From: Leptolyngbya iicbica LK
GTDB taxonomy: Bacteria; Cyanobacteriota; Cyanobacteriia; Phormidesmidales; Phormidesmidaceae
Direction of reading: 5' to 3'
Length of the DNA stretch: 64,000 nt
Assembly (NCBI RefSeq): GCF_004212215.1
Contig: NZ_QVFV01000001.1
Span: 506,814 to 570,813, forward strand
Part shown: positions 1 to 64,000 of the stretch, one piece after another
How the letters are laid out: the number at the start of each line of letters is the position of its first letter
Numbering within the stretch: the stretch's first letter is position 1
Program-made: the position numbers and the translations under genes
Notes under the pieces: generated by a model
Databases searched by the model: none
What the model saw: the letters and a program-made list of their open reading frames with translations, nothing else
Told to the model about the DNA's origin: nothing

Positions 1-1
1 G

Positions 2-1015
2 GTGACGGGTGGAGCCGGTTTTATTGGCTCTAATTTTGTCCATTACTGGCATCGCCAGGCTGATTTACTGGTCGTGCTCGATGCGTTAACCTATGCCGGT
101 CATCGCGCCACTCTGGCCGATTTAGAAGGTGCCGACGGCTTTAAGTTTGTGGAAGGCGATATTGGGAATGCGGAGTTGGTGAGTCAGTTATTGACCGCCT
201 ATGAGATTGACACCATCATTCACTTTGCGGCGGAATCCCATGTCGATCGCTCCATTTTAGGCCCAGCGGCGTTTGTGCAAACCAATGTAGTGGGCACTTT
301 CACCTTGCTTGAGGCATTTCGCCATCGTTGGGAAGCGCAAGGCAAACCGGAGCATTTTCGCTTTTTGCATGTCTCGACTGACGAAGTCTTTGGGAGTTTG
401 GGGCCAACCGATCCGGCGTTTAGTGAAACGACCCCTTATGCCCCCAATAGTCCGTATTCCGCCTCCAAAGCCGGGAGTGATCACCTGGTGCGGGCTTATT
501 TTCATACGTTTAATTTGCCGACATTAATTACCAACTGTTCGAATAATTACGGCCCCTATCAATTTCCCGAAAAGCTGATCCCCCTAATGTGCGTGAATAT
601 TTTGTCGGGGCAGCCGCTCCCCATTTATGGCGATGGGCAAAATGTGCGCGATTGGCTGCATGTCACCGATCACTGTGAGGCGATCGCGACGGTGTTGCAA
701 AAAGCCGCACCGGGAGAGACCTACAACATTGGCGGCAATAACCAGGTCAAAAATATCGATATCGTGCAGCAGCTGTGCGATTTGATGGATGAATTGGCCG
801 ACGGGTTACCCATTTCTCCGGCCCGAGAGCTGATTACCTTTGTGACCGATCGCCCCGGGCACGATCGCCGCTACGCCATGGATAGTTCGAAACTGCAGCG
901 CGAGCTCGGATGGCAACCGAAGTATGACTTTGCCACGGGGCTGGCCCAAACCGCCCAGTGGTACCTTGACAACGAAGCGTGGTGGCGGCCTCTGCTAGAG
1001 CGATCGCGGGCATAA
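2..1015 (+). CDS. rfbB: dTDP-glucose 4,6-dehydratase (5' end cut by window edge)
   Basis: Extended SDR enzyme that converts dTDP-glucose to dTDP-4-keto-6-deoxyglucose, the second step towards dTDP-rhamnose and other deoxysugars for cell-surface polysaccharide. The visible part opens directly in the NAD-binding glycine loop (TGGAGFIGSNF). It then shows STDEVFG, the catalytic YSASK (Tyr-x-x-x-Lys) near residue 150, and the family segment NCSNNYGPYQFPEKLIP. About 337 residues are visible. A few N-terminal residues must lie before base 1, so the GTG at base 2 is an internal valine codon and not the start. It leads a plus-strand group of envelope genes. Family assignment is secure; the final sugar made is not known from the sequence. 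Confidence 0.93.
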   Translation: MTGGAGFIGSNFVHYWHRQADLLVVLDALTYAGHRATLADLEGADGFKFVEGDIGNAELVSQLLTAYEIDTIIHFAAESHVDRSILGPAAFVQTNVVGTFTLLEAFRHRWEAQGKPEHFRFLHVSTDEVFGSLGPTDPAFSETTPYAPNSPYSASKAGSDHLVRAYFHTFNLPTLITNCSNNYGPYQFPEKLIPLMCVNILSGQPLPIYGDGQNVRDWLHVTDHCEAIATVLQKAAPGETYNIGGNNQVKNIDIVQQLCDLMDELADGLPISPARELITFVTDRPGHDRRYAMDSSKLQRELGWQPKYDFATGLAQTAQWYLDNEAWWRPLLERSRA

Positions 1016-1269
1016 GGACAGCAACTGGACATTCCAGCCATATTGTCGTCAGCGATCGCGGGAGCGAGCCTTCCCCCAGCAGCGGTGAAGCCAGCGTCCG
1101 TGGATTTCTCCCTGAATGGGGAGGCCATTTTGAGAATGGGTTTTCGGCGATCGCCCTTGCCAAGCGTCCGCATTAGGGGATGATGGATGCTGGATGTTGA
1201 TGGGGCTCGTCCGGTGGCGATCGCTGTTGACTTCATGGCCATTGACTCTGCTAGCCCCCAATTGCCTGC

Positions 1270-2238
1270 ATGGTTAAGCTCATCATTCAGATTCCCTGCT
1301 ACAACGAAGAAGCGACCCTGGGCCTGACCCTGTCGGAACTGCCAAAAACCCTGCCCGGCATTGATCAGGTGGAATGGCTGATCATCGATGACGGTAGCTG
1401 GGATCGCACAGTGGAAGTGGCGCGATCGTGCGGCGTTCACCATATTGTGCGGTTGCCCTATAACCAGGGCTTAGCGCGGGCCTTTATGGCGGGCATCGAG
1501 GCGTCGGTACGGGCAGGGGCCGACATCATTGTGAATACTGACGCCGACAACCAGTACAACGCGGCGGATATTCCCCACCTGCTCACCCCTATTCTCAAAG
1601 GCGAGGCCGACATGGTGGTGGGGGCAAGACCGATTCAAGAGACGCCCCACTTTTCCCCGATTAAAAAGCAGTTGCAACGACTCGGCAGTTGGGCCGTCCG
1701 GCTGGCTAGCAATACGCAAATTCCCGATGCGCCTAGCGGTTTCCGGGCCTTTAGCCGGGAGGCCGCGCTGAAATTCAACGTTTTCAACGAATACACTTAC
1801 ACGCTGGAAACCATTATTCAGACCGGGCAAAAAGGCATGAAGGTCGTGTCCGTCCCCATCCACACCAATGCGGATTTGCGGCCCTCGCGTCTGGTCAAAA
1901 GCATTCCGATTTATGTGCAGCGATCGCTCTTCACCATCCTGCGCATTTTCATGACCTATCGCCCGCTGCGGTTCTTTGCCTTAGCGGGAACTGTGCCCTT
2001 CACGGCAGGCTTTCTCATCGGCGTCCGGTGGCTCATCCTGTACTTTGGCGGCACCCCGCGATCGCACGTGCCTAGTTTGATTTTGGCGGCGATTCTCATG
2101 CTGATGGGCTTCCAGCTCTGGATCTTGGGCTTTGTGGCCGACTTACTCGCGGTGAATCGCAAAATTTTGGAAGAAAATCAACTCCACTTACGTCGTTTGC
2201 AGTGGACTCAGTCCCGCTCGCGTTCCCAAGATGGTTAA
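1270..2238 (+). CDS. Family 2 glycosyltransferase with two C-terminal membrane segments
   Basis: GT-A fold glycosyltransferase of the dolichyl-phosphate-mannose synthase or polyprenyl-phosphate glycosyltransferase type. It probably loads a sugar onto undecaprenyl phosphate or a growing glycan at the cytoplasmic face. Visible are the N-terminal nucleotide-binding strand with PCYNEE, IIDDGS near residue 40, the metal-binding NTDADNQY near residue 95, and PSGFRAFSREA near residue 160. Two hydrophobic segments follow (about residues 235-255 and 268-290), then a basic tail. The ATG at 1270 begins directly with the conserved first strand (MVKLIIQIPCYNEE). It lies about 50 bp before a membrane protein that may work with it. 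Donor and acceptor are unknown. Confidence 0.85.
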   Translation: MVKLIIQIPCYNEEATLGLTLSELPKTLPGIDQVEWLIIDDGSWDRTVEVARSCGVHHIVRLPYNQGLARAFMAGIEASVRAGADIIVNTDADNQYNAADIPHLLTPILKGEADMVVGARPIQETPHFSPIKKQLQRLGSWAVRLASNTQIPDAPSGFRAFSREAALKFNVFNEYTYTLETIIQTGQKGMKVVSVPIHTNADLRPSRLVKSIPIYVQRSLFTILRIFMTYRPLRFFALAGTVPFTAGFLIGVRWLILYFGGTPRSHVPSLILAAILMLMGFQLWILGFVADLLAVNRKILEENQLHLRRLQWTQSRSRSQDG

Positions 2239-2289
2239 AGTCTGCGCTGAGTTTGACGCCAACCTTGCCCCTGTTCTCTCTCCCTACGT

Positions 2290-4071
2290 ATGGCTCCTTC
2301 CCCTATCTTCGCTTTACTCACGGAACGCTCTCGGCGGAGTCGATATTTCTGGCTCGGGCTCAGCATGGTGTTTGCCGTCATCTATGGCGGGTTGGCGCTA
2401 CAACAAGCTTTTGCCAGCGACTATGTGGTGCAGGATGATGCGCGGCAGCACATTTTTTGGATGCAGCGATTTCTGGACTCAGAGCTGTTTCCCGACGATT
2501 TGATTGCCGACTACTTTCAAGCGGCGGCTCCGATTGGCTATGAGTGGCTGTATCGCAGCCTCACGATGCTGGGCATCACCCCTGACTGGGTAAGCAAGGT
2601 TTTGCCGTTTTTTCTGGGGGTAATCACCGTCGGCTACGGCTTCTTTTTAAGTCTCGAAATTTTCCCTCTGCCACTCGGTGCGTTCATTTCATCTGCCTTG
2701 CTCAACCAAGCCATTTGGGGATCAGACGAAATTTCCTCCGCCACGCCACGGGCCTTTCTCTATCCACTGCTGCTGGCTTTTCTCTACTATTTGCTGCGTC
2801 AAGTACGGTGGCGCAGCGGGCTCGTGCTCGTCTTACAAGCCATCTTTTATCCCCCGATCATTTTGATTTCGGTGGGGGTGTTGGTGCTACGGCTCGCTCA
2901 GTGGCCCAAGGGCCGCTTGCGGCTCTCCCACGACTGGCGCGACTATGGCCTGGTGGCAGCGGGGATGGCGCTCATTCTGGCTCTGGCCTTGTACACGGGC
3001 AATTTATCGGAGTTTGGCAGTATTGTCAGTCGCGCCGAAGCTCAGACCATGCCGGAGTTTCAGCCCGGAGGACGCAATGCCTTCTTTCGGTCAGATATTG
3101 CCTTTTGGTTAGATGGGTATCCGGGGCGGAGCGGCATCTTTCATCGGCGCACCTCGATTCCCGTGACCAGCTGGGTGGGGCTCTTGCTACCGTGGTTTCT
3201 CTGGTCACCGGCCAAAACGCCATTGAGACGACTTGTGACGCCCCATGTGCGGGTACTGGGGCAGCTGTTGGTGGTGTCGTTTGGGCTGTTTATGCTGGCG
3301 CATTTGTTGCTTTTCGAGCTGCATTTGCCGAGCCGCTATACCAGCCACACGATTCGGGTGGTATTGGTGCTAGCGGCGGGCATGGTCTGGGTGTTTTTGT
3401 TTGAGGCGCTGTTTAAGTGGGGCGATCGCTGGGTCCGATCATCCACTGCTAGCGGGCGATCGCATCCCAGTGGCCAGCTCAAACGGCTGCTGGGCCAAAG
3501 CCTACCACTGCTATTCGTGGCCGCGTTCTTCATCGCGACGTTCTTCTACTATCCGCTGTTTCTCAACAACTATCCCAAAACGGCTTACTACAACTTGGCC
3601 GACTCTAGCGAGCTATACGAGTTTTTTCAGCAGCAGCCCAAGGACAGCCTCATTGCCTCCCTGTCGAACGAAGCCAGTAATCTGCCGTCCTTTGCCGGGC
3701 GTTCCATCCTCGTGTCTGAAGAGCATGGATTGGCCTATCACACCGAGTATTATCGGCAGTTTCGCCAGCGTGTCATAGATTTACTGAACGCTCAATACAC
3801 GACGGATCCGGCAGTGGTCGCCGCCTTTATTCAGCAATATGGTGTCGATTTTTGGCTGCTCGATCACCACGCCTTTGCGCCCACTTATGTCAGCGACAGT
3901 CAATGGATGCGGCAATTTCAACCGGCAGCAGACCAGGCGACTGAGCACGTTGCCCAAGGTCAGGTGCCGATCGTGAGTCAGGCGGTGCCCTCGTGTAGTG
4001 TTTTTCAAAGCGATCGCTGGACAGTGCTGGATGCTGACTGCGTCGTTCGATTCGCCCAGTCTGCTTCCTAA
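2290..4071 (+). CDS. Polytopic membrane protein, GT-C glycosyltransferase-like
   Basis: 593-residue integral membrane protein with roughly ten to twelve hydrophobic segments and a soluble C-terminal domain of about 150 residues. The first extracytoplasmic loop carries acidic residues in VVQDDARQHIFWMQRF. A DD or DxD motif in this position is a hallmark of GT-C enzymes that use lipid-linked sugars, which fits the GT2 gene just upstream. I do not recognise a named family with certainty. The C-terminal part (KTAYYNLADSSELYEFF onwards) resembles the periplasmic tails seen on some GT-C proteins. Role in exopolysaccharide or glycolipid assembly is inferred from the topology and neighbours only. Confidence 0.7.
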   Translation: MAPSPIFALLTERSRRSRYFWLGLSMVFAVIYGGLALQQAFASDYVVQDDARQHIFWMQRFLDSELFPDDLIADYFQAAAPIGYEWLYRSLTMLGITPDWVSKVLPFFLGVITVGYGFFLSLEIFPLPLGAFISSALLNQAIWGSDEISSATPRAFLYPLLLAFLYYLLRQVRWRSGLVLVLQAIFYPPIILISVGVLVLRLAQWPKGRLRLSHDWRDYGLVAAGMALILALALYTGNLSEFGSIVSRAEAQTMPEFQPGGRNAFFRSDIAFWLDGYPGRSGIFHRRTSIPVTSWVGLLLPWFLWSPAKTPLRRLVTPHVRVLGQLLVVSFGLFMLAHLLLFELHLPSRYTSHTIRVVLVLAAGMVWVFLFEALFKWGDRWVRSSTASGRSHPSGQLKRLLGQSLPLLFVAAFFIATFFYYPLFLNNYPKTAYYNLADSSELYEFFQQQPKDSLIASLSNEASNLPSFAGRSILVSEEHGLAYHTEYYRQFRQRVIDLLNAQYTTDPAVVAAFIQQYGVDFWLLDHHAFAPTYVSDSQWMRQFQPAADQATEHVAQGQVPIVSQAVPSCSVFQSDRWTVLDADCVVRFAQSAS

Positions 4072-4150
4072 CCCCTGGCGCGATCGACTAGCCCGCAGAT
4101 GGGATGATTCAGAATCTTGATAAAGTTGGATGCGGACTCTTGGATTAACC

Positions 4151-5572
4151 ATGAACGATTGGGATCGGTTGCAACAACAGGTGATTCAGCCCGGAAACTG
4201 TACCCACTGCGGCGCGTGCGTGGGGCTGTGTCCCGACCTGCTGCACTTTCAAGAAACCGATCGCGGTCCCCTGCCCCATCTGCGTCGCGCCCCCCAAGAC
4301 ACTGATGCCGCCGAGTTGGCCCTGGCCTGGTCGGTCTGCTCCGGTCGCGGCACCCCCTATCCCGATATATTCCAATGGCTCCATGGATCGTTGCCGGACG
4401 ACTGGCTCCTCGGCCCCTACCGTCAGGTGTTCACCGGCTACGCCGCCGAACCGGGCATTCGCCGCCGAGGCGCTTCGGGAGGCGTCATCAGTCGCATGCT
4501 GATTCATTTACTGGAAACGGGGCAGGTAGATGGCGCGATGGTGCTGCAACAAGGATACAAAACCCCGGAACGCGCCACGCCGCTCATTGCCCGCAATCGG
4601 GAAGAGGTATTGGCGGCGGCCCAGAGTGTGTATGCGGTGACCCCGACGCTGACCCTGTTGCCCGAAATGGCGGCGTTTGAAGGCAAGTTAGCTTTTGTGG
4701 GCCTGCCAGAACAGGTCGCGACCCTGCGGATGCTGCAAGCCGCCGGACACCCCGCCGCCCAAAAGGTCGTATTTGTGGCTGGCCCCTATACGGGCACCAA
4801 CATGTATTTCGGAGCGGTGCGGGCGTTTTTGCGATCGCAGGGCGTGAGCGATCGCCTCGCGATTACCTCGCTCCAGTGGCGTGCCGGGGAGTGGCCCGGT
4901 TATTTGCAGGTCGAAGTCGAAGACGGGCGCGTATTTAAAGCCCAAAAGTTTTACTACAACTATCTGATTCCCTTCTACATTTCGCGCAACTGTCAGATCA
5001 TTCCCGACTTCACCAACGAGCTGACCGACTTGTCCGTCGGTGATGCCTGGTCGCCCACCTTTGAGTCGGCGGGCGGCGGGCATTCCGTTGTCGTCGCGCG
5101 GACGCCCCTGGCCGTTGACACGTTGGCAGCAATGCAGACGCAGCAAGCTCTGGAACTGACCCCCATCGAAGTTAGTCAGGCGCTCGCGATGCACGGTCAT
5201 ATGCTGGATTTCAAAAAACGCGGCACCTACATTCGCCTCGATTGGCAACAGCAACGCGGGCAGCCAATTCCCGACTTTGGCTATCGTCCCGCCGTCATCG
5301 ATCGCAGTCGTTATCGAGTCGAACGGGTAATCAGCGGTTCCTTCGCGATCGGCCGTTGGCCGCTGTCTCGCTGGCTCATCGCCCGCTTACCCCTGGGACT
5401 GGTCGGCCCCGCCTTCAACACGCTCCGCAAAACCTGGAAAGGCCTGTCGAAACCCACCAAGCGCAAAGGACTCGGCCAAACCCAGTTCATCGTTGAGGAT
5501 GCGAGCGATCGCTGGACCGAACTCACCCAACACGCCTCTACGATTACAGGAGTCGGCCACTCAGACAGCTAA
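4151..5572 (+). CDS. Coenzyme F420 hydrogenase/dehydrogenase beta subunit-like iron-sulfur flavoprotein
   Basis: 473-residue FrhB/FdhB-family protein. A short N-terminal ferredoxin-like motif ([13 protein letters not shown], residues about 17-29) would bind an Fe-S cluster. The FrhB N-terminal domain follows ([21 protein letters not shown]), then the C-terminal domain with [23 protein letters not shown]. Such proteins pass electrons between flavin and Fe-S centres. Cyanobacterial relatives include divinyl chlorophyllide reductase BciB, but this copy lacks the BciB N-terminal sequence I would expect and sits in a polysaccharide gene block, as do homologues next to pyruvyltransferases. I chose ATG 4151 because the Fe-S motif follows at the usual distance. 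Substrate unknown. Confidence 0.78.
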
Positions 5573-5645
5573 TCACAATCTCCTAGCTCCCCCACCCCCC
5601 TCTCTCCCCCGCCCCCTTGCCTCTTGCTTTCCCTCATCCCTCGCC

Positions 5646-7289
5646 ATGCCCCTCCTGCCCGTCTTCCAAAGCTACGTCGAACACCAGGTAGCCCGCGTCC
5701 TGACGCAGTGCGATCGCGATCCCGACTCCCCGACCTTTGGCTGCTTTGACCGCAATTACTGGCATTACAAAATTCGTGACTTTCCCTCCAGCATTTTGCA
5801 GCAGGGGGCGTTTACGCTGGAGGCCATTCGCACGGGTCAGGTTCTCTCGCTGCCGCCGACCACGCAGTGCGATCGCTGGGCCGTTGCGGCTGTGAATGCT
5901 CTAGCCCGACAGGTTGATCGCCGAGGGCGCGTGGATGAATATTACCCCTTTGAAGCGGGCTATCCGCCAGCGGCATTTGGTCTATATGCTGCGGGTCGCC
6001 TGCTGTTGGATTGGGCAACCCACGCCCCCCACCTCGCGGCCCAAGTGCAGCGAGAGCCGCTCCGTCGCCTGGCTCAACACCTGGCCAATCGCCTCGAAGC
6101 AGGAGCCACCAACCAACAGGCAGCCGGCTTAGCCGGCTTAGCCCTCGCGGCCAAAGTCGGATTGATCCCGAATCACGCCGATCGCATTCATTCTCTCGCG
6201 ACACAATTATTTCAGTCTCAGCATCCCGAGGGCTGGTTTAACGAATATGGCGGGCCAGACTTTGGCTATCTGACGGTCACTCTGGATGCGCTGGTCGACT
6301 ATCACGACGCGACTGGGGATGAACGGGCGATCGCGGCCATCAACCGGGCGGTGACCTTTTTGACTCAACTGGTCGGGGGCGATGGCCGACTGCCCAGCAC
6401 CCTCAACAGCCGCAATACCGACTACGTGGTGCCCTATGGTTTGGTGCGGGCCGCCAGTTGGAATCTCACCGCCGCTTGGCTGGTCGAAACGCTGTTTCGC
6501 GACCTCCACGAACCGCACCATTTTGCCTGGAGCACCGACGATCGCTACCACTGTCACTACCTCTTTGCCAGCATTGTGCGTAGCCTGCCCCACCTCGCAG
6601 CTATGGAACCCGCACAACAGCCCTACTGGGACGAATCACTCTGGTTGCCGGGCTGTGGCTATGCAGTCTACCGCCCCAAAGCTCAGCCCTGGACGGCCTA
6701 TGTCGCAGCTCGCAAAGGCGGCCTAGTGCGCATTCATCGGCATCAGTCAGCCGATCAGCCGCCGATTTTGGAGCACGGCTGGCGCATCACGCAGGGCCAG
6801 AAAAGCTGGACATCCAACTGGTGGTCAGCGGATTGGCAGATCACCGCTCAAGACCACTCGCTGCAAATTACCGGGCAATGCCCCCGCACCAGCTTTCATG
6901 TGCCCACGCCGCTCAAGCACGGCATCCTCCGTCTCTTGGCCTGGGTACTGCGGCAGCGGCTCATTCCGCTGCTCAAGCGCGCGATGATTTTTCGGCCTGG
7001 CAGCAGTACTGGCCCTAGTTTTACCCGCACCCTTGAATGGGGACCGTGGGGCGTGTCCCGGCAGGATCAACTGGGCGCATGGCCGGGGGGCACCGCGATC
7101 GCCAGTCCCCGGCAAAATCTGCGCCACGTCGCCAGCGCCGACAGTTTCAGTCGCGAAGAGTTCCTGCCGTCCCTGCTGCCGTCGGAGGCCCTTGCCCTGG
7201 AACAAGGCCAAGTGATCAACGCAAAGTGGGACGCGAACGCCACAGAACCCAAGGGAGATCGCCCCCATAATCAGGAAAACCGCCGATGA
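5646..7289 (+). CDS. Conserved hypothetical protein, alpha/alpha-toroid (heparinase-like) in a polysaccharide block
   Basis: 547-residue protein, probably soluble. The first 350 residues are rich in paired helices with repeated aromatic and His patterns (NYWHYKIRDFPSS; GWFNEYGGPDFGYLTVTLDALVDYHDATGD). These are reminiscent of the alpha/alpha-toroid of polysaccharide lyases and heparinase II/III proteins, and the last 200 residues look beta-rich. No catalytic motif can be named with confidence. ATG 5646 is preferred over the long upstream open frame, whose proline-rich leader overlaps the previous gene. The stop overlaps the next start by 4 bp (ATGA), so it is translationally coupled to the flippase-like gene, which supports a role in glycan modification or export. 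Confidence 0.68.
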   Translation: MPLLPVFQSYVEHQVARVLTQCDRDPDSPTFGCFDRNYWHYKIRDFPSSILQQGAFTLEAIRTGQVLSLPPTTQCDRWAVAAVNALARQVDRRGRVDEYYPFEAGYPPAAFGLYAAGRLLLDWATHAPHLAAQVQREPLRRLAQHLANRLEAGATNQQAAGLAGLALAAKVGLIPNHADRIHSLATQLFQSQHPEGWFNEYGGPDFGYLTVTLDALVDYHDATGDERAIAAINRAVTFLTQLVGGDGRLPSTLNSRNTDYVVPYGLVRAASWNLTAAWLVETLFRDLHEPHHFAWSTDDRYHCHYLFASIVRSLPHLAAMEPAQQPYWDESLWLPGCGYAVYRPKAQPWTAYVAARKGGLVRIHRHQSADQPPILEHGWRITQGQKSWTSNWWSADWQITAQDHSLQITGQCPRTSFHVPTPLKHGILRLLAWVLRQRLIPLLKRAMIFRPGSSTGPSFTRTLEWGPWGVSRQDQLGAWPGGTAIASPRQNLRHVASADSFSREEFLPSLLPSEALALEQGQVINAKWDANATEPKGDRPHNQENRR

Positions 7290-8251
7290 ATCATCGGGGT
7301 AAACGGCTGCTTTCCATCGCCATCAGCCTGATCATCCTGGGGCTGATTTACTGGCGCATTCCTTTCACCGATCTATTGGCAGTCTTGCGCAACAGTCAGC
7401 CGGGGTGGCTCGTCATCGGGCTGGGCATGGTCGTGCCCATCACCCTCATCACCGCGCTGCGGTTGCGCTGGCTCATGCCGCCCCATCAGCCCCTGCCTTT
7501 TTGGGAAGCCAATCGGCTCATCCTGGCGGCCTGCGTGTTGAATATGGTGCTGCCGTCCAAAGCGGGGGATATTGCCAAGGCCTATTTCATGCGCGATCGC
7601 GGCCATTTGAGCACGTCTCTGGCCCTCTCTCTAGTGGTGTTTGAAAAAGCCTGCGATCTGCTATCCCTGCTGCTGTGGTGTCTGTTTGGGTTGTGGCTGT
7701 ATCCCCAAAAAGATGCCTTTTTCTGGCTGATGACGATCGCCATTTTGACGGGCCTAGCCGGGGGAATTTTGCTGTTGGGCTCGACCCGATTTGCCAATCT
7801 CTTCTTTGCCCTGGGCCAGCAGCTCGCGCCCAAAAAATTCAAAGTCAAATTTAAGCAGCTCCAAGTCGCCTGGGGCGAAATGCACGCCTATTTTTGGCGC
7901 GATCGCCGTCAACTCTTGCGCGTCACCGGCATCTCCGTATTTATCTGGCTGCTGCACCTGCTGCAAATCTGGTTATTCATCCTGGCGCTAAATGCTTGGG
8001 TGCCGTTTCTGACCAGCTTGGCGCTGTCGCCATTAGCCATTTTGGCCGGACTGCTGCCCCTCACCTTTGCCGGAGTCGGCACCCGTGATGCCGCCCTGGT
8101 CTTTCTCTACGCCCCTTACTTTGACGCGGCGACTGCTGCTGCCCTGGGGTTGCTCTGCACCTCGCGCTACTTTTTGCCCGCGATCGGCGGTCTACCCTTT
8201 CTCGAAGGCTACCTGCGAGCCGCCAAATGGAACCCCAAACGGGAACCCTGA
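7286..8251 (+). CDS. Flippase-like membrane protein (LPG synthase TM region family, UPF0104)
   Basis: 321-residue integral membrane protein with about eight transmembrane segments. It belongs to the family named after the transmembrane half of lysylphosphatidylglycerol synthase (MprF). Family markers include NMVLPSKAGDIAKAYFMRD in the first half and LPLTFAGVGTRDAALVFLY near residue 265, both characteristic of these presumed lipid or lipid-linked glycan translocases. There is no soluble aminoacyl-transferase domain. It is the last gene of the plus-strand block and overlaps the preceding stop by 4 bp. Transport of a polyprenyl-linked or lipid glycan made by the upstream enzymes is an inference. 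Confidence 0.82.
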   Translation: MNHRGKRLLSIAISLIILGLIYWRIPFTDLLAVLRNSQPGWLVIGLGMVVPITLITALRLRWLMPPHQPLPFWEANRLILAACVLNMVLPSKAGDIAKAYFMRDRGHLSTSLALSLVVFEKACDLLSLLLWCLFGLWLYPQKDAFFWLMTIAILTGLAGGILLLGSTRFANLFFALGQQLAPKKFKVKFKQLQVAWGEMHAYFWRDRRQLLRVTGISVFIWLLHLLQIWLFILALNAWVPFLTSLALSPLAILAGLLPLTFAGVGTRDAALVFLYAPYFDAATAAALGLLCTSRYFLPAIGGLPFLEGYLRAAKWNPKREP

Positions 8252-8319
8252 CCCCATCAGCGGTTCAACTGAATCGGGCGATCGCCCGCTGTGGCCGGTT
8301 GCTGGCATTGATACTGCGA

Positions 8320-9009
8320 TCACTCACTGGCGGCTAAAATCTGGCGCAAGCTGGCGGGCTCACCATCCCGCACGACATGGCCCGACCGCAGCAGTACGGC
8401 GCGATCGCAGTAATCCAATTCAATTAACCGATGGGTCACCCAGAGAGCGGTCAGATGCCGCTCTTTGACCAGAGTTTGCACTAGCTTGACTAGCTCAATC
8501 TGACTGTCGGGATCAAGCAAGGCCGTCGGTTCGTCGAGCAGCAACACTTCACAATGGCGGGCGATCGCCCCCGCGATCGCCACCCGCTGCTTTTGCCCCC
8601 CACTCAGGGCATAGATGGGCCGCCGCGCTAAATGCGCCAGATTCACCGCCGCTAGCGCTTCCGAAACTCGACTCCGCACTGTCGAGAGCGGCAAGTTTTC
8701 CCCCACCAGGCCAAACGCCACATCCGCCCCAACCGTTGGCATCACTAGTTGATGATCGGGGTTTTGAAAGACGTAGCCAAAGGTGCCATTAATGCGAACC
8801 TGTCCCTGCTGGGGAGCCAACAGCCCCGTCAATAGCTTGAGTAGGGTGGATTTGCCGCTGCCGTTATCACCCAGCAACATGCAAAATTCGCCCGGCGGCA
8901 CGGTGAGCGAGCAATGCTCCAAAACGTGGGCGGGCGGCTTCCAGGCGAACGAAACATCGTCAACCTGAATGGCGGGTGGGCGATCGGAAACGCGAGTCGG
9001 GTCAGTCAT
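8320..9009 (-). CDS. ABC transporter ATP-binding protein (ECF/CbiO-like)
   Basis: 229-residue ATPase subunit. Walker A is GDNGSGKST (about residues 48-56), the signature LSGGQKQR is near 139, and Walker B with the catalytic Glu is LLLDEPTALLD near 155. The H-loop His follows in WVTHRL. The Q-loop segment GYVFQNPDHQLVMPTVGADVAFG is typical of energy-coupling-factor (CbiO/EcfA) ATPases for metals or vitamins. No T or S membrane component is nearby, so it presumably assembles with subunits encoded elsewhere. It follows the UPF0367 gene on the same strand by about 40 bp. A convergent junction with the flippase-like gene lies downstream, where a HIP1-centred 14-bp palindrome occurs. Confidence 0.88.
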   Translation of the reverse strand: MTDPTRVSDRPPAIQVDDVSFAWKPPAHVLEHCSLTVPPGEFCMLLGDNGSGKSTLLKLLTGLLAPQQGQVRINGTFGYVFQNPDHQLVMPTVGADVAFGLVGENLPLSTVRSRVSEALAAVNLAHLARRPIYALSGGQKQRVAIAGAIARHCEVLLLDEPTALLDPDSQIELVKLVQTLVKERHLTALWVTHRLIELDYCDRAVLLRSGHVVRDGEPASLRQILAASE

Positions 9010-9051
9010 AATTACGCGGGTGCGGCCGGATCTGGGACAAGGGCGATCGCC

Positions 9052-9333
9052 TTATTTCGCCTCGTCGGGCACCAGTGAGAAAAAGCCCGGCGGACGTCCC
9101 GATGCCGAGGTGGTTCCAGATTTTTCATAGAGCTGGACGGCAGCAATTTCACTGCTCACAACACTGATATGCTTGTCTGTGACTTGGTCACAGGTGAATT
9201 CCAGCACCACGAGACCACCACTGGTCAGCGCTTCCGTCACTTTTTTATAGTCGGCTTGGGCTGCTTCCAAAGATTCTTTTTGGATCATGAGGGGCAGCGG
9301 TGAGTGCTTCAAATTGAGTTCGAGCGTGTGCAT
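9052..9333 (-). CDS. UPF0367 family protein
   Basis: 93-residue conserved cyanobacterial protein of unknown function. The start MHTLELNLKHS matches the usual N terminus of UPF0367 proteins, so I use ATG 9333 and not the longer open frame. The core (LEFTCDQVTDKHISVVSSEI) and the C-terminal QLYEKSGTTSASGRPPGFF motif are the family hallmarks. It is soluble and has no signal peptide. It lies upstream of the ABC ATPase on the same strand and diverges from purE. The roughly 160-bp interval between the two starts must hold both promoters. Confidence 0.88.
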   Translation of the reverse strand: MHTLELNLKHSPLPLMIQKESLEAAQADYKKVTEALTSGGLVVLEFTCDQVTDKHISVVSSEIAAVQLYEKSGTTSASGRPPGFFSLVPDEAK

Positions 9334-9494
9334 GAATGAATGGGTTAACGAGTTACTTGCCCAGTATCTCAGAGAAGCTCTCTCCCATGCAGTGAGTATT
9401 GTCCGCACTCGGCAAAAAAGTCTGTACGGGTTGCAAATTTTGGGGGAGACAGTTCGGGGTAAGATTTCGGGGCAGCGCACAAGGGCTTAACACC

Positions 9495-10019
9495 ATGACG
9501 ACTCCTCTTGTTGGCATCATTATGGGCAGCGATTCTGATTTGCCAACCATGCAAGCCGCGATCGCAGTGTGTGAAGACTTTGCCGTGCCCCACGAGGTGG
9601 CGATCGTCTCGGCCCACCGCACGCCCCAGCGCATGGTGGACTATGCCCAGAGTGCTGACGAACGCGGCTTGCAAGTGATTATTGCGGGGGCCGGGGGCGC
9701 GGCGCATTTGCCCGGCATGGTGGCCGCTCTCACCCCCTTGCCCGTGATTGGGGTGCCCGTCAAAACCAGCACCCTGAGCGGCATAGACTCGTTATATTCC
9801 ATCGTGCAAATGCCAGGGGGCATTCCCGTGGCGACGGTCGCCATCGGCAACGCCAAAAATGCTGGATTACTGGCGGTGCAAATGCTGGCGGCAACTCGGC
9901 CCGATTTGCGTCGACAGGTGAAGGACTATCGCCGGAGTTTATCGGCTCAGGTCATGGCTAAACAAGACCGATTGGAGGCGATCGGCTATCGGGAGTATCT
10001 GGCGGAGCGCGATCGCTAA
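9495..10019 (+). CDS. purE: 5-(carboxyamino)imidazole ribonucleotide mutase
   Basis: Class I PurE, which moves the carboxyl group of N5-CAIR to C4 to give CAIR in de novo purine synthesis. PurK, its partner, is not in the window. The 174-residue length fits the bacterial family. GSDSDLPTM near residue 12 and the catalytic-site SAHRTPQRM near residue 42 are both present, followed by the glycine-rich [21 protein letters not shown] 9495 is chosen because family members start a few residues before the first strand ([13 protein letters not shown]); the open frame continues upstream but without family sequence. Confidence 0.95.
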
Positions 10020-10139
10020 TCTGGCAGTAAGACGATAGGCATCCCGGTAGGGCAGTGGTTGAGTAGCTGGGTGGTTGGGTAGTTGGGTGATTGCTGTCCA
10101 GGTGTCGGCCTTAGGTGAGGGTGCCCCTTAAAATGCAAA

Positions 10140-10246
10140 CTTAGGACTGGGGGTTCAACTGAGTTGGACAGCCGTCTCGGCTGTCTCTAAGCAGGCAGGA
10201 TGCCTGCCCAACAAGACTTGGCTTTTAGACATGCCAGATTCTTTAG
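10140..10246 (+). repeat. Double-hairpin dispersed repeat, copy 1
   Basis: About 107 bp. It carries a first hairpin (GACAGCC/GGCTGTC around a GTCTC loop) and a second hairpin (GCAGGCA/TGCCTGC). The outer ends, CTTAGGA and CTTTAG, are degenerate inverted repeats. It matches four other copies in the window (26330, 37501, 44752, 61189). The right end includes the stop codon of the minus-strand sugar dehydrogenase gene. Confidence 0.8.
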
Positions 10247-11481
10247 CCGGGTTCCAAACGAATTAAGCGACCGTTGGACTCATCGGTAAGGACGTAGATC
10301 AAGCCGTCTGGCCCTTGGCGCACATCCCGCACTCGCTGGCCGATGTTGATGGGGGTTTCGTTAATGACAGCCCCGGAGTCATCCAACTCAATGTGGCGCA
10401 CATCTTGGGAGACGAGGCCGCCCGCAAACAGATCGCCCTGCCAGGGGGCAAACGCCTCGCCTTGGTAGACCAGCAGGCCGGAGGGGGCGATCGCCGGGGT
10501 CCACACAATTAACGGATCGACCATGCCCGGTCGCGATCGCTCCGAGGTAATCTCACCACCGGAATACTCGCGGCTATGGGTAACCTCAGGCCAGCCATAG
10601 TTTCCGCCGACTTCCACTAGATTCAGCTCATCGCCGCCTCGGGCACCATGCTCCGTTGCCCAAAGGCGATCGCTCACCGGGTCATACATCATGCCCTGAA
10701 TGTTGCGATGACCGTAGCTCCAAATCGCGGGATTCGCCCCCGGCGTATCGACAAAAGGGTTGTCTGCCGGTACCGAACCATCATCATTGAGCCGCACGAT
10801 TTTGCCTAAATGACTGGCCAAATTCTGGGCCTGTTCGCGGATGAGTGCGCCTTCTAGCTCTAACGGCGGATTGCCCCCATCCCCCAGGGAAACCAGCATC
10901 GTGTTATCCGGCAGCCAGGTAATCCGCGAGCCAAAGTGCTGACCTCCCTGCTTCGAGCGATTCACTTCAAACAGAACTTGCCAGTCAGAGAGGGCACCTT
11001 CCGCTAGTCGGGCTCGGGCAACGCGCGTTTGGTTAGCCGAGCGATCGCCCTGCGCATAGGTGAAATAGACCCATTGATTGTCGGCAAACTGCGGATGCAC
11101 GGAGACGTCGAGTAAGCCCCCTTGCCCAGTGGTGAGAACGTCGGGCACCCCAGCGATCGGCGTGGGATCAAGTTGCCCTGCCCGAATCAAGCGCACTCGC
11201 CCAGGCCGCTCGGTGACAATCATGGTGCCATCAGGCAACCAGTCCAACCCCCAGGGATGTTCAAGCCCATCGACCAGCACGGTTTGTTGAATAGTCGGCG
11301 CTTGGGCGATCACCGTCGGCTCAGCAGCCACGGTGGTTTCGGCTGTGGCCTCATCGGTGGCAGCGGAAGGAGTTGTCGGTGTACTGGTGGCGGTTGATTC
11401 CGACGAATCAGCCGCACACCCCGTCAGCAGAGGCGTTGCCAACAAAGTTCCGATAATTAAGGTCAACCCGTAACGGTTCAT
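10243..11481 (-). CDS. PQQ-dependent sugar dehydrogenase-like lipoprotein (YliI/aldose sugar dehydrogenase family)
   Basis: 412-residue six-bladed beta-propeller enzyme of the soluble glucose/aldose dehydrogenase family, which oxidises aldoses with PQQ. The N terminus is a lipoprotein signal (hydrophobic stretch then LLTGC with the lipobox Cys near residue 22), followed by a Ser/Thr/Ala-rich linker of about 50 residues. The catalytic domain is therefore probably tethered outside the cytoplasm. Family motifs include HPWGLDWLPDG, GGQHFGSRITWLPD, YGHRNIQGMMYD and ATEHGARGGDELN. The TAA stop lies inside the right end of a dispersed repeat (10140-10246). PQQ synthesis genes are not visible here, so the real cofactor is unproven. 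Confidence 0.86.
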   Translation of the reverse strand: MNRYGLTLIIGTLLATPLLTGCAADSSESTATSTPTTPSAATDEATAETTVAAEPTVIAQAPTIQQTVLVDGLEHPWGLDWLPDGTMIVTERPGRVRLIRAGQLDPTPIAGVPDVLTTGQGGLLDVSVHPQFADNQWVYFTYAQGDRSANQTRVARARLAEGALSDWQVLFEVNRSKQGGQHFGSRITWLPDNTMLVSLGDGGNPPLELEGALIREQAQNLASHLGKIVRLNDDGSVPADNPFVDTPGANPAIWSYGHRNIQGMMYDPVSDRLWATEHGARGGDELNLVEVGGNYGWPEVTHSREYSGGEITSERSRPGMVDPLIVWTPAIAPSGLLVYQGEAFAPWQGDLFAGGLVSQDVRHIELDDSGAVINETPINIGQRVRDVRQGPDGLIYVLTDESNGRLIRLEPG

Positions 11482-11728
11482 GGCTTATCTGTGGTTTGAT
11501 TTTCAGCTTTGTACGTCACGTAGACGTCACCGCCTCAAGCATTAACTGGACGATGCAATTCATTTCGATTCTAGAGTGTCTGTTTTGTCGTGGGGGAAAG
11601 CCTGCCGCCAGCTGTGTGTCCCCGGCGTTGGCAATTCGGTCAACCCCAAAGAAACGACATTTAGATCAAATGCTCTATAACAGCTTAGATCAGTTATCCT
11701 ACGGGCAACGAGTAGTGCAGTAACCGCG

Positions 11729-12259
11729 ATGCCCATCATTCGCGATCGCTATCCCAAAAACTGGAACAGTCTAGCGCTGCAAATCAAACACGAGGCCAAG
11801 TGGTGCTGCCAACAATGTCAGCGTCCCTGTCGCCAACCCAGTGAACCGTTGGCCCAGTTTCAACAACGGGTGGAACGCTGGCGACAGACAAAAACCCCGC
11901 GCCCCGCCAAGTTTGAGGCCGCCCCGCGACGCTATTTGCTGACGGTGGCACATTTGGATCAACAACCCAGCAATCAAGACCCCAGCAACCTCAAGGCGCT
12001 CTGCACCGTGTGCCATCTCCAGTTTGACAGCCAGTTCCGCGCCAAACAGCGACGCCTCAAGGCAGAGTTTTTTGGGCAGCTTTCGATTGATGATGCCTGG
12101 CAAGAGGGGCTGCAGCTCTCACTGATGCCGCAAGCGGTTTCACCGTTTAGTATGCCGCGACAAGGGGAAGCCCCGGCAGAGGGTAAGGGCAAGGCGAGCC
12201 CCGGGACTCCGGCGAAGGGACCGAGTGGCGATCGCGACGATACTGTCGAGCCGACCTGA
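11729..12259 (+). CDS. HNH endonuclease-like protein
   Basis: 176 residues. A zinc-ribbon-like HNH module is visible: CQQC near residue 30, LTVAHLDQQPSNQ near 70-83 (the first His of HNH), an Asn in NLKALC near 89, and CTVCHLQF near 93. The spacing fits an HNH nuclease fold with treble-clef zinc ligands. The N terminus MPIIRDRYPKNW is shared by small cyanobacterial HNH-like proteins. The C-terminal 40 residues are low-complexity (Pro, Gly, Glu, Lys). No phage, restriction or intron neighbour is present, so its role is open. The ATG at 11729 is the first in frame. Confidence 0.65.
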   Translation: MPIIRDRYPKNWNSLALQIKHEAKWCCQQCQRPCRQPSEPLAQFQQRVERWRQTKTPRPAKFEAAPRRYLLTVAHLDQQPSNQDPSNLKALCTVCHLQFDSQFRAKQRRLKAEFFGQLSIDDAWQEGLQLSLMPQAVSPFSMPRQGEAPAEGKGKASPGTPAKGPSGDRDDTVEPT

Positions 12260-12954
12260 CAGTCCGTAAACCTGAGGAGTGCTCAGCCAACAGCCCCGAC
12301 CAGGCCCATGAATAATGCGTATCTCCACTGAGAAAAAGCGCGGCAATTCCATACTGCCAACCCAGAAAATAAACTTTGTTTGCAGCCTGAAAGAATTGAT
12401 CCCATCGGGGTTATTCTAATAACAAGAAGCGATGAGCTTCGATTTCGAATGACCGTTCAGCCCACGTTAAATAGGAGGTTCGTTATCGATTTAACGTCTG
12501 AAACGTCATCACAGGCAACAGCATCCAGCCAGGTTTTTGATATCTCCTTAACCTTGTAGCACGAGAGTTAAGTCTTAGATACAGCGGGGCGCAAAGTCGT
12601 CGGCATTGTTATCGAGATGGCTCTTTAAAGGCTCACCTAATATCGGGAGATTCCTCAAGAAACCGTTCTGGGTGCTGTTGTCGTTTTAAATTAAATTCGT
12701 ATTAGAAAGTCTATTATTTCCGTCTTACTATGCCGATATTTTTGCCCTTTAAAATCATTGATTCAAACAACTAAAATGTGGGTCATGAGCGGCTGATTTT
12801 GGGAATTGACTCCGCTGAGGGCAAGGCGGTTAGAACGTCTGACGCAGCGAGACGCTAGCCCCAGGGTGGCCCCTCTCAAGCCAAGGCTAAAACCCGGTAA
12901 GGGGAACAGCTCGTTAAGCCACCAGCCTATTCGTAGCATCCCCTTTTCCTTGCA
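12260..12954. other. 695-bp intergenic region with an AT-rich half and a GC-rich structured half
   Basis: No credible gene. Bases 12370-12780 are AT-rich with no long open frame. Bases 12780-12930 are GC-rich and fold into short stems, for example CGTCT/AGACG at about 12836-12854 followed by complementary GGGG/CCCC runs. This second part does not match tmRNA, RNase P RNA, SRP RNA or any riboswitch consensus I know. It could be an insertion-element remnant or an unrecognised RNA. Confidence 0.4.
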
Positions 12955-14043
12955 TCACGATCTTTGACGACCACCGGGTAGGGGTTGAATGCGATCGGGG
13001 GGCCAGTAAATTTTGTAGGCCCGCCCCAAGATTTTCTCAGTTGGTAGATAGCCCCACACATGAGAGTCGCCGCTGTCATTGCGGTTGTCGCCCAGCACAA
13101 AATACTGAGCCGGCGGCACAGTTGCGGGACCCCATTCATAATCGGGCGGTGACTGAATATACTCCTCTGACAAGACAACGCCATTGATCAAGACCTGCCC
13201 GCCCGTAACGGCAACGGTTTCGCCCGGTTTGCCAATGACCCGTTTCACGAACAAATTTTCGCGGCGGGCCGCAGGGAGCATGGCCTGGAGCGCCTCGGGG
13301 GGATAAAAGACGACGATGTCACCAGTTTGAGGCACATATCTTGGGCTGGGGCGCACAAATAAGCGATCGCCCACCTGCAACGTCGGCACCATTGACTCGC
13401 TAGGCACAATGCTTTGGATGAAATTCTGGTCAATCCAGTTGGGGGTGTTGCCAAGGACTAACCGCGTAATGAATAGCCCGAGAATGAGCAGCGCGATCGC
13501 GCTGGATGTGCGGCGAGAGTGCCCCGGAAAGTTGCGGTAAACGTGATAGCAGCTGAAGGCCCAAATCGCGGGAGGAAAGGGGGCCAGCAACGGCTGCTGA
13601 TTGGCCAGCCAAGCGGTGAGAATGCCCGCCAGGAGCCACAGCCCGCCGAGGAGCGCCTGCTGAATATACAAGTGGCCCAAACCAGGCAACACCTGCGATA
13701 AAAAGACGGCATACCAAATATCTTTGCGGCCCTTTGGCACCGAAATGCGCTGCCCGTAGTTTTCTTGGGTGCCGCGATAGGCATCCAAAATGCTGAAGCT
13801 GTACAGCACAACCAGCCAGCCCACAGCCCAAAAGCCATGAAGGGTGTTGCCGTGGGCCCCAAAAATGGACCAGACGCAGAAAATGATTGAGGTAACGGCG
13901 ATCGCCACTAATATCCCCCCTTTCCACCAATAGCGGCTGTATAACTGGCCGAGACCCGGAAAAATCAGCGCATAGTTTACCGCGAGCCAAGGGTCGGGCG
14001 CAGCGGGGTGGCGACGAGAGGCCGGAACAGACGGATGAGCCAT
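12955..14043 (-). CDS. lepB: Signal peptidase I with N-terminal multi-span membrane extension
   Basis: Type I signal peptidase that cleaves Sec and Tat signal peptides on the outer face of the membrane. The catalytic Ser is in VPSESMVPTL near residue 217. The general-base Lys is in NLFVKRVIGKPGE near 267, and the family boxes LINGVVLSEEY and GDNRNDSGDSHVWG follow. The unusual part is the first 200 residues. They hold about five hydrophobic segments and a repeated FPGLGQLYSRYW / LPGLGHLYIQQ motif like that of TM2/DUF5683-type small membrane proteins. Ordinary bacterial LepB has one or two segments. The ATG at 14043 gives the whole fusion in one uninterrupted frame. Confidence 0.9.
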   Translation of the reverse strand: MAHPSVPASRRHPAAPDPWLAVNYALIFPGLGQLYSRYWWKGGILVAIAVTSIIFCVWSIFGAHGNTLHGFWAVGWLVVLYSFSILDAYRGTQENYGQRISVPKGRKDIWYAVFLSQVLPGLGHLYIQQALLGGLWLLAGILTAWLANQQPLLAPFPPAIWAFSCYHVYRNFPGHSRRTSSAIALLILGLFITRLVLGNTPNWIDQNFIQSIVPSESMVPTLQVGDRLFVRPSPRYVPQTGDIVVFYPPEALQAMLPAARRENLFVKRVIGKPGETVAVTGGQVLINGVVLSEEYIQSPPDYEWGPATVPPAQYFVLGDNRNDSGDSHVWGYLPTEKILGRAYKIYWPPDRIQPLPGGRQRS

Positions 14044-14237
14044 AGGAAAATGGAATCGCCGACAGGGTTCGAACAGGAGTAAGGAGCGTTTTTCCCAGAC
14101 GCTGGCGATCGCTACGATCGTCCTTAGGTCGCCCTTATCGTCCTGAGTATTGCAGGTCAGTGCAGTCTGAGGCCGATTTTCGCAACGGAATGAGATGCCA
14201 GGAGATGCCAGCCTTTAGACGGAGTGTTTCAGCCGCT

Positions 14238-14303
14238 CAGGGGACGGGTCCCTCGAACGATGCCTTAAACGTGTCGGGCAATTCTACAGGGAACCGTCCC
14301 CTG
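14238..14303. repeat. Long-stem hairpin (16-bp arms), same type as 26457-26519
   Basis: CAGGGGACGGGTCCCT at 14238-14253 pairs with AGGGAACCGTCCCCTG at 14288-14303 with one mismatch. The intervening loop is 34 bases. The arm sequence and spacing resemble those at 26457-26519, while the loop sequences differ. Confidence 0.7.
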
Positions 14304-14330
14304 GGTAAAAGGTGCGATTAGGGTAAGGCA

Positions 14331-14403
14331 ATCTCTGGAAAAGAATTTCCCCCCTCGTAGGGTGTCATGAGCGCCGCGTAATGCACCGCAGCCAGATATT
14401 TTT
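14331..14403 (-). repeat. 72-bp dispersed repeat, minus-strand copy
   Basis: The reverse complement of this stretch matches 37421-37492 with only a few differences (shared words include AAAAATATCTGGCTGCGG, CGCTCATG and CACCCTACGAG). It is noncoding in both places. Confidence 0.75.
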
Positions 14404-14433
14404 GCGGTTGGAGACGCCTAAAGTGATCACCCC

Positions 14434-15255
14434 TCATACGAGGATAGACAGTTGCTCACCGGAGCGCTCTTGGGCAATCCGTTCCACATCACCCCGGCGA
14501 TACAGGGGTCGATTTTTCCGTTTCGAAAACCGACTCTCAATCTGGGCATCGGTCAATAATTGCTGAGCCGTTTTCGTCGGCAAGGCCAGCATCACGGCAG
14601 CCTCTTGCAGGCGAATCCACTGTCGCCCAAATCGCTGCAATAGCGACGATTCATCTTCCGACTGAATTTGCTTGAGCAGAAGCTCGGCCAGCAGCCAGCA
14701 GGCGCGGGTATCGGCCCCTGCCCGGTGCGAAGTTCCCACCTCGAAGCCAAAATGTTGGACTAAGTTAGGTAGACTCCGAGACGGCAAATCGGCCAGCAGT
14801 AAGCGCGACAACAGCACAGTGCACAGTTGCTCAGGGGCAGGGCGCTTAAAGGTATAGTCCAACTGCCGATATTCCGCTTGCAAAAAGCGATAGTCAAATT
14901 CGAGGTTGTGAGCCGTGAGCACGCCAGTTTCGAGGCGGTCGAGGCAGTCGGGCCACACCTCTTCAGGAAACACGCCCTGCGACACCATCGTTTGGGTAAT
15001 GCCTGTGATGCGCGTAATCATGGCCGGTACACGCACCCCGGGATTAATGAGGTGAGTTTCTTGGTGCAAAATGCCATCGGCCAGGCTGGCTTGTAAAACT
15101 GATACCTCAATGACGCGAGCGCCTCGATAGGGCAAAGAGCCCGTCGTTTCGACATCCACCACAGTCAACAATGACTGACTCACCCGACGATAAAAGGCCA
15201 GTAAGTCTTGGGAGCGGAGGGCCGATTGCCCTTGGAATTTTTGGGGTTTTGCCAT
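14434..15255 (-). CDS. DEDDh 3'-5' exonuclease (DNA polymerase III epsilon-like)
   Basis: 273-residue protein with the DnaQ-type fold. ExoI motif VVDVETTGS carries the first Asp and Glu near residues 34-36. ExoII is TAHNLEFDYRFLQ near 120. ExoIII is SHRAGADTRACW near 175, where the His and last Asp complete the DEDDh set. The C-terminal 60 residues (LPTKTAQQLLTDAQIESRFS to YRRGDVERIAQE) look like a small helix-turn-helix. I choose ATG 15255 because the upstream 29 codons are unlike the family. It may proofread or trim DNA in repair; the partner polymerase is not evident. Confidence 0.85.
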   Translation of the reverse strand: MAKPQKFQGQSALRSQDLLAFYRRVSQSLLTVVDVETTGSLPYRGARVIEVSVLQASLADGILHQETHLINPGVRVPAMITRITGITQTMVSQGVFPEEVWPDCLDRLETGVLTAHNLEFDYRFLQAEYRQLDYTFKRPAPEQLCTVLLSRLLLADLPSRSLPNLVQHFGFEVGTSHRAGADTRACWLLAELLLKQIQSEDESSLLQRFGRQWIRLQEAAVMLALPTKTAQQLLTDAQIESRFSKRKNRPLYRRGDVERIAQERSGEQLSILV

Positions 15256-15596
15256 GCTACGTGCGATCGCCTTATATCCCCACCTTACATGGGTATTTCC
15301 TTTTCTGGACGGTTCTTCGGGGGCAATACCAGGGTCGCCCAAATCGTGGGGATCATGAGGCCCACATATCTTGAGCCCCGGTTCAGGTAGCGGCGCGATC
15401 GCGTTGCAACGGATACACCGTGCCCGTCAACTGTCTTTTAGAATGCCTGCAAATATTTTCTGGTACGCTGTGTGGTCGACTGCTGCGAACTGGTAGCTGT
15501 CGCCACGGTACCCAAATGCCGGATATCAAAAAACCTGAGTGATTGCGATCAGCGATCGCTGAACTCTATAACTGTTGTCTACCTTGAGCTGTTCCC
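15256..15596. other. 341-bp divergent intergenic region before the NCS1 permease
   Basis: Holds the promoters of the exonuclease (minus) and the permease (plus). A 14-bp HIP1-centred palindrome TCAGCGATCGCTGA lies at 15549-15562, about 35 bp before the permease start. I looked for guanine, guanidine and other purine-type riboswitch cores and saw none. Confidence 0.4.
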
Positions 15597-16886
15597 ATGA
15601 CCAGTGTGACCGAAAAGCCCGTCACCGGCAGTAAAGCGGAAGATTTCCCCTTAAGTCCGGTACCCGAATCTGCTCGCAAGTCCATGATTTCGCTGGCCCC
15701 GATTTTGGCTGGCTTCACCCTATATTCTGGCACCCTATTTGCCGGCGGGCTCGTTGGCCCCTCGTTTCAGTTTTGGCCTGATCTCGTAGGCATTATTTTG
15801 CTCGGCAACCTGATTCTGGGCCTGTATGCTGCTTTCCTGGGTTACATCGCTGGCGAAACCGGACTGACCACTGTCTTGATGGCTCGCTTTAGCTTTGGCA
15901 GCGTCGGGTCGCGGTGGGTCGATTTCATCTTGGGCTTTACCCAGATTGGGTGGTACGCCTGGGGCTCAGCCTTAATGGCGCAGCTGCTCAACAATTTGGC
16001 AGGTGTGCCGGAATCCTGGAACTGGTTCATCATCCTGTTTTTTACCTATGGGTTTTGTTCCACAGCGTACTTTGGCTATAAAGCGATGGATTGGTTGAGC
16101 CGCATAGCTGTCCCGGCGATGGTGGTGCTGATGGTGTGGAGCTTGTCGATCGCAGCGGGCGATGTCGGCGGGTTCGCGGGCTTACAAGCAGCGGAACTAG
16201 GCGATCCCCTACCGCTGAGCGCAGCTATTACCATTATTGTCGGCACCTTTGTGTCGGGCGGGACCCAAGCTACGAACTGGAGCCGCTTTGCCAAGTCGGG
16301 TAAGGCTGGATTCATCGCGACGCTGATTGCATTCTTTTTGGGCAATGGCTTTTTGATTTTCAGCGGTGCTTTTTGCGCCAAGGTCTATGGCGAGCCAGAT
16401 ATTGTACAGGTGATGGCCACCCAAGGATTGTTAATTTGGGGCCTCATTTTGTTCTTCTTCAATATGTGGACGACCCAAGACAACACGATTTATGCCTTTT
16501 CGATCGCCGGGTCCAATATGTTTCGCACGAATAAGCGGACGTTGTTGGTGCTCGGTGGGGCGACCTTTGCGCTGGTGCTGGCCTGGGGCGGCATTTACGA
16601 AATGCTGGTGCAGTACCTGATTTTGCTGGGTACCTTTATTCCCCCCATTGGCGGCATCATCATGGCCGATTACTGGATTAACCGCCGGGGCACTTTTCCC
16701 GCAGTGAGTGAACCGCAACCCGCCTTTAATTGGGCTGGGGTAATTGCTTATGTGGCGGCATCGGCGATCGCTTACTTTACCAATCAAATTGGTTGGGGCA
16801 TCGTTCCCATTAACGGCATTCTTTCCGCCCTGGTGATTTACACTGTGCTGACGCAAGTCATGCCCACGACTCAATCTCAGTCATAG
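15597..16886 (+). CDS. NCS1 family purine-cytosine permease (CodB-like)
   Basis: 429-residue transporter with twelve predicted membrane segments, imports nucleobases or related heterocycles with H+ or Na+. The N-terminal cytosolic tail ends in PVPESARKSM, then the first helices carry SGTLFAGGLVGPSF and GYIAGETGLTTVLMARFSFG. These are the substrate-site helices of the cytosine permease branch. MWTTQDNTIYAF in the middle and PPIGGIIMADYW near residue 350 are further NCS1 marks. No deaminase is adjacent. The allantoate-type amidohydrolases far downstream (47-56 kb) could use a transported substrate, but that link is speculation. The start follows the family N terminus. Confidence 0.88.
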   Translation: MTSVTEKPVTGSKAEDFPLSPVPESARKSMISLAPILAGFTLYSGTLFAGGLVGPSFQFWPDLVGIILLGNLILGLYAAFLGYIAGETGLTTVLMARFSFGSVGSRWVDFILGFTQIGWYAWGSALMAQLLNNLAGVPESWNWFIILFFTYGFCSTAYFGYKAMDWLSRIAVPAMVVLMVWSLSIAAGDVGGFAGLQAAELGDPLPLSAAITIIVGTFVSGGTQATNWSRFAKSGKAGFIATLIAFFLGNGFLIFSGAFCAKVYGEPDIVQVMATQGLLIWGLILFFFNMWTTQDNTIYAFSIAGSNMFRTNKRTLLVLGGATFALVLAWGGIYEMLVQYLILLGTFIPPIGGIIMADYWINRRGTFPAVSEPQPAFNWAGVIAYVAASAIAYFTNQIGWGIVPINGILSALVIYTVLTQVMPTTQSQS

Positions 16887-17014
16887 CGGGTTCCGGCGTA
16901 GCCGCAGCTCTGAAAAGCAGTAGACCTGTGGGAGAATTCTGGCAGCCCTGTTGGCTGGTGGCGGCATCAAGGTGGTGTCTATCATCAGCCTTTACCGTTG
17001 TGGAGTAAGACGTT

Positions 17015-18394
17015 TTGGCTTTTCAGATCGCTGTGTCAGACCTGGTGGCGGTGACCGGAGGAACGCTGGTCGATGACGCCGGACTGTTGACTAAGGCGGC
17101 CTTTGGCATTTCAACCGATACGCGCCAAATCAGTCCCCAGGATTGGTTTTTGGCCCTGACGGGCGATCGCTTCAACGGTCACACGTTTGCGGCTCAAGCG
17201 ATCGCGGAGGGGGCCGCCGGGGTAATTGTGCAGGAGCCCGTTGAGGCCCAACCGCGACTTCAGGTCGCCGATACCCTGGCGGCTTATCAAGCGATCGCTC
17301 ACTGGTGGCGACAGCAACTCGCCACGCCCCTGGTTGCCGTCACGGGCTCCGTTGGCAAAACGACCACGAAAGAGCTGATCGCGGCGGCGCTGCAAACCCA
17401 AGGCCCGGTGCTCAAGACTCAGGCCAACTACAACAATGAGATCGGGGTGCCGAAAACGCTACTCTCACTGACCCCCGAGCACCACTATGGCGTCATTGAG
17501 ATGGGGATGCGCGGCGCCGGACAAATTAACCTGCTGACGCAAATTACGGAGCCGGATGTCGCGGTGATCACGAATGTGGGCACCGCACATATTGAACTGT
17601 TGGGCTCAGAGCAGGCGATCGCTGATGCCAAATGCGAACTCTTAGGCGGTCTCTCACCTAACGGCATTGCCGTTTTGAACTATGACAATCCTCGTTTGAT
17701 ACAAACGGCAGCGGACCTCTGGTCGGGCCGACAAATCACCTATGGCTTAACCGGGGGAGATATTCACGGCCAGTTGCTGAGCCCCAGCGAGATGGAGGTG
17801 AATGGCGTCACGCTGCCGTTGCCCTTGCCCGGTCAACACAATGCAGTGAACTTTTTGGCCGCGATCGCGGTGATGCAAGCCTTTGATTTAGACTGGCGCG
17901 TGCTGCAATCAGGCTTGACCGTCACGCTGCCCAGTGGTCGCGCCCGGCGCATCCCCCTTCCCAACGACATTGAGCTACTCGATGAAACTTACAACGCCGG
18001 GGCGGAATCGATGCAGGCCGCCCTGCACTTGCTGAAACAAACCCCCGGCCAGCGTCACATTGCCGTGCTCGGCACCATGAAAGAACTCGGTGAGCATTCC
18101 GTCCGGCTGCACGAGCAAGTCGGCAAATGTGTGGCACACCTGGAATTGGATGCTTTGCTCACCCTGGCCGACCCCGCAGAAACCCAAGCTTTAGCCAACG
18201 GGGCCAGCGGCGTTCCGGTCGAAACGTTTGACGCGGCATCGCAGTTAATTGAACGGCTCAAAGCCATGCTGCAACCGGGCGATCGCGTGTTGTTCAAAGC
18301 CTCCCGAGCGATCGCCCTGGATCAAGTGGTCGATGCTGTGACCCAGGCTTTGACACCTCAGGCGGCGTCAGCCGGAGCCACAGAGTCGACTTAA
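17015..18394 (+). CDS. murF: UDP-N-acetylmuramoyl-tripeptide--D-alanyl-D-alanine ligase
   Basis: MurF, the last cytoplasmic step in peptidoglycan precursor synthesis, joins D-Ala-D-Ala to UDP-MurNAc-tripeptide with ATP. The Mur ligase order is visible: N-terminal UDP-binding domain with STDTRQI, the ATP loop VTGSVGKTTTKEL near residue 110, NNEIGVPKTLL, and the C-terminal domain with DETYNAGAESMQAAL. Length (459 aa) is normal. The frame begins with TTG at 17015, preceded by GGAGTAAG at a suitable distance; there is no in-frame ATG before the first conserved residues, so TTG is the likely start. It stands alone, not in a dcw cluster, as is usual in cyanobacteria. Confidence 0.93.
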   Translation: MAFQIAVSDLVAVTGGTLVDDAGLLTKAAFGISTDTRQISPQDWFLALTGDRFNGHTFAAQAIAEGAAGVIVQEPVEAQPRLQVADTLAAYQAIAHWWRQQLATPLVAVTGSVGKTTTKELIAAALQTQGPVLKTQANYNNEIGVPKTLLSLTPEHHYGVIEMGMRGAGQINLLTQITEPDVAVITNVGTAHIELLGSEQAIADAKCELLGGLSPNGIAVLNYDNPRLIQTAADLWSGRQITYGLTGGDIHGQLLSPSEMEVNGVTLPLPLPGQHNAVNFLAAIAVMQAFDLDWRVLQSGLTVTLPSGRARRIPLPNDIELLDETYNAGAESMQAALHLLKQTPGQRHIAVLGTMKELGEHSVRLHEQVGKCVAHLELDALLTLADPAETQALANGASGVPVETFDAASQLIERLKAMLQPGDRVLFKASRAIALDQVVDAVTQALTPQAASAGATEST

Positions 18395-18840
18395 AAGTCT
18401 TGACAACCTCGGACGGAGATGGTGTAAGCCGTGTTGTTTTCACCGCTGACACTCGTGTTGATTAAGAATGGCAGCTCGCCAGTCGGTGACACGAACCAGC
18501 GTGAATACAACTGGTTCGGGGTGACGTCACCGCCCGAGGAAAATACGGTCGCTTGAGCGCCACTGCTATAGCGAAAGTTGACTTGCGCATCATAGCGGGC
18601 TCGATTTTCGGGCACAAAGCTCACCTCAAAAAAGCGCAGTCCACTATTGGGGGGTACCGAAAAATCAGTGTGCATATTGCCAGGGCCTAAGAAGCCCACC
18701 CGAATTTGTTTCCGAATTTGCGTTTGGCCGCTGGTGACTTCTTGCAAGTCGACGCAGTTGCTCTGAGCCATCGCTTTGGCGGGCAACAAAGCGCCTAAGC
18801 TGCCCAATAGGGCCAGTCCGACTAAATATGCTTTTTTCAC
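18391..18840 (-). CDS. Small secreted protein of unknown function
   Basis: 149-residue precursor with a clear Sec signal peptide: basic KKAYLVGLALLGSLGALLPAKAMA, cleavage probably after AMA near residue 26. The mature part is about 120 residues, with two Cys (CVDL near its start and RGCQDF at the end) that could form a disulfide. The pattern of short polar strands suggests a beta-sandwich. I choose GTG 18840 because AGGAGATCATT stands just before it; the longer frame to 18912 lacks such a site. I do not recognise the family. It converges on murF, overlapping its end by 4 bp. Confidence 0.6.
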   Translation of the reverse strand: MKKAYLVGLALLGSLGALLPAKAMAQSNCVDLQEVTSGQTQIRKQIRVGFLGPGNMHTDFSVPPNSGLRFFEVSFVPENRARYDAQVNFRYSSGAQATVFSSGGDVTPNQLYSRWFVSPTGELPFLINTSVSGENNTAYTISVRGCQDF

Positions 18841-19195
18841 AATGATCTCCTGATTGAGATAAGAGAAGTGCAAATAACAATACAAGACGGCATCGAACCA
18901 TCTTGATTTCATAAGATTTGCACAAGCATTTTCAAAAGAGATTTCATGGTCTATTGACAGGTGAGATGTGTTGGCGATGAAGGATAGTGGCTCCTGACAG
19001 GGGGCCAGTACTCTTTAAGATTGGTCTCACAACAGGCAGCTACAAGGCTGGCACAACGACGACTCCAGCCCGGTGACAGGGGACGTTGTGAGTAAGGCTA
19101 CCGCTGAGCGAGGAAAATCAAACCTTGAGGCCACGGACATAGGCTACGTCGGGTTGCGGCACACTGGAGGATGCCAATGCAATTTAATAGTTAGC
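18841..19195. other. 355-bp divergent intergenic region
   Basis: Separates the secreted-protein gene (minus) from the JAMM protease gene (plus) and must hold both promoters. It contains the AGGAG ribosome-binding site of the GTG start at 18840. A short GC-rich stretch at 19040-19180 shows no recognisable RNA motif. Confidence 0.35.
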
Positions 19196-19681
19196 GTGAC
19201 TTTAATCCTTCAGTCAGAGCAAATACAGTTGATGAAAGCCGAGGCGGCACAGAGCTATCCTGAGGAGTGTTGTGGCTTGCTGTTGGGGGTCTATGATGCC
19301 CGTCAAGAGCTGGCTCGGGTCACCGCAGTGATGCCAGTCGAGAATACCTGGACGGCAGCGGTCAATCCATTTGCCGAGGGCGATCGCTCTCAGTCTTCCC
19401 CCAGCAAACGCAATCGCTTTTGGATTGATCCCCAGATATTGCTTCAGGCCCAGCGCGAGAGTCGCGATCGCGGGTGGTCGATTGTCGGCATTTATCACTC
19501 GCATCCCGATCATCCTGCCGTGCCCTCCGAGCGCGATCGCCAGTTGGCCTGGTCCGGCTATTCCTATCCCATTCTCTCGATCACTGCCGAAGGGAAAGTG
19601 CAAATGCAGAGTTGGCGGTTGAATGACCGCGACCAATTTGTGACAGAAACAATCCAAACCGCTCGGCTAGACGAAAAATAG
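19196..19681 (+). CDS. JAMM/MPN+ metalloprotease
   Basis: 161-residue zinc metallopeptidase of the Mov34/MPN/PAD-1 superfamily, related to deubiquitinase-like and Mec+-type enzymes that cut C-terminal extensions from ubiquitin-fold proteins. The JAMM set is complete: Glu in YPEECCGLLLG near residue 19, then HSHPDHPAVPSERD, which fits H-x-H-x10-D exactly. A 30-residue insert (VNPFAEGDRSQSSPSKRNRFW) lies between them. The start is uncertain: GTG 19196 gives the normal family N terminus (LILQSEQIQLMKAEAAQ), ATG 19232 is a shorter alternative. No ThiS/MoaD or E1-like gene is adjacent. Confidence 0.85.
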   Translation: MTLILQSEQIQLMKAEAAQSYPEECCGLLLGVYDARQELARVTAVMPVENTWTAAVNPFAEGDRSQSSPSKRNRFWIDPQILLQAQRESRDRGWSIVGIYHSHPDHPAVPSERDRQLAWSGYSYPILSITAEGKVQMQSWRLNDRDQFVTETIQTARLDEK

Positions 19682-19709
19682 GGGCGCTAGGCCAGTCGCC
19701 TAACGCCCC
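19681..19709 (-). terminator. Terminator after the comFB-type gene
   Basis: Stem GGGGCGCTAGG (19681-19691) with CCTAACGCCCC (19699-19709), one mismatch, 7-base loop. Read on the minus strand it is followed by TATTTTT (19680-19674), so it most likely ends minus-strand transcription from the ComFB gene. It sits exactly in the convergent junction with the JAMM gene. Confidence 0.7.
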
Positions 19710-19731
19710 ATGCGTAGTCATCACCATGACC

Positions 19732-20289
19732 TTATTGCGAAGCGCCTTGGGTTTCGGGTGAAAATTTGTGGGCGTAATCTTGCAACAGATCAGTGACTTG
19801 GCCCAGAACGCTTTCGCCAGCGGTTCCTTTGGTCAACGATCGCCGCTCAGGATAAAAGTCAGGCTGATTGAGGCTGCGGGCAATCGCTTCCTTCACTTGA
19901 TCCGCAATCAGCGCCGACAATTCCACCTTGGCATTATTGCGCTGGAAGGAAGCCCCTTCCTCCGTCGTCGCGTAAAGCGGTGGCAGCCGATTGAGCGCGT
20001 AGGCGGCAATATCGCCCAAATCTAACGTGGTGTCAGAATTGGACTCGATCTCGGCGACACGAGCGATCGCTTCGGTGAGCACCAATTCTTCCATCACGTT
20101 AATGAATTGCTTGCGGGGAACCGCGACGACTTCGCCAGTCAACAAAGCCCCCATTAAGCGATCGAGGGCCATGTACTCTTCGATCGAGAGTTCGGAAGCG
20201 GTGTCACAAATTCGCCCAACTTCTGCTTCCATCGCGGGAGTTAAATAGCCATCTTGGAGGGCTTGCTCAACAATCTTTTCAATGCTCAT
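19732..20289 (-). CDS. ComFB family protein (late competence development)
   Basis: 185-residue soluble helical protein. The ComFB domain occupies about residues 35-120 (MALDRLMGALLTGEVVAVPRKQF, NVMEELVLTEAI, DIAAYALNRLPPLYATTEEG). The pattern of a late-encoded ALNRLPPLY segment followed by a variable tail is the family mark. Published work on cyanobacterial ComFB proteins describes binding of cyclic di-nucleotides (c-di-GMP, c-di-AMP) and links to motility or natural competence; whether this copy binds them cannot be read from the sequence. It is monocistronic with its own terminator. Confidence 0.85.
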   Translation of the reverse strand: MSIEKIVEQALQDGYLTPAMEAEVGRICDTASELSIEEYMALDRLMGALLTGEVVAVPRKQFINVMEELVLTEAIARVAEIESNSDTTLDLGDIAAYALNRLPPLYATTEEGASFQRNNAKVELSALIADQVKEAIARSLNQPDFYPERRSLTKGTAGESVLGQVTDLLQDYAHKFSPETQGASQ

Positions 20290-20814
20290 GGATTCTCTAA
20301 CGCTCCGTTTGCGTCATCAATATTGTTGGGGGAAAGTTGCAACCAGAACATGCCAAGATTTTTCGACACACCTTCTGGAACGGGTTTATTGTGCCCCATG
20401 CTACGGGAAACCTGACACGATGATTAACTTTCCTAGCATCTCGTAAACCCAGGTCAACCTGCTCGGTTAATTTCAGAGTGCCCAGCTGAGATCCAAGGTA
20501 TCCGAAAGTTCAGGGCAGTAAGCCGCTATCGCCCTAGGTTTCGTCCACGCCAGAAGGCGAATAACGACACCCGGGGCGGGATTGACGCCTTTTCATGCAA
20601 AATCTAAAGAGATACTGAAGGATTGCCCCATGGGCAAGTAGCTTGAGTCACCGCTAGGGCGATCCACGCAGCTCCCAGGCCTACATGGCTAGACACAAGA
20701 TAGCGCGGTTGAAGCCGGTGCGGTATGCACGATTTGCAATGCATCTTGAAGTTGGCCCGGCAGCGATCGCCCCACCGTGGCTTATAAATAGAACGGGCGA
20801 TCGGGCGTAAATGG
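20290..20814. other. 525-bp divergent intergenic region
   Basis: Upstream of both the ComFB gene (minus) and the DUF1622 gene (plus). No open frame with family sequence, no tRNA, no recognisable riboswitch or small RNA. I see nothing further in it. Confidence 0.4.
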
Positions 20815-21243
20815 ATGGAACCGGAATTATTGCAAGGTTGGGAACACGGTCTGAACTGGGTGGTGGCCTGGGCCAAAATCATCCTCGAATCAATTTCTGT
20901 GTTTTGCGTGATATTTGGCTTAGTCAAAACGGGGCAGCTCATCGGGCAAACGCGGCGACGGATGCGGCGCGGTGAAGAGTTTCCCTTTAACCAAGTTCGT
21001 CTCAAGTTTGGTCTGTGGCTGGCGATCGCGCTGGAGTTTCAACTCGGAGCGGATGTGTTGGCAACGACGGTGACACCCAGCACCGAAGACTTAATTCGGT
21101 TGGCGATTATTGCGATCGTGCGGACGTTCCTGAACTACTTCTTGGGCAAGGAATTGGAAGCGGAGATGGAATTAGACCATCGCCAACAAGAGCATCAAGC
21201 CCGCATGGCAGCCACCTATGGTTCGCCTGCCGAAAACGGTTGA
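20815..21243 (+). CDS. DUF1622 family membrane protein
   Basis: 142-residue inner-membrane protein with about three transmembrane segments (residues 16-40, 60-78 and 85-104). The family pattern is visible: LNWVVAWAKIILESISVFCVIFGLV, RLKFGLWLAIALEFQLGADVLATTVTP and DLIRLAIIAIVRTFLNYFLGKELE. The middle loop is strongly basic (GQTRRRMRRGEEF), consistent with a cytoplasmic position. Function is unknown for the family; members are common in cyanobacteria and other bacteria. ATG 20815 overlaps an out-of-frame ATG four bases earlier. Confidence 0.85.
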   Translation: MEPELLQGWEHGLNWVVAWAKIILESISVFCVIFGLVKTGQLIGQTRRRMRRGEEFPFNQVRLKFGLWLAIALEFQLGADVLATTVTPSTEDLIRLAIIAIVRTFLNYFLGKELEAEMELDHRQQEHQARMAATYGSPAENG

Positions 21244-21326
21244 ACAGGAACCAGGGGACTGCGATCGCCACCCCAAAAGGCGGCAGTCTTTTGGGCGTTA
21301 CATGCCAGTCGCGTTCCCTATCGTTG

Positions 21327-21347
21327 GGGTTGGGCAGTGCCCAACCC
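21327..21347. terminator. Perfect 9-bp hairpin in convergent junction
   Basis: GGGTTGGGC, loop AGT, GCCCAACCC. It lies between the plus-strand DUF1622 gene and the minus-strand SulP gene. There is no T tail on either side, so it may be a processing or stabilising hairpin, or a small dispersed palindrome, and not a classical terminator. Confidence 0.4.
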
Positions 21348-21394
21348 GTACAAGTTGTTGGCTATGCCGAGGAAGTTCTGCCAGCACACGAACC

Positions 21395-23665
21395 CTATTG
21401 CATGACACGCAGTTGCTCACCTCGGCGAATGAGGCTGTCGCAGAGCAATTCCACAATATGACGCTGGAGGGCAGTCACCAAATCGGGATCAGTTGCCTGC
21501 ATTTGTTGGTAAGCCGTTGGCGTCAGCGCAAACAGGTGGCAGGGGGTTTTGGTGATGACCGCAGTGGATAGCGGCACCTTGTTGTAAAAGCGCATTTCCC
21601 CCAATAGTTGACCGCTGGCGCAGGTTTGCAGGCGTTTGGTGCGGCCATCTTCGAGTTCTAACAAGACATCGACCTGACCCGACTCAATGAAATAGAGGTT
21701 CGCGGGTTGCTCTTCTGCATAGAGAGAATGGCCAGCGGGCACCGAGTGCGCTGTCAGATAGGGCAAAAAACGGGCTACCTGGGCCGAGGTAAGAAATTGC
21801 TGTTCTAGGAGTGCGGACAGGCTGGCGGGAGCATCGGCTGGCAGATCAGCTTGGGTCAGAATTTGCTGTTCGCACCAGGCCAATCCCCGATCTAAGTCGG
21901 TCAAGACTTGGCAGCGATCGCTGCCAAAATCCAAGCCTTGTCCCCGTTCCAATGCCTGTTCACACTCCGGCAAGAGATTGGTCAGCACCAGGGTGAAATT
22001 TTCCTGGCGGGCGAGCTTCAGAATTTTGTTAAAGGTGAGGACAGCGGAGGAGTCGAGCCCCGTTACCTGGCGAAAATCGATCACGACGTAACGGAGGGGC
22101 ACGGCGGCAGAGGTGCTTTCAGATGCCGTCGCGGATTGAGTGAGGCGATCGCGCACCTTGTTCAACAAATAATTAGCCGTCCCAAAAAAGAGAAAGCCTT
22201 GCAGCTCTAACGCATAAATTTGGTCGCCCTGCTGGGCCAGCAGCGCCGCTTGCTCAGGAGTCCGGTTCAGAGTGTTGCTGCGCCCAGTGGCCCCCGAAAA
22301 CACCTGCTTCGCCACATCGACCTGGCTGTAGCGATACATAAACAGCACCACGGTGATGACAAAGCCGACGGTAATCCCTGCAAGAAACCCGACCCAGTCG
22401 ATCAACACCAGCGTGACCAAAACCGTCAAATAATCGCTCAGCGGCAGTTTGAAATATGCCTGATACAGCCACTGCCACAGCAGCGAGAGACCGAGATAGA
22501 GAATCAGGCTGCCAAGCACCGCTTTGGGCAGATAAGCCAAAAAGGCCGAGCCAAGAGCGAGGACGGCTATAGAGGGCAGCACCGCGATGAGCCCTGTCAG
22601 GCGATAGTTCGCCGCCAGATTATTCACGAGCAGCGTACTGGGGAGGGCTTGAGTGCCGCCCATGCCGCTGCCGAACCCCGACAGCAGATTTGCCAGCCCG
22701 ACGGATTTCATCTCGCGATTGAGGCTGAGGTCGCGCCCCACGATCAGCTCAATGCTGCTGTTGCTGAGCAGCAGCGATAACAGGGTGACGAACATCACTG
22801 TTACTAAACTGTCGGCCTGATGGGCGATCGCCCCCCACTGAATTTGGGCGATCGCGGATACCGTGAGCGGTTGCCAGAGCTGTGACCCGTCAGGAAAGGG
22901 GCCGAGTAACCAGCCCGCAGCACGGGCCTGGTCGAGGGAAATATCTGCCAGTTGCAATGCGCCGAAAAAGCTCGCAGTGCAGACGAGCAGCGTGGCTGGC
23001 ATCACCCAAAACTGCTGCCAGCGACGGGTGGCAATGAGGAGGGCGATCGCAAAGCCAACGCCCGGTAGCCATCCCCACAACACCGTTGGCTGGGCCAAAT
23101 CTCCGAGCAGGGCAGCATCGAGCGGGCGACCCGTAGTGATTTGCACAAAGCCTTTCGTCAAGAGCCAGCCCGTCCCCGCCATGAAGCCCCCGACCACGGG
23201 ATACGGCACAAACCGAATGCGATCGCCCTGCCGCAACAGTCCCAAAATCAGCAGCAGGCTACCCGTCAGTAGCGCACTGAGAGCGATCGCCGCTAGCACC
23301 GTTACTAACGCCACCTCCGCGTCAGCCTCGGCTAACTCGGCGGCAATGTCGGCGGCCATCAGCGCCAGTATCGTCGTCGGTGCGGCTAAGGGGGTGGCGA
23401 TCATGCCGGGGAGGCCGCTGGTGAGGGCGACGACGCCCAACGTCATGCCCGTGCTGAAAACGGTCATACCCAGCCCCGTCGGCAGATGCAGCGCCAGCGT
23501 GCCGGAAAAAATTAGGCTGGCATAGGAGATGGCACGAATCACCCCGATAATGCCCGTGACCAATCCCGCTGATAGGCTGGCGATCCAAACTTCCGGTTGC
23601 ATCCACAGCTGCAATCGCTGCCATAGTGCGGTGGCAACTGCGGGGCGATCGGCAAATGACTGCAT
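21395..23665 (-). CDS. SulP/SLC26 anion transporter with STAS and cyclic-nucleotide-binding domains
   Basis: 756-residue protein with three parts. Residues about 30-425 form the SulP membrane domain (SAGLVTGIIGVIRAISYASLIFSG, PYPVVGGFMAGTGWLLTKG, SGFGSGMGGTQALPSTLLVNNLAA). Residues about 440-590 hold a STAS domain with FRQVTGLDSSAV. Residues about 620-745 are a cNMP/CRP-type domain (VPAGHSLYAEEQPANLYFIE to GQLLGEMRFYNKVPLSTAVI). SulP proteins carry sulfate, bicarbonate, molybdate or dicarboxylates. The cNMP domain suggests control by a cyclic nucleotide, or a structural role if the ligand residues have been lost; the phosphate-binding cassette GEMRFYNKVPLSTAV is non-canonical (no RxAS). Confidence 0.88.
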   Translation of the reverse strand: MQSFADRPAVATALWQRLQLWMQPEVWIASLSAGLVTGIIGVIRAISYASLIFSGTLALHLPTGLGMTVFSTGMTLGVVALTSGLPGMIATPLAAPTTILALMAADIAAELAEADAEVALVTVLAAIALSALLTGSLLLILGLLRQGDRIRFVPYPVVGGFMAGTGWLLTKGFVQITTGRPLDAALLGDLAQPTVLWGWLPGVGFAIALLIATRRWQQFWVMPATLLVCTASFFGALQLADISLDQARAAGWLLGPFPDGSQLWQPLTVSAIAQIQWGAIAHQADSLVTVMFVTLLSLLLSNSSIELIVGRDLSLNREMKSVGLANLLSGFGSGMGGTQALPSTLLVNNLAANYRLTGLIAVLPSIAVLALGSAFLAYLPKAVLGSLILYLGLSLLWQWLYQAYFKLPLSDYLTVLVTLVLIDWVGFLAGITVGFVITVVLFMYRYSQVDVAKQVFSGATGRSNTLNRTPEQAALLAQQGDQIYALELQGFLFFGTANYLLNKVRDRLTQSATASESTSAAVPLRYVVIDFRQVTGLDSSAVLTFNKILKLARQENFTLVLTNLLPECEQALERGQGLDFGSDRCQVLTDLDRGLAWCEQQILTQADLPADAPASLSALLEQQFLTSAQVARFLPYLTAHSVPAGHSLYAEEQPANLYFIESGQVDVLLELEDGRTKRLQTCASGQLLGEMRFYNKVPLSTAVITKTPCHLFALTPTAYQQMQATDPDLVTALQRHIVELLCDSLIRRGEQLRVMQ

Positions 23666-23797
23666 AGAGACACATCCAGCGATTCAGGGCACGCCGGGCA
23701 TAATGATGCTGCGCGGACAGCTAGCTACGCACCGGGTTATCCATTCACTACCGCATCGGGAGCCACGCTTGGTGTAGCCAGTTCCACAGTTTGGCCG

Positions 23798-24904
23798 TCA
23801 GCTCGCCGAGGCCGCCGTGACGGCGCTATAGCGGACAAAGTGCAAGCCGCTGTAGAGGTGAAAGGTGGGATCCCAGTTGCTTTCTTTGACGCGGGCCAGA
23901 TCTAACTGGGGATTGAGCGGTGGCAGCAGGTCAATAAACTCGATCGCACTATCCCCAAATTTGCTAAAGCCGTCGTGGGTTGGCCCGGTGACACGATCTC
24001 GCAGGTACTGCACCAAGGCTTGCCACTGGGGCCGCATGGCTAACCCTTTATCGGGAATGGCCTCGGCATTCGGCAGCGGATTGCCCTGACGAAAATCGTA
24101 GGTGCGATCGCACAGGCGCAACACACAGCGCCGTCCATGGCAGTGCAAATCAATCACTTCGGCGTAGTCCTGGGTCTTTTCGGCACGCTTCAATTTGCGC
24201 CAAGCGCCTAAATCCACCACGGACTCAAACAGCGGAATCTGCCCCATAACCAGTTGGGTGACTTCGCTCCAGTCGAAGGCGATCGCGCCCATTTGGCCGT
24301 CGGCATTCACACAAATCACTTCGGCCTGGGGTTCAACCCGTCGAAAGTTTTGCACCCGAAAGACTGGCAAATTTTTGATCTCAGCCTGTTTCACCCAAAA
24401 GGCGGGCATCTGCGCCTCGGTCAAGGCACGACTGTAATATTGCAAATCGCCCACGGGGCCAACTCGATAGAGTCGCCATTCGCGGCTGGGCACCTGCAAC
24501 CGCGCCATATAAGCATCAATGCCCATGACTTTGGCGAGGCCCTGGGCGGCGGCTTGTCGCTGCTCTCCGGCCACGGGTTCTAAGCACATGAGGCCGGGCG
24601 CTTGGCCCTCGGGCTGGGCGCGGGCGGTTTCTAGGGCGTGCTCTTTGGCTTGGGCGATGCTGGCCTGCACCCGCTGAATGCCCTGTCGCGCTTGAGACAT
24701 GATTTTGGCATTGGTGACCTGCCGCAAAACCGCGAGATAGGCTTTCTCCGCCTGCTCCCACCGCTCGGTCGCTTCTTGATATTTCCCCGCCATCAGCAAA
24801 AAGTGGGGATCTTTGGCGTCCTGCTGTTTCCACTGCTGGAGCAATTTGGCCGCCGTGCGAAAGTCCTTTTTTTCCAGGGCGGTGGCGATCGCGTCTTGCA
24901 TCAC
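23798..24904 (-). CDS. TPR-like protein of unknown function
   Basis: 368 residues. The N-terminal 80 residues contain about two tetratricopeptide-like units (ALEKKDFRTAAKLLQQWKQQ, KDPHFLLMAGKYQEATERWEQAEKAYLAVL), then a helical linker and a 250-residue domain I cannot name. That domain contains EVICVNADGQMGAIAFDWSEV, VIDLHCHGRRCVLRLCDRTYDF and a conserved-looking end DPTFHLYSGLHFVRYSAVT. No signal peptide or membrane segment. Start is ATG 24904 or the next codon, ATG 24901. It follows sbcD on the same strand by about 65 bp and may be cotranscribed. Confidence 0.7.
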   Translation of the reverse strand: MMQDAIATALEKKDFRTAAKLLQQWKQQDAKDPHFLLMAGKYQEATERWEQAEKAYLAVLRQVTNAKIMSQARQGIQRVQASIAQAKEHALETARAQPEGQAPGLMCLEPVAGEQRQAAAQGLAKVMGIDAYMARLQVPSREWRLYRVGPVGDLQYYSRALTEAQMPAFWVKQAEIKNLPVFRVQNFRRVEPQAEVICVNADGQMGAIAFDWSEVTQLVMGQIPLFESVVDLGAWRKLKRAEKTQDYAEVIDLHCHGRRCVLRLCDRTYDFRQGNPLPNAEAIPDKGLAMRPQWQALVQYLRDRVTGPTHDGFSKFGDSAIEFIDLLPPLNPQLDLARVKESNWDPTFHLYSGLHFVRYSAVTAASAS

Positions 24905-24970
24905 GGGCCTCGTCTCCGGGGTGAAATGGCTCTATTTTAAGCTTGTCCCCAGAGAACTGCCGAGGAACAG

Positions 24971-26269
24971 TTATAGGAGCCGCAGTTGCCGCGAGGCGTC
25001 GTCCTCTGGGGGAGGGGTGTCAACCGCTACATCCGTCGAAGGGTCTGGCTCGTAGGGCGTATCTTCGAGCAGGGCTTGGGCGGCGGCAGTCATGTCAGCA
25101 GCGAGTTCCGCTAGATCGTCACGATTGTTCAAATAGGTTTGCAGCGCGGCGATGGGGTCGAGGCTGTCGCCCGGCGTGAGTTCGGGCAGGCGCGATCGCC
25201 CTTGGGGCGACACCATTTGCGGATGAATGGTGTAGGTATGGGCCGTCGCTAACGCTTCATAGAGGGCGGCGTTGTCCAGTTCATCCATTTGGTCGGGGCG
25301 GAGGCTATACATCAGCCGCACGACGGCATCGGTGAGGTCATGTTGGGAGATCGCTTTCAACAACTGGTCTTGGGGGCGATCGCGTTTGGTCAGATCCGCC
25401 TTGATGGTGAGAAAGGGGCGCACCGGCAGCGGACAAAATTCCACCTGGGTTGTGCCTTTGGCGACCTCTGCCCACACATACCCCTTCGGTTCCTCCGCCT
25501 CGCTGAAATCGACCCGCTCGATGCTGCCGGGATAGACCACTGGCGGCGACTCGCACAAAATCTGGTGTTTGTGGACATGGCCCAATGCCACATAGTCAAA
25601 GCAGGGCCGCGCCAGCAGCGCCATCGGCACATTAAAGCCTCGCCCCACTGCGAGAAATTTCTCCGCCCCAAAACTGGCGGTATCCGTCATCAAGTGGGCC
25701 AGCAAAATGGTCGGAATATCCGGATCGAGGCGGCGAATTTCCCCCTCCAGGGCCACCCGTAACCGCTCCAGCAATTGTTCGTTAACCTGCGCCATCGATA
25801 ACCCTTCCATCTCGGGACGGGTGAGCAGCACCGAGGGCGTCAGCCAGGGCAGCGTGACGATTTGCACCGGGCCACCCGCCGTCTCCACCCGATGGGTGGC
25901 GAGGCGATCGCCCACAATCACCCCCGGCACTCCCAACGTGCGATAGATGCAGAGACTCGCGCCCCCCTGTCCCTGAGCATGTTGGTCATGGTTGCCCACC
26001 AGTAACACCGTGGGAATGCCCGCATCCGCCAAGCGCCGAAATTGTCCGGCAAAAGCCTGCTGCACCAGCGGCGGCGGTGTGGCATCGGGAAAGGCATCAC
26101 CGCCAAACAGCACGAGGTCAGCAGGTTCGGCGATCGCGCGATCAATACAGCGACTCAACGTCGTCACGAAATCTTCCAGTCGCGTGTTCATCCCCGTTTC
26201 AGGATTCATGCGCCCGTGGGCAAAGCCGCTGCCCATGTGAATGTCGGACAAATGTAGCACCGTCACCAT
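24971..26269 (-). CDS. sbcD: SbcD-type metallophosphoesterase (DNA repair exonuclease)
   Basis: 432-residue Mre11/SbcD-family nuclease subunit. The five-motif calcineurin-like phosphoesterase core is visible: HLSDIHMG at the N terminus, VLFGGDAFPD, LLVGNHDQHAQG, LLAHLMTD near residue 190 and ALGHVHKHQ near 228. The rest forms the capping region, with a Pro/Asp-rich tail. With the SMC-like ATPase SbcC it opens hairpins and protein-blocked DNA ends, but no sbcC is adjacent. I chose ATG 26269 (MVTVLHLSDIH) because the first motif normally lies within ten residues of the start; the extra upstream codons are unlike the family. Confidence 0.87.
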   Translation of the reverse strand: MVTVLHLSDIHMGSGFAHGRMNPETGMNTRLEDFVTTLSRCIDRAIAEPADLVLFGGDAFPDATPPPLVQQAFAGQFRRLADAGIPTVLLVGNHDQHAQGQGGASLCIYRTLGVPGVIVGDRLATHRVETAGGPVQIVTLPWLTPSVLLTRPEMEGLSMAQVNEQLLERLRVALEGEIRRLDPDIPTILLAHLMTDTASFGAEKFLAVGRGFNVPMALLARPCFDYVALGHVHKHQILCESPPVVYPGSIERVDFSEAEEPKGYVWAEVAKGTTQVEFCPLPVRPFLTIKADLTKRDRPQDQLLKAISQHDLTDAVVRLMYSLRPDQMDELDNAALYEALATAHTYTIHPQMVSPQGRSRLPELTPGDSLDPIAALQTYLNNRDDLAELAADMTAAAQALLEDTPYEPDPSTDVAVDTPPPEDDASRQLRLL

Positions 26270-26329
26270 CGCGTCGCCCTCAAGAGTACAGATGCACTCA
26301 CCAGTGTACTCACTCTCGACAAACTGCAC

Positions 26330-26434
26330 CTTAGGAATGGGAATTTAATGATGTGTGAACAGCCATCTTGGCTGTCTAAGAGCAAGAAAATGTCTATCCG
26401 ACAAAACTTGAATTTTAAATTCCCGATTCCTTAG
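26330..26434 (+). repeat. Double-hairpin dispersed repeat, copy 2
   Basis: 105 bp. Ends CTTAGGAATGGGAATTT and AAATTCCCGATTCCTTAG form terminal inverted repeats. The first internal hairpin (ACAGCC/GGCTGT) is intact; the second is decayed (AGCAAGAAAATGTCTATCC). Same family as 10140, 37501, 44752 and 61189. Confidence 0.82.
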
Positions 26435-26456
26435 CGATCAAAAATCACCCGCAGCA

Positions 26457-26519
26457 AGGGGACGCTTCCCTTGTATCACTCCCGACTGTGCTGGGTCCTC
26501 CGGTAGGGAAGCGTCCCCT
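26457..26519. repeat. Perfect 15-bp-arm hairpin
   Basis: AGGGGACGCTTCCCT (26457-26471) is an exact inverted repeat of AGGGAAGCGTCCCCT (26505-26519), with a 33-base loop. It resembles the hairpin at 14238-14303 in arm sequence and spacing. Confidence 0.75.
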
Positions 26520-26613
26520 GATCCCAGAGAGGACGGTTAACTCTTGACCTGACAACGTGCGCCAACCAGTAGGATGGAAACTATTGGAGTTTTGCTCAAA
26601 GGCTGACCGCGCC

Positions 26614-27729
26614 ATGAAGTCCGTAATTTCAGTCGATATCCCCCAAAATCCCTACGATGTGGTGATCGCTCAGGATGCCATTGACCACGTGGGCGCATGG
26701 CTGAGCAACCATGAGCAGCCACTGGTCAAACCGGGACAAAAGCTGCTGGTCGTCTCAAATCCAGTCATCTTTCGCCACTATGGCGATCGCCTCGTCCAGT
26801 CCCTGGAATCGGTGGGCTATCAGGTCAGCACCTGCATTTTGCCCGCCGGAGAACGCTACAAAACCCTCCGCTCCATCCAAAAAATTCATGATGCGGCCTA
26901 CGACGCCAAGCTCGAACGCAAGTCGGCGATGGTGGCGTTGGGGGGCGGTGTCATTGGCGACATGACCGGCTTTGCAGCGGCAACCTGGCTCCGGGGCATC
27001 GGCGTTATTCAAGTGCCCACCTCCCTGTTGGCAATGGTCGATGCTTCCATCGGCGGCAAAACTGGCGTCAACCATCCCCAAGGCAAAAACTTGATCGGGG
27101 CCTTTCATCAGCCCAAATTGGTGGTAATTGATCCCCAAGTGCTCAAGACACTGCCGCCCCGCGAGTTTCGGGCGGGCATGGCTGAGGTGATCAAATACGG
27201 CGTGATTTGGGATGCCGAGCTGTTTGCGGCGTTAGAACAGACCGATCGCCTCGATCAGTATCGCTATGTCGAAGGCGAACTGCTGCAAATGATTTTGACG
27301 CGATCGTGCCAGGCCAAAGCTGAGGTGGTCGCTCAGGACGAAAAAGAGTCGGGGCTACGGGCCATTCTCAACTATGGGCACACCATCGGTCACGCGGTCG
27401 AAAGCGCCACTGGCTATCGCGTCGTCAATCATGGCGAAGCCGTCGCGATCGGCATGGTGGCGGCGGGCAAACTCGCCACGGCTTTGAACCTGTGGTCAAG
27501 GGATGATGACCAGCGCCAATACCAGCTCATTGAAAAAACCAAACTCCCCACGGCAATTCCTAGTCAAGCCGGAGCCGAAGCGCTGATCGCCCTACTGCAA
27601 GGGGATAAGAAAGTCGAAGATGGTCGCGTGCGATTTATTTTGCCAAAGGCGATCGCCGATGTCTTCATCACCGACCAGGTTTCCAACCAAGACATCCGCC
27701 CCGTTTTAGCCGCCATGACCACCCCATAA
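26614..27729 (+). CDS. aroB: 3-dehydroquinate synthase
   Basis: Second step of the shikimate pathway: NAD+- and metal-dependent cyclisation of DAHP to 3-dehydroquinate. The 371-residue length fits. The NAD-binding and active-site core is unmistakable: [53 protein letters not shown], then [13 protein letters not shown] with metal-ligand His residues near 265. ATG 26614 gives the standard short lead-in ([18 protein letters not shown]); the longer frame upstream is not conserved. It precedes hisB on the same strand, separated by a hairpin element. Confidence 0.96.
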
Positions 27730-27737
27730 AATATTCC

Positions 27738-27810
27738 GTAGGGGCGAGGCATTTTGTGAATGACATGATGGTGCATCCAAAACGTAATTGCCAAAATGCC
27801 TCGCCCCTAC
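27738..27810. repeat. Palindromic element with 19-bp perfect arms between aroB and hisB
   Basis: GTAGGGGCGAGGCATTTTG (27738-27756) is the exact reverse complement of CAAAATGCCTCGCCCCTAC (27792-27810). A 35-base loop lies between. The GTAGGGGCGAGGCAT arm is of a kind I associate with abundant cyanobacterial intergenic palindromes. It begins 8 bp after the aroB stop and ends 26 bp before the hisB start. It may act as a terminator or may be a MITE remnant; no target duplication is evident. Confidence 0.8.
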
Positions 27811-27836
27811 GCGCAACCCACATACCCACACACCCT

Positions 27837-28475
27837 ATGCAACTCCAAGACCGCAACCCCGCAACGACTCCCCAAAACACTCTGACGACCCGCACCGCTA
27901 GCGTTAGCCGCACCACGGGCGAAACTGATGTACAAGTCACCATCAACATCGACGGTACCGGGCAGTGTGACGCGCAAACGGGCGTCCCGTTTTTGGATCA
28001 CATGCTGCATCAAATCGCCTCCCACGGCTTATTTGATCTCACCGTCCACGCCAAAGGGGACTACGAAATCGACGATCACCACACCAACGAAGATGTCGGG
28101 ATCACCCTGGGCATGGCGCTGAAGCAAGCATTGGGCGATCGCAAAGGCATCGTCCGGTTCGGCCACTTTGTCGCCCCGCTGGATGAATCTTTAGTGCAAG
28201 TAGCCCTGGACTTTTCCGGTCGCCCTCACCTCAGCTATGGGCTAGAGATTCCTACCCAGCGAGTCGGCACCTACGACACCCAGCTCGTGCGGGAATTTTT
28301 TGTGGCCGTGGTCAACCACAGCCAAATGACCCTGCACATTCGCCAGTTGGACGGCATCAACTCTCACCACATTATTGAGGCCACCTTCAAAGCTTTTGCT
28401 CGCGCCATGCGCATGGCCACCGAAGTCGATCCCCGCCGCGCCAGCCAGATCCCCAGCTCCAAAGGGGTGCTCTAG
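27837..28475 (+). CDS. hisB: Imidazoleglycerol-phosphate dehydratase
   Basis: Sixth step of histidine synthesis: Mn-dependent dehydration of imidazole glycerol phosphate. The protein has the two-repeat IGPD fold with metal-binding His/Glu motifs: [11 protein letters not shown], the first [12 protein letters not shown] (near residue 77), then [16 protein letters not shown] in the second half. Ends in the family tail SSKGVL. 212 residues, the monofunctional form. ATG 27837 was chosen because the repeat palindrome lies just upstream and the first 20 residues are a variable leader before the conserved [14 protein letters not shown]. It is not in a his operon here. Confidence 0.95.
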
Positions 28476-28668
28476 ACTGCAACAGCCCGCGGTCAAAACT
28501 CAACCAAAATGGAGAGGCCTCCTTTGTCAAGGGCTACTGTCCAGAAATTCGGGCAGGTCATTTGTCCATCAATCGACGGTGTCAGACATGCTCATTTATT
28601 CGTTAACTTTTGTAACAGATGCGGTTTGATGTTTTGCATCTGGCCGCTTGCAGTTAGACGAGGATTGT

Positions 28669-29136
28669 ATGACTTACCTAACTTTGGATGAAGTCAAACA
28701 ACCACTTCGACAGTTTGAACAATTTGATGCGGATACCCAGTTGGCCCTCTTGTGGTACGGCTACTTGGATATCAAAGAAAATTTGACTCCTGTACCTGGT
28801 CAAAAGGTTGAAGGATTAGCTCGGGCGCTTTATGACCAAGTTGTGCCCCTCACGGATGAAGAGCAGCTACAAGTGCAGCGCGATATTGCCAATCGAGCGG
28901 ATATCGAGTTGAGTCGCGAATACGGTGCATTGAGTCCCAGCGCGAAGTTAGAATTCTGGCTACTACTCGCGCAAGGCATGGAGTCGGGCGACATTGTCAA
29001 CGTGCCTGATAACTACACGTTGCCTGATCACACCCAAGAGTTTGTCAGCAATACCAAGGCGCTAGACTTTGAGCAACGGATTAATTTTGTCCGCAACGCC
29101 GTGAGCAAAATGGGCTTGAATCCTTCCATCGTGTAG
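28669..29136 (+). CDS. Helical carotenoid protein (stand-alone OCP N-terminal domain)
   Basis: 155-residue all-helical protein homologous to the N-terminal domain of orange carotenoid protein. Cyanobacterial HCPs bind a keto-carotenoid and quench singlet oxygen, and some quench phycobilisomes. Residues equivalent to carotenoid contacts in OCP are kept: Trp and Tyr in LALLWYGYLDI (OCP Trp41, Tyr44), Trp in AKLEFWLLLAQGMESG (OCP Trp110) and the salt-bridge Arg in INFVRNAVSKMG (OCP Arg155). No C-terminal NTF2-like domain follows, and no CTDH or ocp gene is in the window. ATG 28669 follows GAGGATTGT. A strong terminator (29170-29195) follows, so it is probably monocistronic. Confidence 0.88.
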   Translation: MTYLTLDEVKQPLRQFEQFDADTQLALLWYGYLDIKENLTPVPGQKVEGLARALYDQVVPLTDEEQLQVQRDIANRADIELSREYGALSPSAKLEFWLLLAQGMESGDIVNVPDNYTLPDHTQEFVSNTKALDFEQRINFVRNAVSKMGLNPSIV

Positions 29137-29169
29137 GCCGCGCACATTGAATTAGAGTCTCACTTGAAT

Positions 29170-29201
29170 CGCCCCTCAGCGATCGCTGAGGGGCGGTTTT
29201 T
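29170..29201 (+). terminator. Rho-independent terminator of the HCP gene
   Basis: Perfect palindrome CGCCCCTCAGCGA / TCGCTGAGGGGCG (29170-29195), centred on a HIP1 site and followed by GTTTTT. It lies 33 bp after the HCP stop, on the plus strand. Confidence 0.85.
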
Positions 29202-29355
29202 CTGAAATCCTGACAGTATGATTGGATGCTGCACGTTTTATCGATGTCTTGCTCTTGGAATGTCACCCAGGCCAGCAACCCTAAAATGCGGCCTGTGGGC
29301 CGTTTGACCGACTCGATCCGTCCCCTTTAATTCCTGCACTGTGAGGAGTCAGATT

Positions 29356-29778
29356 GTGCATCTCCCCGAAGAGCCCGAAATTCAACCCGAAATCAACATC
29401 GTGCCAATGATCGATGTGATTTTTGTGGTGCTCATCTTTTTCATTTTGTCGAGTCTGTTTCTGACTCGATCTGAAGGGTTGCCGGTCAATCTACCGGGGG
29501 CGGCGACCAGTGAAAACCAGCTACAACAGCACACGCTAACGTTGACCATTACCAGCGGCGGCGATTTGCAACTAGGCAATGAGGCCGCTGCCCTAGAGTC
29601 ATTGGCAGAACAGGTGCAGGCCCGTCGCGTAGGCGATCGCCCGCTCTTGATGATCATTCGCGCCGATAAAGAAGTGCAACACGGACGGGTCATTGAGGTG
29701 ATGGATCGCTTGCGCCAAGTCCCTAATTTAGAATTAGCGATCGCCACGATTCCTGAAGCTGCCCCAGCCGCCCCCTAA
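29356..29778 (+). CDS. exbD: ExbD/TolR family biopolymer transport protein
   Basis: 140-residue single-span inner-membrane protein. The N-terminal INIVPMIDVIFVVLIFFILSS contains the family Asp in the membrane helix (PMID), which carries the proton that drives the ExbB-ExbD motor. The periplasmic domain follows (LTLTITSGGDLQLGNE to RADKEVQHGRVIEVMDRLRQ). Its motor partner ExbB is not adjacent, so it must be encoded elsewhere. GTG 29356 is preferred over GTG 29341 because GAGGAG (29342-29347) stands at the right distance before it. Energises outer-membrane uptake or envelope maintenance. Confidence 0.85.
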   Translation: MHLPEEPEIQPEINIVPMIDVIFVVLIFFILSSLFLTRSEGLPVNLPGAATSENQLQQHTLTLTITSGGDLQLGNEAAALESLAEQVQARRVGDRPLLMIIRADKEVQHGRVIEVMDRLRQVPNLELAIATIPEAAPAAP

Positions 29779-29956
29779 TTGCGTGTAAACATCATCCCCT
29801 CAATAAAACGCCACATCTAGCGCTGTCACTCGATCCCAGATACTAAAGACGCTGCCAGGTATCGGGAGCCATTCTCAATAAGGAAATCTTCTTGCAAATT
29901 ATCGGGATCACTCGCTATTATTGTCAACAAGGCGTCACTGTTGAGAGGAGAATCAC

Positions 29957-30409
29957 GTGGCTTATACGGCATCGGCTCTCAAAGCTGAGTTGAACGAACG
30001 CGGGTGGCGCATGACCCCTCAGCGGGAAATCATTCTTGAAACATTTCAGAATTTACCAAAAGGTGAACACCTCAGCGCGGAAGATTTGCGCGATGTGCTC
30101 AAAGGAGAGGGCGAGCAGGTTAGCCTATCCACGATTTATCGCAACCTCAAGCTCTTAGCCCGCATGGGCATTTTGCGGGAGTTAGAGTTAGCAGAAGGGC
30201 AAAAACGCTACGAAATCAATCAACCGTCGCCCCACCATCACCACCATCTCATATGCGTCCGCTGCAATAAGACGATCGAATTTAAGAATGACTCGGTGCT
30301 GAAAGCGGGTGCTCGCACAGCAAAAAAAGCGGGCTATCAGCTTTTAGATTGCCAACTCACGATTCATGCCGTGTGTCCGACCTGCCAGCGATCGCTGCTT
30401 CCCGTCTAA
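29957..30409 (+). CDS. fur: Fur family transcriptional regulator (FurA-type)
   Basis: 150-residue metal-dependent repressor. Winged helix in the first half (RMTPQREIILETF, LSTIYRNLKLLARMGIL), then the metal-binding region with HHHHH near residue 95 and two CxxC pairs (CVRC near 100, CPTC near 143) that normally hold structural zinc. The N terminus (LKAELNERGWRMTPQRE) and the end (LTIHAVCPTCQRSLLPV) resemble cyanobacterial FurA more than Zur or PerR, so iron control is likely, though the paralogue cannot be fixed by eye. GTG/ATG choice: the frame starts at GTG 29957 after GAGAGGAGAAT. It converges on the permease operon only 15 bp away. Confidence 0.87.
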   Translation: MAYTASALKAELNERGWRMTPQREIILETFQNLPKGEHLSAEDLRDVLKGEGEQVSLSTIYRNLKLLARMGILRELELAEGQKRYEINQPSPHHHHHLICVRCNKTIEFKNDSVLKAGARTAKKAGYQLLDCQLTIHAVCPTCQRSLLPV

Positions 30410-30424
30410 CTTCGACAGCGAGGG

Positions 30425-31969
30425 TTAGGGAAGCCACTGAGGCTGTCGGCCCGCGATCGGCAAAATGTTCGGTTCAGTCGCCGTGGGAATTGCGGCCAGC
30501 CGCTGCTCTGTCGTTTGAAACAGGGGCAGCAATACCGTTTGCACCTGCTCATTCGTCGGGTCCCCATCGGAAGAAAGGGCAACCGCTAAGATCGCAGCTA
30601 AGCCATCCGGCGAAACATTCATCGTCACCCGAGCCTGAGGCGGAAAGTTCAGCAGCCTCAAGGGTTGCGGCTCATCGGTCAAGGCGATCGCTGCCAAAAA
30701 GGGTTGCTCTTGATAGTCTTCGCTGGGCAACAAATCGCTGGCTAGCACGTATAGGATGCGATCGGTGGGATCAAACTCGGCACTGATAATCGACCCGGTA
30801 GCATCCAGGAGTTCCGCTTCTTCCCCCTGGTTGGTGACCAGCACCAGGGTTTCGATAAACCGCCGTTCGGGATCGTTCTGATTAAAGTTCACCATAGCGG
30901 CGGCGGTGCCATCACTGGTGATGTCAAACACGCGGCCAAACTCAGGCAAAAAATCCAGCGGTTCCGTGCCGGTCGTACCGGCGGCATCGGGGTCGAGCGG
31001 AATTACCGCCGTGCCTTGGCCCTGCAACATCAACAAACTGGCACTGTCTGGCCCAATCAAAAACTCGCCACCCGGTTCTGTGTCTAATCGGCGGGGATCG
31101 CTATCTTCAGTGATCACCCACGGGCCAAAATCCGCCGGATTCGACTGGTTGACCCGCTGTACGACAATGGTTTGCCCATCCGGAGACAGGTCAAACGCCA
31201 GATTTTGGTATCCGTTGCTGCCCAGAATTGGAGTAACCGTTCCCGCATCTCCTGGGGCAAAGCTGAGGGTGCGATCGCTGTTTACGGTATCTTCTGGCGG
31301 CAGAGGAGCTAAGCCCGTCGCCACGGCATAAAGTTCGGCAGCAGGCGGGGCGGTGGCGGAGTCGCCCTCGATCGCCGGAATGGCCGAAAAAAGCAGGCGA
31401 TCGCCCAAGGGATAGGGTTCAAAATCGAGTACCTGCAAGTCTGGCGAGGTGAGTGGTAATGCTGCGGCCTCTTGCGAAAAGTTAGTCAGCATTAACCGAC
31501 CCGCTTCTTCGCCCTCGCTGCCGATGTAGGCGATCGCGCGATCGCGACTCTGAAACGTGCCCTCGAACGGCTCAAATTGCATATCATCATCCGCATCCGC
31601 AAAGCGATCGCGCGCCTCGGGAATTACGACCGCATAAGACTCGCCGTAGGGAATGGGCGCATCAAGGGTGTAGGCCAGTCGCCGTCCGGCCCAACTAACC
31701 CGCCCCGGCAACTCTGGGGTGATTTGCAAATTGGCTTCCACACTGTCCGGATCCATCGGGCGCGTAAAGGTCAGGGTAAACGCGACATTCTCAGCCCCGA
31801 CTGATCGCTCTTGCCAGGAAAACTGCTGTACCCTGGCCCCCGCATGGTCGCCCAGCAGCACCAGCAACGCCGCTAGCACCATAAGTCCGGCCATGAGGGT
31901 CAAGGCGATGCGATCTAGCGGCAAGCGCCACCGCCGATACCCACGACGAGCAGTCCGATTAAAACTCAT
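30425..31969 (-). CDS. Secreted or membrane-anchored protein with Ig-like and propeller-like regions
   Basis: 514 residues. A basic N terminus is followed by one hydrophobic segment (LTLMAGLMVLAALLVLLG, about 24-41) that could be a signal anchor. Residues about 45-130 match the bacterial Ig-like Big_5 pattern (VAFTLTFTRPMDPDSVEANLQITP, RRLAYTLDAPIPYGESYAVVIP). The rest has repeated short strands with DGQTIVVQR and DGTAAAMVNF type motifs, as in TolB-like propellers. ATG 31969 overlaps the end of the upstream TIGR03943 gene by 11 bp, so it is cotranscribed with the permease pair. Possible extracytoplasmic partner of that permease; substrate unknown. Confidence 0.68.
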   Translation of the reverse strand: MSFNRTARRGYRRWRLPLDRIALTLMAGLMVLAALLVLLGDHAGARVQQFSWQERSVGAENVAFTLTFTRPMDPDSVEANLQITPELPGRVSWAGRRLAYTLDAPIPYGESYAVVIPEARDRFADADDDMQFEPFEGTFQSRDRAIAYIGSEGEEAGRLMLTNFSQEAAALPLTSPDLQVLDFEPYPLGDRLLFSAIPAIEGDSATAPPAAELYAVATGLAPLPPEDTVNSDRTLSFAPGDAGTVTPILGSNGYQNLAFDLSPDGQTIVVQRVNQSNPADFGPWVITEDSDPRRLDTEPGGEFLIGPDSASLLMLQGQGTAVIPLDPDAAGTTGTEPLDFLPEFGRVFDITSDGTAAAMVNFNQNDPERRFIETLVLVTNQGEEAELLDATGSIISAEFDPTDRILYVLASDLLPSEDYQEQPFLAAIALTDEPQPLRLLNFPPQARVTMNVSPDGLAAILAVALSSDGDPTNEQVQTVLLPLFQTTEQRLAAIPTATEPNILPIAGRQPQWLP

Positions 31970-32711
31970 AGGGATTCTTGGGTTCAGGAACGGTGAGGAC
32001 TTCTTGGGGCGCAATCACCAGACGGCGCTGACCATCGAGCGTTTCCGTCTGCATTTCACCTTGCACAGAAATCCAGCTGTCCGGGGGAAACTCGGCGCGA
32101 TCGCCCGTCAGTTCGACAGGCAACCCAACCGGATAGGCGTCAGCCGCACAGCAGGTCAGCACAAACCGCGCCACCATCAAATAGTTGTCATCCCACTGAG
32201 GTGGATGGATGACGAACCCCGTCACGTTGACGGGCTGATCAGTATAGGCGTCCGGCTCAGGGTACACATTCAGCGTCCGAATCCAGTCGATGAGGGAGCG
32301 CTCGGCGGGAGGTGTCTGGCGAGCAAACTGTTGCGGCTGCGATCGCGTCAGGGCGACTGGATCGGCAATCCCCCGAGCCAGCGCGGCATCACTGGCAAAA
32401 GGCCGCGGCACATAGATGAGGCCAAAGACCGCGATCGCCAGCAATACCATCAGACTCCACTGGCGCGGCAGCAGGGCAATATGCGCCCCCGCGCTGGCAC
32501 TCGGCGGCGTTGGCCGGAACAAGGTCACGCCCCGCCAAAGGCCCATGCCGACCAACACCCAACCCGCGCCAATGGCCAACCAGTGATAATCCGGGTGCAG
32601 CAGCACCGCGAGCCGCCCGCTCCACCAATACCGCAAGAGCATCAATCCCCACAGCAGCAGCGCCAGGGTGTCCCAAACCGCGGGCCAGTACAACGTCCGT
32701 ATCCGTTTCAT
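31959..32711 (-). CDS. TIGR03943 family permease-associated protein (DUF1980)
   Basis: 250 residues with four hydrophobic segments in the first 135 (ALLLWGLMLLRYWWSG, GAGWVLVGMGLW, SLMVLLAIAVFGLIY) and an extracytoplasmic C-terminal domain. That domain shows the family block VNVTGFVIHPPQWDDNYLMVARFVLTCCAADAYPVGL, with a conserved double Cys. In many bacteria this family is encoded next to a DUF318 permease, as here, and is sometimes under zinc control. Start ATG 32711 lies 13 bp after the permease stop. Transport role inferred from gene pairing. Confidence 0.87.
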   Translation of the reverse strand: MKRIRTLYWPAVWDTLALLLWGLMLLRYWWSGRLAVLLHPDYHWLAIGAGWVLVGMGLWRGVTLFRPTPPSASAGAHIALLPRQWSLMVLLAIAVFGLIYVPRPFASDAALARGIADPVALTRSQPQQFARQTPPAERSLIDWIRTLNVYPEPDAYTDQPVNVTGFVIHPPQWDDNYLMVARFVLTCCAADAYPVGLPVELTGDRAEFPPDSWISVQGEMQTETLDGQRRLVIAPQEVLTVPEPKNPYEF

Positions 32712-32724
32712 AGGCAGTCAGGAC

Positions 32725-33750
32725 TCACCAACTCGTATACAGATTCACAGCCAGGGTCAGCACAAAGGTTAACTGCGCCGCCAGCACAAAGAGATACACC
32801 ACGGCCCGCCCCTTAAAGGTGGTCAACAACAGCGAAATATTTTTCAGGTCGATCATCGGGCCAAAGACGAGAAACGCCAGGATCGACCCGCTGGTGAAAA
32901 TGGACGAGAACGACAGAGCAAAGAAAGAGTCGACCGTGGAGCAAATGGACACCACCCAGGCCAGCAGCATCATCGCCAGGATGGAGGTGATCGGCCCTTG
33001 CCCCAAATCTAAAATCCACTCGCGAGGAATAGCGACCTGGACGGTGGCGGCGATCGCGCTACCAAACACCAGCACCGCTCCCAGTTCCCGAAACTCTTGC
33101 AGCATCATTTCTAAAACCGCTTGGGCTTTGTCGCGCCAAGACTGCTGCGGTAGGGCGGTAGTGGCCCCCAGGGTCGCCATCATCGGCTGGTCGAGTTTCA
33201 GGGTGCCAGTGGATTGCAGTAAAAAGTCGCCGCCGCTGAGCAAGTTACTGCCGCTGCCCACTAAAGCGGGTTCTGGCTTGGGTTCGGGGCTGGGCAGGTA
33301 GCGGGCGATCGCGGGCTGCAAAAAGGGCCGCATGTCTTTTTGCACACTAAACACGCAGGCAATGATGACGGAGATCAGAATGGTCAACCCGACTCGCCAA
33401 AACACCATGGCGGGCTGATCGCGAAAGGCAATCCAGGTGGCCCAAAACACAATCGGATTCACCGTCGGAGCCGCCAACAAAAAGCCGATCGCCAACGCTG
33501 ACGGCGCTCCCTGCATTAATAACCGCCGCGCCACGGGCACGTTGCCACATTCGCACACCGGGAACAGGCAACCAAATAAGCTGCCAGAAATCGCGGCCAA
33601 AACGGGATTCTTGGGGGTGTAGGCGATGAGCTTACGTTCATCGACCAAGACCGCCAACATGCTCGAAAAAGCGACGCCCAACAACAAAAATGGCGTCGCT
33701 TCGACCAGCAAACTCAAAAATAACGTCAGACCTTGGTTGAGTTGAGACAT
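32725..33750 (-). CDS. DUF318/ArsP_1 family permease
   Basis: 341-residue inner-membrane protein with about eight to nine segments. The family signature is present: FPVCECGNVPVARRLLMQG near residue 63 (CxCxxxP) and GFLLAAPTVNPIVFWATW near 90. The same block has a second-half counterpart (SICSTVDSFFALSF). A soluble linker of about 50 residues (RYLPSPEPKPEPALVGSG) separates the halves. ArsP-type members export methylarsenicals, but the DUF318-TIGR03943 pair is more often tied to metal homeostasis. First gene of a three-gene minus-strand operon. The substrate is not evident. Confidence 0.86.
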   Translation of the reverse strand: MSQLNQGLTLFLSLLVEATPFLLLGVAFSSMLAVLVDERKLIAYTPKNPVLAAISGSLFGCLFPVCECGNVPVARRLLMQGAPSALAIGFLLAAPTVNPIVFWATWIAFRDQPAMVFWRVGLTILISVIIACVFSVQKDMRPFLQPAIARYLPSPEPKPEPALVGSGSNLLSGGDFLLQSTGTLKLDQPMMATLGATTALPQQSWRDKAQAVLEMMLQEFRELGAVLVFGSAIAATVQVAIPREWILDLGQGPITSILAMMLLAWVVSICSTVDSFFALSFSSIFTSGSILAFLVFGPMIDLKNISLLLTTFKGRAVVYLFVLAAQLTFVLTLAVNLYTSW

Positions 33751-33928
33751 CGCTGTCCAGATTGAAAACCAGCTCCGATAGGTTGCTTAGATGGGCCGAG
33801 ATCGCGCCACCCCAGCTAAGCAATCCCACTATGATAATGCGTCTTGATCCCCACTGTGTGGACTGGCTAGTTTGGGCCTGACGTGCAAAACCATCCTGCC
33901 GCCATGGCAGCGGGCGGAAACAGAAAGC

Positions 33929-34612
33929 TCACCACAGGCGAATTTCCGCAATGCTGATGTTGCCGGAGAGGCAGACATCGACATCGGCACCGGGATCCCG
34001 AGCGCGATCGCCATAGCGCCCGGTGTAATGAAACTGTCCGTTCTCGACTTTGAACTCAGTAGGCAATGGCTGCGTACAGGTGCGACATATCACCATGTCC
34101 GGGTCGGGATCATCCGCCTGCAAATGCGGCAAATTCACGTTCCAAAACTGCCCCGGCTCTGGTTTGGACTGCATCAACTTGTCCAGCACTTTGCGGGTTA
34201 GACGAGTCGCGACGGCCCAATCAATGGGTTGCCGATTGTGGATGTAGTGAGAAATCGCGATGCCCGGCACCCGCAGCAACGTTGCCTCGCGCACCGCCGC
34301 CACCGTTCCCGAAACATGAATGTCGGCCCCCATGTTGCCGCCCGCGTTGATGCCTGAGAGCACCCACTGCACCTCGGGATAGAGATAGCTCACCGCCACG
34401 CGAGTGCAGTCGGCGGGAGTCCCTGCGATCGCATGTTCTGTGGCTTGCCGTTGCTCAATGGCGATCGCGCCGCCCCGGTTCAACTGATGGCTGCAACCGG
34501 ATAAGGGGCGATCGGGGGCCACGATAGCCGTGGCGTGTGCGGGTAAAGCGGCCTGCAAAGCTCGGATGCCAGGCGCGTCGATGCCGTCATCGTTGGTCAA
34601 AACTAAGGTCAT
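33929..34612 (-). CDS. surE: 5'/3'-nucleotidase SurE
   Basis: 227-residue metal-dependent phosphatase that removes phosphate from nucleoside monophosphates and short polyphosphates. The family core is clear: LTNDDGIDAPGIRAL at the N terminus carries the paired Asp metal ligands. Then APDRPLSGCSH near residue 32, GTPADCTRVAV, and SGINAGGNMGADIHVSGTVAA near 88 with the Asn ligand. The C-terminal part is shorter and divergent. The ATG at 34612 is the canonical MxLVLTNDDG start. The intergenic region before it contains a G-rich repeat tract (34613-34735). Confidence 0.93.
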   Translation of the reverse strand: MTLVLTNDDGIDAPGIRALQAALPAHATAIVAPDRPLSGCSHQLNRGGAIAIEQRQATEHAIAGTPADCTRVAVSYLYPEVQWVLSGINAGGNMGADIHVSGTVAAVREATLLRVPGIAISHYIHNRQPIDWAVATRLTRKVLDKLMQSKPEPGQFWNVNLPHLQADDPDPDMVICRTCTQPLPTEFKVENGQFHYTGRYGDRARDPGADVDVCLSGNISIAEIRLW

Positions 34613-34735
34613 GTGGGGAAAAGAGTGGGTGAGTGGCAGGGTGTGAGGGTGGCAGAGTATGAGGGTGAAGGGGTTGTTGGGTGGCAGGGTATGAGTGGGG
34701 CAGGATGGCAGGGTATGAGTGGGGCAACAAGCTAC
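34613..34735 (+). repeat. G-rich degenerate tandem repeat
   Basis: About 120 bp built on units such as GTGGCAGGGTATGAG and GTGAGGGTG. Similar shorter tracts lie at 10056-10092 and 47425-47477. A complementary C-rich tract follows at about 34790-34862, so the two could form a long imperfect stem. Resembles the short tandem repeats common in cyanobacterial intergenic DNA. Confidence 0.6.
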
Positions 34736-34853
34736 TAATACTGCGGGAGTGTTGGCAGCGATCGCTGTCGGCCAATCGGCCCTGACCTCCGAACGGCCTC
34801 CTTCACCCCTGACTCAACGCCTTACCCTCAGACCCATCTACCCTCACTCCCAC

Positions 34854-35708
34854 TCACTCCATCCCCCCCGCAAAGACTTTCTCCGCTGGGCCAGTCATAT
34901 AGACGCGATTATCGATCGCTGACCACTCAATCTTGAGGGGACCGCCCGGCAACTCGACGGTGGCAGTGCGATCGCAGCGTTCGGTCAAGACACCCGCCAC
35001 TAAGGACGCGCAAGCGCCTGTCCCGCAGGCCAGCGTGGCTCCCGCGCCCCGTTCCCACACCCGCATTTTCAGATAGTCGCGGCTCATCACTTCGATGAAT
35101 TCTGTATTGGTGCGCTGGGGAAAAACCTCGTGGTGTTCGAATTTGGGGCCGATCGCGGCTAAATCAATGGCATCGGCATCGTCCACAAACGTGATGCAGT
35201 GAGGATTGCCCATGCTGACGCAAGTCACCACCCAGTCTTGCTGTGCCACCGTGAGCGATTTGCTGATCACGCGCTCGTCAGCGGCGGCCAGGGTCGTGGG
35301 AATCTCGCCCGCCATCAGAATCGGTTCGCCCATATCGACAGTCACTTGCCCATCCGGCTGCAGCGTCGGCGTAATGGTGCCGGCCAGGGTATGGATGGTG
35401 TAAGCCTTGGGTGGGGCCACAGGAACGCCGTCAGCAGTTTCTAATTCCGCAATGAATTTGGCCAGACAGCGAATGCCGTTGCCACACATCTCCGGCTCAG
35501 AACCGTCGGAGTTGAGAATGCGCATAGTGTAGTCGGTGCCCTGTTGCCCTGGCAGCACAAAAATGACACCATCGCCGCCAATGCCAAAGTTGCGATCGCA
35601 CCACTTAACCGCTTGCTCGGCGGTCAATATCAGGTCCGGTTGATGGCGATTGTCCACCAGTACAAAGTCGTTGCCCAAGCCGTGATATTTGCTAAATGCG
35701 ATCGTCAT
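34854..35708 (-). CDS. dapF: Diaminopimelate epimerase
   Basis: 284-residue PLP-independent epimerase that turns LL-DAP into meso-DAP for lysine and peptidoglycan. Both active-site cysteines are visible: [19 protein letters not shown] near residue 73 and [16 protein letters not shown] near 225. The start [20 protein letters not shown] is the standard N terminus, so ATG 35708 is used and not the longer frame. Length normal. It diverges from the hfq-type gene; the 334-bp spacer holds both promoters. Confidence 0.95.
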
Positions 35709-36042
35709 CGGTTTTTCCTTTCCCTGCTGCCATGTCGAATGCTGGTCGAACGGTATTGAGCGAAGCGATCGCCGACACCGTTTTCCCAGCGAATAGGTCT
35801 CCCTTATCGTAAAACGTCCGTTGGCTGGATTGATCATTGAGAGGAGAAAGGGAACATCCGCTCAGTTGGGCTCAGCGCCAGGAGAGGTGATTTAACAACT
35901 CGCAAGAAACGGCCAGTCCACAATTTAGCCCCGATGACACAAGCGATTCAGCCCTTGTTTTCGCCTTTCCCAGGGGATCACGAAAGGCTTGATGTGACTG
36001 ACTTTCACGAAGTTTGTCAATCCTCGCGAAAGGTGGGTACCC
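35709..36042. other. 334-bp divergent spacer between dapF and hfq
   Basis: No gene seen. It must hold the promoters of dapF (minus) and hfq (plus). AAAGGTGGG near 36028-36036 could serve as the ribosome-binding site of the hfq start at 36043. Confidence 0.4.
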
Positions 36043-36306
36043 TTGAACGCAGTACCAGTCGTTTATGAGCAGCATCCCCTGTTGATTGCCATGGCTTTAG
36101 AACTTGAAACCGGCTTACCGAGCACGCGCCTCTTGCAAAGCTACATGCGCGATAAAAAGACCGTTGAGGTGAAACTCGTCACAGGCGACACGGTTATTGG
36201 CACCTTGGCTTGGCAAGATCCACAATGTATCTGTGTTGATGTCGAAGGCGAGCCGACTGTGATCTGGCGCTCAGCGCTCGCATCGATGAAAGGGACGTCT
36301 GCATAA
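36043..36306 (+). CDS. hfq: Cyanobacterial Hfq-like protein
   Basis: 87 residues. The Sm-like fold is recognisable from GLPSTRLLQSYMRDKKTVEVKLVTGDTVIGTLAWQD and the second Sm motif region VIWRSALASMK. It matches the cyanobacterial branch of Hfq, which lacks the enteric KH motif. In Synechocystis, Hfq binds the type IV pilus apparatus and is needed for motility instead of acting as a general sRNA chaperone. The frame starts with TTG at 36043 after a purine-rich site; ATG 36091 would give a 71-residue protein that is closer to the usual length. Either start is possible. Confidence 0.82.
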   Translation: MNAVPVVYEQHPLLIAMALELETGLPSTRLLQSYMRDKKTVEVKLVTGDTVIGTLAWQDPQCICVDVEGEPTVIWRSALASMKGTSA

Positions 36307-36415
36307 TCCTGTGCTAGCGTCAAAGCGAGTGCGGCGACTCGGCTCAACTCGCAGAGCCGCCCACGTAGAACGAGTTTTGGATTAATTGCTCCCTAATTAC
36401 CCAGCCTTGATCGCC

Positions 36416-37348
36416 ATGAAACAGACCTTTTCGTTCTATGGATTACCAGGGCTGAATGCGGCTCTCAAGAAATTTCAGTTTTCTTGGAAATCGGTGGTGT
36501 TTATGGCCCTAGCGGGCGCGGTGACGCTGTTTGTGACGTTAGCGCATCGTCCGGCCTATGCCGCTTATGACGTGCAGATTCGTCCCGCTGGGCCGAGCCA
36601 GGGAGACACCGTCGCCATTGTGACAACCGAGCCGCCGGGGGCGACCAGCATCCCCACGGTGCGCATCAACGATGTGACTTATCCCACCTTTGCCATTGGC
36701 GAGGGACGCTACCGCACGTTTTTACCCACCAGTCCGCTCCATGCCTCAGGGGAATACATCATCAAGGTGGAAGGTCCTAAGGGGCTGCGGAATCCGATGG
36801 TGTGGTTGAGCGATCGCAGCTTCCGCACCCAGTACATTAATTTGCCGCCGGGCCAAAGCGACCTGGGCACCGACTACGAATTCGATCGCGTCGATGCGTT
36901 CAAACAAATTCAGAGTCCCGAAAAATTCTGGAATGGGCCATTTCGGCGACCGAGTCAGGGGCGGGTCAGCTCGGAATATGGCGTCCGGCGCTATTACAAC
37001 GGCGTGTTTGCCAATGACTATTACCATCGCGGCGTGGACTATGCTGCGCCGGTGGGTACTCCTGTGGTGGCTCCAGCGGCGGGGCGCATTGCGCTAGTCG
37101 GTCGAGTGTCCCAAGGGTTCGAGCTCCATGGCAACACGATTGGCCTAGATCACGGCCAGGGCGTAAAAAGTATTTTTATTCACCTCAACAGCATCAGCGT
37201 GAACGAGGGGGATTTTGTTCAGGCGGGTCAGGTCATTGGCACCATCGGCAACACAGGTGCTTCCACCGGACCGCACCTGCATTGGGGCCTCTATGTCAAT
37301 GATGTGGCGGTCGATCCCGAACCCTGGCGCAACGGCACGATCGAATAG
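36416..37348 (+). CDS. M23 family metallopeptidase (LytM-type)
   Basis: 310-residue peptidoglycan endopeptidase or regulator. One N-terminal membrane segment (VVFMALAGAVTLFVTLAH, about 27-44) with AYA at 52, which could be a signal peptide or an anchor. A beta-rich region of about 100 residues follows (VQIRPAGPSQGDTVAIVTTE onwards). The LytM domain contains the zinc ligands HRGVDYAAP (H and D, near 205) and GPHLHWGLYV (HxH, near 285), all present, so it should be active. ATG 36416 is preferred over a TTG ten codons earlier. Cleaves or remodels peptidoglycan cross-links outside the membrane. Confidence 0.88.
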   Translation: MKQTFSFYGLPGLNAALKKFQFSWKSVVFMALAGAVTLFVTLAHRPAYAAYDVQIRPAGPSQGDTVAIVTTEPPGATSIPTVRINDVTYPTFAIGEGRYRTFLPTSPLHASGEYIIKVEGPKGLRNPMVWLSDRSFRTQYINLPPGQSDLGTDYEFDRVDAFKQIQSPEKFWNGPFRRPSQGRVSSEYGVRRYYNGVFANDYYHRGVDYAAPVGTPVVAPAAGRIALVGRVSQGFELHGNTIGLDHGQGVKSIFIHLNSISVNEGDFVQAGQVIGTIGNTGASTGPHLHWGLYVNDVAVDPEPWRNGTIE

Positions 37349-37420
37349 TGATGTTCCTTGCTAGCAACCTCACTAACTTCCTCAGGAAAAGGAATCTAAT
37401 TTGAGGAGATCTTCAGAAAC

Positions 37421-37492
37421 AAAAATATCTGGCTGCGGTGCATGACGCTGCGCTCATGGCACCCTACGAGCGGGCAATTCTTTTCCAGAGAT
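37421..37492 (+). repeat. 72-bp dispersed repeat, plus-strand copy
   Basis: Matches the reverse complement of 14331-14403 at most positions. It lies in a 234-bp spacer, directly before copy 3 of the double-hairpin repeat. Flanking words GAGGAGATCTTCAGAA and CAGAGATCTCCTGAA are imperfectly inverted. Confidence 0.75.
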
Positions 37493-37500
37493 CTCCTGAA

Positions 37501-37586
37501 GTGTCGACAGCTGTCTCGGCTGTTCGAGCGTAAGCCAGATGTCGGCCCGACAAAACTCGGATTTTTATAAAACCATGATTCTTTAG
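37501..37586 (+). repeat. Double-hairpin dispersed repeat, copy 3
   Basis: First hairpin GACAGCTGTCTCGGCTGTTC, second a weakened stem (GCCAGATGTCGGC), then CGACAAAACTCGG and the terminal TTCTTTAG. The left terminal arm seen in other copies is missing. The right end supplies the stop codon of the minus-strand SMP-30 gene, exactly as copy 1 does for its neighbour. Confidence 0.78.
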
Positions 37587-38500
37587 CGGGTGGGGCTTGA
37601 GTCCACTCTCATGCTCGTAGGTAACTGACCGCAGCGATCGCTGGGGAGTCCCTGAATATCGGTCCGCAAGCAGAACAAGTCCCCGGCTTGGTAATACTGC
37701 TTGAGCTCTGCTTGTGACATGCCCGCCGAGGCGGTGGTGATATACAGGTCAGTCAGGTGGGGGCCGCCAAAGGTACAAGCCGTGACCAAAGGGACAGGTA
37801 GCGCGATGCGTTGCATTTCTCGTCCCTGCGGGTCAAAGCGGATGACACAACCGCCGTTCCACATGGCCGACCAGAGGCAGCCCTCAGCGTCAACGGTCAA
37901 CCCATCGGGATAAAACAACTCGTGGGTCAGGTCAATGAAGGGACGGCGATCGCAGATGGCCCCACTCTCCGCCTCAAAGCGATACGCATAAATCATCTTG
38001 CGGGGCGTATCCGTGAGATAAAACCGACTCTGATCGGGGCTCCAGCCCAACCCGTTTGAAATGGATAACCCGGTTTCCACTTGCCGGAGCGTACCATCGC
38101 GATCGTAGCGATATAGATTGGCTAACGGCTTCTCGTCATTATTCATCGTGCCAATCCACAAGCGACCGTAACCGTCGCAACGCACGTCGTTCAATCGGTT
38201 ATCAGGACGATCCGCTTCGATGGGCACGAGGGGCGTCACCTGCTCTGTCGTTAGATTGAGTTGGCCCAAGCCGTTTTCTTGAGCCACGATCAGATGGTCG
38301 CGATCGCCCAAAAATAAGCCACTGACCAGCGTGTCCAATTCAATGAAGGCATCCGTGGCCGTCGCCGGATCAAAAGTGTGGACACGGCGATTGTAAATGT
38401 CGACCCAGTGCAGCACTTGACGCTCAGCGTTCCACAGAGGACCTTCGCCCAGACGAGCGCGCACTGAAAGGACGTTTTGCACAGCAGGATTAGCAGACAT
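37583..38500 (-). CDS. SMP-30/gluconolactonase/LRE family protein
   Basis: 305-residue six-bladed propeller lactonase. Metal-ligand motifs are present: LGEGPLWNAE near residue 17 (Glu), RLNDVRCDGYGRLWIGTM near 102 (Asn), ISNGLGWSPDQS near 148 and FYPDGLTVDAEGCLW near 195 (Asp). Hydrolyses sugar lactones such as gluconolactone. It directly follows the SDR gene on the same strand with 12 bp between them, so together they could oxidise an aldose to the lactone and open the lactone to the acid. The TAA stop lies within a dispersed repeat. Confidence 0.88.
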   Translation of the reverse strand: MSANPAVQNVLSVRARLGEGPLWNAERQVLHWVDIYNRRVHTFDPATATDAFIELDTLVSGLFLGDRDHLIVAQENGLGQLNLTTEQVTPLVPIEADRPDNRLNDVRCDGYGRLWIGTMNNDEKPLANLYRYDRDGTLRQVETGLSISNGLGWSPDQSRFYLTDTPRKMIYAYRFEAESGAICDRRPFIDLTHELFYPDGLTVDAEGCLWSAMWNGGCVIRFDPQGREMQRIALPVPLVTACTFGGPHLTDLYITTASAGMSQAELKQYYQAGDLFCLRTDIQGLPSDRCGQLPTSMRVDSSPTR

Positions 38501-38512
38501 AAGCGCTAAAAG

Positions 38513-39316
38513 TTAAGCAGACCAGGGCTCGCGAAAGTCAGCATAGAGGGTGAGACCACCATCAATGTAAAGGGTTTGTCCGGTAATGTAGGTTGCCTCG
38601 TCACAGAGTAAAAAGGCGGTGGCGGCAGCCATTTCTTCCGGCGTGCCCGGACGCCCAAGCGGAATGTGGCGGTTCACAATGGCTTCCTGTTGCGGGTCAT
38701 CGACCCAATCATCGTTGATAGGGGTTTCGGTCGCACCGGGCGCGATCGCATTCACCCGAATCCCCTGACGCGCGTATTCCAGCGCCAACGTGCGGGTGAG
38801 ATTCCCCATCCCCCCCTTGCTGATGGAATAGCTAATGTACTGGGGCCGTGGAATCACCTCATGCACACTCGAAACATTGATGATGCTGCCCGGTTGCGAC
38901 TGCTGGAGAAACTGCTGAATGGCAGCGCGCGCACAGAGATAAGCCCCCCGCAAATTGACATTGATGACTTTATCGAAATCCTCAGGGCTGACTTCATGGG
39001 AAGCAGCCTCCATCTGAATGCCCGCATTATTGACCAAGATGTCGAGACGCCCAAAGGTGGCGATCGCGGTGTCAAAAAGCTGTTTAATGTCGGCGACTTG
39101 TGACACGTCTGCTTGCACTTTGAGGGTTTGGCTCGGGTAGCCAGCCGCTGTGGCCCCCTCATGGGCTTGCTGGGCCGTCGCCTCAGCCCCTTCGGCATCG
39201 CTACGATAGTTGATAACGACGTTGCAGCCTTCGGCAGCTAGTCGCACCGCGATCGCCTGCCCAATACCCGAACTCGCCCCGGTAACGATCGCGGTCTTCC
39301 CTTGCAATCCTTTCAT
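38513..39316 (-). CDS. SDR family oxidoreductase, glucose 1-dehydrogenase-like
   Basis: 267-residue classical short-chain dehydrogenase. Visible are TGASSGIGQAIAVRLA for NAD(P) binding, NNAGIQ near residue 92, catalytic Ser in VSSVHEV, and YSISKGGMGNLTRTLALEYA (Tyr-x-x-x-Lys near 163). VNAIAPGATETPIN and ITGQTLYIDGGLTLY complete the glucose 1-dehydrogenase subgroup look. ATG 39316 gives the usual short lead-in (MKGLQGKTAIVTG). Operon with the SMP-30 lactonase gene suggests aldose oxidation, but the actual sugar cannot be told from sequence. Confidence 0.87.
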   Translation of the reverse strand: MKGLQGKTAIVTGASSGIGQAIAVRLAAEGCNVVINYRSDAEGAEATAQQAHEGATAAGYPSQTLKVQADVSQVADIKQLFDTAIATFGRLDILVNNAGIQMEAASHEVSPEDFDKVINVNLRGAYLCARAAIQQFLQQSQPGSIINVSSVHEVIPRPQYISYSISKGGMGNLTRTLALEYARQGIRVNAIAPGATETPINDDWVDDPQQEAIVNRHIPLGRPGTPEEMAAATAFLLCDEATYITGQTLYIDGGLTLYADFREPWSA

Positions 39317-39474
39317 GATGGTCACCTGTCGCTCCAACCTGAATCATCTGTCGCTAACGTAAGGCGTGTTCGAAGGCCCGAACATCTCCTGAGGGAAAGA
39401 GATTGCCGCTTGTCGATGGGGACCGCTTCAGCGAAGCCATTGAATAGCCTTAAACCATTAATCGAGGATTCGCG

Positions 39475-40356
39475 CTACCCAATCGCCAGTAATCCAGCCA
39501 TGAGCCCTCGGCAAATGTGAGTCATAAAGTCGAGGTCGAGCGTGTCGAGGCGATCGCTGGGCTGGTGATAATGAGGATTTCGCAAAAAGGCGGTGTCGGT
39601 CACCATCAACGCCGGATAGCCACAATCCCAAAACGAGGCGTGGTCGCTTTGGCGCGTCGCGGGTATCGCCTGCCCCCGATTAGGCACGGGCAGATATTCA
39701 CAAGCGGCCCCCGCCTGTCGAATATGTTTTTTGAGACGCCGCATTTTTCCCAGCGTTGAGGGGTTACCAACAAGCGCAATGTAGTCGCCCCGGTTGGGAT
39801 ACACCTGAGCCAATAGTGGCGAAGGATAAGTTTGGCTATGGGGAGTGCGATCACAATAGCCCAGCATCTCTAGCGACAGCATCAGGTGAACGGACTGGTT
39901 CTGAGCCTGCAAGCTGCGGGCATAAGCGCGACTGCCGAGCAAACCATACTCTTCCATATCAAAGGCCACACACCAGATAGGGCGAGGCAATGCTTGGGTA
40001 GCCAGATAGCAGACGAGTTCTAGCAGCACCGCAACGCCACTCGCATTATCGTCGGCACCGGGTGTGCCGGGCACTGTGTCATAGTGCGCCCCGATGATTA
40101 ACGGAGCAGTTGCGGCTGGGTCGGCTGCGGGCAACTGCACAATCCAGTTGTGATGCTGGCGAGATCGCACTTCAAAGGTGTGACCAGTCACGGTGCCCAC
40201 GGCGGCAAATTGGCTTTGGATATATTGCTGCGCAAGATAATGACTGCCCTCAGCAAGGTAGGGATCGCGATCGCCCACTAATTTTTCCAAATGACTTAAG
40301 AGACGGGCTTTTAATGATTCATGTAGGCGCAATGCTTCTGCATCCTGACTTGACAT
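39475..40356 (-). CDS. M28 family zinc aminopeptidase-like protein
   Basis: 293-residue peptidase of the M28 (aminopeptidase Y/glutaminyl cyclase) family. Two-zinc ligands are recognisable: GAHYDTVPGTPGADDNASG near residue 92 (His, Asp), DMEEYGLLGSRAY near 130 (Glu pair) and a final HASFWDCGYPALMVTDTAFLRN (His, Asp). No signal peptide is obvious, so it may act in the cytoplasm or periplasm by another route. Stands alone in the minus orientation. Substrate unknown. Confidence 0.86.
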   Translation of the reverse strand: MSSQDAEALRLHESLKARLLSHLEKLVGDRDPYLAEGSHYLAQQYIQSQFAAVGTVTGHTFEVRSRQHHNWIVQLPAADPAATAPLIIGAHYDTVPGTPGADDNASGVAVLLELVCYLATQALPRPIWCVAFDMEEYGLLGSRAYARSLQAQNQSVHLMLSLEMLGYCDRTPHSQTYPSPLLAQVYPNRGDYIALVGNPSTLGKMRRLKKHIRQAGAACEYLPVPNRGQAIPATRQSDHASFWDCGYPALMVTDTAFLRNPHYHQPSDRLDTLDLDFMTHICRGLMAGLLAIG

Positions 40357-40569
40357 AGCAGCCTCTTAACACAACTTAAAGATTCCTTAAACTTTCTTGA
40401 AAAGGCTTGCATAGCCGCGATCAGACACCACGGGTCTGCCTCAAGACTGATCCCCAAGTGAAAAAGATCTGTTTATACTGGATGGCTAAAGCAATTTTGT
40501 ATCCAGTTACACGGATATAAAACTGATTGCTACGCTCAATCTACAGGTCTTGGCCTCTGCCAAATCGTC

Positions 40570-41787
40570 ATGGAAATTTTAGGAATTGTTTGGGCAGCAT
40601 CAATTATTTGTCCCGCATCTGCCGCTGCTAAGTCTACACAGAGTATTTGTTCTGTGCCGACCCCACAATACGAATCTTTGCTTTTGCCTGAGCGGCCCGA
40701 GTGGCTGCAGTGGCTTTCACCGTTGGATGATCAGGCTGCATCCACCAAAGAGACGCTGAAGTCGGATGTCGTCTGGCGGTCCCATTGGAGCGTCAGCTCG
40801 GTGGATGCGACCCCGACGGGTACCGTGTCATCGGCTCAGATTGAGACCCTGGTGCCCGCTATTGGGGTGGCGTTGACCAGTTTTAAGCCCGTCACTCAGG
40901 CGTCCACCGTGGTGGATGTGGCCGCTGCCGAGATGGCCATGGCCGACAACGTCTTCGACGAAAAGTGGCATAGTTGGTCGGCGGTAGCGGCAGTGCGGGT
41001 CGAACCGAGTACGCCCGAGGCTCCCGCCATGCCAGAGCTGACACCTCGTCAATGCCTCTCGGATGCCGACATAACCTATCAGCCCAGCGCCCTGGCCATC
41101 AAAGCGTCCCCCAAATATACCGTTTGGCTGCATAACCACTTGGTGGGCGAAGCAGCTGGACAGGTGGCAGCGGAAAAAATTGCGGCCCAACTGCGATCGC
41201 TGCTCCAATCTGGCACCTTGCAGCCCAGCCAACTCACCCCGCTAGTAGGCCCCGACTTCATCGGTGTAGCCCACGGTGGTGAAATCCTCTTTGTGGTGGA
41301 TGAAACCCTGCAACCGCATCCCGAAGTACCGGCCGCCGTGACGGCAGTGCAGTGGGTCAATAATCTGCGCCACGCCTTGAACGAGGAACCGATGGCGTTA
41401 GCCCAGGTGCAAATGGTGCTCAATGGTCTGGCGGAAACCTCAGAAACGCTATATGGCACCGCGTCATGGTACGGCCCTTATTTTCATGGTCGACAGACGG
41501 CCAATGGCGAAATTTTTGACGAGAATGAGCTGACCGCTGCCCACAAGACCTTACCTTTCAACACCCGGCTCAAAGTGACGAATCGGATGAATGGTCGCTC
41601 GGTGGTCGTGCGGATTAACGATCGCGGCCCCTATATCGGTCAGCGATCGCTCGACCTGTCCAAAGCGGCGGCACGCTGTTTAGGGAGCACTCAAGATGGT
41701 GTTGTGCCCTACGAAGCCGTGATTTTAGAGTCCGTCCCCCCCACCGAGCGGGGCGAATTTACGACCGCTCAGCTCACGTTGGATTAG
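40570..41787 (+). CDS. RlpA-like double-psi beta-barrel lipoprotein or secreted protein
   Basis: 405 residues. N-terminal signal peptide (LGIVWAASIICPASAAA, about 3-19). A long middle region of about 270 residues is low in recognisable motifs. It includes PKYTVWLHNHLVGEAAGQVA, a segment often seen before the DPBB domain in cyanobacterial RlpA proteins. The C-terminal DPBB (about 295-392) is clear: YGTASWYGPYFHGRQTANGE, HKTLPFNTRLKVTNRMNGR, INDRGPYIGQRSLDLSKAAA. The catalytic-type Asp and His of RlpA transglycosylases are kept. Acts on septal or lateral peptidoglycan. Confidence 0.86.
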   Translation: MEILGIVWAASIICPASAAAKSTQSICSVPTPQYESLLLPERPEWLQWLSPLDDQAASTKETLKSDVVWRSHWSVSSVDATPTGTVSSAQIETLVPAIGVALTSFKPVTQASTVVDVAAAEMAMADNVFDEKWHSWSAVAAVRVEPSTPEAPAMPELTPRQCLSDADITYQPSALAIKASPKYTVWLHNHLVGEAAGQVAAEKIAAQLRSLLQSGTLQPSQLTPLVGPDFIGVAHGGEILFVVDETLQPHPEVPAAVTAVQWVNNLRHALNEEPMALAQVQMVLNGLAETSETLYGTASWYGPYFHGRQTANGEIFDENELTAAHKTLPFNTRLKVTNRMNGRSVVVRINDRGPYIGQRSLDLSKAAARCLGSTQDGVVPYEAVILESVPPTERGEFTTAQLTLD

Positions 41788-41996
41788 CCCTCCCCCCGCC
41801 AATGGACAAAAACCCATGTCGGTAAAACCGGCAACTGGGGAGCGACAGGGGCGCGATCGCGCTGAACAGAAACATGCGAAATCGCCCCCTTTGATGACCA
41901 TGCCATGCCACCGCCATGGTCATGGTCGTGTCTAGTTCAGCTAAACCGTTAAGATGAGTAACGAAATCATTTGAAGCAACGGTAGAGGTTGAGCTG

Positions 41997-42263
41997 ATGG
42001 CAGCACCTAACGTCGAAATCTACACTTGGAGCAGTTGCCCCTTCTGTATTCGCGCAAAGGCTCTTTTGGACCGCAAAGGGGTTGATTACACCGAATACTG
42101 TATCGATGGGGATGAAGCCGCTCGCGACCAGATGACTGAGCGGGCCAACGGCAAGCGTTCCTTACCGCAAATTTTCATCGACGATCAGCACATCGGCGGC
42201 TGCGATGAGCTGCACGGTTTAGAACGTCAGGGACAATTAGACCCCTTACTAGCAACCGCGTAA
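41997..42263 (+). CDS. grxC: Glutaredoxin 3
   Basis: 88-residue thiol-disulfide oxidoreductase. Active site SSCPFCIRAKALL near residues 13-25 with the two-Cys CPFC; cis-Pro in RSLPQIFIDDQHIGG near 60, and GCDEL after it, the GSH-binding block. Reduces protein disulfides and glutathionylated proteins with glutathione. ATG 41997 gives the whole domain. It is convergent with hpf; a strong hairpin lies between them. Confidence 0.94.
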   Translation: MAAPNVEIYTWSSCPFCIRAKALLDRKGVDYTEYCIDGDEAARDQMTERANGKRSLPQIFIDDQHIGGCDELHGLERQGQLDPLLATA

Positions 42264-42352
42264 GTTTGAGCCCAAAGCCTCCCAACTAGATGCTTTTAGT
42301 CCACTTTGCTCAAGCTGACGCAGTCAGCTGCAAATCTGTGGGTGAAACTAAT

Positions 42353-42385
42353 GAGCCCCCTCTGAAGATTCTTCAGAGGGGGCTC
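42353..42385. terminator. Perfect 15-bp hairpin between grxC and hpf
   Basis: GAGCCCCCTCTGAAG, loop ATT, CTTCAGAGGGGGCTC. Sits in the convergent spacer, about 90 bp after grxC and 37 bp after the hpf stop. Neither side has a long T run, but the stem is strong enough to act in both directions. Confidence 0.65.
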
Positions 42386-42421
42386 AGGCTAACGGCTACT
42401 CACGATGGGTGACGTGACTCA

Positions 42422-43048
42422 TTAAGCGAAGTTGGCCGCATGTTGTGGACTGTTGGCCTCACCATTTTGATGTTGCCGGGGCTGCAAGAGGCCATATCCC
42501 CCATGGTTGCGCTCATACACCACATTGATTTCGCCCGTTTCCGCGTTGGAGAACATGTAGAAATCGTGATCAACTAGTTCCAGTTGCTCTAGCGCTTCCT
42601 CGACGGTCATCGGGGGCATTGAGAAATACTTGGTTCTCAAAACCGCATCGGGTAGGGTGGGTGCTTTGTTCAACAGGGCAGAAACGTCAGCGGTGGGGAG
42701 ATCGGTACTCAACAGGGCGTCGTTAGGCTTAACCGATGAAGTGTTCCGACCGTTGCGCTTTTCTTTGTATTTCCGCAGTTGACGGGTGATTTTATTGGCA
42801 ACGAGATCAATACTGGCGTAGAGATTTTCGCTACTCTCCTCAGCCCGGACGACTGCACCGTTAATGTACAACGTGACTTCTGCGCTCTGTTGGGGAGGAG
42901 TTTTCCCGTTCTTAGCCACAGATAAGTTGACGTCTACCTCGTTCGTCAGATGCTTGAAATGATTGACGGCTTTGGTAATCTTTTGGTCAACATAACTGCG
43001 GATGGCATCCGTGATCTCGATGTTCTTGCCTTGAATCACGAGCTTCAT
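42422..43048 (-). CDS. hpf: Ribosome hibernation-promoting factor, long form (LrtA)
   Basis: 208-residue protein that dimerises 70S ribosomes into inactive 100S particles in darkness or starvation. The N-terminal domain (MKLVIQGKNIEITDAIRSYVDQKITKA, about 1-100) binds the 30S decoding region. A linker of about 45 residues follows. The C-terminal dimerisation domain (RTKYFSMPPMTVEEALEQLELVDHDFYMF) is complete. Cyanobacterial LrtA was described as a light-repressed transcript. ATG 43048 follows GGAGGCGACTCT, a clear ribosome-binding site. Confidence 0.93.
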   Translation of the reverse strand: MKLVIQGKNIEITDAIRSYVDQKITKAVNHFKHLTNEVDVNLSVAKNGKTPPQQSAEVTLYINGAVVRAEESSENLYASIDLVANKITRQLRKYKEKRNGRNTSSVKPNDALLSTDLPTADVSALLNKAPTLPDAVLRTKYFSMPPMTVEEALEQLELVDHDFYMFSNAETGEINVVYERNHGGYGLLQPRQHQNGEANSPQHAANFA

Positions 43049-43194
43049 AGAGTCGCCTCCGTTGCGATATTCTTTTGATACTCTCACCGTAGCAATGTTG
43101 TATTCTGCACGACAGTTAGCTTCAAGATCTTTTGCATCCGTTGATAATTTTTGATTTCTTTTTCACGAATATTTCTGTCTAACCTACTTTTCCC

Positions 43195-43923
43195 GTGTTA
43201 ATGGACCGTGCGCGACCTCTGCCCTTAGCCCCGTTGCCCACCACCGCCGTGTGTCAGCTTTATCGCTGTGGTCAGGTGCCTTATGAAACCGCGTGGCAAT
43301 GGCAGCGGCAACTACTGGCCCAGCGACGCACTCAGCCTGATCAGCCAGATACGTTGCTGCTGTTAGAGCATCCGGCAGTGTATACCTTGGGGCAAGGCGC
43401 GGACGATCGCTTCCTCAAATTTACGCCGCAGCCAGACCTGCCTCCCGTGATCAAAATCGAGCGCGGCGGCGAAGTCACTTATCACTGCCCCGGCCAACTG
43501 GTGGGGTATCCGATTCTGAATCTGCGACGGCACCAGCCTGACCTGCATTGGTATCTGCGCCAGCTCGAAGCGGTCATCATGCAGACGGTGGCGGCGTTTG
43601 GCTTGACCGGGGAACGGGTGAGCGGCTTGACGGGAGTTTGGGTTGAGGGCTGCAAAGTGGCGGCGATCGGCATTAAGGTCAGCCGCTGGATCACGATGCA
43701 TGGCCTAGCGTTGAATATCAATCCTGACCTGGCGGGGTTTCAACGCATTGTGCCCTGCGGCATTAGCGATAAGCCCGTGGGCAGCTTGGCCCAGTTCATT
43801 CCGGGCATCACCCGGCAACAAGTGCAGCCAGTTTTCGAACAGCAGTTTGCGGAGGTGTTTCGACTGCAACTGCAGCCCCAAGATCCTGTTCAGTTGAGAG
43901 CGATCGCCCCGCCGCTGTTGTAG
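43195..43923 (+). CDS. lipB: Octanoyltransferase
   Basis: Moves octanoyl from acyl carrier protein to lipoyl domains, the first step of lipoate attachment. 242 residues (or 240 from ATG 43201). Family markers: [16 protein letters not shown] near residue 60, [20 protein letters not shown] near 93, catalytic Lys in [21 protein letters not shown] near 152 and catalytic Cys in [14 protein letters not shown] near 187. The frame starts with GTG 43195; ATG 43201 is two codons later and equally likely. lipA is not adjacent. Confidence 0.94.
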
Positions 43924-44300
43924 AGCCTGGCAGCAATTTTCTCTGACAAGGGTATCACCGATGCGATGCGAGCAGGTTCACGTTACAGTGATATTACTGA
44001 CAAGGTGTATTTACAATTCGTGGCATTGTGAACCTTATGGTCGGTAGGCTCTTTCTGAGCTCTCATGCAATCGCCGGACGAGTCGTTGGCTAACACTGAC
44101 AGATAAAATCTATCGGTCATTCGGTCAGATTGATCGAAGTGGGCGGGTGATTTGCCGGACGTTGTGGGACTCGCGATTCCATCAGGCATTTTTTTAGCCC
44201 TAATAGACGGAACGGTTGAGCGAAGATTTGGTCGCTGGTAATTCCCGCTAGTCAGTCAAAGATTGAGTTTGCAATTGATGCACGGTTACTAATCGCACTT
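43924..44300. other. 377-bp intergenic region
   Basis: Between lipB and a small hypothetical gene. No open frame with family sequence, no hairpin of note, no RNA motif seen. Confidence 0.4.
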
Positions 44301-44702
44301 ATGGATCAAGGGGTGGGCGATTTTACAGCCAGGAATCAGGCGTGGCTATTGGAGCAAGCGGGCTTCGGTCTGGTTGATCAAGAGGCGGTGCGACCGACGA
44401 CAGCGGCTGAGTCCACACTCACAACGGGGGTGACCGCCGCGCGAGGGGCGCAAACGCTCAGCTTAACCCGTGGCGTTTTGCCAGAGAGCCAGCGGGTTAA
44501 CCGCACTTCTCACAGTCTGGAAGTGAGTCATGCGAGTCCTTTGGCACCGTTGCGCGCCCGCGATCGCGAGGCGCTGGATGATTTTTTTGAACGGGACGAT
44601 GTATCGGATATTGCGCTAGACATTCATCGATACTTGTCGCGCATGTATCCTGAGCCCTGCTGGGAAGACGAACCGTACGAATTTCTCAAAGGCTTCATTT
44701 AA
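44301..44702 (+). CDS. Hypothetical protein
   Basis: 133 residues, unrecognised. The first 90 residues are Ala/Thr/Arg-rich and probably disordered. The last 45 (DREALDDFFERDDVSDIALDI, then HRYLSRMYPEPCWEDEPYEFLKGFI) are acidic, aromatic and look like a short conserved tail. No signal peptide or membrane segment. Supported as coding by the abrupt polar composition and by HIP1 in frame, but the call is moderate. Confidence 0.45.
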   Translation: MDQGVGDFTARNQAWLLEQAGFGLVDQEAVRPTTAAESTLTTGVTAARGAQTLSLTRGVLPESQRVNRTSHSLEVSHASPLAPLRARDREALDDFFERDDVSDIALDIHRYLSRMYPEPCWEDEPYEFLKGFI

Positions 44703-44751
44703 AAGGCTGTAGCAATCTGCAGTCTGGTGCCGAAAGCTCAACAGCTTTAAG

Positions 44752-44993
44752 CATGGGAATTGAATCAAAGTGTGGACAGCCGTCGTATCTATTTAGCGGG
44801 GCTTGAGATCCCCCGCTGTCGCTGCCCCCTAAAGCCCTCTGGGCACGGCTGCGCTAGGGCAAGGGGACTCCCGGCTCGAAGTCCCCCTTGTCAAGGGGGA
44901 TTCAGGGGGATCAGTAGCAGCCTGACGCTAAACAGATACCAGCCGTCTCGGCTATCCGGGGCAGACAAGATGTCTGCCCAACAAAACTGGGGT
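44752..44993 (+). repeat. Double-hairpin dispersed repeat, copy 4, split by an insertion
   Basis: Left part CATGGGAATTGAATC to GACAGCCGTC (to 44784). The right part resumes at CAGCCGTCTCGGCT (44940) and runs through CAGACAAGATGTCTG to ACAAAACTGGGG. The right terminal arm is degraded. The break is exactly at an 8-bp duplicated CAGCCGTC. Confidence 0.8.
44785..44939 (+). mobile_element. MITE-like element (155 bp) with 14-bp terminal inverted repeats and 8-bp target duplication
   Basis: Begins GTATCTATTTAGCG (44785-44798) and ends CGCTAAACAGATAC (44926-44939), inverted at 13 of 14 positions. The octamer CAGCCGTC flanks it on both sides (44777-44784 and 44940-44947), and removing the element plus one copy restores the uninterrupted hairpin repeat. 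The interior is noncoding with a CCCCCTTG/CAAGGGGG hairpin. A divergent reverse copy is at 61313-61448. No transposase of a matching kind is in the window. Confidence 0.85.
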
Positions 44994-45091
44994 CGACTCA
45001 CGCGCTGTTAGGTTGACGGATTACCAGCCGTGGGTTTCGCCCGCTCAACACCCCGCTATCCAGCCCCCTAAAAGGTTCTCTCAGTGCGTCA

Positions 45092-46726
45092 CTAGGTCGC
45101 GGGATGACGCTTTAGCCGTCGCAAGTGGGGCAAGCGAGTGGTGAGTAAGAGGCATCCCAAATTAGCCGCCAAAATAATGATCAGCGTGGTTTCCATGGCA
45201 CCGAGGGCAGCCGTGGTAATAATCGTCTCTAAGGCCGGCTGCACGGTCTCGGGGAGCCGACCAAACAGGTCTCGCATTTCGGTTTTGGTAAATGTTTGAA
45301 TCGCCTCTTGCAGATAAGTAATGGCGGATTGCCGGGTGGCCGCATCCACCGTTTGATCAAGCTCAAAGATGACCCCATCCACGATTTTGATGGAGGCGAC
45401 GCTCACGAGCACGGTGCCGAGAATGCCGCGCCCCAGGGCTTGCCCAACCTTTTGGAGCGGGTTGAAGATACCCGTGGCTTCGGGCTTTTCGACCCGGCTA
45501 GCGGTGGAATAGGCGATCGCACCAATTTGTGAGGTAAATAAGCCCGACCCGATACCCGTAATGATCAACCCCGGCAAAAGACTCCAGCGGGTCATCCCCG
45601 GTGCGATCGCGCCCACTAGCCATAACAGACCGATGATTTCAATACTCAGCCCCAGCTGCACAATGCGGCGGGGCGGCAGTTGCAGATTAATAAACCGCAC
45701 CATCAGCACAATCACAATAACCATGGCGCAGTTGTAAGGCAATACCGTGAGCGCAGTTTGAAAGGAATTGAGTTCCAATACGGGGGGAATGAATTGGAAC
45801 AAATTAAACGACAGGCCGGTAATCAACGCGGAATGGAGGGTGGCCACCACGAGGCTATTGAGAAACGTGCGGCGGCTGAGGAGGCCCGCTTTTACCAATG
45901 AGGCGCGGCCCGTTTGGGTTTGTTGGCGCCGCCAAAAGACAAATAGCCCAAAACAGACTAAGCCCGACCCAATTAAGACTGGCACGATAGAAATGCCAAA
46001 GGGAATGAGCGGAGTACTCAGAAACACCAGATGTTTTTTCGCCTCCCACCAGCCAAACTCACCCGCAAGGCTGAGACCCAAGAGAGTGAGGCCCAGCCCA
46101 GCAAACGACAAGCCGCCGCCCACCCAGTCAACCGGGGTGTTGCGGGCGACCAGCTCGGCTGGAAAGTGAGTCACCAAATACCAGATCAGGGGAATGAGGG
46201 CGAGTTCAATCGGAAAGGCCAGCCGCCAGCTGAATTCAAACGCAATTAAGCCACCGATCAGTGAGCCGACTAAGCCGCCCGCGACCATCGACAGGGTGAG
46301 CAGCAAGAAGGCAATTTTTTCGGCTTTGTCGTCATAAAATCGGTCCATCAACGCCCAGGGAATGCTGACCAGGGGAGTGGCCGCAATTCCGGTGAGCAGG
46401 GCATAGTTGACCACAAAGAGTGCCATGGTGGGGCTGATGGCCGCAAATAGCGTGCCGATCGCAAAGAGGAGAAGCCCGCCACGAAAGATTTTCTGTCGCC
46501 CAAACCGTCGACTCAGGTTTTCGCTGGTGGGGGCAAAAGCGGCTGTCACTAAGGAGAGCAGCACCAGGGCGCTTTGCACATAGCCCACGTTAGAGTCAAA
46601 AGTGCGCACCAGGGGCGGCATGATGGCGGGCACAATGCCGATATGAAACGACACCATGAAGAGGGTGAGACATAATCCGATCGCCGATTTTTGGGTTGTG
46701 CCCGCTGGTGGTTCCCCGACGTCCAT
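45092..46726 (-). CDS. MFS transporter, DHA2-like
   Basis: 544-residue major facilitator with about fourteen membrane segments, the count of the DHA2 drug:H+ antiporter family. The helix 2-3 loop motif is present as NLSRRFGRQKIFRGGLLLF near residue 78, and helix 5 has the antiporter-type GGLVGSLIGGLIAF. A long loop follows the sixth or seventh segment. The C-terminal third includes a large extracytoplasmic loop (VDGVIFELDQTVDAATRQSA). ATG 46726 (MDVGEPPAG) is preferred over the upstream GTG 46774; both lack a strong ribosome-binding site. Substrate unknown. The C-terminal loop length is unusual. Confidence 0.82.
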   Translation of the reverse strand: MDVGEPPAGTTQKSAIGLCLTLFMVSFHIGIVPAIMPPLVRTFDSNVGYVQSALVLLSLVTAAFAPTSENLSRRFGRQKIFRGGLLLFAIGTLFAAISPTMALFVVNYALLTGIAATPLVSIPWALMDRFYDDKAEKIAFLLLTLSMVAGGLVGSLIGGLIAFEFSWRLAFPIELALIPLIWYLVTHFPAELVARNTPVDWVGGGLSFAGLGLTLLGLSLAGEFGWWEAKKHLVFLSTPLIPFGISIVPVLIGSGLVCFGLFVFWRRQQTQTGRASLVKAGLLSRRTFLNSLVVATLHSALITGLSFNLFQFIPPVLELNSFQTALTVLPYNCAMVIVIVLMVRFINLQLPPRRIVQLGLSIEIIGLLWLVGAIAPGMTRWSLLPGLIITGIGSGLFTSQIGAIAYSTASRVEKPEATGIFNPLQKVGQALGRGILGTVLVSVASIKIVDGVIFELDQTVDAATRQSAITYLQEAIQTFTKTEMRDLFGRLPETVQPALETIITTAALGAMETTLIIILAANLGCLLLTTRLPHLRRLKRHPAT

Positions 46727-46832
46727 AGTTTTAAAACTCACAGGATGCCAGTATGGTATCCGGTTCGTCGGCACTTACTACAGGTAAGTCATGAACTCTC
46801 AGATATTTTGCAGAATTCGGACATCGGAACCG

Positions 46833-47366
46833 CTAGGCCAGCCACCACAAGCTACCCAACGTGAGCAAAATGACCGCGATCGCCGCCCATAAAAAGCCGT
46901 TGTCGCTGGTATTCATTTGACTCAGGTCTTCGGGCGGCGGCTCTGGCGGGGGCGTACGTTTGGGTTTGGCAGGCGGATCGTATTTGCGCAGGGTGAAGTC
47001 GGTGTCGTTGTTTTCATCCAAATCGCTGAGGTCGGGAATGGGGGTCAGCCAATCCGTCCGGCGCGAGAGCTGGGGCGCTTGCAAAATTTCGAGCACTCGC
47101 TTGCTCTGTTTGCGCACATCCAGGTCGGGGTGTTTAGTGAGTTTTTCGCCGAGGGCGATCGCATCGGGCAAGCGCCCCGCCGCCGAGTAGGCGTTCATCA
47201 GCCAGAGTTGAATGGTGCCCCCGAGAAAAGTCGCCCCCCCGGTGAGGCGCGTCCCTTCTTCAAACGCCAGCACGGCATCTTTGTAATTGCCGCGCTCAAA
47301 CGCGATTTGTCCGGCGGCAAACAGGGCTTCGGCTTGGGTGATTTTGTCAGATGGCGGTCGGGTCAT
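46833..47366 (-). CDS. TPR-like protein with C-terminal membrane anchor
   Basis: 177 residues. About two TPR-type helix pairs in the first 100 (LFAAGQIAFERGNYKDAVLAFEEG, WLMNAYSAAGRLPDAIALGEKLTK), then a Pro-rich acidic linker and a final hydrophobic segment (FLWAAIAVILLTLGSLWWL) that would anchor it in a membrane, a tail-anchored layout. Function unknown. No signal peptide. Confidence 0.72.
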   Translation of the reverse strand: MTRPPSDKITQAEALFAAGQIAFERGNYKDAVLAFEEGTRLTGGATFLGGTIQLWLMNAYSAAGRLPDAIALGEKLTKHPDLDVRKQSKRVLEILQAPQLSRRTDWLTPIPDLSDLDENNDTDFTLRKYDPPAKPKRTPPPEPPPEDLSQMNTSDNGFLWAAIAVILLTLGSLWWLA

Positions 47367-47424
47367 AAAGCGGATTTGACAGCGTAGCTAGGTTGAGTCA
47401 GAAACCTCAAGATAGCGTCTCTGG

Positions 47425-47477
47425 GGATTGGGTGAGGAGTGGCAGGGTAGCAGGGTGGTGGGGTGGCAGGGTGACTG
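47425..47477 (-). repeat. G-rich short repeat tract
   Basis: Reads GGCAGGGTAGCAGGGTGGTGGGGTGG and similar units, the same kind as the tract at 34613-34735 and the shorter one at 10056-10092. Lies between the TPR gene and the amidase gene. Confidence 0.5.
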
Positions 47478-47484
47478 AAGGGCT

Positions 47485-48762
47485 CTAGCGATCGCTCGCT
47501 TCGGCCAATTGCAGCAGCACTTGCAGGAGGACGTTGCTACCGTTTTCCAAATCTTCGGGGGCGGTGTACTCGTTGACGTTGTGACTAAGGCCGTTGACGC
47601 TGGGCACGAAGATCATGGCGGTGGGGGCGATCGCGGCAATCATCCCGGCATCATGTCCCGCCCCGCTGGGCATCCGTTTTACAGAACAGCCCAACGCTTG
47701 GGCGGTGCGTTCGACGGCATCAATCATGGCGGCGTCAAAGCTGACGGGTTCAAATCGGGCGAGGGATTGGGCGGTGACCTCCAGCCCTTCGGCAGTGGCG
47801 ATCGCCTCAATCTGAGTTTGCAGTTCGGCCTCAGCCTGCTTCAGTAAATCGGAGTCGGTGTTGCGCAAGTCCACCGTTAGTTTGGCTTCCTTGGCGATAA
47901 CGTTCACCAATCCCGGCTTGAGTTGAATGGAGCCGACGGTGGCGACCTGGTTGCCCCCCATTTTTTGGGCGAGTTGGCGGGCAGCAACCGCGATCGCGCT
48001 AGCGCCATACCCGGCATCGTGGCGCAAAGCCATGGGGGTCGTCCCCGCATGATTTGAGACACCCTTAACGGTGAACTCCTGCCAGGACATGCCCTGCACC
48101 CCGGTCACCGCCCCAATTTGAATGCCTTCGCGTTCGAGCACGGGGCCTTGTTCCACATGGAGTTCGACAAAGGCTTTGACGGGCTGGCTACCGCAGGGCA
48201 CCGGGCCTGCATAGCCGATGCGATCGAGGTTTTCGGCGACGGTGGTGCCGTCTGTCCCCACTTCTGCCAGGGCCGCTTCGACGGATAGGCCGCCGCTAAA
48301 CACCCAACTGCCCATCATGTCGGGGTGAAACCGCGCCCCTTCTTCGTTAGTAAAAAAGGCGACGGCCAGGGGATAGCGGGTTTGAATGTTTTGTTCGTTC
48401 AGGGTTTCGATGACTTCTAGCCCAGCCAAGACGCCGAGGTTGCCGTCATAGCGTCCGCCAGTGGCGACAGTATCAATATGAGAACCGGTCATGACGGGGG
48501 GGCCAGCTTCGAGGCCGGGACGAGTACCGACGACGTTGCCGAGCTGATCAATGGTGATGGTGAGGCCAAGCGCTTCCATCCAGCTCACGACGAGATCTCG
48601 TCCGGCTTTATCGGCATCGGTGAGCGCGAGCCGACAGACGCCGCCGCCTTCAATGGCTCCCACTTGAGCCAGTTGGTCTAATCGGTGCAAGAGGCGATCT
48701 CGGTTAATGCGCAGGGGCGACAGCGATCGCCGTGTAACGGGGGTATCGGTCGTCAGAGACAT
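47485..48762 (-). CDS. M20-type N-carbamoyl amino acid hydrolase or allantoate amidohydrolase, paralogue 2
   Basis: 425-residue metal-dependent amidohydrolase. Two-metal centre motifs: GSHIDTVATGGRYDG near residue 85 (His, Asp), FTNEEGARFHPDMMGSW near 125 (Glu-Glu, His), ELHVEQGPVLE near 190, VSNHAGTTPMALRHDA near 230, and GAGHDAGMIA near 385. Such enzymes open N-carbamoyl amino acids or allantoate to release ammonia and CO2. ATG 48762 sits in the 5' block that is repeated three more times upstream (49493, 50449, 52330). The pair at 53455-55924 shows the operon to which it once probably belonged. Confidence 0.88.
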   Translation of the reverse strand: MSLTTDTPVTRRSLSPLRINRDRLLHRLDQLAQVGAIEGGGVCRLALTDADKAGRDLVVSWMEALGLTITIDQLGNVVGTRPGLEAGPPVMTGSHIDTVATGGRYDGNLGVLAGLEVIETLNEQNIQTRYPLAVAFFTNEEGARFHPDMMGSWVFSGGLSVEAALAEVGTDGTTVAENLDRIGYAGPVPCGSQPVKAFVELHVEQGPVLEREGIQIGAVTGVQGMSWQEFTVKGVSNHAGTTPMALRHDAGYGASAIAVAARQLAQKMGGNQVATVGSIQLKPGLVNVIAKEAKLTVDLRNTDSDLLKQAEAELQTQIEAIATAEGLEVTAQSLARFEPVSFDAAMIDAVERTAQALGCSVKRMPSGAGHDAGMIAAIAPTAMIFVPSVNGLSHNVNEYTAPEDLENGSNVLLQVLLQLAEASDR

Positions 48763-48805
48763 GATGATCAGATAAATGTGCGGCGACAAGATTGACTATA
48801 AACCT
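48661..48805 (-). repeat. Amidase 5'-end repeat, copy A (in the intact gene)
   Basis: Covers the presumed promoter (TATAGT, on minus, at 48800-48795), leader and first 34 or so codons of the gene. Three other copies lie at 49493-49645, 50449-50565 and 52330-52450, all in the same orientation. Copy A differs from copy B by nine bases within the shared coding part, none of which changes the protein. Confidence 0.85.
48795..48800 (-). promoter_or_regulatory. Candidate -10 box of the amidase gene, conserved in three repeats
   Basis: TATAGT, 33 bp before ATG 48762. The same hexamer lies 31 bp before the ATG of copies B (49633-49628) and C (50556-50551), while copy D has lost it. Conservation in position across the copies suggests a real promoter element. 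Confidence 0.4.
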
Positions 48806-48842
48806 GACAACAATTGCTTTGCCAATCTTTGAAAGTACGGTG

Positions 48843-49328
48843 TCAGTCATTTTCTACATCATCCGGCATATCGTCAAAGCTGCCGTCGATTCTTGCTTCA
48901 CAGGTTTCAAAAAACAAAAGACCTGCCTTTTCATATTCGTCTAACTGATCGTAGACTGCCACATAATCCCCACTGGGTTTGATGTCTATGGCAACATTTA
49001 TTTCATCGGCTCGTTCATACGAGGCTTCATACTTTTCCAGCGTTCTCAAAAGATCAATCTGGCGTTCACGACCAATTTCTTTGTTAAAGATGATTCGATA
49101 GGTTCGATGTCCGCTTGGGGTTACAACCCTACGTATTTCTGGCTTGAGTTCATCAGAGTCAGCTGTGGCAACAACAATGTCTAAGAAATTTAGACCATAT
49201 GCAAAGAATGGGACATTTTCGATACGATACAGGTCATTTCCCAGCGGAGTAGCCCAAAGTGATTCACCACCGATCGCCCAGTGATTTGGAAGATCGATAT
49301 AAACTTTTTCTAAATTTTCGTTACTCAT
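48843..49328 (-). CDS. DUF4265 family protein
   Basis: 161 residues. Typical block: GGESLWATPLGNDLYRIENVPFFAYGLNFLDIV near residue 20, then TPSGHRTYRIIF near 72, both characteristic of DUF4265. Acidic C terminus (DDMPDDVEND). No membrane segment. The gene is first in the row of cargo between the repeated amidase 5' ends (A and B) and is AT-richer than the surrounding DNA, with no HIP1 octamer. Members elsewhere are often near toxin or immunity-type genes; that context is weak evidence here. Start ATG 49328. Confidence 0.82.
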   Translation of the reverse strand: MSNENLEKVYIDLPNHWAIGGESLWATPLGNDLYRIENVPFFAYGLNFLDIVVATADSDELKPEIRRVVTPSGHRTYRIIFNKEIGRERQIDLLRTLEKYEASYERADEINVAIDIKPSGDYVAVYDQLDEYEKAGLLFFETCEARIDGSFDDMPDDVEND

Positions 49329-49447
49329 AGTTAGTGCCGCCTAACCAACTTATTGAATGGTAAGTTGCTGGATATTGTTCTAATCTAGATCGATCGCCAG
49401 AAGTTTTCTTCCGATCATGAGGCTGTGGGGCGATCGCAACAAAGTTT

Positions 49448-49597
49448 TCACATATTTTCAGGCATAGCCCAAAGCTCAGCACCATAGATCGCCCCCACTT
49501 GAGCCAGTTGATCGAGGCGGTGCAAGAGGCGATCTCGGTTAATGCGCAGGGGCGACAGCGATCGCCGCGTAACGGGGGTATCGGTCGTCAAAGACAT
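49448..49597 (-). pseudogene. Truncated amidase 5' end (copy B)
   Basis: Encodes the first 37 residues of the amidase exactly (MSLTTDTPVTRRSLSPLRIN...LAQVGAI) and then a short unrelated tail (YGAELWAMPENM) and a stop. All nine nucleotide differences from the intact gene are synonymous. It carries its own ATG and -10-like sequence. Not a functional enzyme, but it might be expressed. Confidence 0.85.
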
Positions 49598-49645
49598 GGG
49601 CAGCAGGGAAATCCAACGATAAGTTTGACTATAAACCAGACAACT
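49493..49645 (-). repeat. Amidase 5'-end repeat, copy B
   Basis: About 150 bp. It matches copy A from inside codon 37 to roughly 45 bp before the ATG; the upstream end is GTTTATAGTCAA. Downstream (towards 48843) lies the DUF4265 gene. Confidence 0.85.
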
Positions 49646-49776
49646 TTGACGAGGCATCTCTGAATCGCTTCAGTATCGCAGGCTTGGAGATGATGTCATA
49701 TTCAACAGTAAACCCGTTTTAAGGGCAGACACCACAACACCTATTTCAAGTCAAAAATTCAGTTCTAAAAGATGCT

Positions 49777-50430
49777 TTATGACCGATTCATATACCATCT
49801 TGGAAACCAGAAACTAAAGGCGATTAATACTGCCAGCAAAGGCGTACTTAAAGCTGAGCGAATGACCAAGAATAATTCCAGTGGCAACCAGATCTGCGAG
49901 GCGATTAGGATAGCCGCAGCCATGAGATGCACAATTCCCCATATTGCCGTGAGAATAATCCAGGCCGATCTGAATTCTTGAGACTGGCCAAATTCTCCAA
50001 GTTCCTCTGTTTTTGGTATTCCTCCCACTGCTTCAGCAAAAACAAGGATCAAAGGACGATAGATAAATAATGATCCGAAACAAATTAAACCCCAGAGAAC
50101 GTGATCGATCGCGGCTGTGGTCAAATAAAATTCCGGATTCAATGTGATGAGCAAACCTACGACTTCAATGAAAGTCAAGGGCAGAGATAATACAGCAAAG
50201 AGATTTATCTTCTTGAGTGCTAGATGAGTCACTAAAATCACTGCTGCACTCCATCCCGCCGCTAGCAGGGCACCCACCAAGGGTTGCTCAAAGTGATGGA
50301 AGAGATAAAAGATTAGACCTGGAGTCAAAGCTCCAATGGCAAACTGCTTCCAAGGAAATCTTTGTCTCATCAACTCAGCTTCTGATACTAATATCGCCAG
50401 ATTTTCACTTAAATCAGACCATTGATTCAC
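49777..50430 (-). CDS. Hypothetical membrane protein
   Basis: 217 residues with five or six hydrophobic segments (about 36-58, 62-78, 80-100, 108-128, 150-172, 185-205). No motif that I recognise. Composition is AT-rich and without HIP1. It is the cargo between copies B and C of the repeated amidase 5' end, on the same strand as the repeats. Start could be ATG 50430 or ATG 50370 (MRQRFPWKQF). Function unknown. Confidence 0.65.
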   Translation of the reverse strand: MNQWSDLSENLAILVSEAELMRQRFPWKQFAIGALTPGLIFYLFHHFEQPLVGALLAAGWSAAVILVTHLALKKINLFAVLSLPLTFIEVVGLLITLNPEFYLTTAAIDHVLWGLICFGSLFIYRPLILVFAEAVGGIPKTEELGEFGQSQEFRSAWIILTAIWGIVHLMAAAILIASQIWLPLELFLVIRSALSTPLLAVLIAFSFWFPRWYMNRS

Positions 50431-50448
50431 GCTCTAGAGTAAGGGGAG

Positions 50449-50565
50449 ACGGCGATCTCGGTTAATGCGCAGGGGTGACAGCGGTGGCCGCGTAACGGGG
50501 GTATTGGTCGTCAAATACATGATGCTCAAAAATATTCGGCGACAAGGTTGACTATAGCCCCGACG
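50449..50565 (-). repeat. Amidase 5'-end repeat, copy C (shortened)
   Basis: Starts at about codon 23 (NRDR) and runs through the ATG at 50520 to the TATAGT 31 bp upstream (50556-50551). Several amino-acid changes (for example S2 to Y, D6 to N) and loss of the last codons show decay. The membrane-protein gene lies directly downstream in the minus direction. Confidence 0.82.
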
Positions 50566-50650
50566 GCTTCTGCTTCGTCAACGGCTAATGATTGCGTTAA
50601 CTGGGCGATCGCAACCGACCCTGTTGAGAAGCCCCAATACCGCCAGGTTA

Positions 50651-51262
50651 TTAGGCGTTTTCTCTCGCCATTTTGATATAGCCAGGAATGCTTTCAAAAT
50701 CTTTGAACCATCGCTGAATATTGGCATACTCTGATAAGTCAAAGCCGCCCTCATGGGCGACATGGGTGTAGGCATACAAGCTAATGTCCGCAATAGTTGC
50801 ATTCGCCCCGAGAAAGAATTGATTGTCCGCTAAATGTTGTTCCATCACGGCCAGCGCTTTATGGCCACCTGCTTGTTTGGCGTGATATTCGGCTTCTCGC
50901 GCTTGGGGCAAGCCCAGGTATTTATTGATATATCTGGCGGTGGCAATATACGGTTCGTGACTGTATTGTTCAAAAAACTGCCACTGCAAAACTTTCGCCC
51001 TTTCGTACTTGGTTGAGGGCAAAAAGTCAGTCCCTTCGGCGAAGTAATTTAAGATTGCGTTGGACTCCCACAGATAGTTGCCGTCATCCAACTCCACCAC
51101 GGGGATTCGGGTGTTGGGATTCATCTGCTTAAAGGCTTCGGTATGCGTCTCACTCGCGAGGATATCAACAGGAATCCATTGATGGGAAATATCTAAAAAC
51201 TGCATCAACAATTTGATTTTGTAGCAATTTCCCGACAGCATATCTCCATAAACTTTATACAT
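50651..51262 (-). CDS. Glutathione S-transferase family protein
   Basis: 203 residues. N-terminal thioredoxin-like domain (MYKVYGDMLSGNCYKIKLLMQFL, with Ser/Cys near the usual catalytic position, then NPNTRIPVVELDDGNYLWESNAIL with cis-Pro and the ESNAI GSH-binding turn near 65). The C-terminal helical domain carries TIADISLYAYTHVAHEGG. Conjugates or reduces with glutathione. AT-richer and with one HIP1 site next to it. Part of the cargo between copies C and D. ATG 51262 is the natural start. Confidence 0.9.
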   Translation of the reverse strand: MYKVYGDMLSGNCYKIKLLMQFLDISHQWIPVDILASETHTEAFKQMNPNTRIPVVELDDGNYLWESNAILNYFAEGTDFLPSTKYERAKVLQWQFFEQYSHEPYIATARYINKYLGLPQAREAEYHAKQAGGHKALAVMEQHLADNQFFLGANATIADISLYAYTHVAHEGGFDLSEYANIQRWFKDFESIPGYIKMARENA

Positions 51263-51451
51263 ATAATTTCCTCACTCAACTCGCATCATCCTCATACTTC
51301 ACTAGATCCAGTTAATCTCTGGAATTAACTCTGTAGCTTGCGTCATTCTAGTGGCACATAAAAATTCCCTTGGATTGGCGTAGTGTTGCATTTCTCCCGA
51401 TCAGAAATTGACTGCCTTAGTTCAAAGGTTGTTCTTAACCATCCCAGGCTT

Positions 51452-51850
51452 CTATCGGCTGAATGGGTTTAGTATCTGAACATCACAGTGCTCAAAATCG
51501 CGAGTGTTTCGAGTTACCAAAGTCAGATGATGAACGTGAGCCGTAGCCGCAATCAGCATATCGGCCTGGGTGCGGGGCCTGCCCTGTGTCCGCAAGTTTC
51601 CTCGCAGTTCTCCTGCCCGTTGAGCAATCTCTGGGGTAATGGGAAGCACCTGACAATACGTGGTCAAAAATTCTTGAAACCATCCCTGAATTCGGGCGTT
51701 TGGCTTGGCGCTCAGTCCATAGATAATTTCTTCTAGGGTGATTACGCTAATTGCGATGGTCGTGATTTCTGCACTCCAGGCGATAACGCCTGAATCAGGT
51801 TGGGGTTTGCACAATTCGCTGATGACATTTGTGTCACATAGCAAGGTCAT
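51452..51850 (-). CDS. VapC-like PIN domain ribonuclease toxin
   Basis: 132 residues. The PIN fold is clear: LLCDTNVISELCKP with the first Asp near residue 6, Glu in ITLEEIIYGLSA near 41, and RTQADMLIAATAHVHHLTLVTRNTRDF near 95 with the two further Asp. These acidic residues bind Mg2+ for RNA cleavage. It overlaps the antitoxin stop by 4 bp (ATGA), the usual toxin-antitoxin coupling. Lies with GST between repeat copies C and D and could stabilise the acquired DNA. Confidence 0.92.
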   Translation of the reverse strand: MTLLCDTNVISELCKPQPDSGVIAWSAEITTIAISVITLEEIIYGLSAKPNARIQGWFQEFLTTYCQVLPITPEIAQRAGELRGNLRTQGRPRTQADMLIAATAHVHHLTLVTRNTRDFEHCDVQILNPFSR

Positions 51851-52125
51851 TGCAATGCTTCCAGAAAGGAATTAGGCCGATCGCTACGAGAGGGTAACTC
51901 AAAGGTGTAGTCTTCTTCGGCACAAAGCTGACGCAACTCTGAAAATGCCTGAGCTAAGGGTTTGGGCTGTTTTTGAGCCTGCCAAGCCAGAAACTCTTGC
52001 AGCAAATCGGCGCGAATAACCGCAGCGATCGGGTGATTGTGCTGATGGATAACTTGAGGGCTCTGTTCGGCAGCATCGAGAATTTCAGGAAAATGCTGCT
52101 GTGCTTCGTCGATGTTCCAGGTCAT
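51847..52125 (-). CDS. Phd/YefM-type antitoxin
   Basis: 92 residues. N terminus MTWNIDEAQQHFPEILDAAEQSPQVI with a typical Phd/YefM strand-helix pattern, then HNHPIAAVIRADLLQEFLAWQ. It would neutralise the downstream PIN toxin by occluding its active site and would repress their shared promoter. AT-rich, no HIP1. Start ATG 52125; the toxin start overlaps its end by 4 bp. Confidence 0.88.
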   Translation of the reverse strand: MTWNIDEAQQHFPEILDAAEQSPQVIHQHNHPIAAVIRADLLQEFLAWQAQKQPKPLAQAFSELRQLCAEEDYTFELPSRSDRPNSFLEALQ

Positions 52126-52329
52126 GATGATTCAGCCTCGCTGGGACGATGATCTAATTCTGTCAGCACCGCCTCGAACTTAGCATAGGTCGTCTAACGG
52201 ACAACTCAGTTAGCGTTCAGCATACTGAATGCAATTCGCACTGACCTCAGCAACATAACCATTTTATTTAAACAGAAAATTTGCGCACGTTGTCTCATTC
52301 AGACAGAGTCGGGAGCTAAGCGCCATCAA

Positions 52330-52450
52330 TCGCCCCCATTTAAGCCAGTTGATCGAGGCGGTGCAAGAGGAGATCGCGGTTGATGCGCAGGGGCAATCGC
52401 GATCATCGCATGGTTGGAGTATCGGTTGTCAAAGATATGACAATAAAATG
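52330..52450 (-). repeat. Amidase 5'-end repeat, copy D (decayed)
   Basis: About 120 bp. The ATG has become ATATCT, the -10-like hexamer is lost, and indels interrupt the frame. It shares the variant CGCCTCGATCAACTG with copy B, not copy A. The vapBC-like pair and GST lie downstream in the minus direction. Confidence 0.8.
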
Positions 52451-52542
52451 ACTAGTCAGCAATATATTTAAAGTGTGCGACAATCAAAAATGTGAAGACT
52501 TAAGAAGCAAGCGATATCCTGCCTGCCTTTGCGAAGTGCAAT

Positions 52543-52602
52543 ATAGATTCAAGTCACTTGCAATACTTTATAATAGATTCAAGTCACTTGCAATACTTTA
52601 TA
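52543..52602. repeat. 30-bp perfect tandem duplication
   Basis: ATAGATTCAAGTCACTTGCAATACTTTATA is not written out here in full; it starts ATAGATTCAAGTCACTTG and occurs at 52543-52572 and again at 52573-52602 with no difference. Not a CRISPR: there is no spacer and only two units. Confidence 0.9.
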
Positions 52603-52752
52603 CTTGAATAACTTCAACTTCTAAAAGTTCACACATTATTTAGCTGGTACTAGCTTGTGTCAAAAAGCCGAGTTCAAGCTCTACATATCACTTTTAAGAT
52701 AATGGTAAATCTTTTGGTTGCCACAGATTCACTCAGTTTATATATCAGAGCA

Positions 52753-53217
52753 CTATATAATCGACTGAACTATTAATACCAAACTTCCAACCAACCCAGT
52801 AACAACAAATACCAGGTGAGGAAACATGACATGATTCCACCATATCACCCTCCTCAAAAGCTTTGATTCTTCATTCTCTTTTCGGCATTCACTATAGGCC
52901 TTTATTATTCTAGGAGATGGGAATTCAGCTGACATTTCACCTTTCTGGCCTAGAAAGTTTTCGAGTTCGGCAATCCTTTTGAAGTGAGATAATTGAACCA
53001 CTTTAAAGCTGGCCTCTGTCAACCAAAAAGAGATTCCCAGCAAGATGACTAAAAAGGGAACATAGATAGACTGAAGACTAATACCTGCACCCGTTACTAG
53101 TGCCCCTATCGATATACTCCAAGTCTTTATGTTTATAAAATACTCATCATATTTTTGAATAATATCTATGAGGTGATAGTATTCCCTTTCAAGTTTCTGT
53201 CTTGGTTCTCTATCCAT
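52753..53217 (-). CDS. Small hypothetical membrane protein (SLATT-like layout)
   Basis: 154 residues. A helical N terminus (REYYHLIDIIQKYDEYFINIKTW) precedes two close hydrophobic segments (about 32-49 and 52-67). A charged helical middle (LSHFKRIAELENFLGQKG, SECRKENEESKLLRRV) follows, then a third segment at 133-152. This order resembles the SLATT family of membrane effectors seen in conflict systems, but the match is by layout alone. AT-rich, no HIP1. Start ATG 53217. It belongs to the acquired segment, beyond copy D. Confidence 0.55.
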   Translation of the reverse strand: MDREPRQKLEREYYHLIDIIQKYDEYFINIKTWSISIGALVTGAGISLQSIYVPFLVILLGISFWLTEASFKVVQLSHFKRIAELENFLGQKGEMSAEFPSPRIIKAYSECRKENEESKLLRRVIWWNHVMFPHLVFVVTGLVGSLVLIVQSII

Positions 53218-53454
53218 TTGCCAAGCCTTTTTATTGCCCCGGTATAAAAACCACCAAAAAGCTTCTCAGTCACTTCAATTATAGCTTTAGAAATGAGTGT
53301 ATAGGCTTGAAATACTGCCTAAGCTAAGGCTCAACTTATCTGTTGGTTTTACAAGGCAGAAAGTTTCACTACATTATTTGGACTAAAGTAAAATCAAAAA
53401 ACTTCCTTACGATTCTGTGACTGCATGGTGTCACGGACACAAGTCACTACCGCA

Positions 53455-54675
53455 TCAAATGTGCAGGGCAGATCTATTAATTAACTTTTGATAAATTTCG
53501 GGATCGGTTGCGCCTTCGGTACCGAAGGTGAGCACTCGCGAGGTGGTGGTGAGTCCCAACTGCTGGCGCAAATCCGATCGCTGCCCCACGGTCAGTAATC
53601 CGGCCAAACTCGCGACGCCTGATTCGCCACCGACAATGGGCGATCGCGGGTGGGCGAGGTGCTGCATGGTCAGCACCGCCGCCTCATCGGGAATGGTGAT
53701 GAACCAGTCAGAGCTGTGGCGCAAGATGTCCCAAGCGATGGTCGAGGTGTGGCCGGAAGAGAGGCAGGCCATGAGGGTGTCTTGGTCGCCTTCCAGCGTC
53801 ACCAATTTGCCTTGTTGGGCCGTAGCGTATACGCAGGCGGCGCGATCAGGTTCGACCACGATAGTGGTGGGGCGATCGCGGCCCCACCGTTCCCACAGAT
53901 ACGCGCACACCGCCGCCGCCAATCCCCCGACTCCCGCCTGCACGAATACATGGGTGGGCAGTTGGTCGGGCGGCAGTTGGTCAAAGACCTCGGCCACCAT
54001 GACCGTGTAGCCCTGCATCACCACACTGGGAATGGTGGTATTGCCGGGATGGGCGGTGTCAGACACGAGAATCCAGCCGTGGGCTTGGGCATCTTCAGCG
54101 GCTTGACGCACCGAGTCGTCATAGTTGCCTGCCACCCGCACCATCTCAGCTCCGTAGGCAGCGATCGCCGCTTCCCGTCCGGCACTCACCCCCGCGTGCA
54201 GATAAATCACGCAGCGGCAGCCAAACTGCTGCGCCCCCCAGGCCACTGATCGCCCGTGGTTGCCATCGGTAGCGGTGGTGACGGTGACGGCTTGGGTCAG
54301 CTCGCGATACCGTCCAGAGAGCAGGTCGGCAGCGGTGAGGTCGGTTTGGCCCGTGGCTGTCTGCACATAATCCACCAGTTGCCGAAACACCGCATAGGCT
54401 CCCCCCAACGCTTTGAAGCTGCCCAGGCCAAAGCGATCACTCTCGTCTTTGTACCAAATCTGGTCGAGGTCGAGGTCGGTCGCGATTTCTGGCAGCGATC
54501 GCAACGGCGTCGGCTGATAGTTCGACCACTGGTGCAGTTCGGCCCAGGCGGCAGCGGTGCCTGACAACGAGAGCCACTGTTGAGGTTGATCGTCATACGC
54601 CAGGTCGCGCCGCGCTTGGGGATTGCGCAGACAGGCCACGGGCAAATTCGCAAACGGCGTCATCCGGTCAGTCAT
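53455..54675 (-). CDS. Diaminopropionate ammonia-lyase-like PLP enzyme
   Basis: 406-residue fold-type II PLP protein of the tryptophan synthase beta family. The PLP Lys lies in GLGSFKALGGAYAVF near residue 83. TATDGNHGRSVAWGAQQFG near 150 binds the phosphate, and VQAGVGGLAAAVCAYL supplies the glycine loop. The wording fits 2,3-diaminopropionate ammonia-lyase (YgeX type), which makes pyruvate and two ammonia. Start ATG 54675 overlaps the stop of the upstream amidase by 8 bp (ATGACTGA), so translation is coupled. A similar pairing with a peptidase-like gene occurs in E. coli (ygeX-ygeY). Role in nitrogen recovery is inferred. Confidence 0.84.
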   Translation of the reverse strand: MTDRMTPFANLPVACLRNPQARRDLAYDDQPQQWLSLSGTAAAWAELHQWSNYQPTPLRSLPEIATDLDLDQIWYKDESDRFGLGSFKALGGAYAVFRQLVDYVQTATGQTDLTAADLLSGRYRELTQAVTVTTATDGNHGRSVAWGAQQFGCRCVIYLHAGVSAGREAAIAAYGAEMVRVAGNYDDSVRQAAEDAQAHGWILVSDTAHPGNTTIPSVVMQGYTVMVAEVFDQLPPDQLPTHVFVQAGVGGLAAAVCAYLWERWGRDRPTTIVVEPDRAACVYATAQQGKLVTLEGDQDTLMACLSSGHTSTIAWDILRHSSDWFITIPDEAAVLTMQHLAHPRSPIVGGESGVASLAGLLTVGQRSDLRQQLGLTTTSRVLTFGTEGATDPEIYQKLINRSALHI

Positions 54676-55924
54676 GGGTCGCCGAGTCGAGCTGTTCGTC
54701 CAATGCCATGAGCGTATGCAGCAGCACATCCGCCCCTTGTCCGCACTGCTCCGGCGAGGTGTATTCATCTTCGGCATGGCTCACCCCCGCCTGACTGGGC
54801 ACAAAGATCATCCCCATTTGGGTAAAGCGACCAATCTCCTGGGCATCGTGAATGGCGCGGCTGGGCATGGAATAGTGGGTTAGGTTCAGGTCGTCGCACA
54901 CAGCCGCGATCGCCCCCTGCACCGCCGGACTCGCCAGGGTCGGCTCTACAAAATGTTGAGGCCGCAGCTCAATCTGGGTGCCCGTGCTGGCCTGAATAGC
55001 GACAATGCGCTGCTTCAGCCCCTCGACCATTGCCCCCAGCGTCTCCAGTGACAAATCTCGCATGTCAATGGTGAGTTCCACTCGTCCGGGCACGATGTTG
55101 GCAGCGTTCGGGGCCACCGTCAACAGCCCCACCGTCGCCACCTGATCACCGGGAATATCCACCGCCACATCATGGACGGCGGCCACCAGCAGCGAGGCCG
55201 CATAGAGGGCATCTTGGCGCAGGTGCATGGGCGTCGTGCCCGCATGGTTGGGCCGCCCCGTAATCGCAACCTGAAAGCGCTGCAAACTGACAATGCCCTG
55301 CACCACGCCGATCTGACACTGTTCTGATTCCAGCACGCCGCCCTGCTCCACATGAAGTTCCAGGTAAGCGGCGATGTCCTGATCCGTCCGTCGGGCGCTG
55401 GGCAGGGCGGCCCAATTGCCCCCGACTCGCTCTAAACAGGGCTGAATCGCCTCCCCATTGAGCCGCCGAAAATGTTCGGGATCGCTCAGCTTCGCCGTCC
55501 CCGCCATGGCTTTGCTGCCAATCATTTCCCCCTCTTCATCGGTAAAGGCAATCACCTCGATCGCATGCCGCAACCGTCGCCCCGCTTCGTGCAGCGTCGC
55601 CACCGCTTCAATGCCCGCCAACACCCCCAACGCCCCGTCATAGCGGCCCCCGGTGGGCACCGTGTCAATGTGCGACCCGGTCGCCAGCGCGGGGAGATCT
55701 TCAGTGCCTGCATAGCGTCCGATCAGGTTGCCCGCCGCATCAATGGTCACGGTCATGCCTGCTGCCTGCATCGCTGCCGTCACCCATTGCCGCGCCGCCA
55801 GATCTTCATCGCTGTAGGCAATGCGCCACACACCGCCGTCGGGCAGTCGGCCAATACTAGCCAGTCCATCCAATCGCTGTTGCAGGCGATCGCGATCAAT
55901 CCGCAACAAAGTCGCCGTTCCCAT
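54668..55924 (-). CDS. M20-type N-carbamoyl amino acid hydrolase or allantoate amidohydrolase, paralogue 1
   Basis: 418-residue enzyme of the same family as the gene at 47485. Motifs: GSHIDTVPTGGRYDG near 80, FTDEEGEMIGSKAMAG near 118, ELHVEQGGVLES, GRPNHAGTTPMHLRQDA near 222 and SRAIHDAQEIGRF near 375. In the last motif the usual GAGHDA is replaced by RAIHDA but keeps His and Asp. First gene of the pair with the ammonia-lyase. ATG 55924 is chosen; GTG 55933 is also in frame. The exact substrate (allantoate, ureidoglycolate, N-carbamoyl amino acid) cannot be told. Confidence 0.88.
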   Translation of the reverse strand: MGTATLLRIDRDRLQQRLDGLASIGRLPDGGVWRIAYSDEDLAARQWVTAAMQAAGMTVTIDAAGNLIGRYAGTEDLPALATGSHIDTVPTGGRYDGALGVLAGIEAVATLHEAGRRLRHAIEVIAFTDEEGEMIGSKAMAGTAKLSDPEHFRRLNGEAIQPCLERVGGNWAALPSARRTDQDIAAYLELHVEQGGVLESEQCQIGVVQGIVSLQRFQVAITGRPNHAGTTPMHLRQDALYAASLLVAAVHDVAVDIPGDQVATVGLLTVAPNAANIVPGRVELTIDMRDLSLETLGAMVEGLKQRIVAIQASTGTQIELRPQHFVEPTLASPAVQGAIAAVCDDLNLTHYSMPSRAIHDAQEIGRFTQMGMIFVPSQAGVSHAEDEYTSPEQCGQGADVLLHTLMALDEQLDSATHD

Positions 55925-56285
55925 CACACACACTCGCTAAATCAGTCGTCTCATCCTGCCGAGAAAGCCCCAGCAGCGTTGTTGGCATCATTACACTCAA
56001 GTGACCACATCAGTCGGGTTTACGATAGCTGAACCCTAGTGTGTCCAGTCGATGGACCGCGATCGCAGTCCCCTGCGACGCTTGAAAGTAGTGGTAAAGT
56101 CGTCCTCATGATAGATGTCTGGAGCTATGTAAATTTCGTAAAACAACTACGATAGTTCTACTCTTAGCGTGGCTGGTAGTTTTCCAAAGGTGCCGCCATT
56201 TAATGGAGCAATGACAAACTGTTTTTTTGATTTGTCAGCCCAGCCATTTCTGCTTTAATTCACTGCAAACTAAATTTTTACTTAT
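55925..56285. other. 361-bp divergent spacer between amidase 1 and glgB
   Basis: Holds both promoters. A T-rich GTTTTTTTGATTTG segment near 56220 lies about 65 bp before the glgB start. No gene, RNA or repeat recognised. Confidence 0.4.
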
Positions 56286-58562
56286 ATGTCGACTGCATCC
56301 CTCTCTCCTGACCAGGTTTACAGCGTTGTTGAAAATCGCCATAACAATCCCTTCGAGGTGCTGGGCTCTCACGCTTTGACTTCTGCCGACGGCAACGGTA
56401 ACGGTAACGGCGGCAGTAGTGGCTGGGTCGTCCGGGCCTACCTGCCAGAGGCCGAAGCAGCTTGGGTCATCCATCCCCAAGAGCGGCAAGAGTATCCCAT
56501 GCAGTCGCTGCATCATCCGCACTTTTTTGAATGCGAGTTGCCCGGTGCCGAAGACCGCAACTACCGCATTAAGGTCAAAGAAAATGGGCATGAGCGGGTC
56601 ATGCGCGACCCCTACGCCTTCAAGTCACCGCTGCTGACAGATTTTGACATTCATCTGTTCAACGAGGGCAACCATCACCTCATTTACGAAAAAATGGGGG
56701 CACACCCCGTTGAGGTGGACGGCGTCTCCGGGGTGTACTTCGCCGTTTGGGCTCCCAACGCCCGCAACATTTCCATTGTCGGCAACTTCAACAGTTGGGA
56801 TGGTCGCCGCCACCAAATGCGCCGATTAAACGGGGGCGTTTGGGATTTGTTCATTCCCGAACTGTCAGTCGGCGAACTCTACAAATACGAAATCAAGAAT
56901 GCTGAGGGGCACTTATACCTGAAGTCCGATCCCTACGGCTTTCAGCAGCAAGTTCGGCCTGATACCGCTTCCGTCGTGGCCGATCTGAGCTACGACTGGG
57001 GTGACCAAGATTGGCTAGAGCAGCGCCGCAATGCCGATCCCCAAGAACAGCCGATTTCTGTTTATGAAGTCCATCTGGGTTCTTGGATTCATGACGGCCT
57101 GGAAAATCGACCCGCCGATGGCAACGAACCCGTCGCGGTCGGTGACCAAAAGCCCGGCGCGCGCTTTTTGACCTATCGAGAGTTGGCTGATCGCCTCATT
57201 CCCTATGTGCAAGAGATGGGCTACACCCACATCGAAGTGTTGCCCGTGGCCGAGCACCCCTACGACGGCTCATGGGGCTATCAGGTGGCCGGACACTTTG
57301 CCCCTACCTCCCGCTTCGGCAGTCCCCAAGATTTCATGTACTTTGTGGATCAGTGCCATGCCCACGGCATTGGCGTGCTTGTGGACTGGGTGCCGGGTCA
57401 CTTTCCGAAAGACAGCCACGGCTTGGCCTACTTTGACGGCAGCCATTTGTATGAGCATGCCGACCCGCGCAAGGGCGAACACAAAGAGTGGGGCACCCTG
57501 GTGTTCAACTATGGTCGCCACGAGGTGAAGAACTTCCTGATTTCGAATGCGCTGTTTTGGTTCGACAAATACCACATCGACGGCATTCGGGTGGACGCGG
57601 TCGCCTCGATGTTGTACCTCGACTACGATCGCAAAGACGGTGAGTGGGTGCCCAATCAATACGGCGGTAACGAAAACCTGGAAGTCGTAGAGTTCTTGCA
57701 GCAGTTAAACTTCCTGCTGTTTGGCTACTATCCCGGTGTCCTTTCCATTGCGGAAGAATCCACGGCCTGGCCCAATGTCTCCCGCCCTACCTATGTCGGC
57801 GGTCTCGGCTTCAATCTGAAGTGGAACATGGGCTGGATGCACGACATGCTCCACTATTTCCACGAAGACCCCATCCATCGGCGCTACCACCACAACAATG
57901 TGACCTTCTCGCTGTGGTATGCCTTCACCGAAAACTTCATGCTGGCGTTGTCCCACGATGAGGTAGTGCACGGCAAGGGGCATCTGTACCAAAAGATGCC
58001 CGGGGACGAGTGGCAAAAATTTGCCAACCTGCGATCGCTCTTTGCCTACATGTTTACCCATCCCGGCAAAAAGACCCTGTTCATGGGCATGGAGTTTGGT
58101 CAGACCACCGAGTGGAATGCCTGGCTAGATCTGAACTGGGGCCTGCTGGAGCAAAAGCCGCACCACCAACTCAAGCATCTGGTGGCCAACCTCAATACCT
58201 TGTACAAGCAGGAACCAGCGCTGTACACCGATGACTTTTCGGACAGCGGGTTTGAGTGGATTGAGTGCAACGACGCCGACAACAGCGTCGTCACCTTCAT
58301 CCGTCGGGATAAAAATTCGGATCAGTTCATTGTGACGGTGTGCAACTTTACGCCCCAACCGCTGTACGACTATTGGGTGGGCGTGCCTCAGTCCGGCTAC
58401 TACCGCGAACTGCTGAACACCGACGAGTCGCAATTCGGCGGCAGCAACATCACGAACGAAGGCGGCCAGCAAAGCCACCAGTGGGATCATCCCCGTTGGC
58501 CTCACGCCCTAGCCCTGACCCTGCCGCCCCTGGGCGTCGCTATCTTCAAGCTCGATCAGTAA
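56286..58562 (+). CDS. glgB: 1,4-alpha-glucan branching enzyme
   Basis: 758-residue GH13 enzyme that makes alpha-1,6 branches in glycogen. N-terminal carbohydrate-binding regions first (NPFEVLGSHAL, then a CBM48 from about residue 115). The catalytic barrel carries VLPVAEHPYDGSWGYQ, WVPGHFPKD, the nucleophile in IDGIRVDAVASMLYLDY near residue 440, acid Glu in SIAEESTAWP near 490 and ALSHDEVVHGKG near 555. The C-terminal domain ends ALTLPPLGVAIFKL. ATG 56286 follows a short AT-rich leader. A second GH13 gene follows 90 bp later on the same strand, probably transcribed together. Confidence 0.96.
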   Translation: MSTASLSPDQVYSVVENRHNNPFEVLGSHALTSADGNGNGNGGSSGWVVRAYLPEAEAAWVIHPQERQEYPMQSLHHPHFFECELPGAEDRNYRIKVKENGHERVMRDPYAFKSPLLTDFDIHLFNEGNHHLIYEKMGAHPVEVDGVSGVYFAVWAPNARNISIVGNFNSWDGRRHQMRRLNGGVWDLFIPELSVGELYKYEIKNAEGHLYLKSDPYGFQQQVRPDTASVVADLSYDWGDQDWLEQRRNADPQEQPISVYEVHLGSWIHDGLENRPADGNEPVAVGDQKPGARFLTYRELADRLIPYVQEMGYTHIEVLPVAEHPYDGSWGYQVAGHFAPTSRFGSPQDFMYFVDQCHAHGIGVLVDWVPGHFPKDSHGLAYFDGSHLYEHADPRKGEHKEWGTLVFNYGRHEVKNFLISNALFWFDKYHIDGIRVDAVASMLYLDYDRKDGEWVPNQYGGNENLEVVEFLQQLNFLLFGYYPGVLSIAEESTAWPNVSRPTYVGGLGFNLKWNMGWMHDMLHYFHEDPIHRRYHHNNVTFSLWYAFTENFMLALSHDEVVHGKGHLYQKMPGDEWQKFANLRSLFAYMFTHPGKKTLFMGMEFGQTTEWNAWLDLNWGLLEQKPHHQLKHLVANLNTLYKQEPALYTDDFSDSGFEWIECNDADNSVVTFIRRDKNSDQFIVTVCNFTPQPLYDYWVGVPQSGYYRELLNTDESQFGGSNITNEGGQQSHQWDHPRWPHALALTLPPLGVAIFKLDQ

Positions 58563-58654
58563 CGTTCATCATCGATGCCGCCCTTACAGAAAGTATGGGC
58601 GGCCCCAAAATTCCCAGCTCTGTTATTCATTTTTCTACAAAGGAAGGAAGGTTC

Positions 58655-61186
58655 ATGGTTGCGACGGCTGCCCCCCGCATTCAACTGCTCGATCCAGAAA
58701 CTCAAGCCTTAGTGGATTGGGCCGAGTCCGTACAGCAATCGGACGAAACGCTATACCACAAGGCGCAAACCCTCGCGACTCGACTGGGGGCGCACTATCG
58801 CGCCGATGGTCTGACCGAAATTGGCTTTTGGGCACCGGAGCTCGGGGCTGATATGGTGCAGCCCAAAAACATCTACCTGGAAATTTTCACCCCCAAAAAG
58901 AAAATTGATCCGAAGAAGGCGACGCAAAAGACGGTGTTTCGCCGGGATTATGTGGAACTGGTCAAGGACGGGGAGTATTTTTGGGGCGTGCTGTCGGGCA
59001 TGAAAGCGGGCACCAAGGACGAGATTGGCTCGTTTTATTGGCTGCGCTATCTCGACATGAACACCGACGAAGTGCGGGTAATTGGCGACTGTCTGGCCTA
59101 CTCTTTGCCCTATGGCGTGTATGCTCCGGCAGAACTGTATGACATGGGGCAGTTGCAGCGCGATCGCGCCGATCTGGACTATTTCACCCAGGGCGATGCC
59201 GACGAAAATGGCGTCATTCGGGTGCATCCGCCCACCAACATTTTGCAACTGCACGTCAACACCGCGTCCCCCAATGGTTACCTGAGCGGATTGACGGGGG
59301 TGTATCAGGCGATCGCCACCAAGCTCAAACAGCAAGAAGCGCTGACTCCCGCCGAGCAAAATTTCATTGGTTATGAGGCCGTGCAGTTGCTGCCCATCGA
59401 GCCGACCGTGGAATATCTGGGCGAGCACGAGTTGGGGCATGGCTTCTTCATCATGAGTGAAGACGACATGGGCGAGATGGACCCCGAAACCGCCGAGATT
59501 GAGCGGGAAGAGGGCGATGTGAAAGTCACCCTGAAAAAGCCCGACACCCAGAACTGGGGCTACGACATTGTCATTTTCGGCTGTTCCGCCACGAATCCTT
59601 CGGTACTGGAGACCCTGCGCCCCGACGAACTGGTGGAGTTCATTGAAACCCTGCACAACTTTCCCACCGGGCCAATCAAGGTCGTGTACGACATTGTGTA
59701 CGGTCACGCCGACAACCAGGGCATTAACCTGCTGAACGGGCGCTTTCTCAAAGGGCCAAACATGTACGGGCAGGATATTAATCATCAAAATCCCACTGTG
59801 CGGGGCATCTTGCTAGAAATGCAGCGCCGCAAAAACAACACGGGCGTCGATGGCATTCGGGTTGATGGCGCGCAGGATTTCAAATTCTTCAATCCGCTGT
59901 CGGGGCGCGTGGAGTACGATGACAACTACCTCAGCGACATGGCCGAGGTGCTGCAAGAGGTTGGCGACAGCGTGCGACGGCCTTTTTCCATTTTTGAAGA
60001 CGGTCGCCCCTGGCCCGCCGAAGGGTGGGAGGAAATTTCCACCTATCGCGACATCGTGGAATTCAAGCCCGACGCCTTCCAATGGGGGCCGCTGATTTTT
60101 GCCCACAATACCCCCAGCATTCGCCAGTTTTGGGATAAAAAGTGGCGACGCGTGACCGAACAAATGCAGGTCGGGGCCAACTGGATTACCGGCTGCGGCA
60201 ACCATGACACCTTGCGGCGGGGCACCCAGGTTGATCCCGAGTTGGACATCAACTGGAATTTGGGCGAGGGCCTGCCGGAAGTTTTGAACAACGCCTACGA
60301 CAATCCCGCGATCGCTCTCATGACCTATGGCTTCAGCCCCGGTTTGCCCATGGATTTCATCAACTGCACCATGCACGCGCCCTGGGGCTTCTTACGCAAT
60401 ACGGACGATCGCTACGGCGTCAAAGTCGTCTCAGAAGAAGCGGGCGGCTTCCTGGACTGGCAAATCATTCCTGAAACCTACGACTGGCCCAACATCTTCC
60501 CCCGGCTCAAAGCGATGGGCTTTGCCAAGTTGGGTGAGCTGCGCCAGTTTGTGAAGGGTTTGTATGACGCGATCGAAGACACCGACTACGACTTAGAAGA
60601 AGTGGCCCACTTATGCCAAGCCTTTATCGTGGCAGATCCGGAGTCGGATGCAGTGAAAGAAAAGGCGAAAACGCGCAAATCTGCCCAAGCCCTCCAAAAG
60701 CTGAATACGCCAGACAAATCGGCGATTTTGACCCAGCTGGATGTCAACAAGCTCAAAGACTTCGCCCAAAATTTCATGGAAGATGCCCATGAAATGTGTA
60801 ACGTCTGGCTGCAAGAGGACGTGCTTCAGGCTGACCAGGTCGCCTATAACCTGGCGCTGCGACGGTTCCGTTTGGCGAATCCCTGGCTCCGGGAAAATCT
60901 CTCGAACCTGGATCGCTTCAATCGCATCAATACCGAGGCCCAAACCCTGTTTTATGGGTTGCGCACCGCGCCAGAAACCGCCGGTGGCAAATATCAGGTG
61001 GCGATGGTTACCCACATGGGGGGTGACCCGCTGGAAGTGACGCTTGGAGATTGGCTGCAAATTGATCTGGCGGACTGGCGGGTGGCGATCGCTTCGCCTG
61101 GGGTTGACCTCACGCCCGGCACGGCGATCCCCAAATCGTTCACGCTGTCGGACAGCCAAGCCGTGTTGCTAGAGCGTACTCATTAA
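58655..61186 (+). CDS. Large GH13 enzyme, possible glucosylglycerol hydrolase
   Basis: 843 residues. GH13 catalytic motifs: GVDGIRVDGAQDFKF near residue 402 (nucleophile Asp), FSIFEDGRPWP near 447 (acid Glu), and CGNHDTLRRGTQ near 514 (transition-state Asp). The barrel is preceded by a family-specific N-terminal region of about 250 residues, and is followed by a C-terminal domain. The layout resembles cyanobacterial glucosylglycerol hydrolase GghA (Synechocystis Slr1670), which breaks down the osmolyte glucosylglycerol. I judge this from memory, without alignment. ATG 58655 follows AAGGAAGGAAGG, a clear ribosome-binding site. It stands 92 bp after glgB. Confidence 0.62.
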   Translation: MVATAAPRIQLLDPETQALVDWAESVQQSDETLYHKAQTLATRLGAHYRADGLTEIGFWAPELGADMVQPKNIYLEIFTPKKKIDPKKATQKTVFRRDYVELVKDGEYFWGVLSGMKAGTKDEIGSFYWLRYLDMNTDEVRVIGDCLAYSLPYGVYAPAELYDMGQLQRDRADLDYFTQGDADENGVIRVHPPTNILQLHVNTASPNGYLSGLTGVYQAIATKLKQQEALTPAEQNFIGYEAVQLLPIEPTVEYLGEHELGHGFFIMSEDDMGEMDPETAEIEREEGDVKVTLKKPDTQNWGYDIVIFGCSATNPSVLETLRPDELVEFIETLHNFPTGPIKVVYDIVYGHADNQGINLLNGRFLKGPNMYGQDINHQNPTVRGILLEMQRRKNNTGVDGIRVDGAQDFKFFNPLSGRVEYDDNYLSDMAEVLQEVGDSVRRPFSIFEDGRPWPAEGWEEISTYRDIVEFKPDAFQWGPLIFAHNTPSIRQFWDKKWRRVTEQMQVGANWITGCGNHDTLRRGTQVDPELDINWNLGEGLPEVLNNAYDNPAIALMTYGFSPGLPMDFINCTMHAPWGFLRNTDDRYGVKVVSEEAGGFLDWQIIPETYDWPNIFPRLKAMGFAKLGELRQFVKGLYDAIEDTDYDLEEVAHLCQAFIVADPESDAVKEKAKTRKSAQALQKLNTPDKSAILTQLDVNKLKDFAQNFMEDAHEMCNVWLQEDVLQADQVAYNLALRRFRLANPWLRENLSNLDRFNRINTEAQTLFYGLRTAPETAGGKYQVAMVTHMGGDPLEVTLGDWLQIDLADWRVAIASPGVDLTPGTAIPKSFTLSDSQAVLLERTH

Positions 61187-61188
61187 AA

Positions 61189-61297
61189 CTTAGGAATAGG
61201 AATTTGATTAAGTGTGAACAGCCGTCTCGGCTGTTCAAGCGCAGGCGAGATGCCTGGCCCGACAAAACTTGGATTTTATAAAATCCTAATTCCTTAG
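61189..61297 (+). repeat. Double-hairpin dispersed repeat, copy 5 (most complete)
   Basis: 109 bp. Ends CTTAGGAATAGGAATTT and AAATCCTAATTCCTTAG are inverted. First hairpin GAACAGCC/GGCTGTTC, second CAGGCGAGATGCCTG, then CGACAAAACTTGG and TTTTATAAAA. It begins 2 bp after the stop of the GH13 gene and could act as its terminator. Confidence 0.85.
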
Positions 61298-61312
61298 TCG
61301 GGGGTTTGGCAC

Positions 61313-61448
61313 GTAACTGTTGAGCGTCAGGCTGCGGCTGCTCCCCCTCAATCCCCCTTAGCAAGGGGGACGCCAAACCAGAATATTCAGAGCCCCCTTG
61401 CCAAGGGGGCGGCGACAGCGGGGCTTGCGATCCCCGCTAAACTCATCC
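61313..61448 (-). mobile_element. MITE-like element, reverse copy (136 bp) with 8-bp target duplication
   Basis: Its reverse complement matches 44785-44939 over the ends and the CCCCGCTGTCGC, CCCTTG/CAAGGGGG and AGCCTGACGCT blocks. TTTGGCAC flanks it exactly on both sides (61305-61312 and 61449-61456). The ends GTAACTGTTGAGCG and CGCTAAACTCATCC are inverted at 9 of 14 positions, so this copy is older or more diverged. Confidence 0.82.
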
Positions 61449-61617
61449 TTTGGCACTGCCAAACCCCTACTAGGGAGGCAGCTTTCCAGCATGTCCATAG
61501 GGACTGCAATCCTTGCCTGGGCTGACTAGAACTGGGCTATCCGCAATCTGTACAGGGGCGTCAGTTGAGCGTTATCGCGATCAGGCATAGACGCTAGAGG
61601 CCGGTGGGGCAATCCCC

Positions 61618-62193
61618 TTACCGACACAAGACTTTGCGCAGGTGCTCCATATTGCCGGGCAGGTCTTGGCGCATCCCTTGTTCAATCAAGAAGCCTGGTA
61701 CGGGAATCAGGGGCGTGGCTTGCACCGCATAGGTCAGCAGGGTGCCGTTTTGCCAGTCTTGTAGGGTCAGGTCTGCCGCAAAGTCGTGAAAAGTTCCCTT
61801 TTCCAACCGAAACTGGATGCTGTGAGCGGGGTCTTCGTAAACCTTCAGGTAAATCTCGACTTCAGCGGCGATCGCCAAAAACGCCTTACAACCGACTTGG
61901 TAAAGCCGATGAACCTGGTCGTTAGAGGCTAAGACTTCGCTGCGCCGGATGTTAGGAAAAAACTCCGACCATCGCTCATATTGGGTTAACTGGGCCCAGA
62001 GGTCGGCGCGGCTAGCGGTGACATACATTTTGGCCCGCACGGACCCGCCCATCATGCCGTGGGGGGCCGTATCGATTAAAATCTGTCCCCGTCGCAGGGC
62101 GGCGGCTTGCTGCTCTGACTTGACGCGGGCCTGATTGCCAAACAAGAGTTGGGGTCGCCGAGAAGCGGTGATAAGCGATGCGCTACTGACCAT
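61618..62193 (-). CDS. SRPBCC (START-like) family protein
   Basis: 191 residues with a polyketide cyclase/dehydrase-type fold: GSVRAKMYVTASRADLWAQLTQYERWSEFFPNI near residue 48, VHRLYQVGCKAFL, then strands to LTLQDWQNGTLLTYAVQATPLIPVPGFLIEQGMRQDLPGNME with the long C-terminal helix. Such a fold holds a hydrophobic ligand in a cavity; the ligand is not known. No signal peptide. The cyanobacterial form is common and unassigned. ATG 62193 is the natural start. Confidence 0.83.
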   Translation of the reverse strand: MVSSASLITASRRPQLLFGNQARVKSEQQAAALRRGQILIDTAPHGMMGGSVRAKMYVTASRADLWAQLTQYERWSEFFPNIRRSEVLASNDQVHRLYQVGCKAFLAIAAEVEIYLKVYEDPAHSIQFRLEKGTFHDFAADLTLQDWQNGTLLTYAVQATPLIPVPGFLIEQGMRQDLPGNMEHLRKVLCR

Positions 62194-62954
62194 AAATCTT
62201 CAGCTCCCAATAATAAATAGGCAAGTTTGGCGGAGGGCGCGCGGAGAGAATTGCGGATGAAGATAGTCGTAGTATCCCCTAAACGACATAAAAATTAGCA
62301 GAAGTCGAGCGAAATCAAGATGAAGTTTCTAATAAGTTCAACCGCGAAATTAACGGAGCAACGTAAATTTACGCCCTAGATTTCAGGGATAACCGCTGGT
62401 TGCCTCGTCCCGATACCGTGCAAATACGTGATTATCGGCTTAGCCATCATCATCCCGTCACCGCCCACCGTGTATACACAGGACTACGGGTGAGTCGCAC
62501 TCAAGGCATCAGATGCCTCTCGGCTAGTATCGAGTCTACGCGACCCACAGATGCAATGGCCCCCTAGGTGGCGCGGCGTTTGACCCATGCTACCGCGCAC
62601 CCAAATTTTCGGCCTTGCCAAAGTGCTGGTTTCCGACATGCCCATCGGGAATACGCAAGCGTCCGACTCGGTTTAAGCGATCGCTGAGCCCATACCAGTT
62701 GCCGGAGGCGATCGCGGCTCGGCACAAATTACTCAGCAAATGGACGTCTCATTCGGAAAAGTGTTTGCTAAAGTGTCAGAGCTGAAATGCGTCTGGGATC
62801 AGATGGGCGGCAAGATGAGCGGGCAAAACCGGGACCTTGCCTCCAGGCCCCCATCGCGATCGCGGGCTCAGGCCCGATCCAGCTGGGGCTCGCCCATCGG
62901 GCACACCTGAGATCATTCCCGGCACCTCCCTCCACTGCTGTAACTCGCGGCATT
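62194..62954. other. 761-bp intergenic region with a possible decayed gene
   Basis: The first 300 bp are AT-rich and plain. From 62590 to about 62800 the minus strand reads as apparent protein sequence broken by a frameshift, annotated separately. The rest, up to the DUF3352 start at 62955, shows nothing further. Confidence 0.5.
62590..62800 (-). pseudogene. Possible pseudogene remnant
   Basis: From 62748 to 62590 the minus strand reads HLLSNLCRAAIASGNWYGLS, then DRLNRVGRLRIPDGHVGNQH, then FGKAENLGAR and a stop. It has the balance of a real C-terminal region and an in-frame HIP1. Just upstream the frame shifts: SDTLANTFPNE continues in another frame. I do not recognise the family and the shift could also be a sequencing error. 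Confidence 0.4.
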
Positions 62955-64000
62955 ATGTTTGCAAAAAAACCGCCTCTTGTTGTCACGATTGGAACCACCA
63001 GCTTGCTGCTATTAGCCGGAGCGTTGGCCTACGGCGGCTTGCGGTGGCGCACCCTGCAAGCACGGGGCCTGCCAGCGGGGGTGAGGGCTGTGCCCCAGTC
63101 AGCCGTCGCGGCAGTGACCCTGTCCACCAATCCCGAGCAGTGGGATCAGATGCGGCAGTTTGGCACCCCCGAGACCCAAGCCACCTTTGACCAAAAGCTG
63201 GCGGAGTGGCGAGATCGCTGGCTGCGCCAATATGACCTTTCCTTTGCTGCCGACATTGCCCCCTGGGTGGGGCCAGAAGTCACGCTTGCGTGGGTGCCCC
63301 CCAATGCCGCCAGTTCGGACGCCGACCCCGGCGAGAACCTGGTCGGGGGGGAACAGCGGCTACTTTTGCTGCCGATCGCCGATCCAGAGGCCGCCCAAAT
63401 TTCGGCCGCAGCGTTGCCCCTGGCCGCCACCGATGACAACTCAATTGAGTATCGCGGCGTTACCTTACATCAATTAGCATCCCCCGAAGCGGCGACTGAC
63501 ACGGTGTTTGTGGGCCTGCTGGGCACTCGCCTGATTCTCGTCGCCGAGGATGAAACCGTCGCTCAGCAAGCGATTGATGCCTACAAAGGGGGCAAAAATC
63601 TGGCCGACCTGGCGGAATATCGCCGCTCATTTGAGCAGATCGGCGTGACCCAAGCGTTCAGCAAACTGTACGTCAACATTCCCGCTGCGACGCGCTTGCT
63701 GGCCCAAACCTCACAACCCACGTTGCCCAGCACCCTGATCGAAAGCTTTCAAGAAACGCGCGGCCTGGCGGCGACGATCACCCTCGAAACGCAAGGGCTA
63801 CAAGTCCGAAGTACCAGTTGGTTTGGTGAAGACAGCGATCGCACCTACGTGAATACCAACGTACCCGCCCAACTGCCCGACTATGTGCCCCGCGACACCC
63901 TCGTATTTGCTTCCGGGGGCAACTTTCAGCAGTTTTGGCAAGACCTCAGCGATCGCCGCAATTGGGGCGCTTTGACCGCCCTGAACCCCGACAACTTATC
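62955..64000 (+). CDS. DUF3352 domain protein (3' end cut by window edge)
   Basis: 348 codons visible, open to the last base. N-terminal hydrophobic segment (VVTIGTTSLLLLAGALAYGG, about 9-28) suggests a signal anchor. The ectodomain reads AVPQSAVAAVTLSTNPEQWDQM, then FDQKLAEWRDRWLRQYDLSF and ADIAPWVGPEVTLAWV, the pattern of DUF3352, a family of cyanobacterial secreted or anchored proteins of unknown function. ATG 62955 is the natural start (MFAKKPPLVVTIG). No stop is reached by base 64000. Confidence 0.82.
   Translation, partial: MFAKKPPLVVTIGTTSLLLLAGALAYGGLRWRTLQARGLPAGVRAVPQSAVAAVTLSTNPEQWDQMRQFGTPETQATFDQKLAEWRDRWLRQYDLSFAADIAPWVGPEVTLAWVPPNAASSDADPGENLVGGEQRLLLLPIADPEAAQISAAALPLAATDDNSIEYRGVTLHQLASPEAATDTVFVGLLGTRLILVAEDETVAQQAIDAYKGGKNLADLAEYRRSFEQIGVTQAFSKLYVNIPAATRLLAQTSQPTLPSTLIESFQETRGLAATITLETQGLQVRSTSWFGEDSDRTYVNTNVPAQLPDYVPRDTLVFASGGNFQQFWQDLSDRRNWGALTALNPDNL

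What the first reader, a model, noticed from the sequence alone, without database searches (positions are those of the whole stretch)
44777..44947. MITE-like insertion with clear 8-bp target duplication inside another repeat
CAGCCGTC is duplicated exactly on both sides of a 155-bp element with 14-bp inverted ends (13 of 14 match). Removing the element and one octamer restores the standard hairpin of the double-hairpin repeat family. This gives both the boundaries and the order of events: the hairpin repeat was there first. An 8-bp duplication suggests a transposase of a family that makes 8-bp copies (for example IS6, IS66, IS256, ISL3 or ISAs1), supplied from elsewhere.
Basis: seen in the sequence. 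Interest (0 to 1): 0.7.

Follow-up and report, generated by a model that had tools for sequence, protein, structure and literature searches.

The report
Tiny transposon aimed at DNA hairpins
A 155-base mobile element in a cyanobacterium carries almost the same ends as a resident IS66-type jumping gene, and that jumping gene and its miniature copies nearly always insert at the tip of a DNA hairpin, an unusually precise target choice that I have not found described for this transposon family.

Summary
It is a MITE. The genome holds over 25 related elements with 8-bp duplications, including a second at 61313-61448. The likely driver is in the same genome: a 1602-bp single-ORF IS66 insertion sequence with ends GTACGTGTTTAGCGTC (14/16 like the MITE's), in about 10 copies. 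A tempting 1.65-kb "partner" was rejected; it is a MITE split by an IS4-type element. The unexpected result is the target rule: of 40 reconstructed empty sites (MITEs and IS), 31 are palindromes with at least 8 of 10 pairs whose dyad lies 0.5-1.5 nt inside one border of the duplication, against 0.6% of intergenic positions and 0 of 31 sites of other cyanobacterial IS66. A 64%-identical relative in another cyanobacterial family obeys it too, and this transposase branch is a 100%-supported clade. I know of no report of hairpin-apex targeting by IS66. Whether the enzyme reads an extruded structure or two-fold symmetry in double-stranded DNA is open; no transposition was tested.

The parts
44785..44939 (.). 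155-bp MITE (family A), no credible ORF
   Evidence: best full-length relative in the genome 81% identical
44785..44798 (+). terminal inverted repeat GTATCTATTTAGCG
44926..44939 (-). terminal inverted repeat GTATCTGTTTAGCG (reads on into TCA)
44777..44784 (.). target site duplication CAGCCGTC, left copy
44940..44947 (.). target site duplication CAGCCGTC, right copy
44774..44784 (.). left half of the interrupted host hairpin: arm GGACAGCCG plus first loop bases TC
   Evidence: intact copies at 10166 and 61216
44948..44957 (.). right half of the interrupted host hairpin: loop T plus arm CGGCTATCC
   Evidence: the dyad is the last base of the duplicated octamer (offset 3.5 from its centre)
44958..44979 (.). 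second hairpin of the host double-hairpin repeat, intact (GGGGCAGACAAGATGTCTGCCC)
   Evidence: sequence shows directly
44833..44854 (+). small module AGCCCTCTGGGCACGGCTGCGC inside the MITE where other copies have only a CCCTTGCCAAGGG hairpin tip
   Evidence: compare L001 with L002, L005, L008
61313..61448 (.). second MITE of the same family in the window (136 bp), ends GTAACTGTTGAGCG / GGATGAGTTTAGCG
   Evidence: (L010)
61305..61312 (.). duplication TTTGGCAC, left copy, one arm of GGGGTTTGGCACTGCCAAACCCC
61449..61456 (.). duplication TTTGGCAC, right copy
10166..10186 (+). uninterrupted copy of the host hairpin (GGACAGCCGTCTCGGCTGTCT)
61216..61236 (+). uninterrupted copy of the host hairpin (GAACAGCCGTCTCGGCTGTTC)

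Best explanation
The element is a non-autonomous MITE moved in trans by a transposase of a distinct single-ORF branch of the IS66 family, represented in the same genome by a 1602-bp IS. The machinery selects palindromic (hairpin-forming) DNA and makes its 8-bp staggered insertion at a fixed offset: one strand is joined within 0.5-1.5 nt of the dyad (the hairpin tip), the other 8 nt away in one arm, so the duplicated octamer is one arm up to the tip. Shown: family, ends, duplications, presence of the IS, the target geometry and its restriction to this branch among the elements compared. Inferred: that this IS (or a sister with GTATCTG ends, now lost) mobilised the MITEs; that the enzyme itself rather than a host factor picks the hairpin; that the target is a bent, unwound or extruded palindrome.
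For: IS in the same genome with ends 14/16 identical to the MITE's right end, IS66 transposase (PF03050 E 1.4e-34, NF033517 237 bits over cut-off 180); seven further IS copies whose interior is an assembly gap, six of them with perfect 8-bp duplications, each at a hairpin tip. 40 empty sites: 31 have 8 or more of 10 pairs with dyad at 2.5-3.5 from the octamer centre; intergenic control 0.56%, coding 0.33% (binomial 5e-62; collapsed to 19 target clusters, 13 qualify, 1e-25). Thirty-one sites of other cyanobacterial IS66 elements, TIR mostly GTAA, show none (Fisher 2.5e-12). A relative in another family of cyanobacteria (tnp 64-67% identical) has GTATGTG[A/T]TTAGCG ends and the same geometry. 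Two Opitutales relatives (47-49%) keep the end CGCTAAAC[A/G]GATAC. The four form one clade with 100% SH-aLRT.
Against: No MITE shares more than its terminal ~16 bp with the IS, and the MITE ends read GTATCTG where the IS reads GTACGTG, so the immediate driver may be a lost sister IS. The only assembled full-length IS copy lacks a duplication (6 of 8 mismatched) and another gap copy has a 15-bp direct repeat instead. About six of 40 sites are not at a clear dyad. Outside the genus only two insertions support the rule (L097, L197). Nothing was tested experimentally.
Confidence: 0.8

Rival explanations
1. The hairpin preference is survivorship: insertions are tolerated mainly in intergenic repeat-rich DNA, which in this genome is full of hairpins.
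For: Several targets are copies of the same hairpin repeats (five CTCCTT..AAGGAG, five of the double-hairpin repeat).
Against: Intergenic positions in the same genome satisfy the rule 0.56% of the time against 77% observed, and survivorship predicts no fixed position inside the hairpin, whereas the dyad clusters at 2.5-3.5 from the octamer centre in 31 of 33 strong palindromes. Other cyanobacterial IS66 elements show no such sites.
Confidence: 0.04
2. The enzyme recognises a particular sequence motif that happens to lie in these repeats, as REP-specific insertion sequences do.
For: Insertion sequences confined to one REP family are known (PMC1525189). Oriented sites show a mild base bias.
Against: At least 19 distinct target clusters, from GGGGCTTAAGCCCC to AGTTGACGTCAACT and TCACTTTTAGTGA; no position of the octamer is fixed.
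Confidence: 0.1
3. The MITEs are driven by a different transposase (for example the IS4-type element found inside two long copies) and the IS66 resemblance is coincidental.
For: Two 1.65-kb elements with MITE ends and an 8-bp duplication contain an IS4-family transposase (NF033590, 246 bits).
Against: That IS4 element has its own ends (CTAATC...GATTAG) and own duplications inside the MITE (CCCAGGAG; CCTCTGGGG), sits in two different MITE copies in opposite orientation, and shares no terminal sequence with them. The IS66 shares 14/16 terminal bases, duplication length and target geometry.
Confidence: 0.05

Closest known systems
IS66 family, single-ORF (ISBst12) group, e.g. ISDge4 of Deinococcus geothermalis (PMC12898284)
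   Same: IS66 transposase domain, one ORF, ends beginning GT(A/G), 8-bp duplication, ~1.6 kb
   Different: Ends GTNNNTGTTTAGCG instead of GTAACTGCTCAGCA-like; deep separate branch; palindrome-tip targeting, absent in the 31 other IS66 insertions examined here
Insertion sequences that target REP palindromes (ISPsy8, ISPa11, ISPpu9, ISPpu10, ISRm19, ISRm22; PMC1525189)
   Same: Insert into extragenic palindromic repeats
   Different: Those are tied to one REP sequence family each; IS66 is not mentioned in that survey. Here the common feature is symmetry and the position relative to the tip, not a sequence
IS-derived MITEs of bacteria with 8- or 9-bp duplications (e.g. MITEAba12, PMC6382973, abstract only read)
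   Same: Short, no ORF, inverted ends, target duplication, driven in trans
   Different: IS66-driven by its ends, with hairpin-tip target rule
Small dispersed hairpin repeats of cyanobacteria (own knowledge: Elhai and co-workers, very small mobile repeated elements)
   Same: Tiny hairpin modules nested in other repeats; one such module sits inside this MITE
   Different: Those are 20-30 nt and have no assigned transposase

Membership tests
MITE | Short, non-coding, inverted ends, target duplication | tested here: met
MITE | Multiple copies in the genome | tested here: met
MITE | Ends shared with an autonomous element | tested here: met
   14/16 identical ends with the 1602-bp IS; the two differing bases leave a sister IS possible
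MITE | Moved in trans by that element's transposase | not testable with these tools
   needs a transposition assay
IS66 family (for the 1602-bp IS) | DDE_Tnp_IS66 transposase | tested here: met
   PF03050 E 1.4e-34; NF033517 above its cut-off; DDE residues kept
IS66 family (for the 1602-bp IS) | 8-bp target duplication | tested here: met
   six copies, perfect
IS66 family (for the 1602-bp IS) | Accessory TnpA and TnpB genes (classical IS66) | tested here: not met
   a single long ORF fills the element; single-ORF ISBst12 group is accepted within the family (PMC12898284)
IS66 family (for the 1602-bp IS) | Ends beginning GTAA | tested here: inconclusive
   begins GTAC; other cyanobacterial IS66 examined begin GTAA or GTTA
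REP-targeting insertion sequences | Specific for one repeat sequence family | tested here: not met
   19 unrelated target clusters

The most novel reading that the evidence does not exclude
A branch of IS66 transposases recognises extruded hairpins or cruciforms rather than sequence and attacks one strand at the hairpin tip, so its insertions map places where palindromes extrude in the living cell.
Probability: 0.35. Interest if true: 0.8.

Novelty: new variant of a known kind. Interest (0 to 1): 0.6.

Why it matters
Target choice of IS66 elements is poorly characterised. Here one branch, with its MITEs, shows a sharp geometric rule: DNA of almost any sequence will do if it is a palindrome of about 10-bp arms, and the cut falls at its tip. 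If the enzyme reads structure, it offers a natural probe for hairpin or cruciform extrusion and a tool that inserts into terminators and hairpin repeats. It also explains why repeats in this genome are nested inside one another: hairpin-rich MITEs are themselves targets.

Tried and rejected
Two 1651/1654-bp elements with MITE ends looked like the autonomous partner; rejected because the transposase belongs to a separate IS4-type element nested in them, with its own ends and duplications. Pattern search with GTATCTGTTTAGCGTCA in 97 genomes found only MITE copies or chance single ends; relaxing the motif to GTNNNTGTTTAGCG found the IS. Elements of 171-188 bp with GTACGTG ends are not MITEs but IS copies with an NNN assembly gap. 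Closer relatives: one class-wide search, one family of G285, one order, genome contigs, viral contigs and plasmids gave only G285 and two Opitutales MAGs as full members; the Opitutales contigs end inside the IS, so their targets cannot be read. No Rfam match at the site; no solved structure related to the transposase. Literature searches for IS66 with palindrome, hairpin, terminator or MITE found no description of this targeting; the library holds open-licence papers only.

Full report
Observation. The octamer CAGCCGTC stands at 44777-44784 and 44940-44947 and encloses 155 bp whose ends match in 13 of 14 positions. Joining the flanks gives GGACAGCCGTCTCGGCTATCC; uninterrupted copies of that hairpin lie at 10166-10186 and 61216-61236.

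Family. The own genome (5.72 Mb, 16 contigs; the window is C1:506814-570813) holds many related elements. They share the ends GTNNNTGTTTAGCG and fall into at least two internal families: A (like the window element, 136-163 bp, best full-length relative 81% identical) and B (154-163 bp). Nearly all that could be delimited have an 8-bp duplication with at most one mismatch. A second A copy is in the window at 61313-61448 with TTTGGCAC duplicated. Related copies occur in other genomes of the genus and one of the family (L091, L097, L101, L104, L110, L112).

A false partner. Two elements of 1651 and 1654 bp have MITE ends and an 8-bp duplication and contain a 416-aa transposase of the IS4 family. 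They are family-B MITEs interrupted by a ~1485-bp IS with its own inverted ends (CTAATC...GATTAG) and own duplications (CCCAGGAG in one, CCTCTGGGG in the other), in opposite orientations; the sequence shows this directly.

The likely driver. Relaxing the end motif exposed a homogeneous set with GTACGTGTTTAGCG. One copy is complete: 1602 bp at C3:340180-341781, filled by a 494-aa ORF that is an IS66 transposase without TnpA or TnpB, as in the ISBst12 group (PMC12898284). Its ends GTACGTGTTTAGCGTC match the MITE's GTATCTGTTTAGCGTC in 14 of 16 positions. Seven further copies appear as 171-188-bp stretches whose middle is an NNN gap; six have perfect 8-bp duplications. Contig ends suggest more copies. 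It is the only full IS66 transposase found in this genome with that query.

The target rule. For 40 independent insertions I rebuilt the empty site (one octamer kept) and scored palindromy around every centre within 12 bp. Thirty-three have at least 8 of 10 pairs at some centre, and in 31 of them the dyad lies 2.5-3.5 bp from the centre of the octamer, that is 0.5-1.5 nt inside one of its borders. Thus the duplicated octamer is one arm of a hairpin up to its tip. Intergenic positions of the same genome meet this criterion in 0.56% of cases, coding positions in 0.33%. With similar targets collapsed there are 19 clusters, 13 of which qualify (p about 1e-25). The scoring chose the best of six offsets, and the same choice was applied to the controls. 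Outward from the dyad the pairing stays above 0.9 to the tenth pair, which is partly selected for by the score, then is 0.62 and 0.41 at the eleventh and twelfth, which are not selected. Targets include a terminator-like hairpin (GCCATGACTCATCGAGTCATGGCTTTTTTT, L146) and several repeat families.

Branch specificity. The same computation on 31 insertions of other single-ORF IS66 elements in complete cyanobacterial genomes (25-33% identical; ends mostly GTAA) gave none. A 64-67% identical relative in another cyanobacterial family (G285) has GTATGTG[A/T]TTAGCG ends and sits at the tip of GGCGCACCCCTCCGGGGTGCGCC with CACCCCTC duplicated. Two Opitutales MAG relatives (47-49%) carry the end CGCTAAAC[A/G]GATAC, but their contigs end within the IS. 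These four form a clade with 100% SH-aLRT support; the neighbouring deep branches are long and their order is unsure.

Mechanism. Shown: ends, duplications, the geometry, the presence of the IS and the contrast with other IS66. Inferred: trans-mobilisation; enzyme-borne target choice. A dimer reading a dyad in ordinary double-stranded DNA would be expected to centre its duplication on the dyad, whereas here one border is at the dyad; this offset makes recognition of the tip of a distorted or extruded palindrome attractive, but does not prove it.

Exceptions. The full-length IS copy has no duplication and the copy at L147 has a 15-bp direct repeat. Six to nine sites are weak or non-palindromic (L005, L044, L061, L076, L078, L091 at offset 1.5).

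Known or new. Palindrome-targeting insertion sequences are known for REP families (PMC1525189), each tied to a sequence; IS66 is not among them. I found no report of the rule in the papers searched, which are a subset of the literature. I file it as a new variant of a known kind.

Noticed in passing
L061:9404-10888 region and L062:1563-3047 (own genome C3 and C5): A ~1485-bp IS4-type element (416-aa transposase, ends CTAATCYTGTAGGGGTTT) is nested inside family-B MITEs, itself near the centre of a CCCCTCCCAGGAGGGG palindrome; three full copies plus several collapsed at assembly gaps or contig ends.
   Followed up: partly
L006:1122-1568, L012:960-1546, L101:1144-1517: Family-A MITEs carry a nested ~230-450-bp element with ends CTATCC...GGATAG and a 9-10-bp duplication (CCTTGAAAAG in L006), again inserted in the hairpin tip of the MITE.
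   Followed up: no
window 44833-44854; also L005, L008, L132: A ~24-nt module AGCCCT(C/G)TGGGCA(C/T)GGCTGCGC(TA) replaces the tip of a hairpin in some MITE copies and not in others, like the very small dispersed repeats reported in cyanobacteria.
   Followed up: partly
L147:1020-1236 (own genome C2:547533-547720): One IS66 copy has a 15-bp direct repeat GGTTCCTCTCCTTGG at its borders instead of 8 bp, yet its left border is at the usual hairpin tip; assembly artefact or an odd event.
   Followed up: no
L195:1453-1510 (Opitutaceae MAG): Directly beside the IS66 right end stands a 14-bp inverted repeat TTGTGTCAGGCCGC with a 29-nt spacer; the left side is missing from the contig, so its relation to the target rule is unknown.
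   Followed up: no
L068:969-1017 (own genome C3:334968-335016): A 49-bp stretch has both MITE ends facing each other with almost nothing between, perhaps the smallest derivative.
   Followed up: no

Follow-up and report, generated by a model that had tools for sequence, protein, structure and literature searches.

Four copies of one gene start, all on the same strand and with cargo genes between them, lie in a 64,000-nucleotide stretch of the genome of the cyanobacterium Leptolyngbya iicbica LK (contig NZ_QVFV01000001.1, positions 506,814 to 570,813; hereafter the window, in whose numbering all positions are given). What kind of element leaves such an array, and how did the copies come to be there? 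The first-pass annotation of this DNA read the array as a series of insertions at a single gene start, each of which restored the 5' end, in a layout that could not be matched to integrons. As set out below, the array is probably what is left of an integron platform next to an amidase gene, grown (as we infer, by duplication or homologous recombination) and then mostly frozen.

The amidase gene and its four 5' ends

The intact gene (47485-48762, minus strand) encodes an amidase of the hydantoinase/carbamoylase and allantoate amidohydrolase families (NF006769, 490.5 bits, cut-off 452; TIGR01879, 426.5 bits, cut-off 204; Pfam M20), and its promoter region and first codons form copy A (48661-48825). 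The other copies, likewise on the minus strand, are: copy B (49488-49644), in which the promoter region plus some 40 codons of the amidase join an attI site; copy C (50451-50581), the promoter region and 23-33 amidase codons, then cut; and copy D (52321-52440), a decayed amidase 5' end that is also fused to attI. The best pairwise alignments give identities of 86% over 159 bp for A and B, 85% over 116 bp for A and C, 77.5% over 120 bp for A and D, and 80% over 142 bp for D and B. Chance is excluded as the source of the copies, because the matches of copy A (145 bp) in the entire 5.7-Mb genome are confined to these four places (E 1.1e-70 to 4.5e-16). The first-pass annotation was thus right that the amidase promoter and 5' end occur in four same-strand copies and right about their places, while it drew B and D too short, as both are longer and enter attI after about 40 amidase codons.

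The copies had also been said to decay with distance from the intact gene, which holds roughly and not strictly. The region from -50 to -1 of the start codon of copy D is 48-66% identical to those of the other copies, where unrelated 50-mers average 58%. Copies A and B are identical at 78 of their first 80 coding bases, compared to 35 of 48 positions in the -50 to -1 region. Between this genome and its sister, Halomicronema sp. CCY15110, the first coding bases agree at 66 of 80 positions for the A copies and 67 of 79 for the B copies. The near-identity of A and B in the coding start, together with their divergence upstream, therefore points to homogenisation over a tract rather than to simple age.

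attI sites in two of the units

An attI site lies at 49336-49490 (minus strand) in unit B, with the core GTTAGGC at 49345-49339, and aligns with the attI beside the integrase gene (intI) in loci of four relatives. The stretch past the amidase fragment of B resembles the sequence directly 5' of integron integrases in genomes G003 (69% over 137 bp, E 1.9e-9) and G005 (74% over 80 bp, E 6.8e-7). The integrases that adjoin these attI sites score 331.9 (G003), 382.7 (G005) and 472.3 bits (G008) against TIGR02249 (cut-off 265); a second G005 integrase is split into pieces, each below the cut-off. An attI model was made from an alignment of 25 rows across a cyanobacterial family, and it matches unit B at 49403-49336 with 44.6 bits, B being one of the training rows. 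The start codon of the DUF4265 cargo gene lies 10 nt past the core in both genomes; thus, unit B has cargo at the core of an attI that is homologous to those beside intI in relatives.

The attI of unit D (52250-52294, minus strand; core GTTATGT at 52259-52253) is decayed. It is found by model R1, from whose training set D was absent, with 16.2 bits, at an E-value of 4.3e-4 when the window is searched and of 0.039 against the genome as a whole. It sits at the place equivalent to that of B, and the two units have an identical layout and 80% identity beyond the point where likeness to A ends. B and D have one junction in common, so the amidase-attI junction arose once and was then copied, which speaks against a 5' end regenerated at each insertion. 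A GTTAGAC at 52198-52192 was considered as the core of D and dropped, as the model places the core elsewhere. The cores of D and of the left half of B depart from the consensus. A search of copy C with the attI model gave no attI.

In relatives, such attI sites adjoin integron integrases and true cassette arrays. The array is accordingly taken as integron-derived, because the amidase fragments of B and D run into an attI that is known 5' of integron-integrase genes of relatives, and the statement that the layout has no match among integrons does not stand.

Cargo genes and flanks

The cargo between the copies is of the types described in the first-pass annotation, as judged by Pfam and NCBIfam. 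In order from the amidase, it comprises DUF4265 (48843-49328, 161 aa; PF14085, E 6.9e-23), a membrane protein of the VC0807 family (49777-50430, 217 aa; NF041646, 85.9 bits, cut-off 65), a glutathione S-transferase (GST; 50651-51262, 203 aa; GST_N and GST_C), a VapC-like PIN-domain toxin (51452-51850; PF01850, E 7e-18) and a Phd/YefM antitoxin (51847-52125; PF02604, E 9.8e-9). All are on the minus strand and 3' of B or D, so that they read away from attI as one-strand cassettes do. Between D and a diaminopropionate ammonia-lyase gene of the flank (53455-54777, minus strand; NF006058, 487.4 bits, cut-off 276) is a minus-strand open reading frame for a membrane-protein-like product of 154 aa (52753-53217), with no family match in Pfam, NCBIfam or PADLOC. 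The G+C content is 37-50% in the array and 53-64% in the flanks. No tyrosine or serine recombinase is present among the scanned cargo proteins, a scan that short or frameshifted remnants could escape. Outside the genus, relatives of the DUF4265 protein occur in Pseudomonas, Cerasicoccus and a Vicinamibacteria MAG; the DNA around one of these, read by eye, lacks signs of an integron.

The same locus in the sister genome

Variation of copy number and cargo in a relative had been named beforehand as a test of the array, and it is seen at the locus of the sister genome, which carries two attI copies and partly different cargo. The gene order is GST, copy C, membrane protein, copy B and DUF4265 in the window, compared to GST, copy B and DUF4265 in the sister; thus, DUF4265 directly follows copy B in both, and the sister lacks the unit of the VC0807-family membrane protein, which here has a repeat copy on either side. 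The GST DNA of the sister array is 89.5% identical. That the sister B is a hybrid of C and B sequence was considered and dropped. Its upstream part matches C at 35 of 48 positions and B at 32 of 48, which is not decisive, so the gain or loss of the membrane-protein unit is read from gene order alone. The outermost attI of the sister has no amidase fragment and lies 11 bases from the ammonia-lyase gene; it shares 90% identity across 80 bp with the attI of G005 and 80% across 120 bp with the one in G003. A search of G002, G005, G018 and G042 for an empty amidase site found none, the upstream DNA being unalignable or occupied by other genes.

Integrase, attC and promoter searches

Two defining parts of an integron are missing, since the genome has no intI and no attC is detected in the array of either genome. 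The best TIGR02249 match in the whole genome has 34 bits (E 5.5e-8; cut-off 265), three home-made criteria give no attC in the array here, and a hairpin-filtered finder gives zero both here and in the array of the sister. The attC finder is home-made and distinct from IntegronFinder; it reports 4 attC-like sites in intI-linked arrays (22.7 kb) and 9 in arrays or cluster loci without intI (59.5 kb), compared to 0 in other loci (91.3 kb) and 1 in a 45-kb part of the window. Loss of intI is visible elsewhere in this genome, at locus L146, where a 115-bp gap stands in place of about 1,035 bp with intI in the sister (L079), between flanks that are 82% identical over 1,214 bp and 85% over 243 bp.

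A promoter scan gives 8 sites compared to 6.4 +/- 2.3 in shuffled sequence, none at the TATAGT boxes and none above chance at the repeats. An Rfam search gives two matches with E <= 1, both far under the gathering scores.

Similar layouts at other loci

In relatives, too, the end of a host gene recurs together with attI or attC and with differing cargo, at a second amidase gene, at cysS and at a P-type ATPase gene. In G005, a copy of an attC that is joined to the second amidase's promoter region and some 20 of its codons lies 6.4 Mb away in an integron array, where it precedes another gene (82.6% over 258 bp). The start of the second amidase in G002 is copied 5' of a toxin-antitoxin-like pair (78% over 106 bp). 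The cargo of relatives, named by eye, includes RloA/B, MNT/HEPN and AbrB/PIN. Such layouts are a minority among attI loci: repeated flanks are found at 1 of 26 unselected attI loci compared to 31 of 380 random positions, which is no enrichment, and at 6 of 12 sites of cluster loci, which were selected for clustered attI. The earlier description of the array as modular units of repeat plus cargo is supported.

Origin of the array

The proposed history would begin with a platform of intI, attI and cassettes that had the ammonia-lyase gene on one side and the amidase on the other. Tandem duplication of a segment bounded immediately left of attI and, at its other end, some 40 codons inside the amidase would make the junction of amidase start and attI, and would make it once only, which accounts for an outermost attI without an amidase fragment in the sister. 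The attI copies could then have captured different cassettes while an integrase could be drawn on, and RecA-type recombination between the repeats could have lost, gained or homogenised units. Once intI and the attC sites were lost as well, the array would be largely frozen, with the copied amidase promoter perhaps acting as a cassette promoter and so being used by the cargo.

Other histories would leave some of the same traces. Site-specific elements that integrated one after another at the 5' end of the amidase, each with its own copy of the gene start and with the recombinases lost since, would explain why each interval has different cargo on one strand beside a regenerated gene start, and there is a parallel in the cysS 3' end that is repeated with cargo in between in G003, G012 and G051. 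Such a history is nonetheless unlikely, as B and D have a single junction to attI past the amidase part, the sequence at this junction is a known neighbor of intI, and no other recombinase gene is seen in the array. Simple tandem duplication in place, followed by decay and the drift of unrelated genes into the locus, with attI incidental, would fit direct repeats with homogenised tracts, the expected trace of unequal crossing-over, and also the lack of repeated-flank enrichment at unselected attI loci. By contrast, the placement of the B cargo so close to the attI core in both genomes, the attI at the equivalent place in D and cargo of low G+C content that differs in each unit make an incidental attI quite improbable. 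The leaders of G005 and G002 raise the further idea that what moves is the leader itself, promoter and start codon included, with gene starts tied to attC or attI being picked up and placed before promoterless cargo. This is very unlikely, given that the cysS and P-type ATPase repeats are 3' ends and not promoters, that the promoter scan is at chance level and that an attC sought after the leader-cargo unit of G005 was not found.

Relation to known systems and meaning

If the array is an integron remnant, its closest counterpart is the chromosomal (sedentary) integron of intI, attI and attC cassettes, with which it shares attI sites homologous to those beside TIGR02249 integrases and low-G+C cargo on one strand, one cargo starting just past a GTTRRRY core. 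It differs in having no intI, no attC found and more than one attI, each with a host-gene fragment ahead of it in place of intI. Among the IntegronFinder classes of incomplete integrons (PMC9024848, PMC8618304), CALINs are clusters of attC and In0 elements are integrases without cassettes. Both resemble the array in the loss of a component; however, the array has no attC, compared to the two or more without intI that make a CALIN, and the genome has no integrase to make an In0, so that attI is what remains. Complex class 1 integrons linked to ISCR1 have a repeated 3' conserved segment. They are similar in that a conserved piece recurs with different cargo between copies that homologous recombination can exchange, whereas the piece repeated here is the start of a host gene plus attI. 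Genomic islands whose attachment site is a gene end (SXT in prfC, for example) also regenerate a gene start beside the insertion, unlike the array in that the latter has no element recombinase, a repeat of about 150 bp plus attI and several copies.

A literature search, subscription journals and preprints aside, found no paper on repeated attI units or cyanobacterial attI sites. According to the description of IntegronFinder 2.0, little is documented about attI sites other than those of class 1, and the tool does not detect them (PMC9024848). Integron tools search for intI and attC; an attI family that can be aligned across a cyanobacterial family exposes arrays that they would miss. More tentatively, and with considerable doubt, cyanobacteria of this family may have a second means of accumulating integron cargo, one that works through homology: attI or attC is fused to host-gene ends, units are added, removed or swapped without intI by RecA-type recombination (to which DNA uptake may contribute), and copied gene starts serve as promoters for promoterless cargo. 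If the history proposed above for the array is right, integrons would be linked to the homology-driven expansion of islands, gene ends repeated beside accessory genes would have a simple origin, and the fate of integrons following loss of the integrase would become testable.

Repeats and cargo of the array

The first-pass annotation described four same-strand copies of the promoter and 5' end of an amidase gene. These copies (A to D, minus strand, A belonging to the intact amidase gene at 47485–48762) are confirmed by sequence comparison in position, shared orientation and significance, and copy A used as a query against the whole genome matches at these four places only. The cargo genes annotated between them also agree with profile matches: DUF4265 (A to B), a membrane protein (B to C), which is now assigned to the VC0807 family, and GST and PIN/antitoxin genes (C to D). 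The G+C content of the array is 37–50% vs 53–64% in the flanks. In the interval from copy D to the 154-aa ORF beyond it, a 30-bp unit is duplicated exactly in tandem (window 52543–52602). A promoter scan returned 8 sites vs 6.4 +/- 2.3 expected by chance, with none at the TATAGT boxes of the repeats.

A putative integron insertion site behind the gene start

The alignment of A to B (159 bp) stops about 37 codons into the amidase gene. The similarity of B to D (142 bp, 80% identity) extends beyond the amidase part, and thus B and D share one junction. Past this junction, copy B carries about 150 bp that stop just before the DUF4265 start codon. Compared with 63 genomes of the family, this stretch matches the array of the sister genome G004 and two further genomes, with identities of 69% across 137 bp in G003 (E 1.9e-9) and 74% across 80 bp in G005 (E 6.8e-7); the remaining matches are short. 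Both the G003 and G005 matches directly adjoin a tyrosine recombinase gene, the products of which score 331.9 and 382.7 bits, respectively, against the integron integrase profile TIGR02249, above its cut-off of 265 bits in whole or main part. The order in G005, G003 and G008 is the integrase gene (intI), the B-like stretch and then cargo; at a second G005 locus with a B-like stretch, intI is split. The aligned stretches have a common core, TCTAATAA-ATT|GTTAG, after which the cargo starts. The stretch is here named attI, a putative integron insertion site. A model built from 25 attI rows, with B among them and D left out, detects a decayed attI of D at 52250–52294 (E 4.3e-4 for the window, 0.039 for the whole genome).

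Both B and D thus carry attI behind the amidase start, and this genome now has no intI; its best TIGR02249 match is 34 bits (cut-off 265). Other attI-like sites of this genome are at C1:45928 (L146, E 7.8e-5), C1:1681108 (L145, E 2.7e-5) and C2:383538 (E 9.3e-4). At L146, the flanks match those of the sister's counterpart (82% over 1,214 bp and 85% over 243 bp), with 115 bp here in place of about 1,035 bp that include intI in the sister. Thus, at a second locus, intI was lost and attI left behind. Within the family, a 196-bp attI query has matches in 25 of 63 genomes. An intI match lies within about 1.5 kb at 7 of the 25 fetched attI loci and is not found at the other 18, some of which are near contig ends. 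With a broader attI model, hits at E <= 0.01 come from 54 of the 63 genomes, chance matches among them.

attC-like sites

An 88-nt hairpin site resembling the cassette site attC (GCCTAAC...GTTAGGC) is noted in a relative's array (L084). Arrays of relatives that are linked to intI contain 4 such hairpins over 22.7 kb, and loci that lack intI contain 9 over 59.5 kb; within the latter set, the arrays of this genome and the sister have 0. The unrelated amidase loci that served as a control (91.3 kb) gave 0, or 3 by a looser rule, and the first 45 kb of the window gave 1. An 83-nt attC lies upstream of a second amidase of G005. A 271-bp query starting with it has matches in 34 of 62 genomes; of the matches listed, many span only the first ~83 bases. 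This attC family (for example L036:2790-2872) occurs at tens of places among the matches listed, in this family and other families of the class; for the 83-nt part, the matches listed include none from this genome or the sister.

The sister array and probable exchange between copies

The first-pass annotation looked to related genomes for other cargo and copy number at this locus, and both differ in the sister (Halomicronema sp. CCY15110, contig NZ_JACSWC010000299.1). The sister order is the ammonia-lyase gene (here the flank at 53455–54777, minus strand), attI, a 168-aa gene, a 483-aa gene, GST, an amidase start with attI, DUF4265 and the amidase. Its outermost attI lies 11 bases from the ammonia-lyase gene without an amidase fragment. 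The 483-aa gene (L035:6354-7805), cargo beside attI, matches PDC-M36A, a candidate-defence model of PADLOC (E 7.7e-29). GST and DUF4265 are common to both arrays; the sister array lacks the genes for the membrane protein, the PIN/antitoxin pair and the 154-aa protein.

The copies at this locus are homogenised. Copies A and B are identical at 78 of their first 80 coding bases and at 35 of 48 upstream positions (-50 to -1); between genomes, the same coding stretch agrees at 66/80 (A and its sister counterpart) and 67/79 (B and its counterpart). From these comparisons, gene conversion in this lineage is the best reading of the A/B coding agreement. The gene order here is GST, C, membrane protein, B, DUF4265 and in the sister GST, B, DUF4265, a difference that gain or loss through C/B exchange would give. 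The upstream part of the sister's copy matches C at 35/48 and B at 32/48, a difference too small to assign it to either.

Similar layouts at other genes

Repeated flanks are noted elsewhere in the family. In G005 (L130), a P-type ATPase gene is followed by three repeats of its 3' end, each with attI and cargo behind it. In G051 (L134), cysS, a Uma2 gene, attI and cargo precede a second cysS 3' end, Uma2 and attI (repeats of 870 bp, 90% identical, and 186 bp, 87% identical); this cargo includes TIR-domain proteins (L134:1247-2338, 2578-4080), one with GUN4. A 389-bp repeat (87%) in G048 (L135) includes attI, and a 92-bp flank precedes each of two attI in G038 (L136). The order cysS, methyltransferase, cysS 3' end occurs in G012 (L139; repeat of 245 bp at 77%) and G003 (L080; 242 bp at 79%). 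cysS is a common integron neighbourhood in three genera (L080, L134, L139), with its 3' end repeated and cargo between the copies. In G002 (L037), a second-amidase start (106 bp, 78%) is followed by an AbrB/PIN-like pair (recognized by eye) and the full gene. In G005, a segment with attC, promoter region and some 20 codons from the second amidase has a copy 6.4 Mb away (258 bp, 82.6%), upstream of another gene within an integron array. G005 also has an integron upstream of a 703-aa gene, beside which G018 has the amidase (L081:4623-7674 and L038:3942-7453; 82% DNA match). In a set of loci selected for clustered attI, 6 of 12 sites have a repeated flank. At unselected attI loci, the count is 1 of 26 vs 31 of 380 random positions in the same loci, which speaks against generality of the layout.

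Proposed origin

A tandem duplication may have founded the array, its endpoints lying immediately left of attI and near amidase codon 40; such an event would account for both the single B/D junction and the outermost sister attI without an amidase fragment. The separate attI copies would then have taken up different cassettes, homologous recombination would have altered the units, and intI and attC would have been lost afterwards. The array is not classed as an integron (no intI or attC was found), nor as CALIN or In0, the IntegronFinder classes of incomplete integron. The array is instead integron-derived and, as far as layout goes, appears to work like an integron at B and D.
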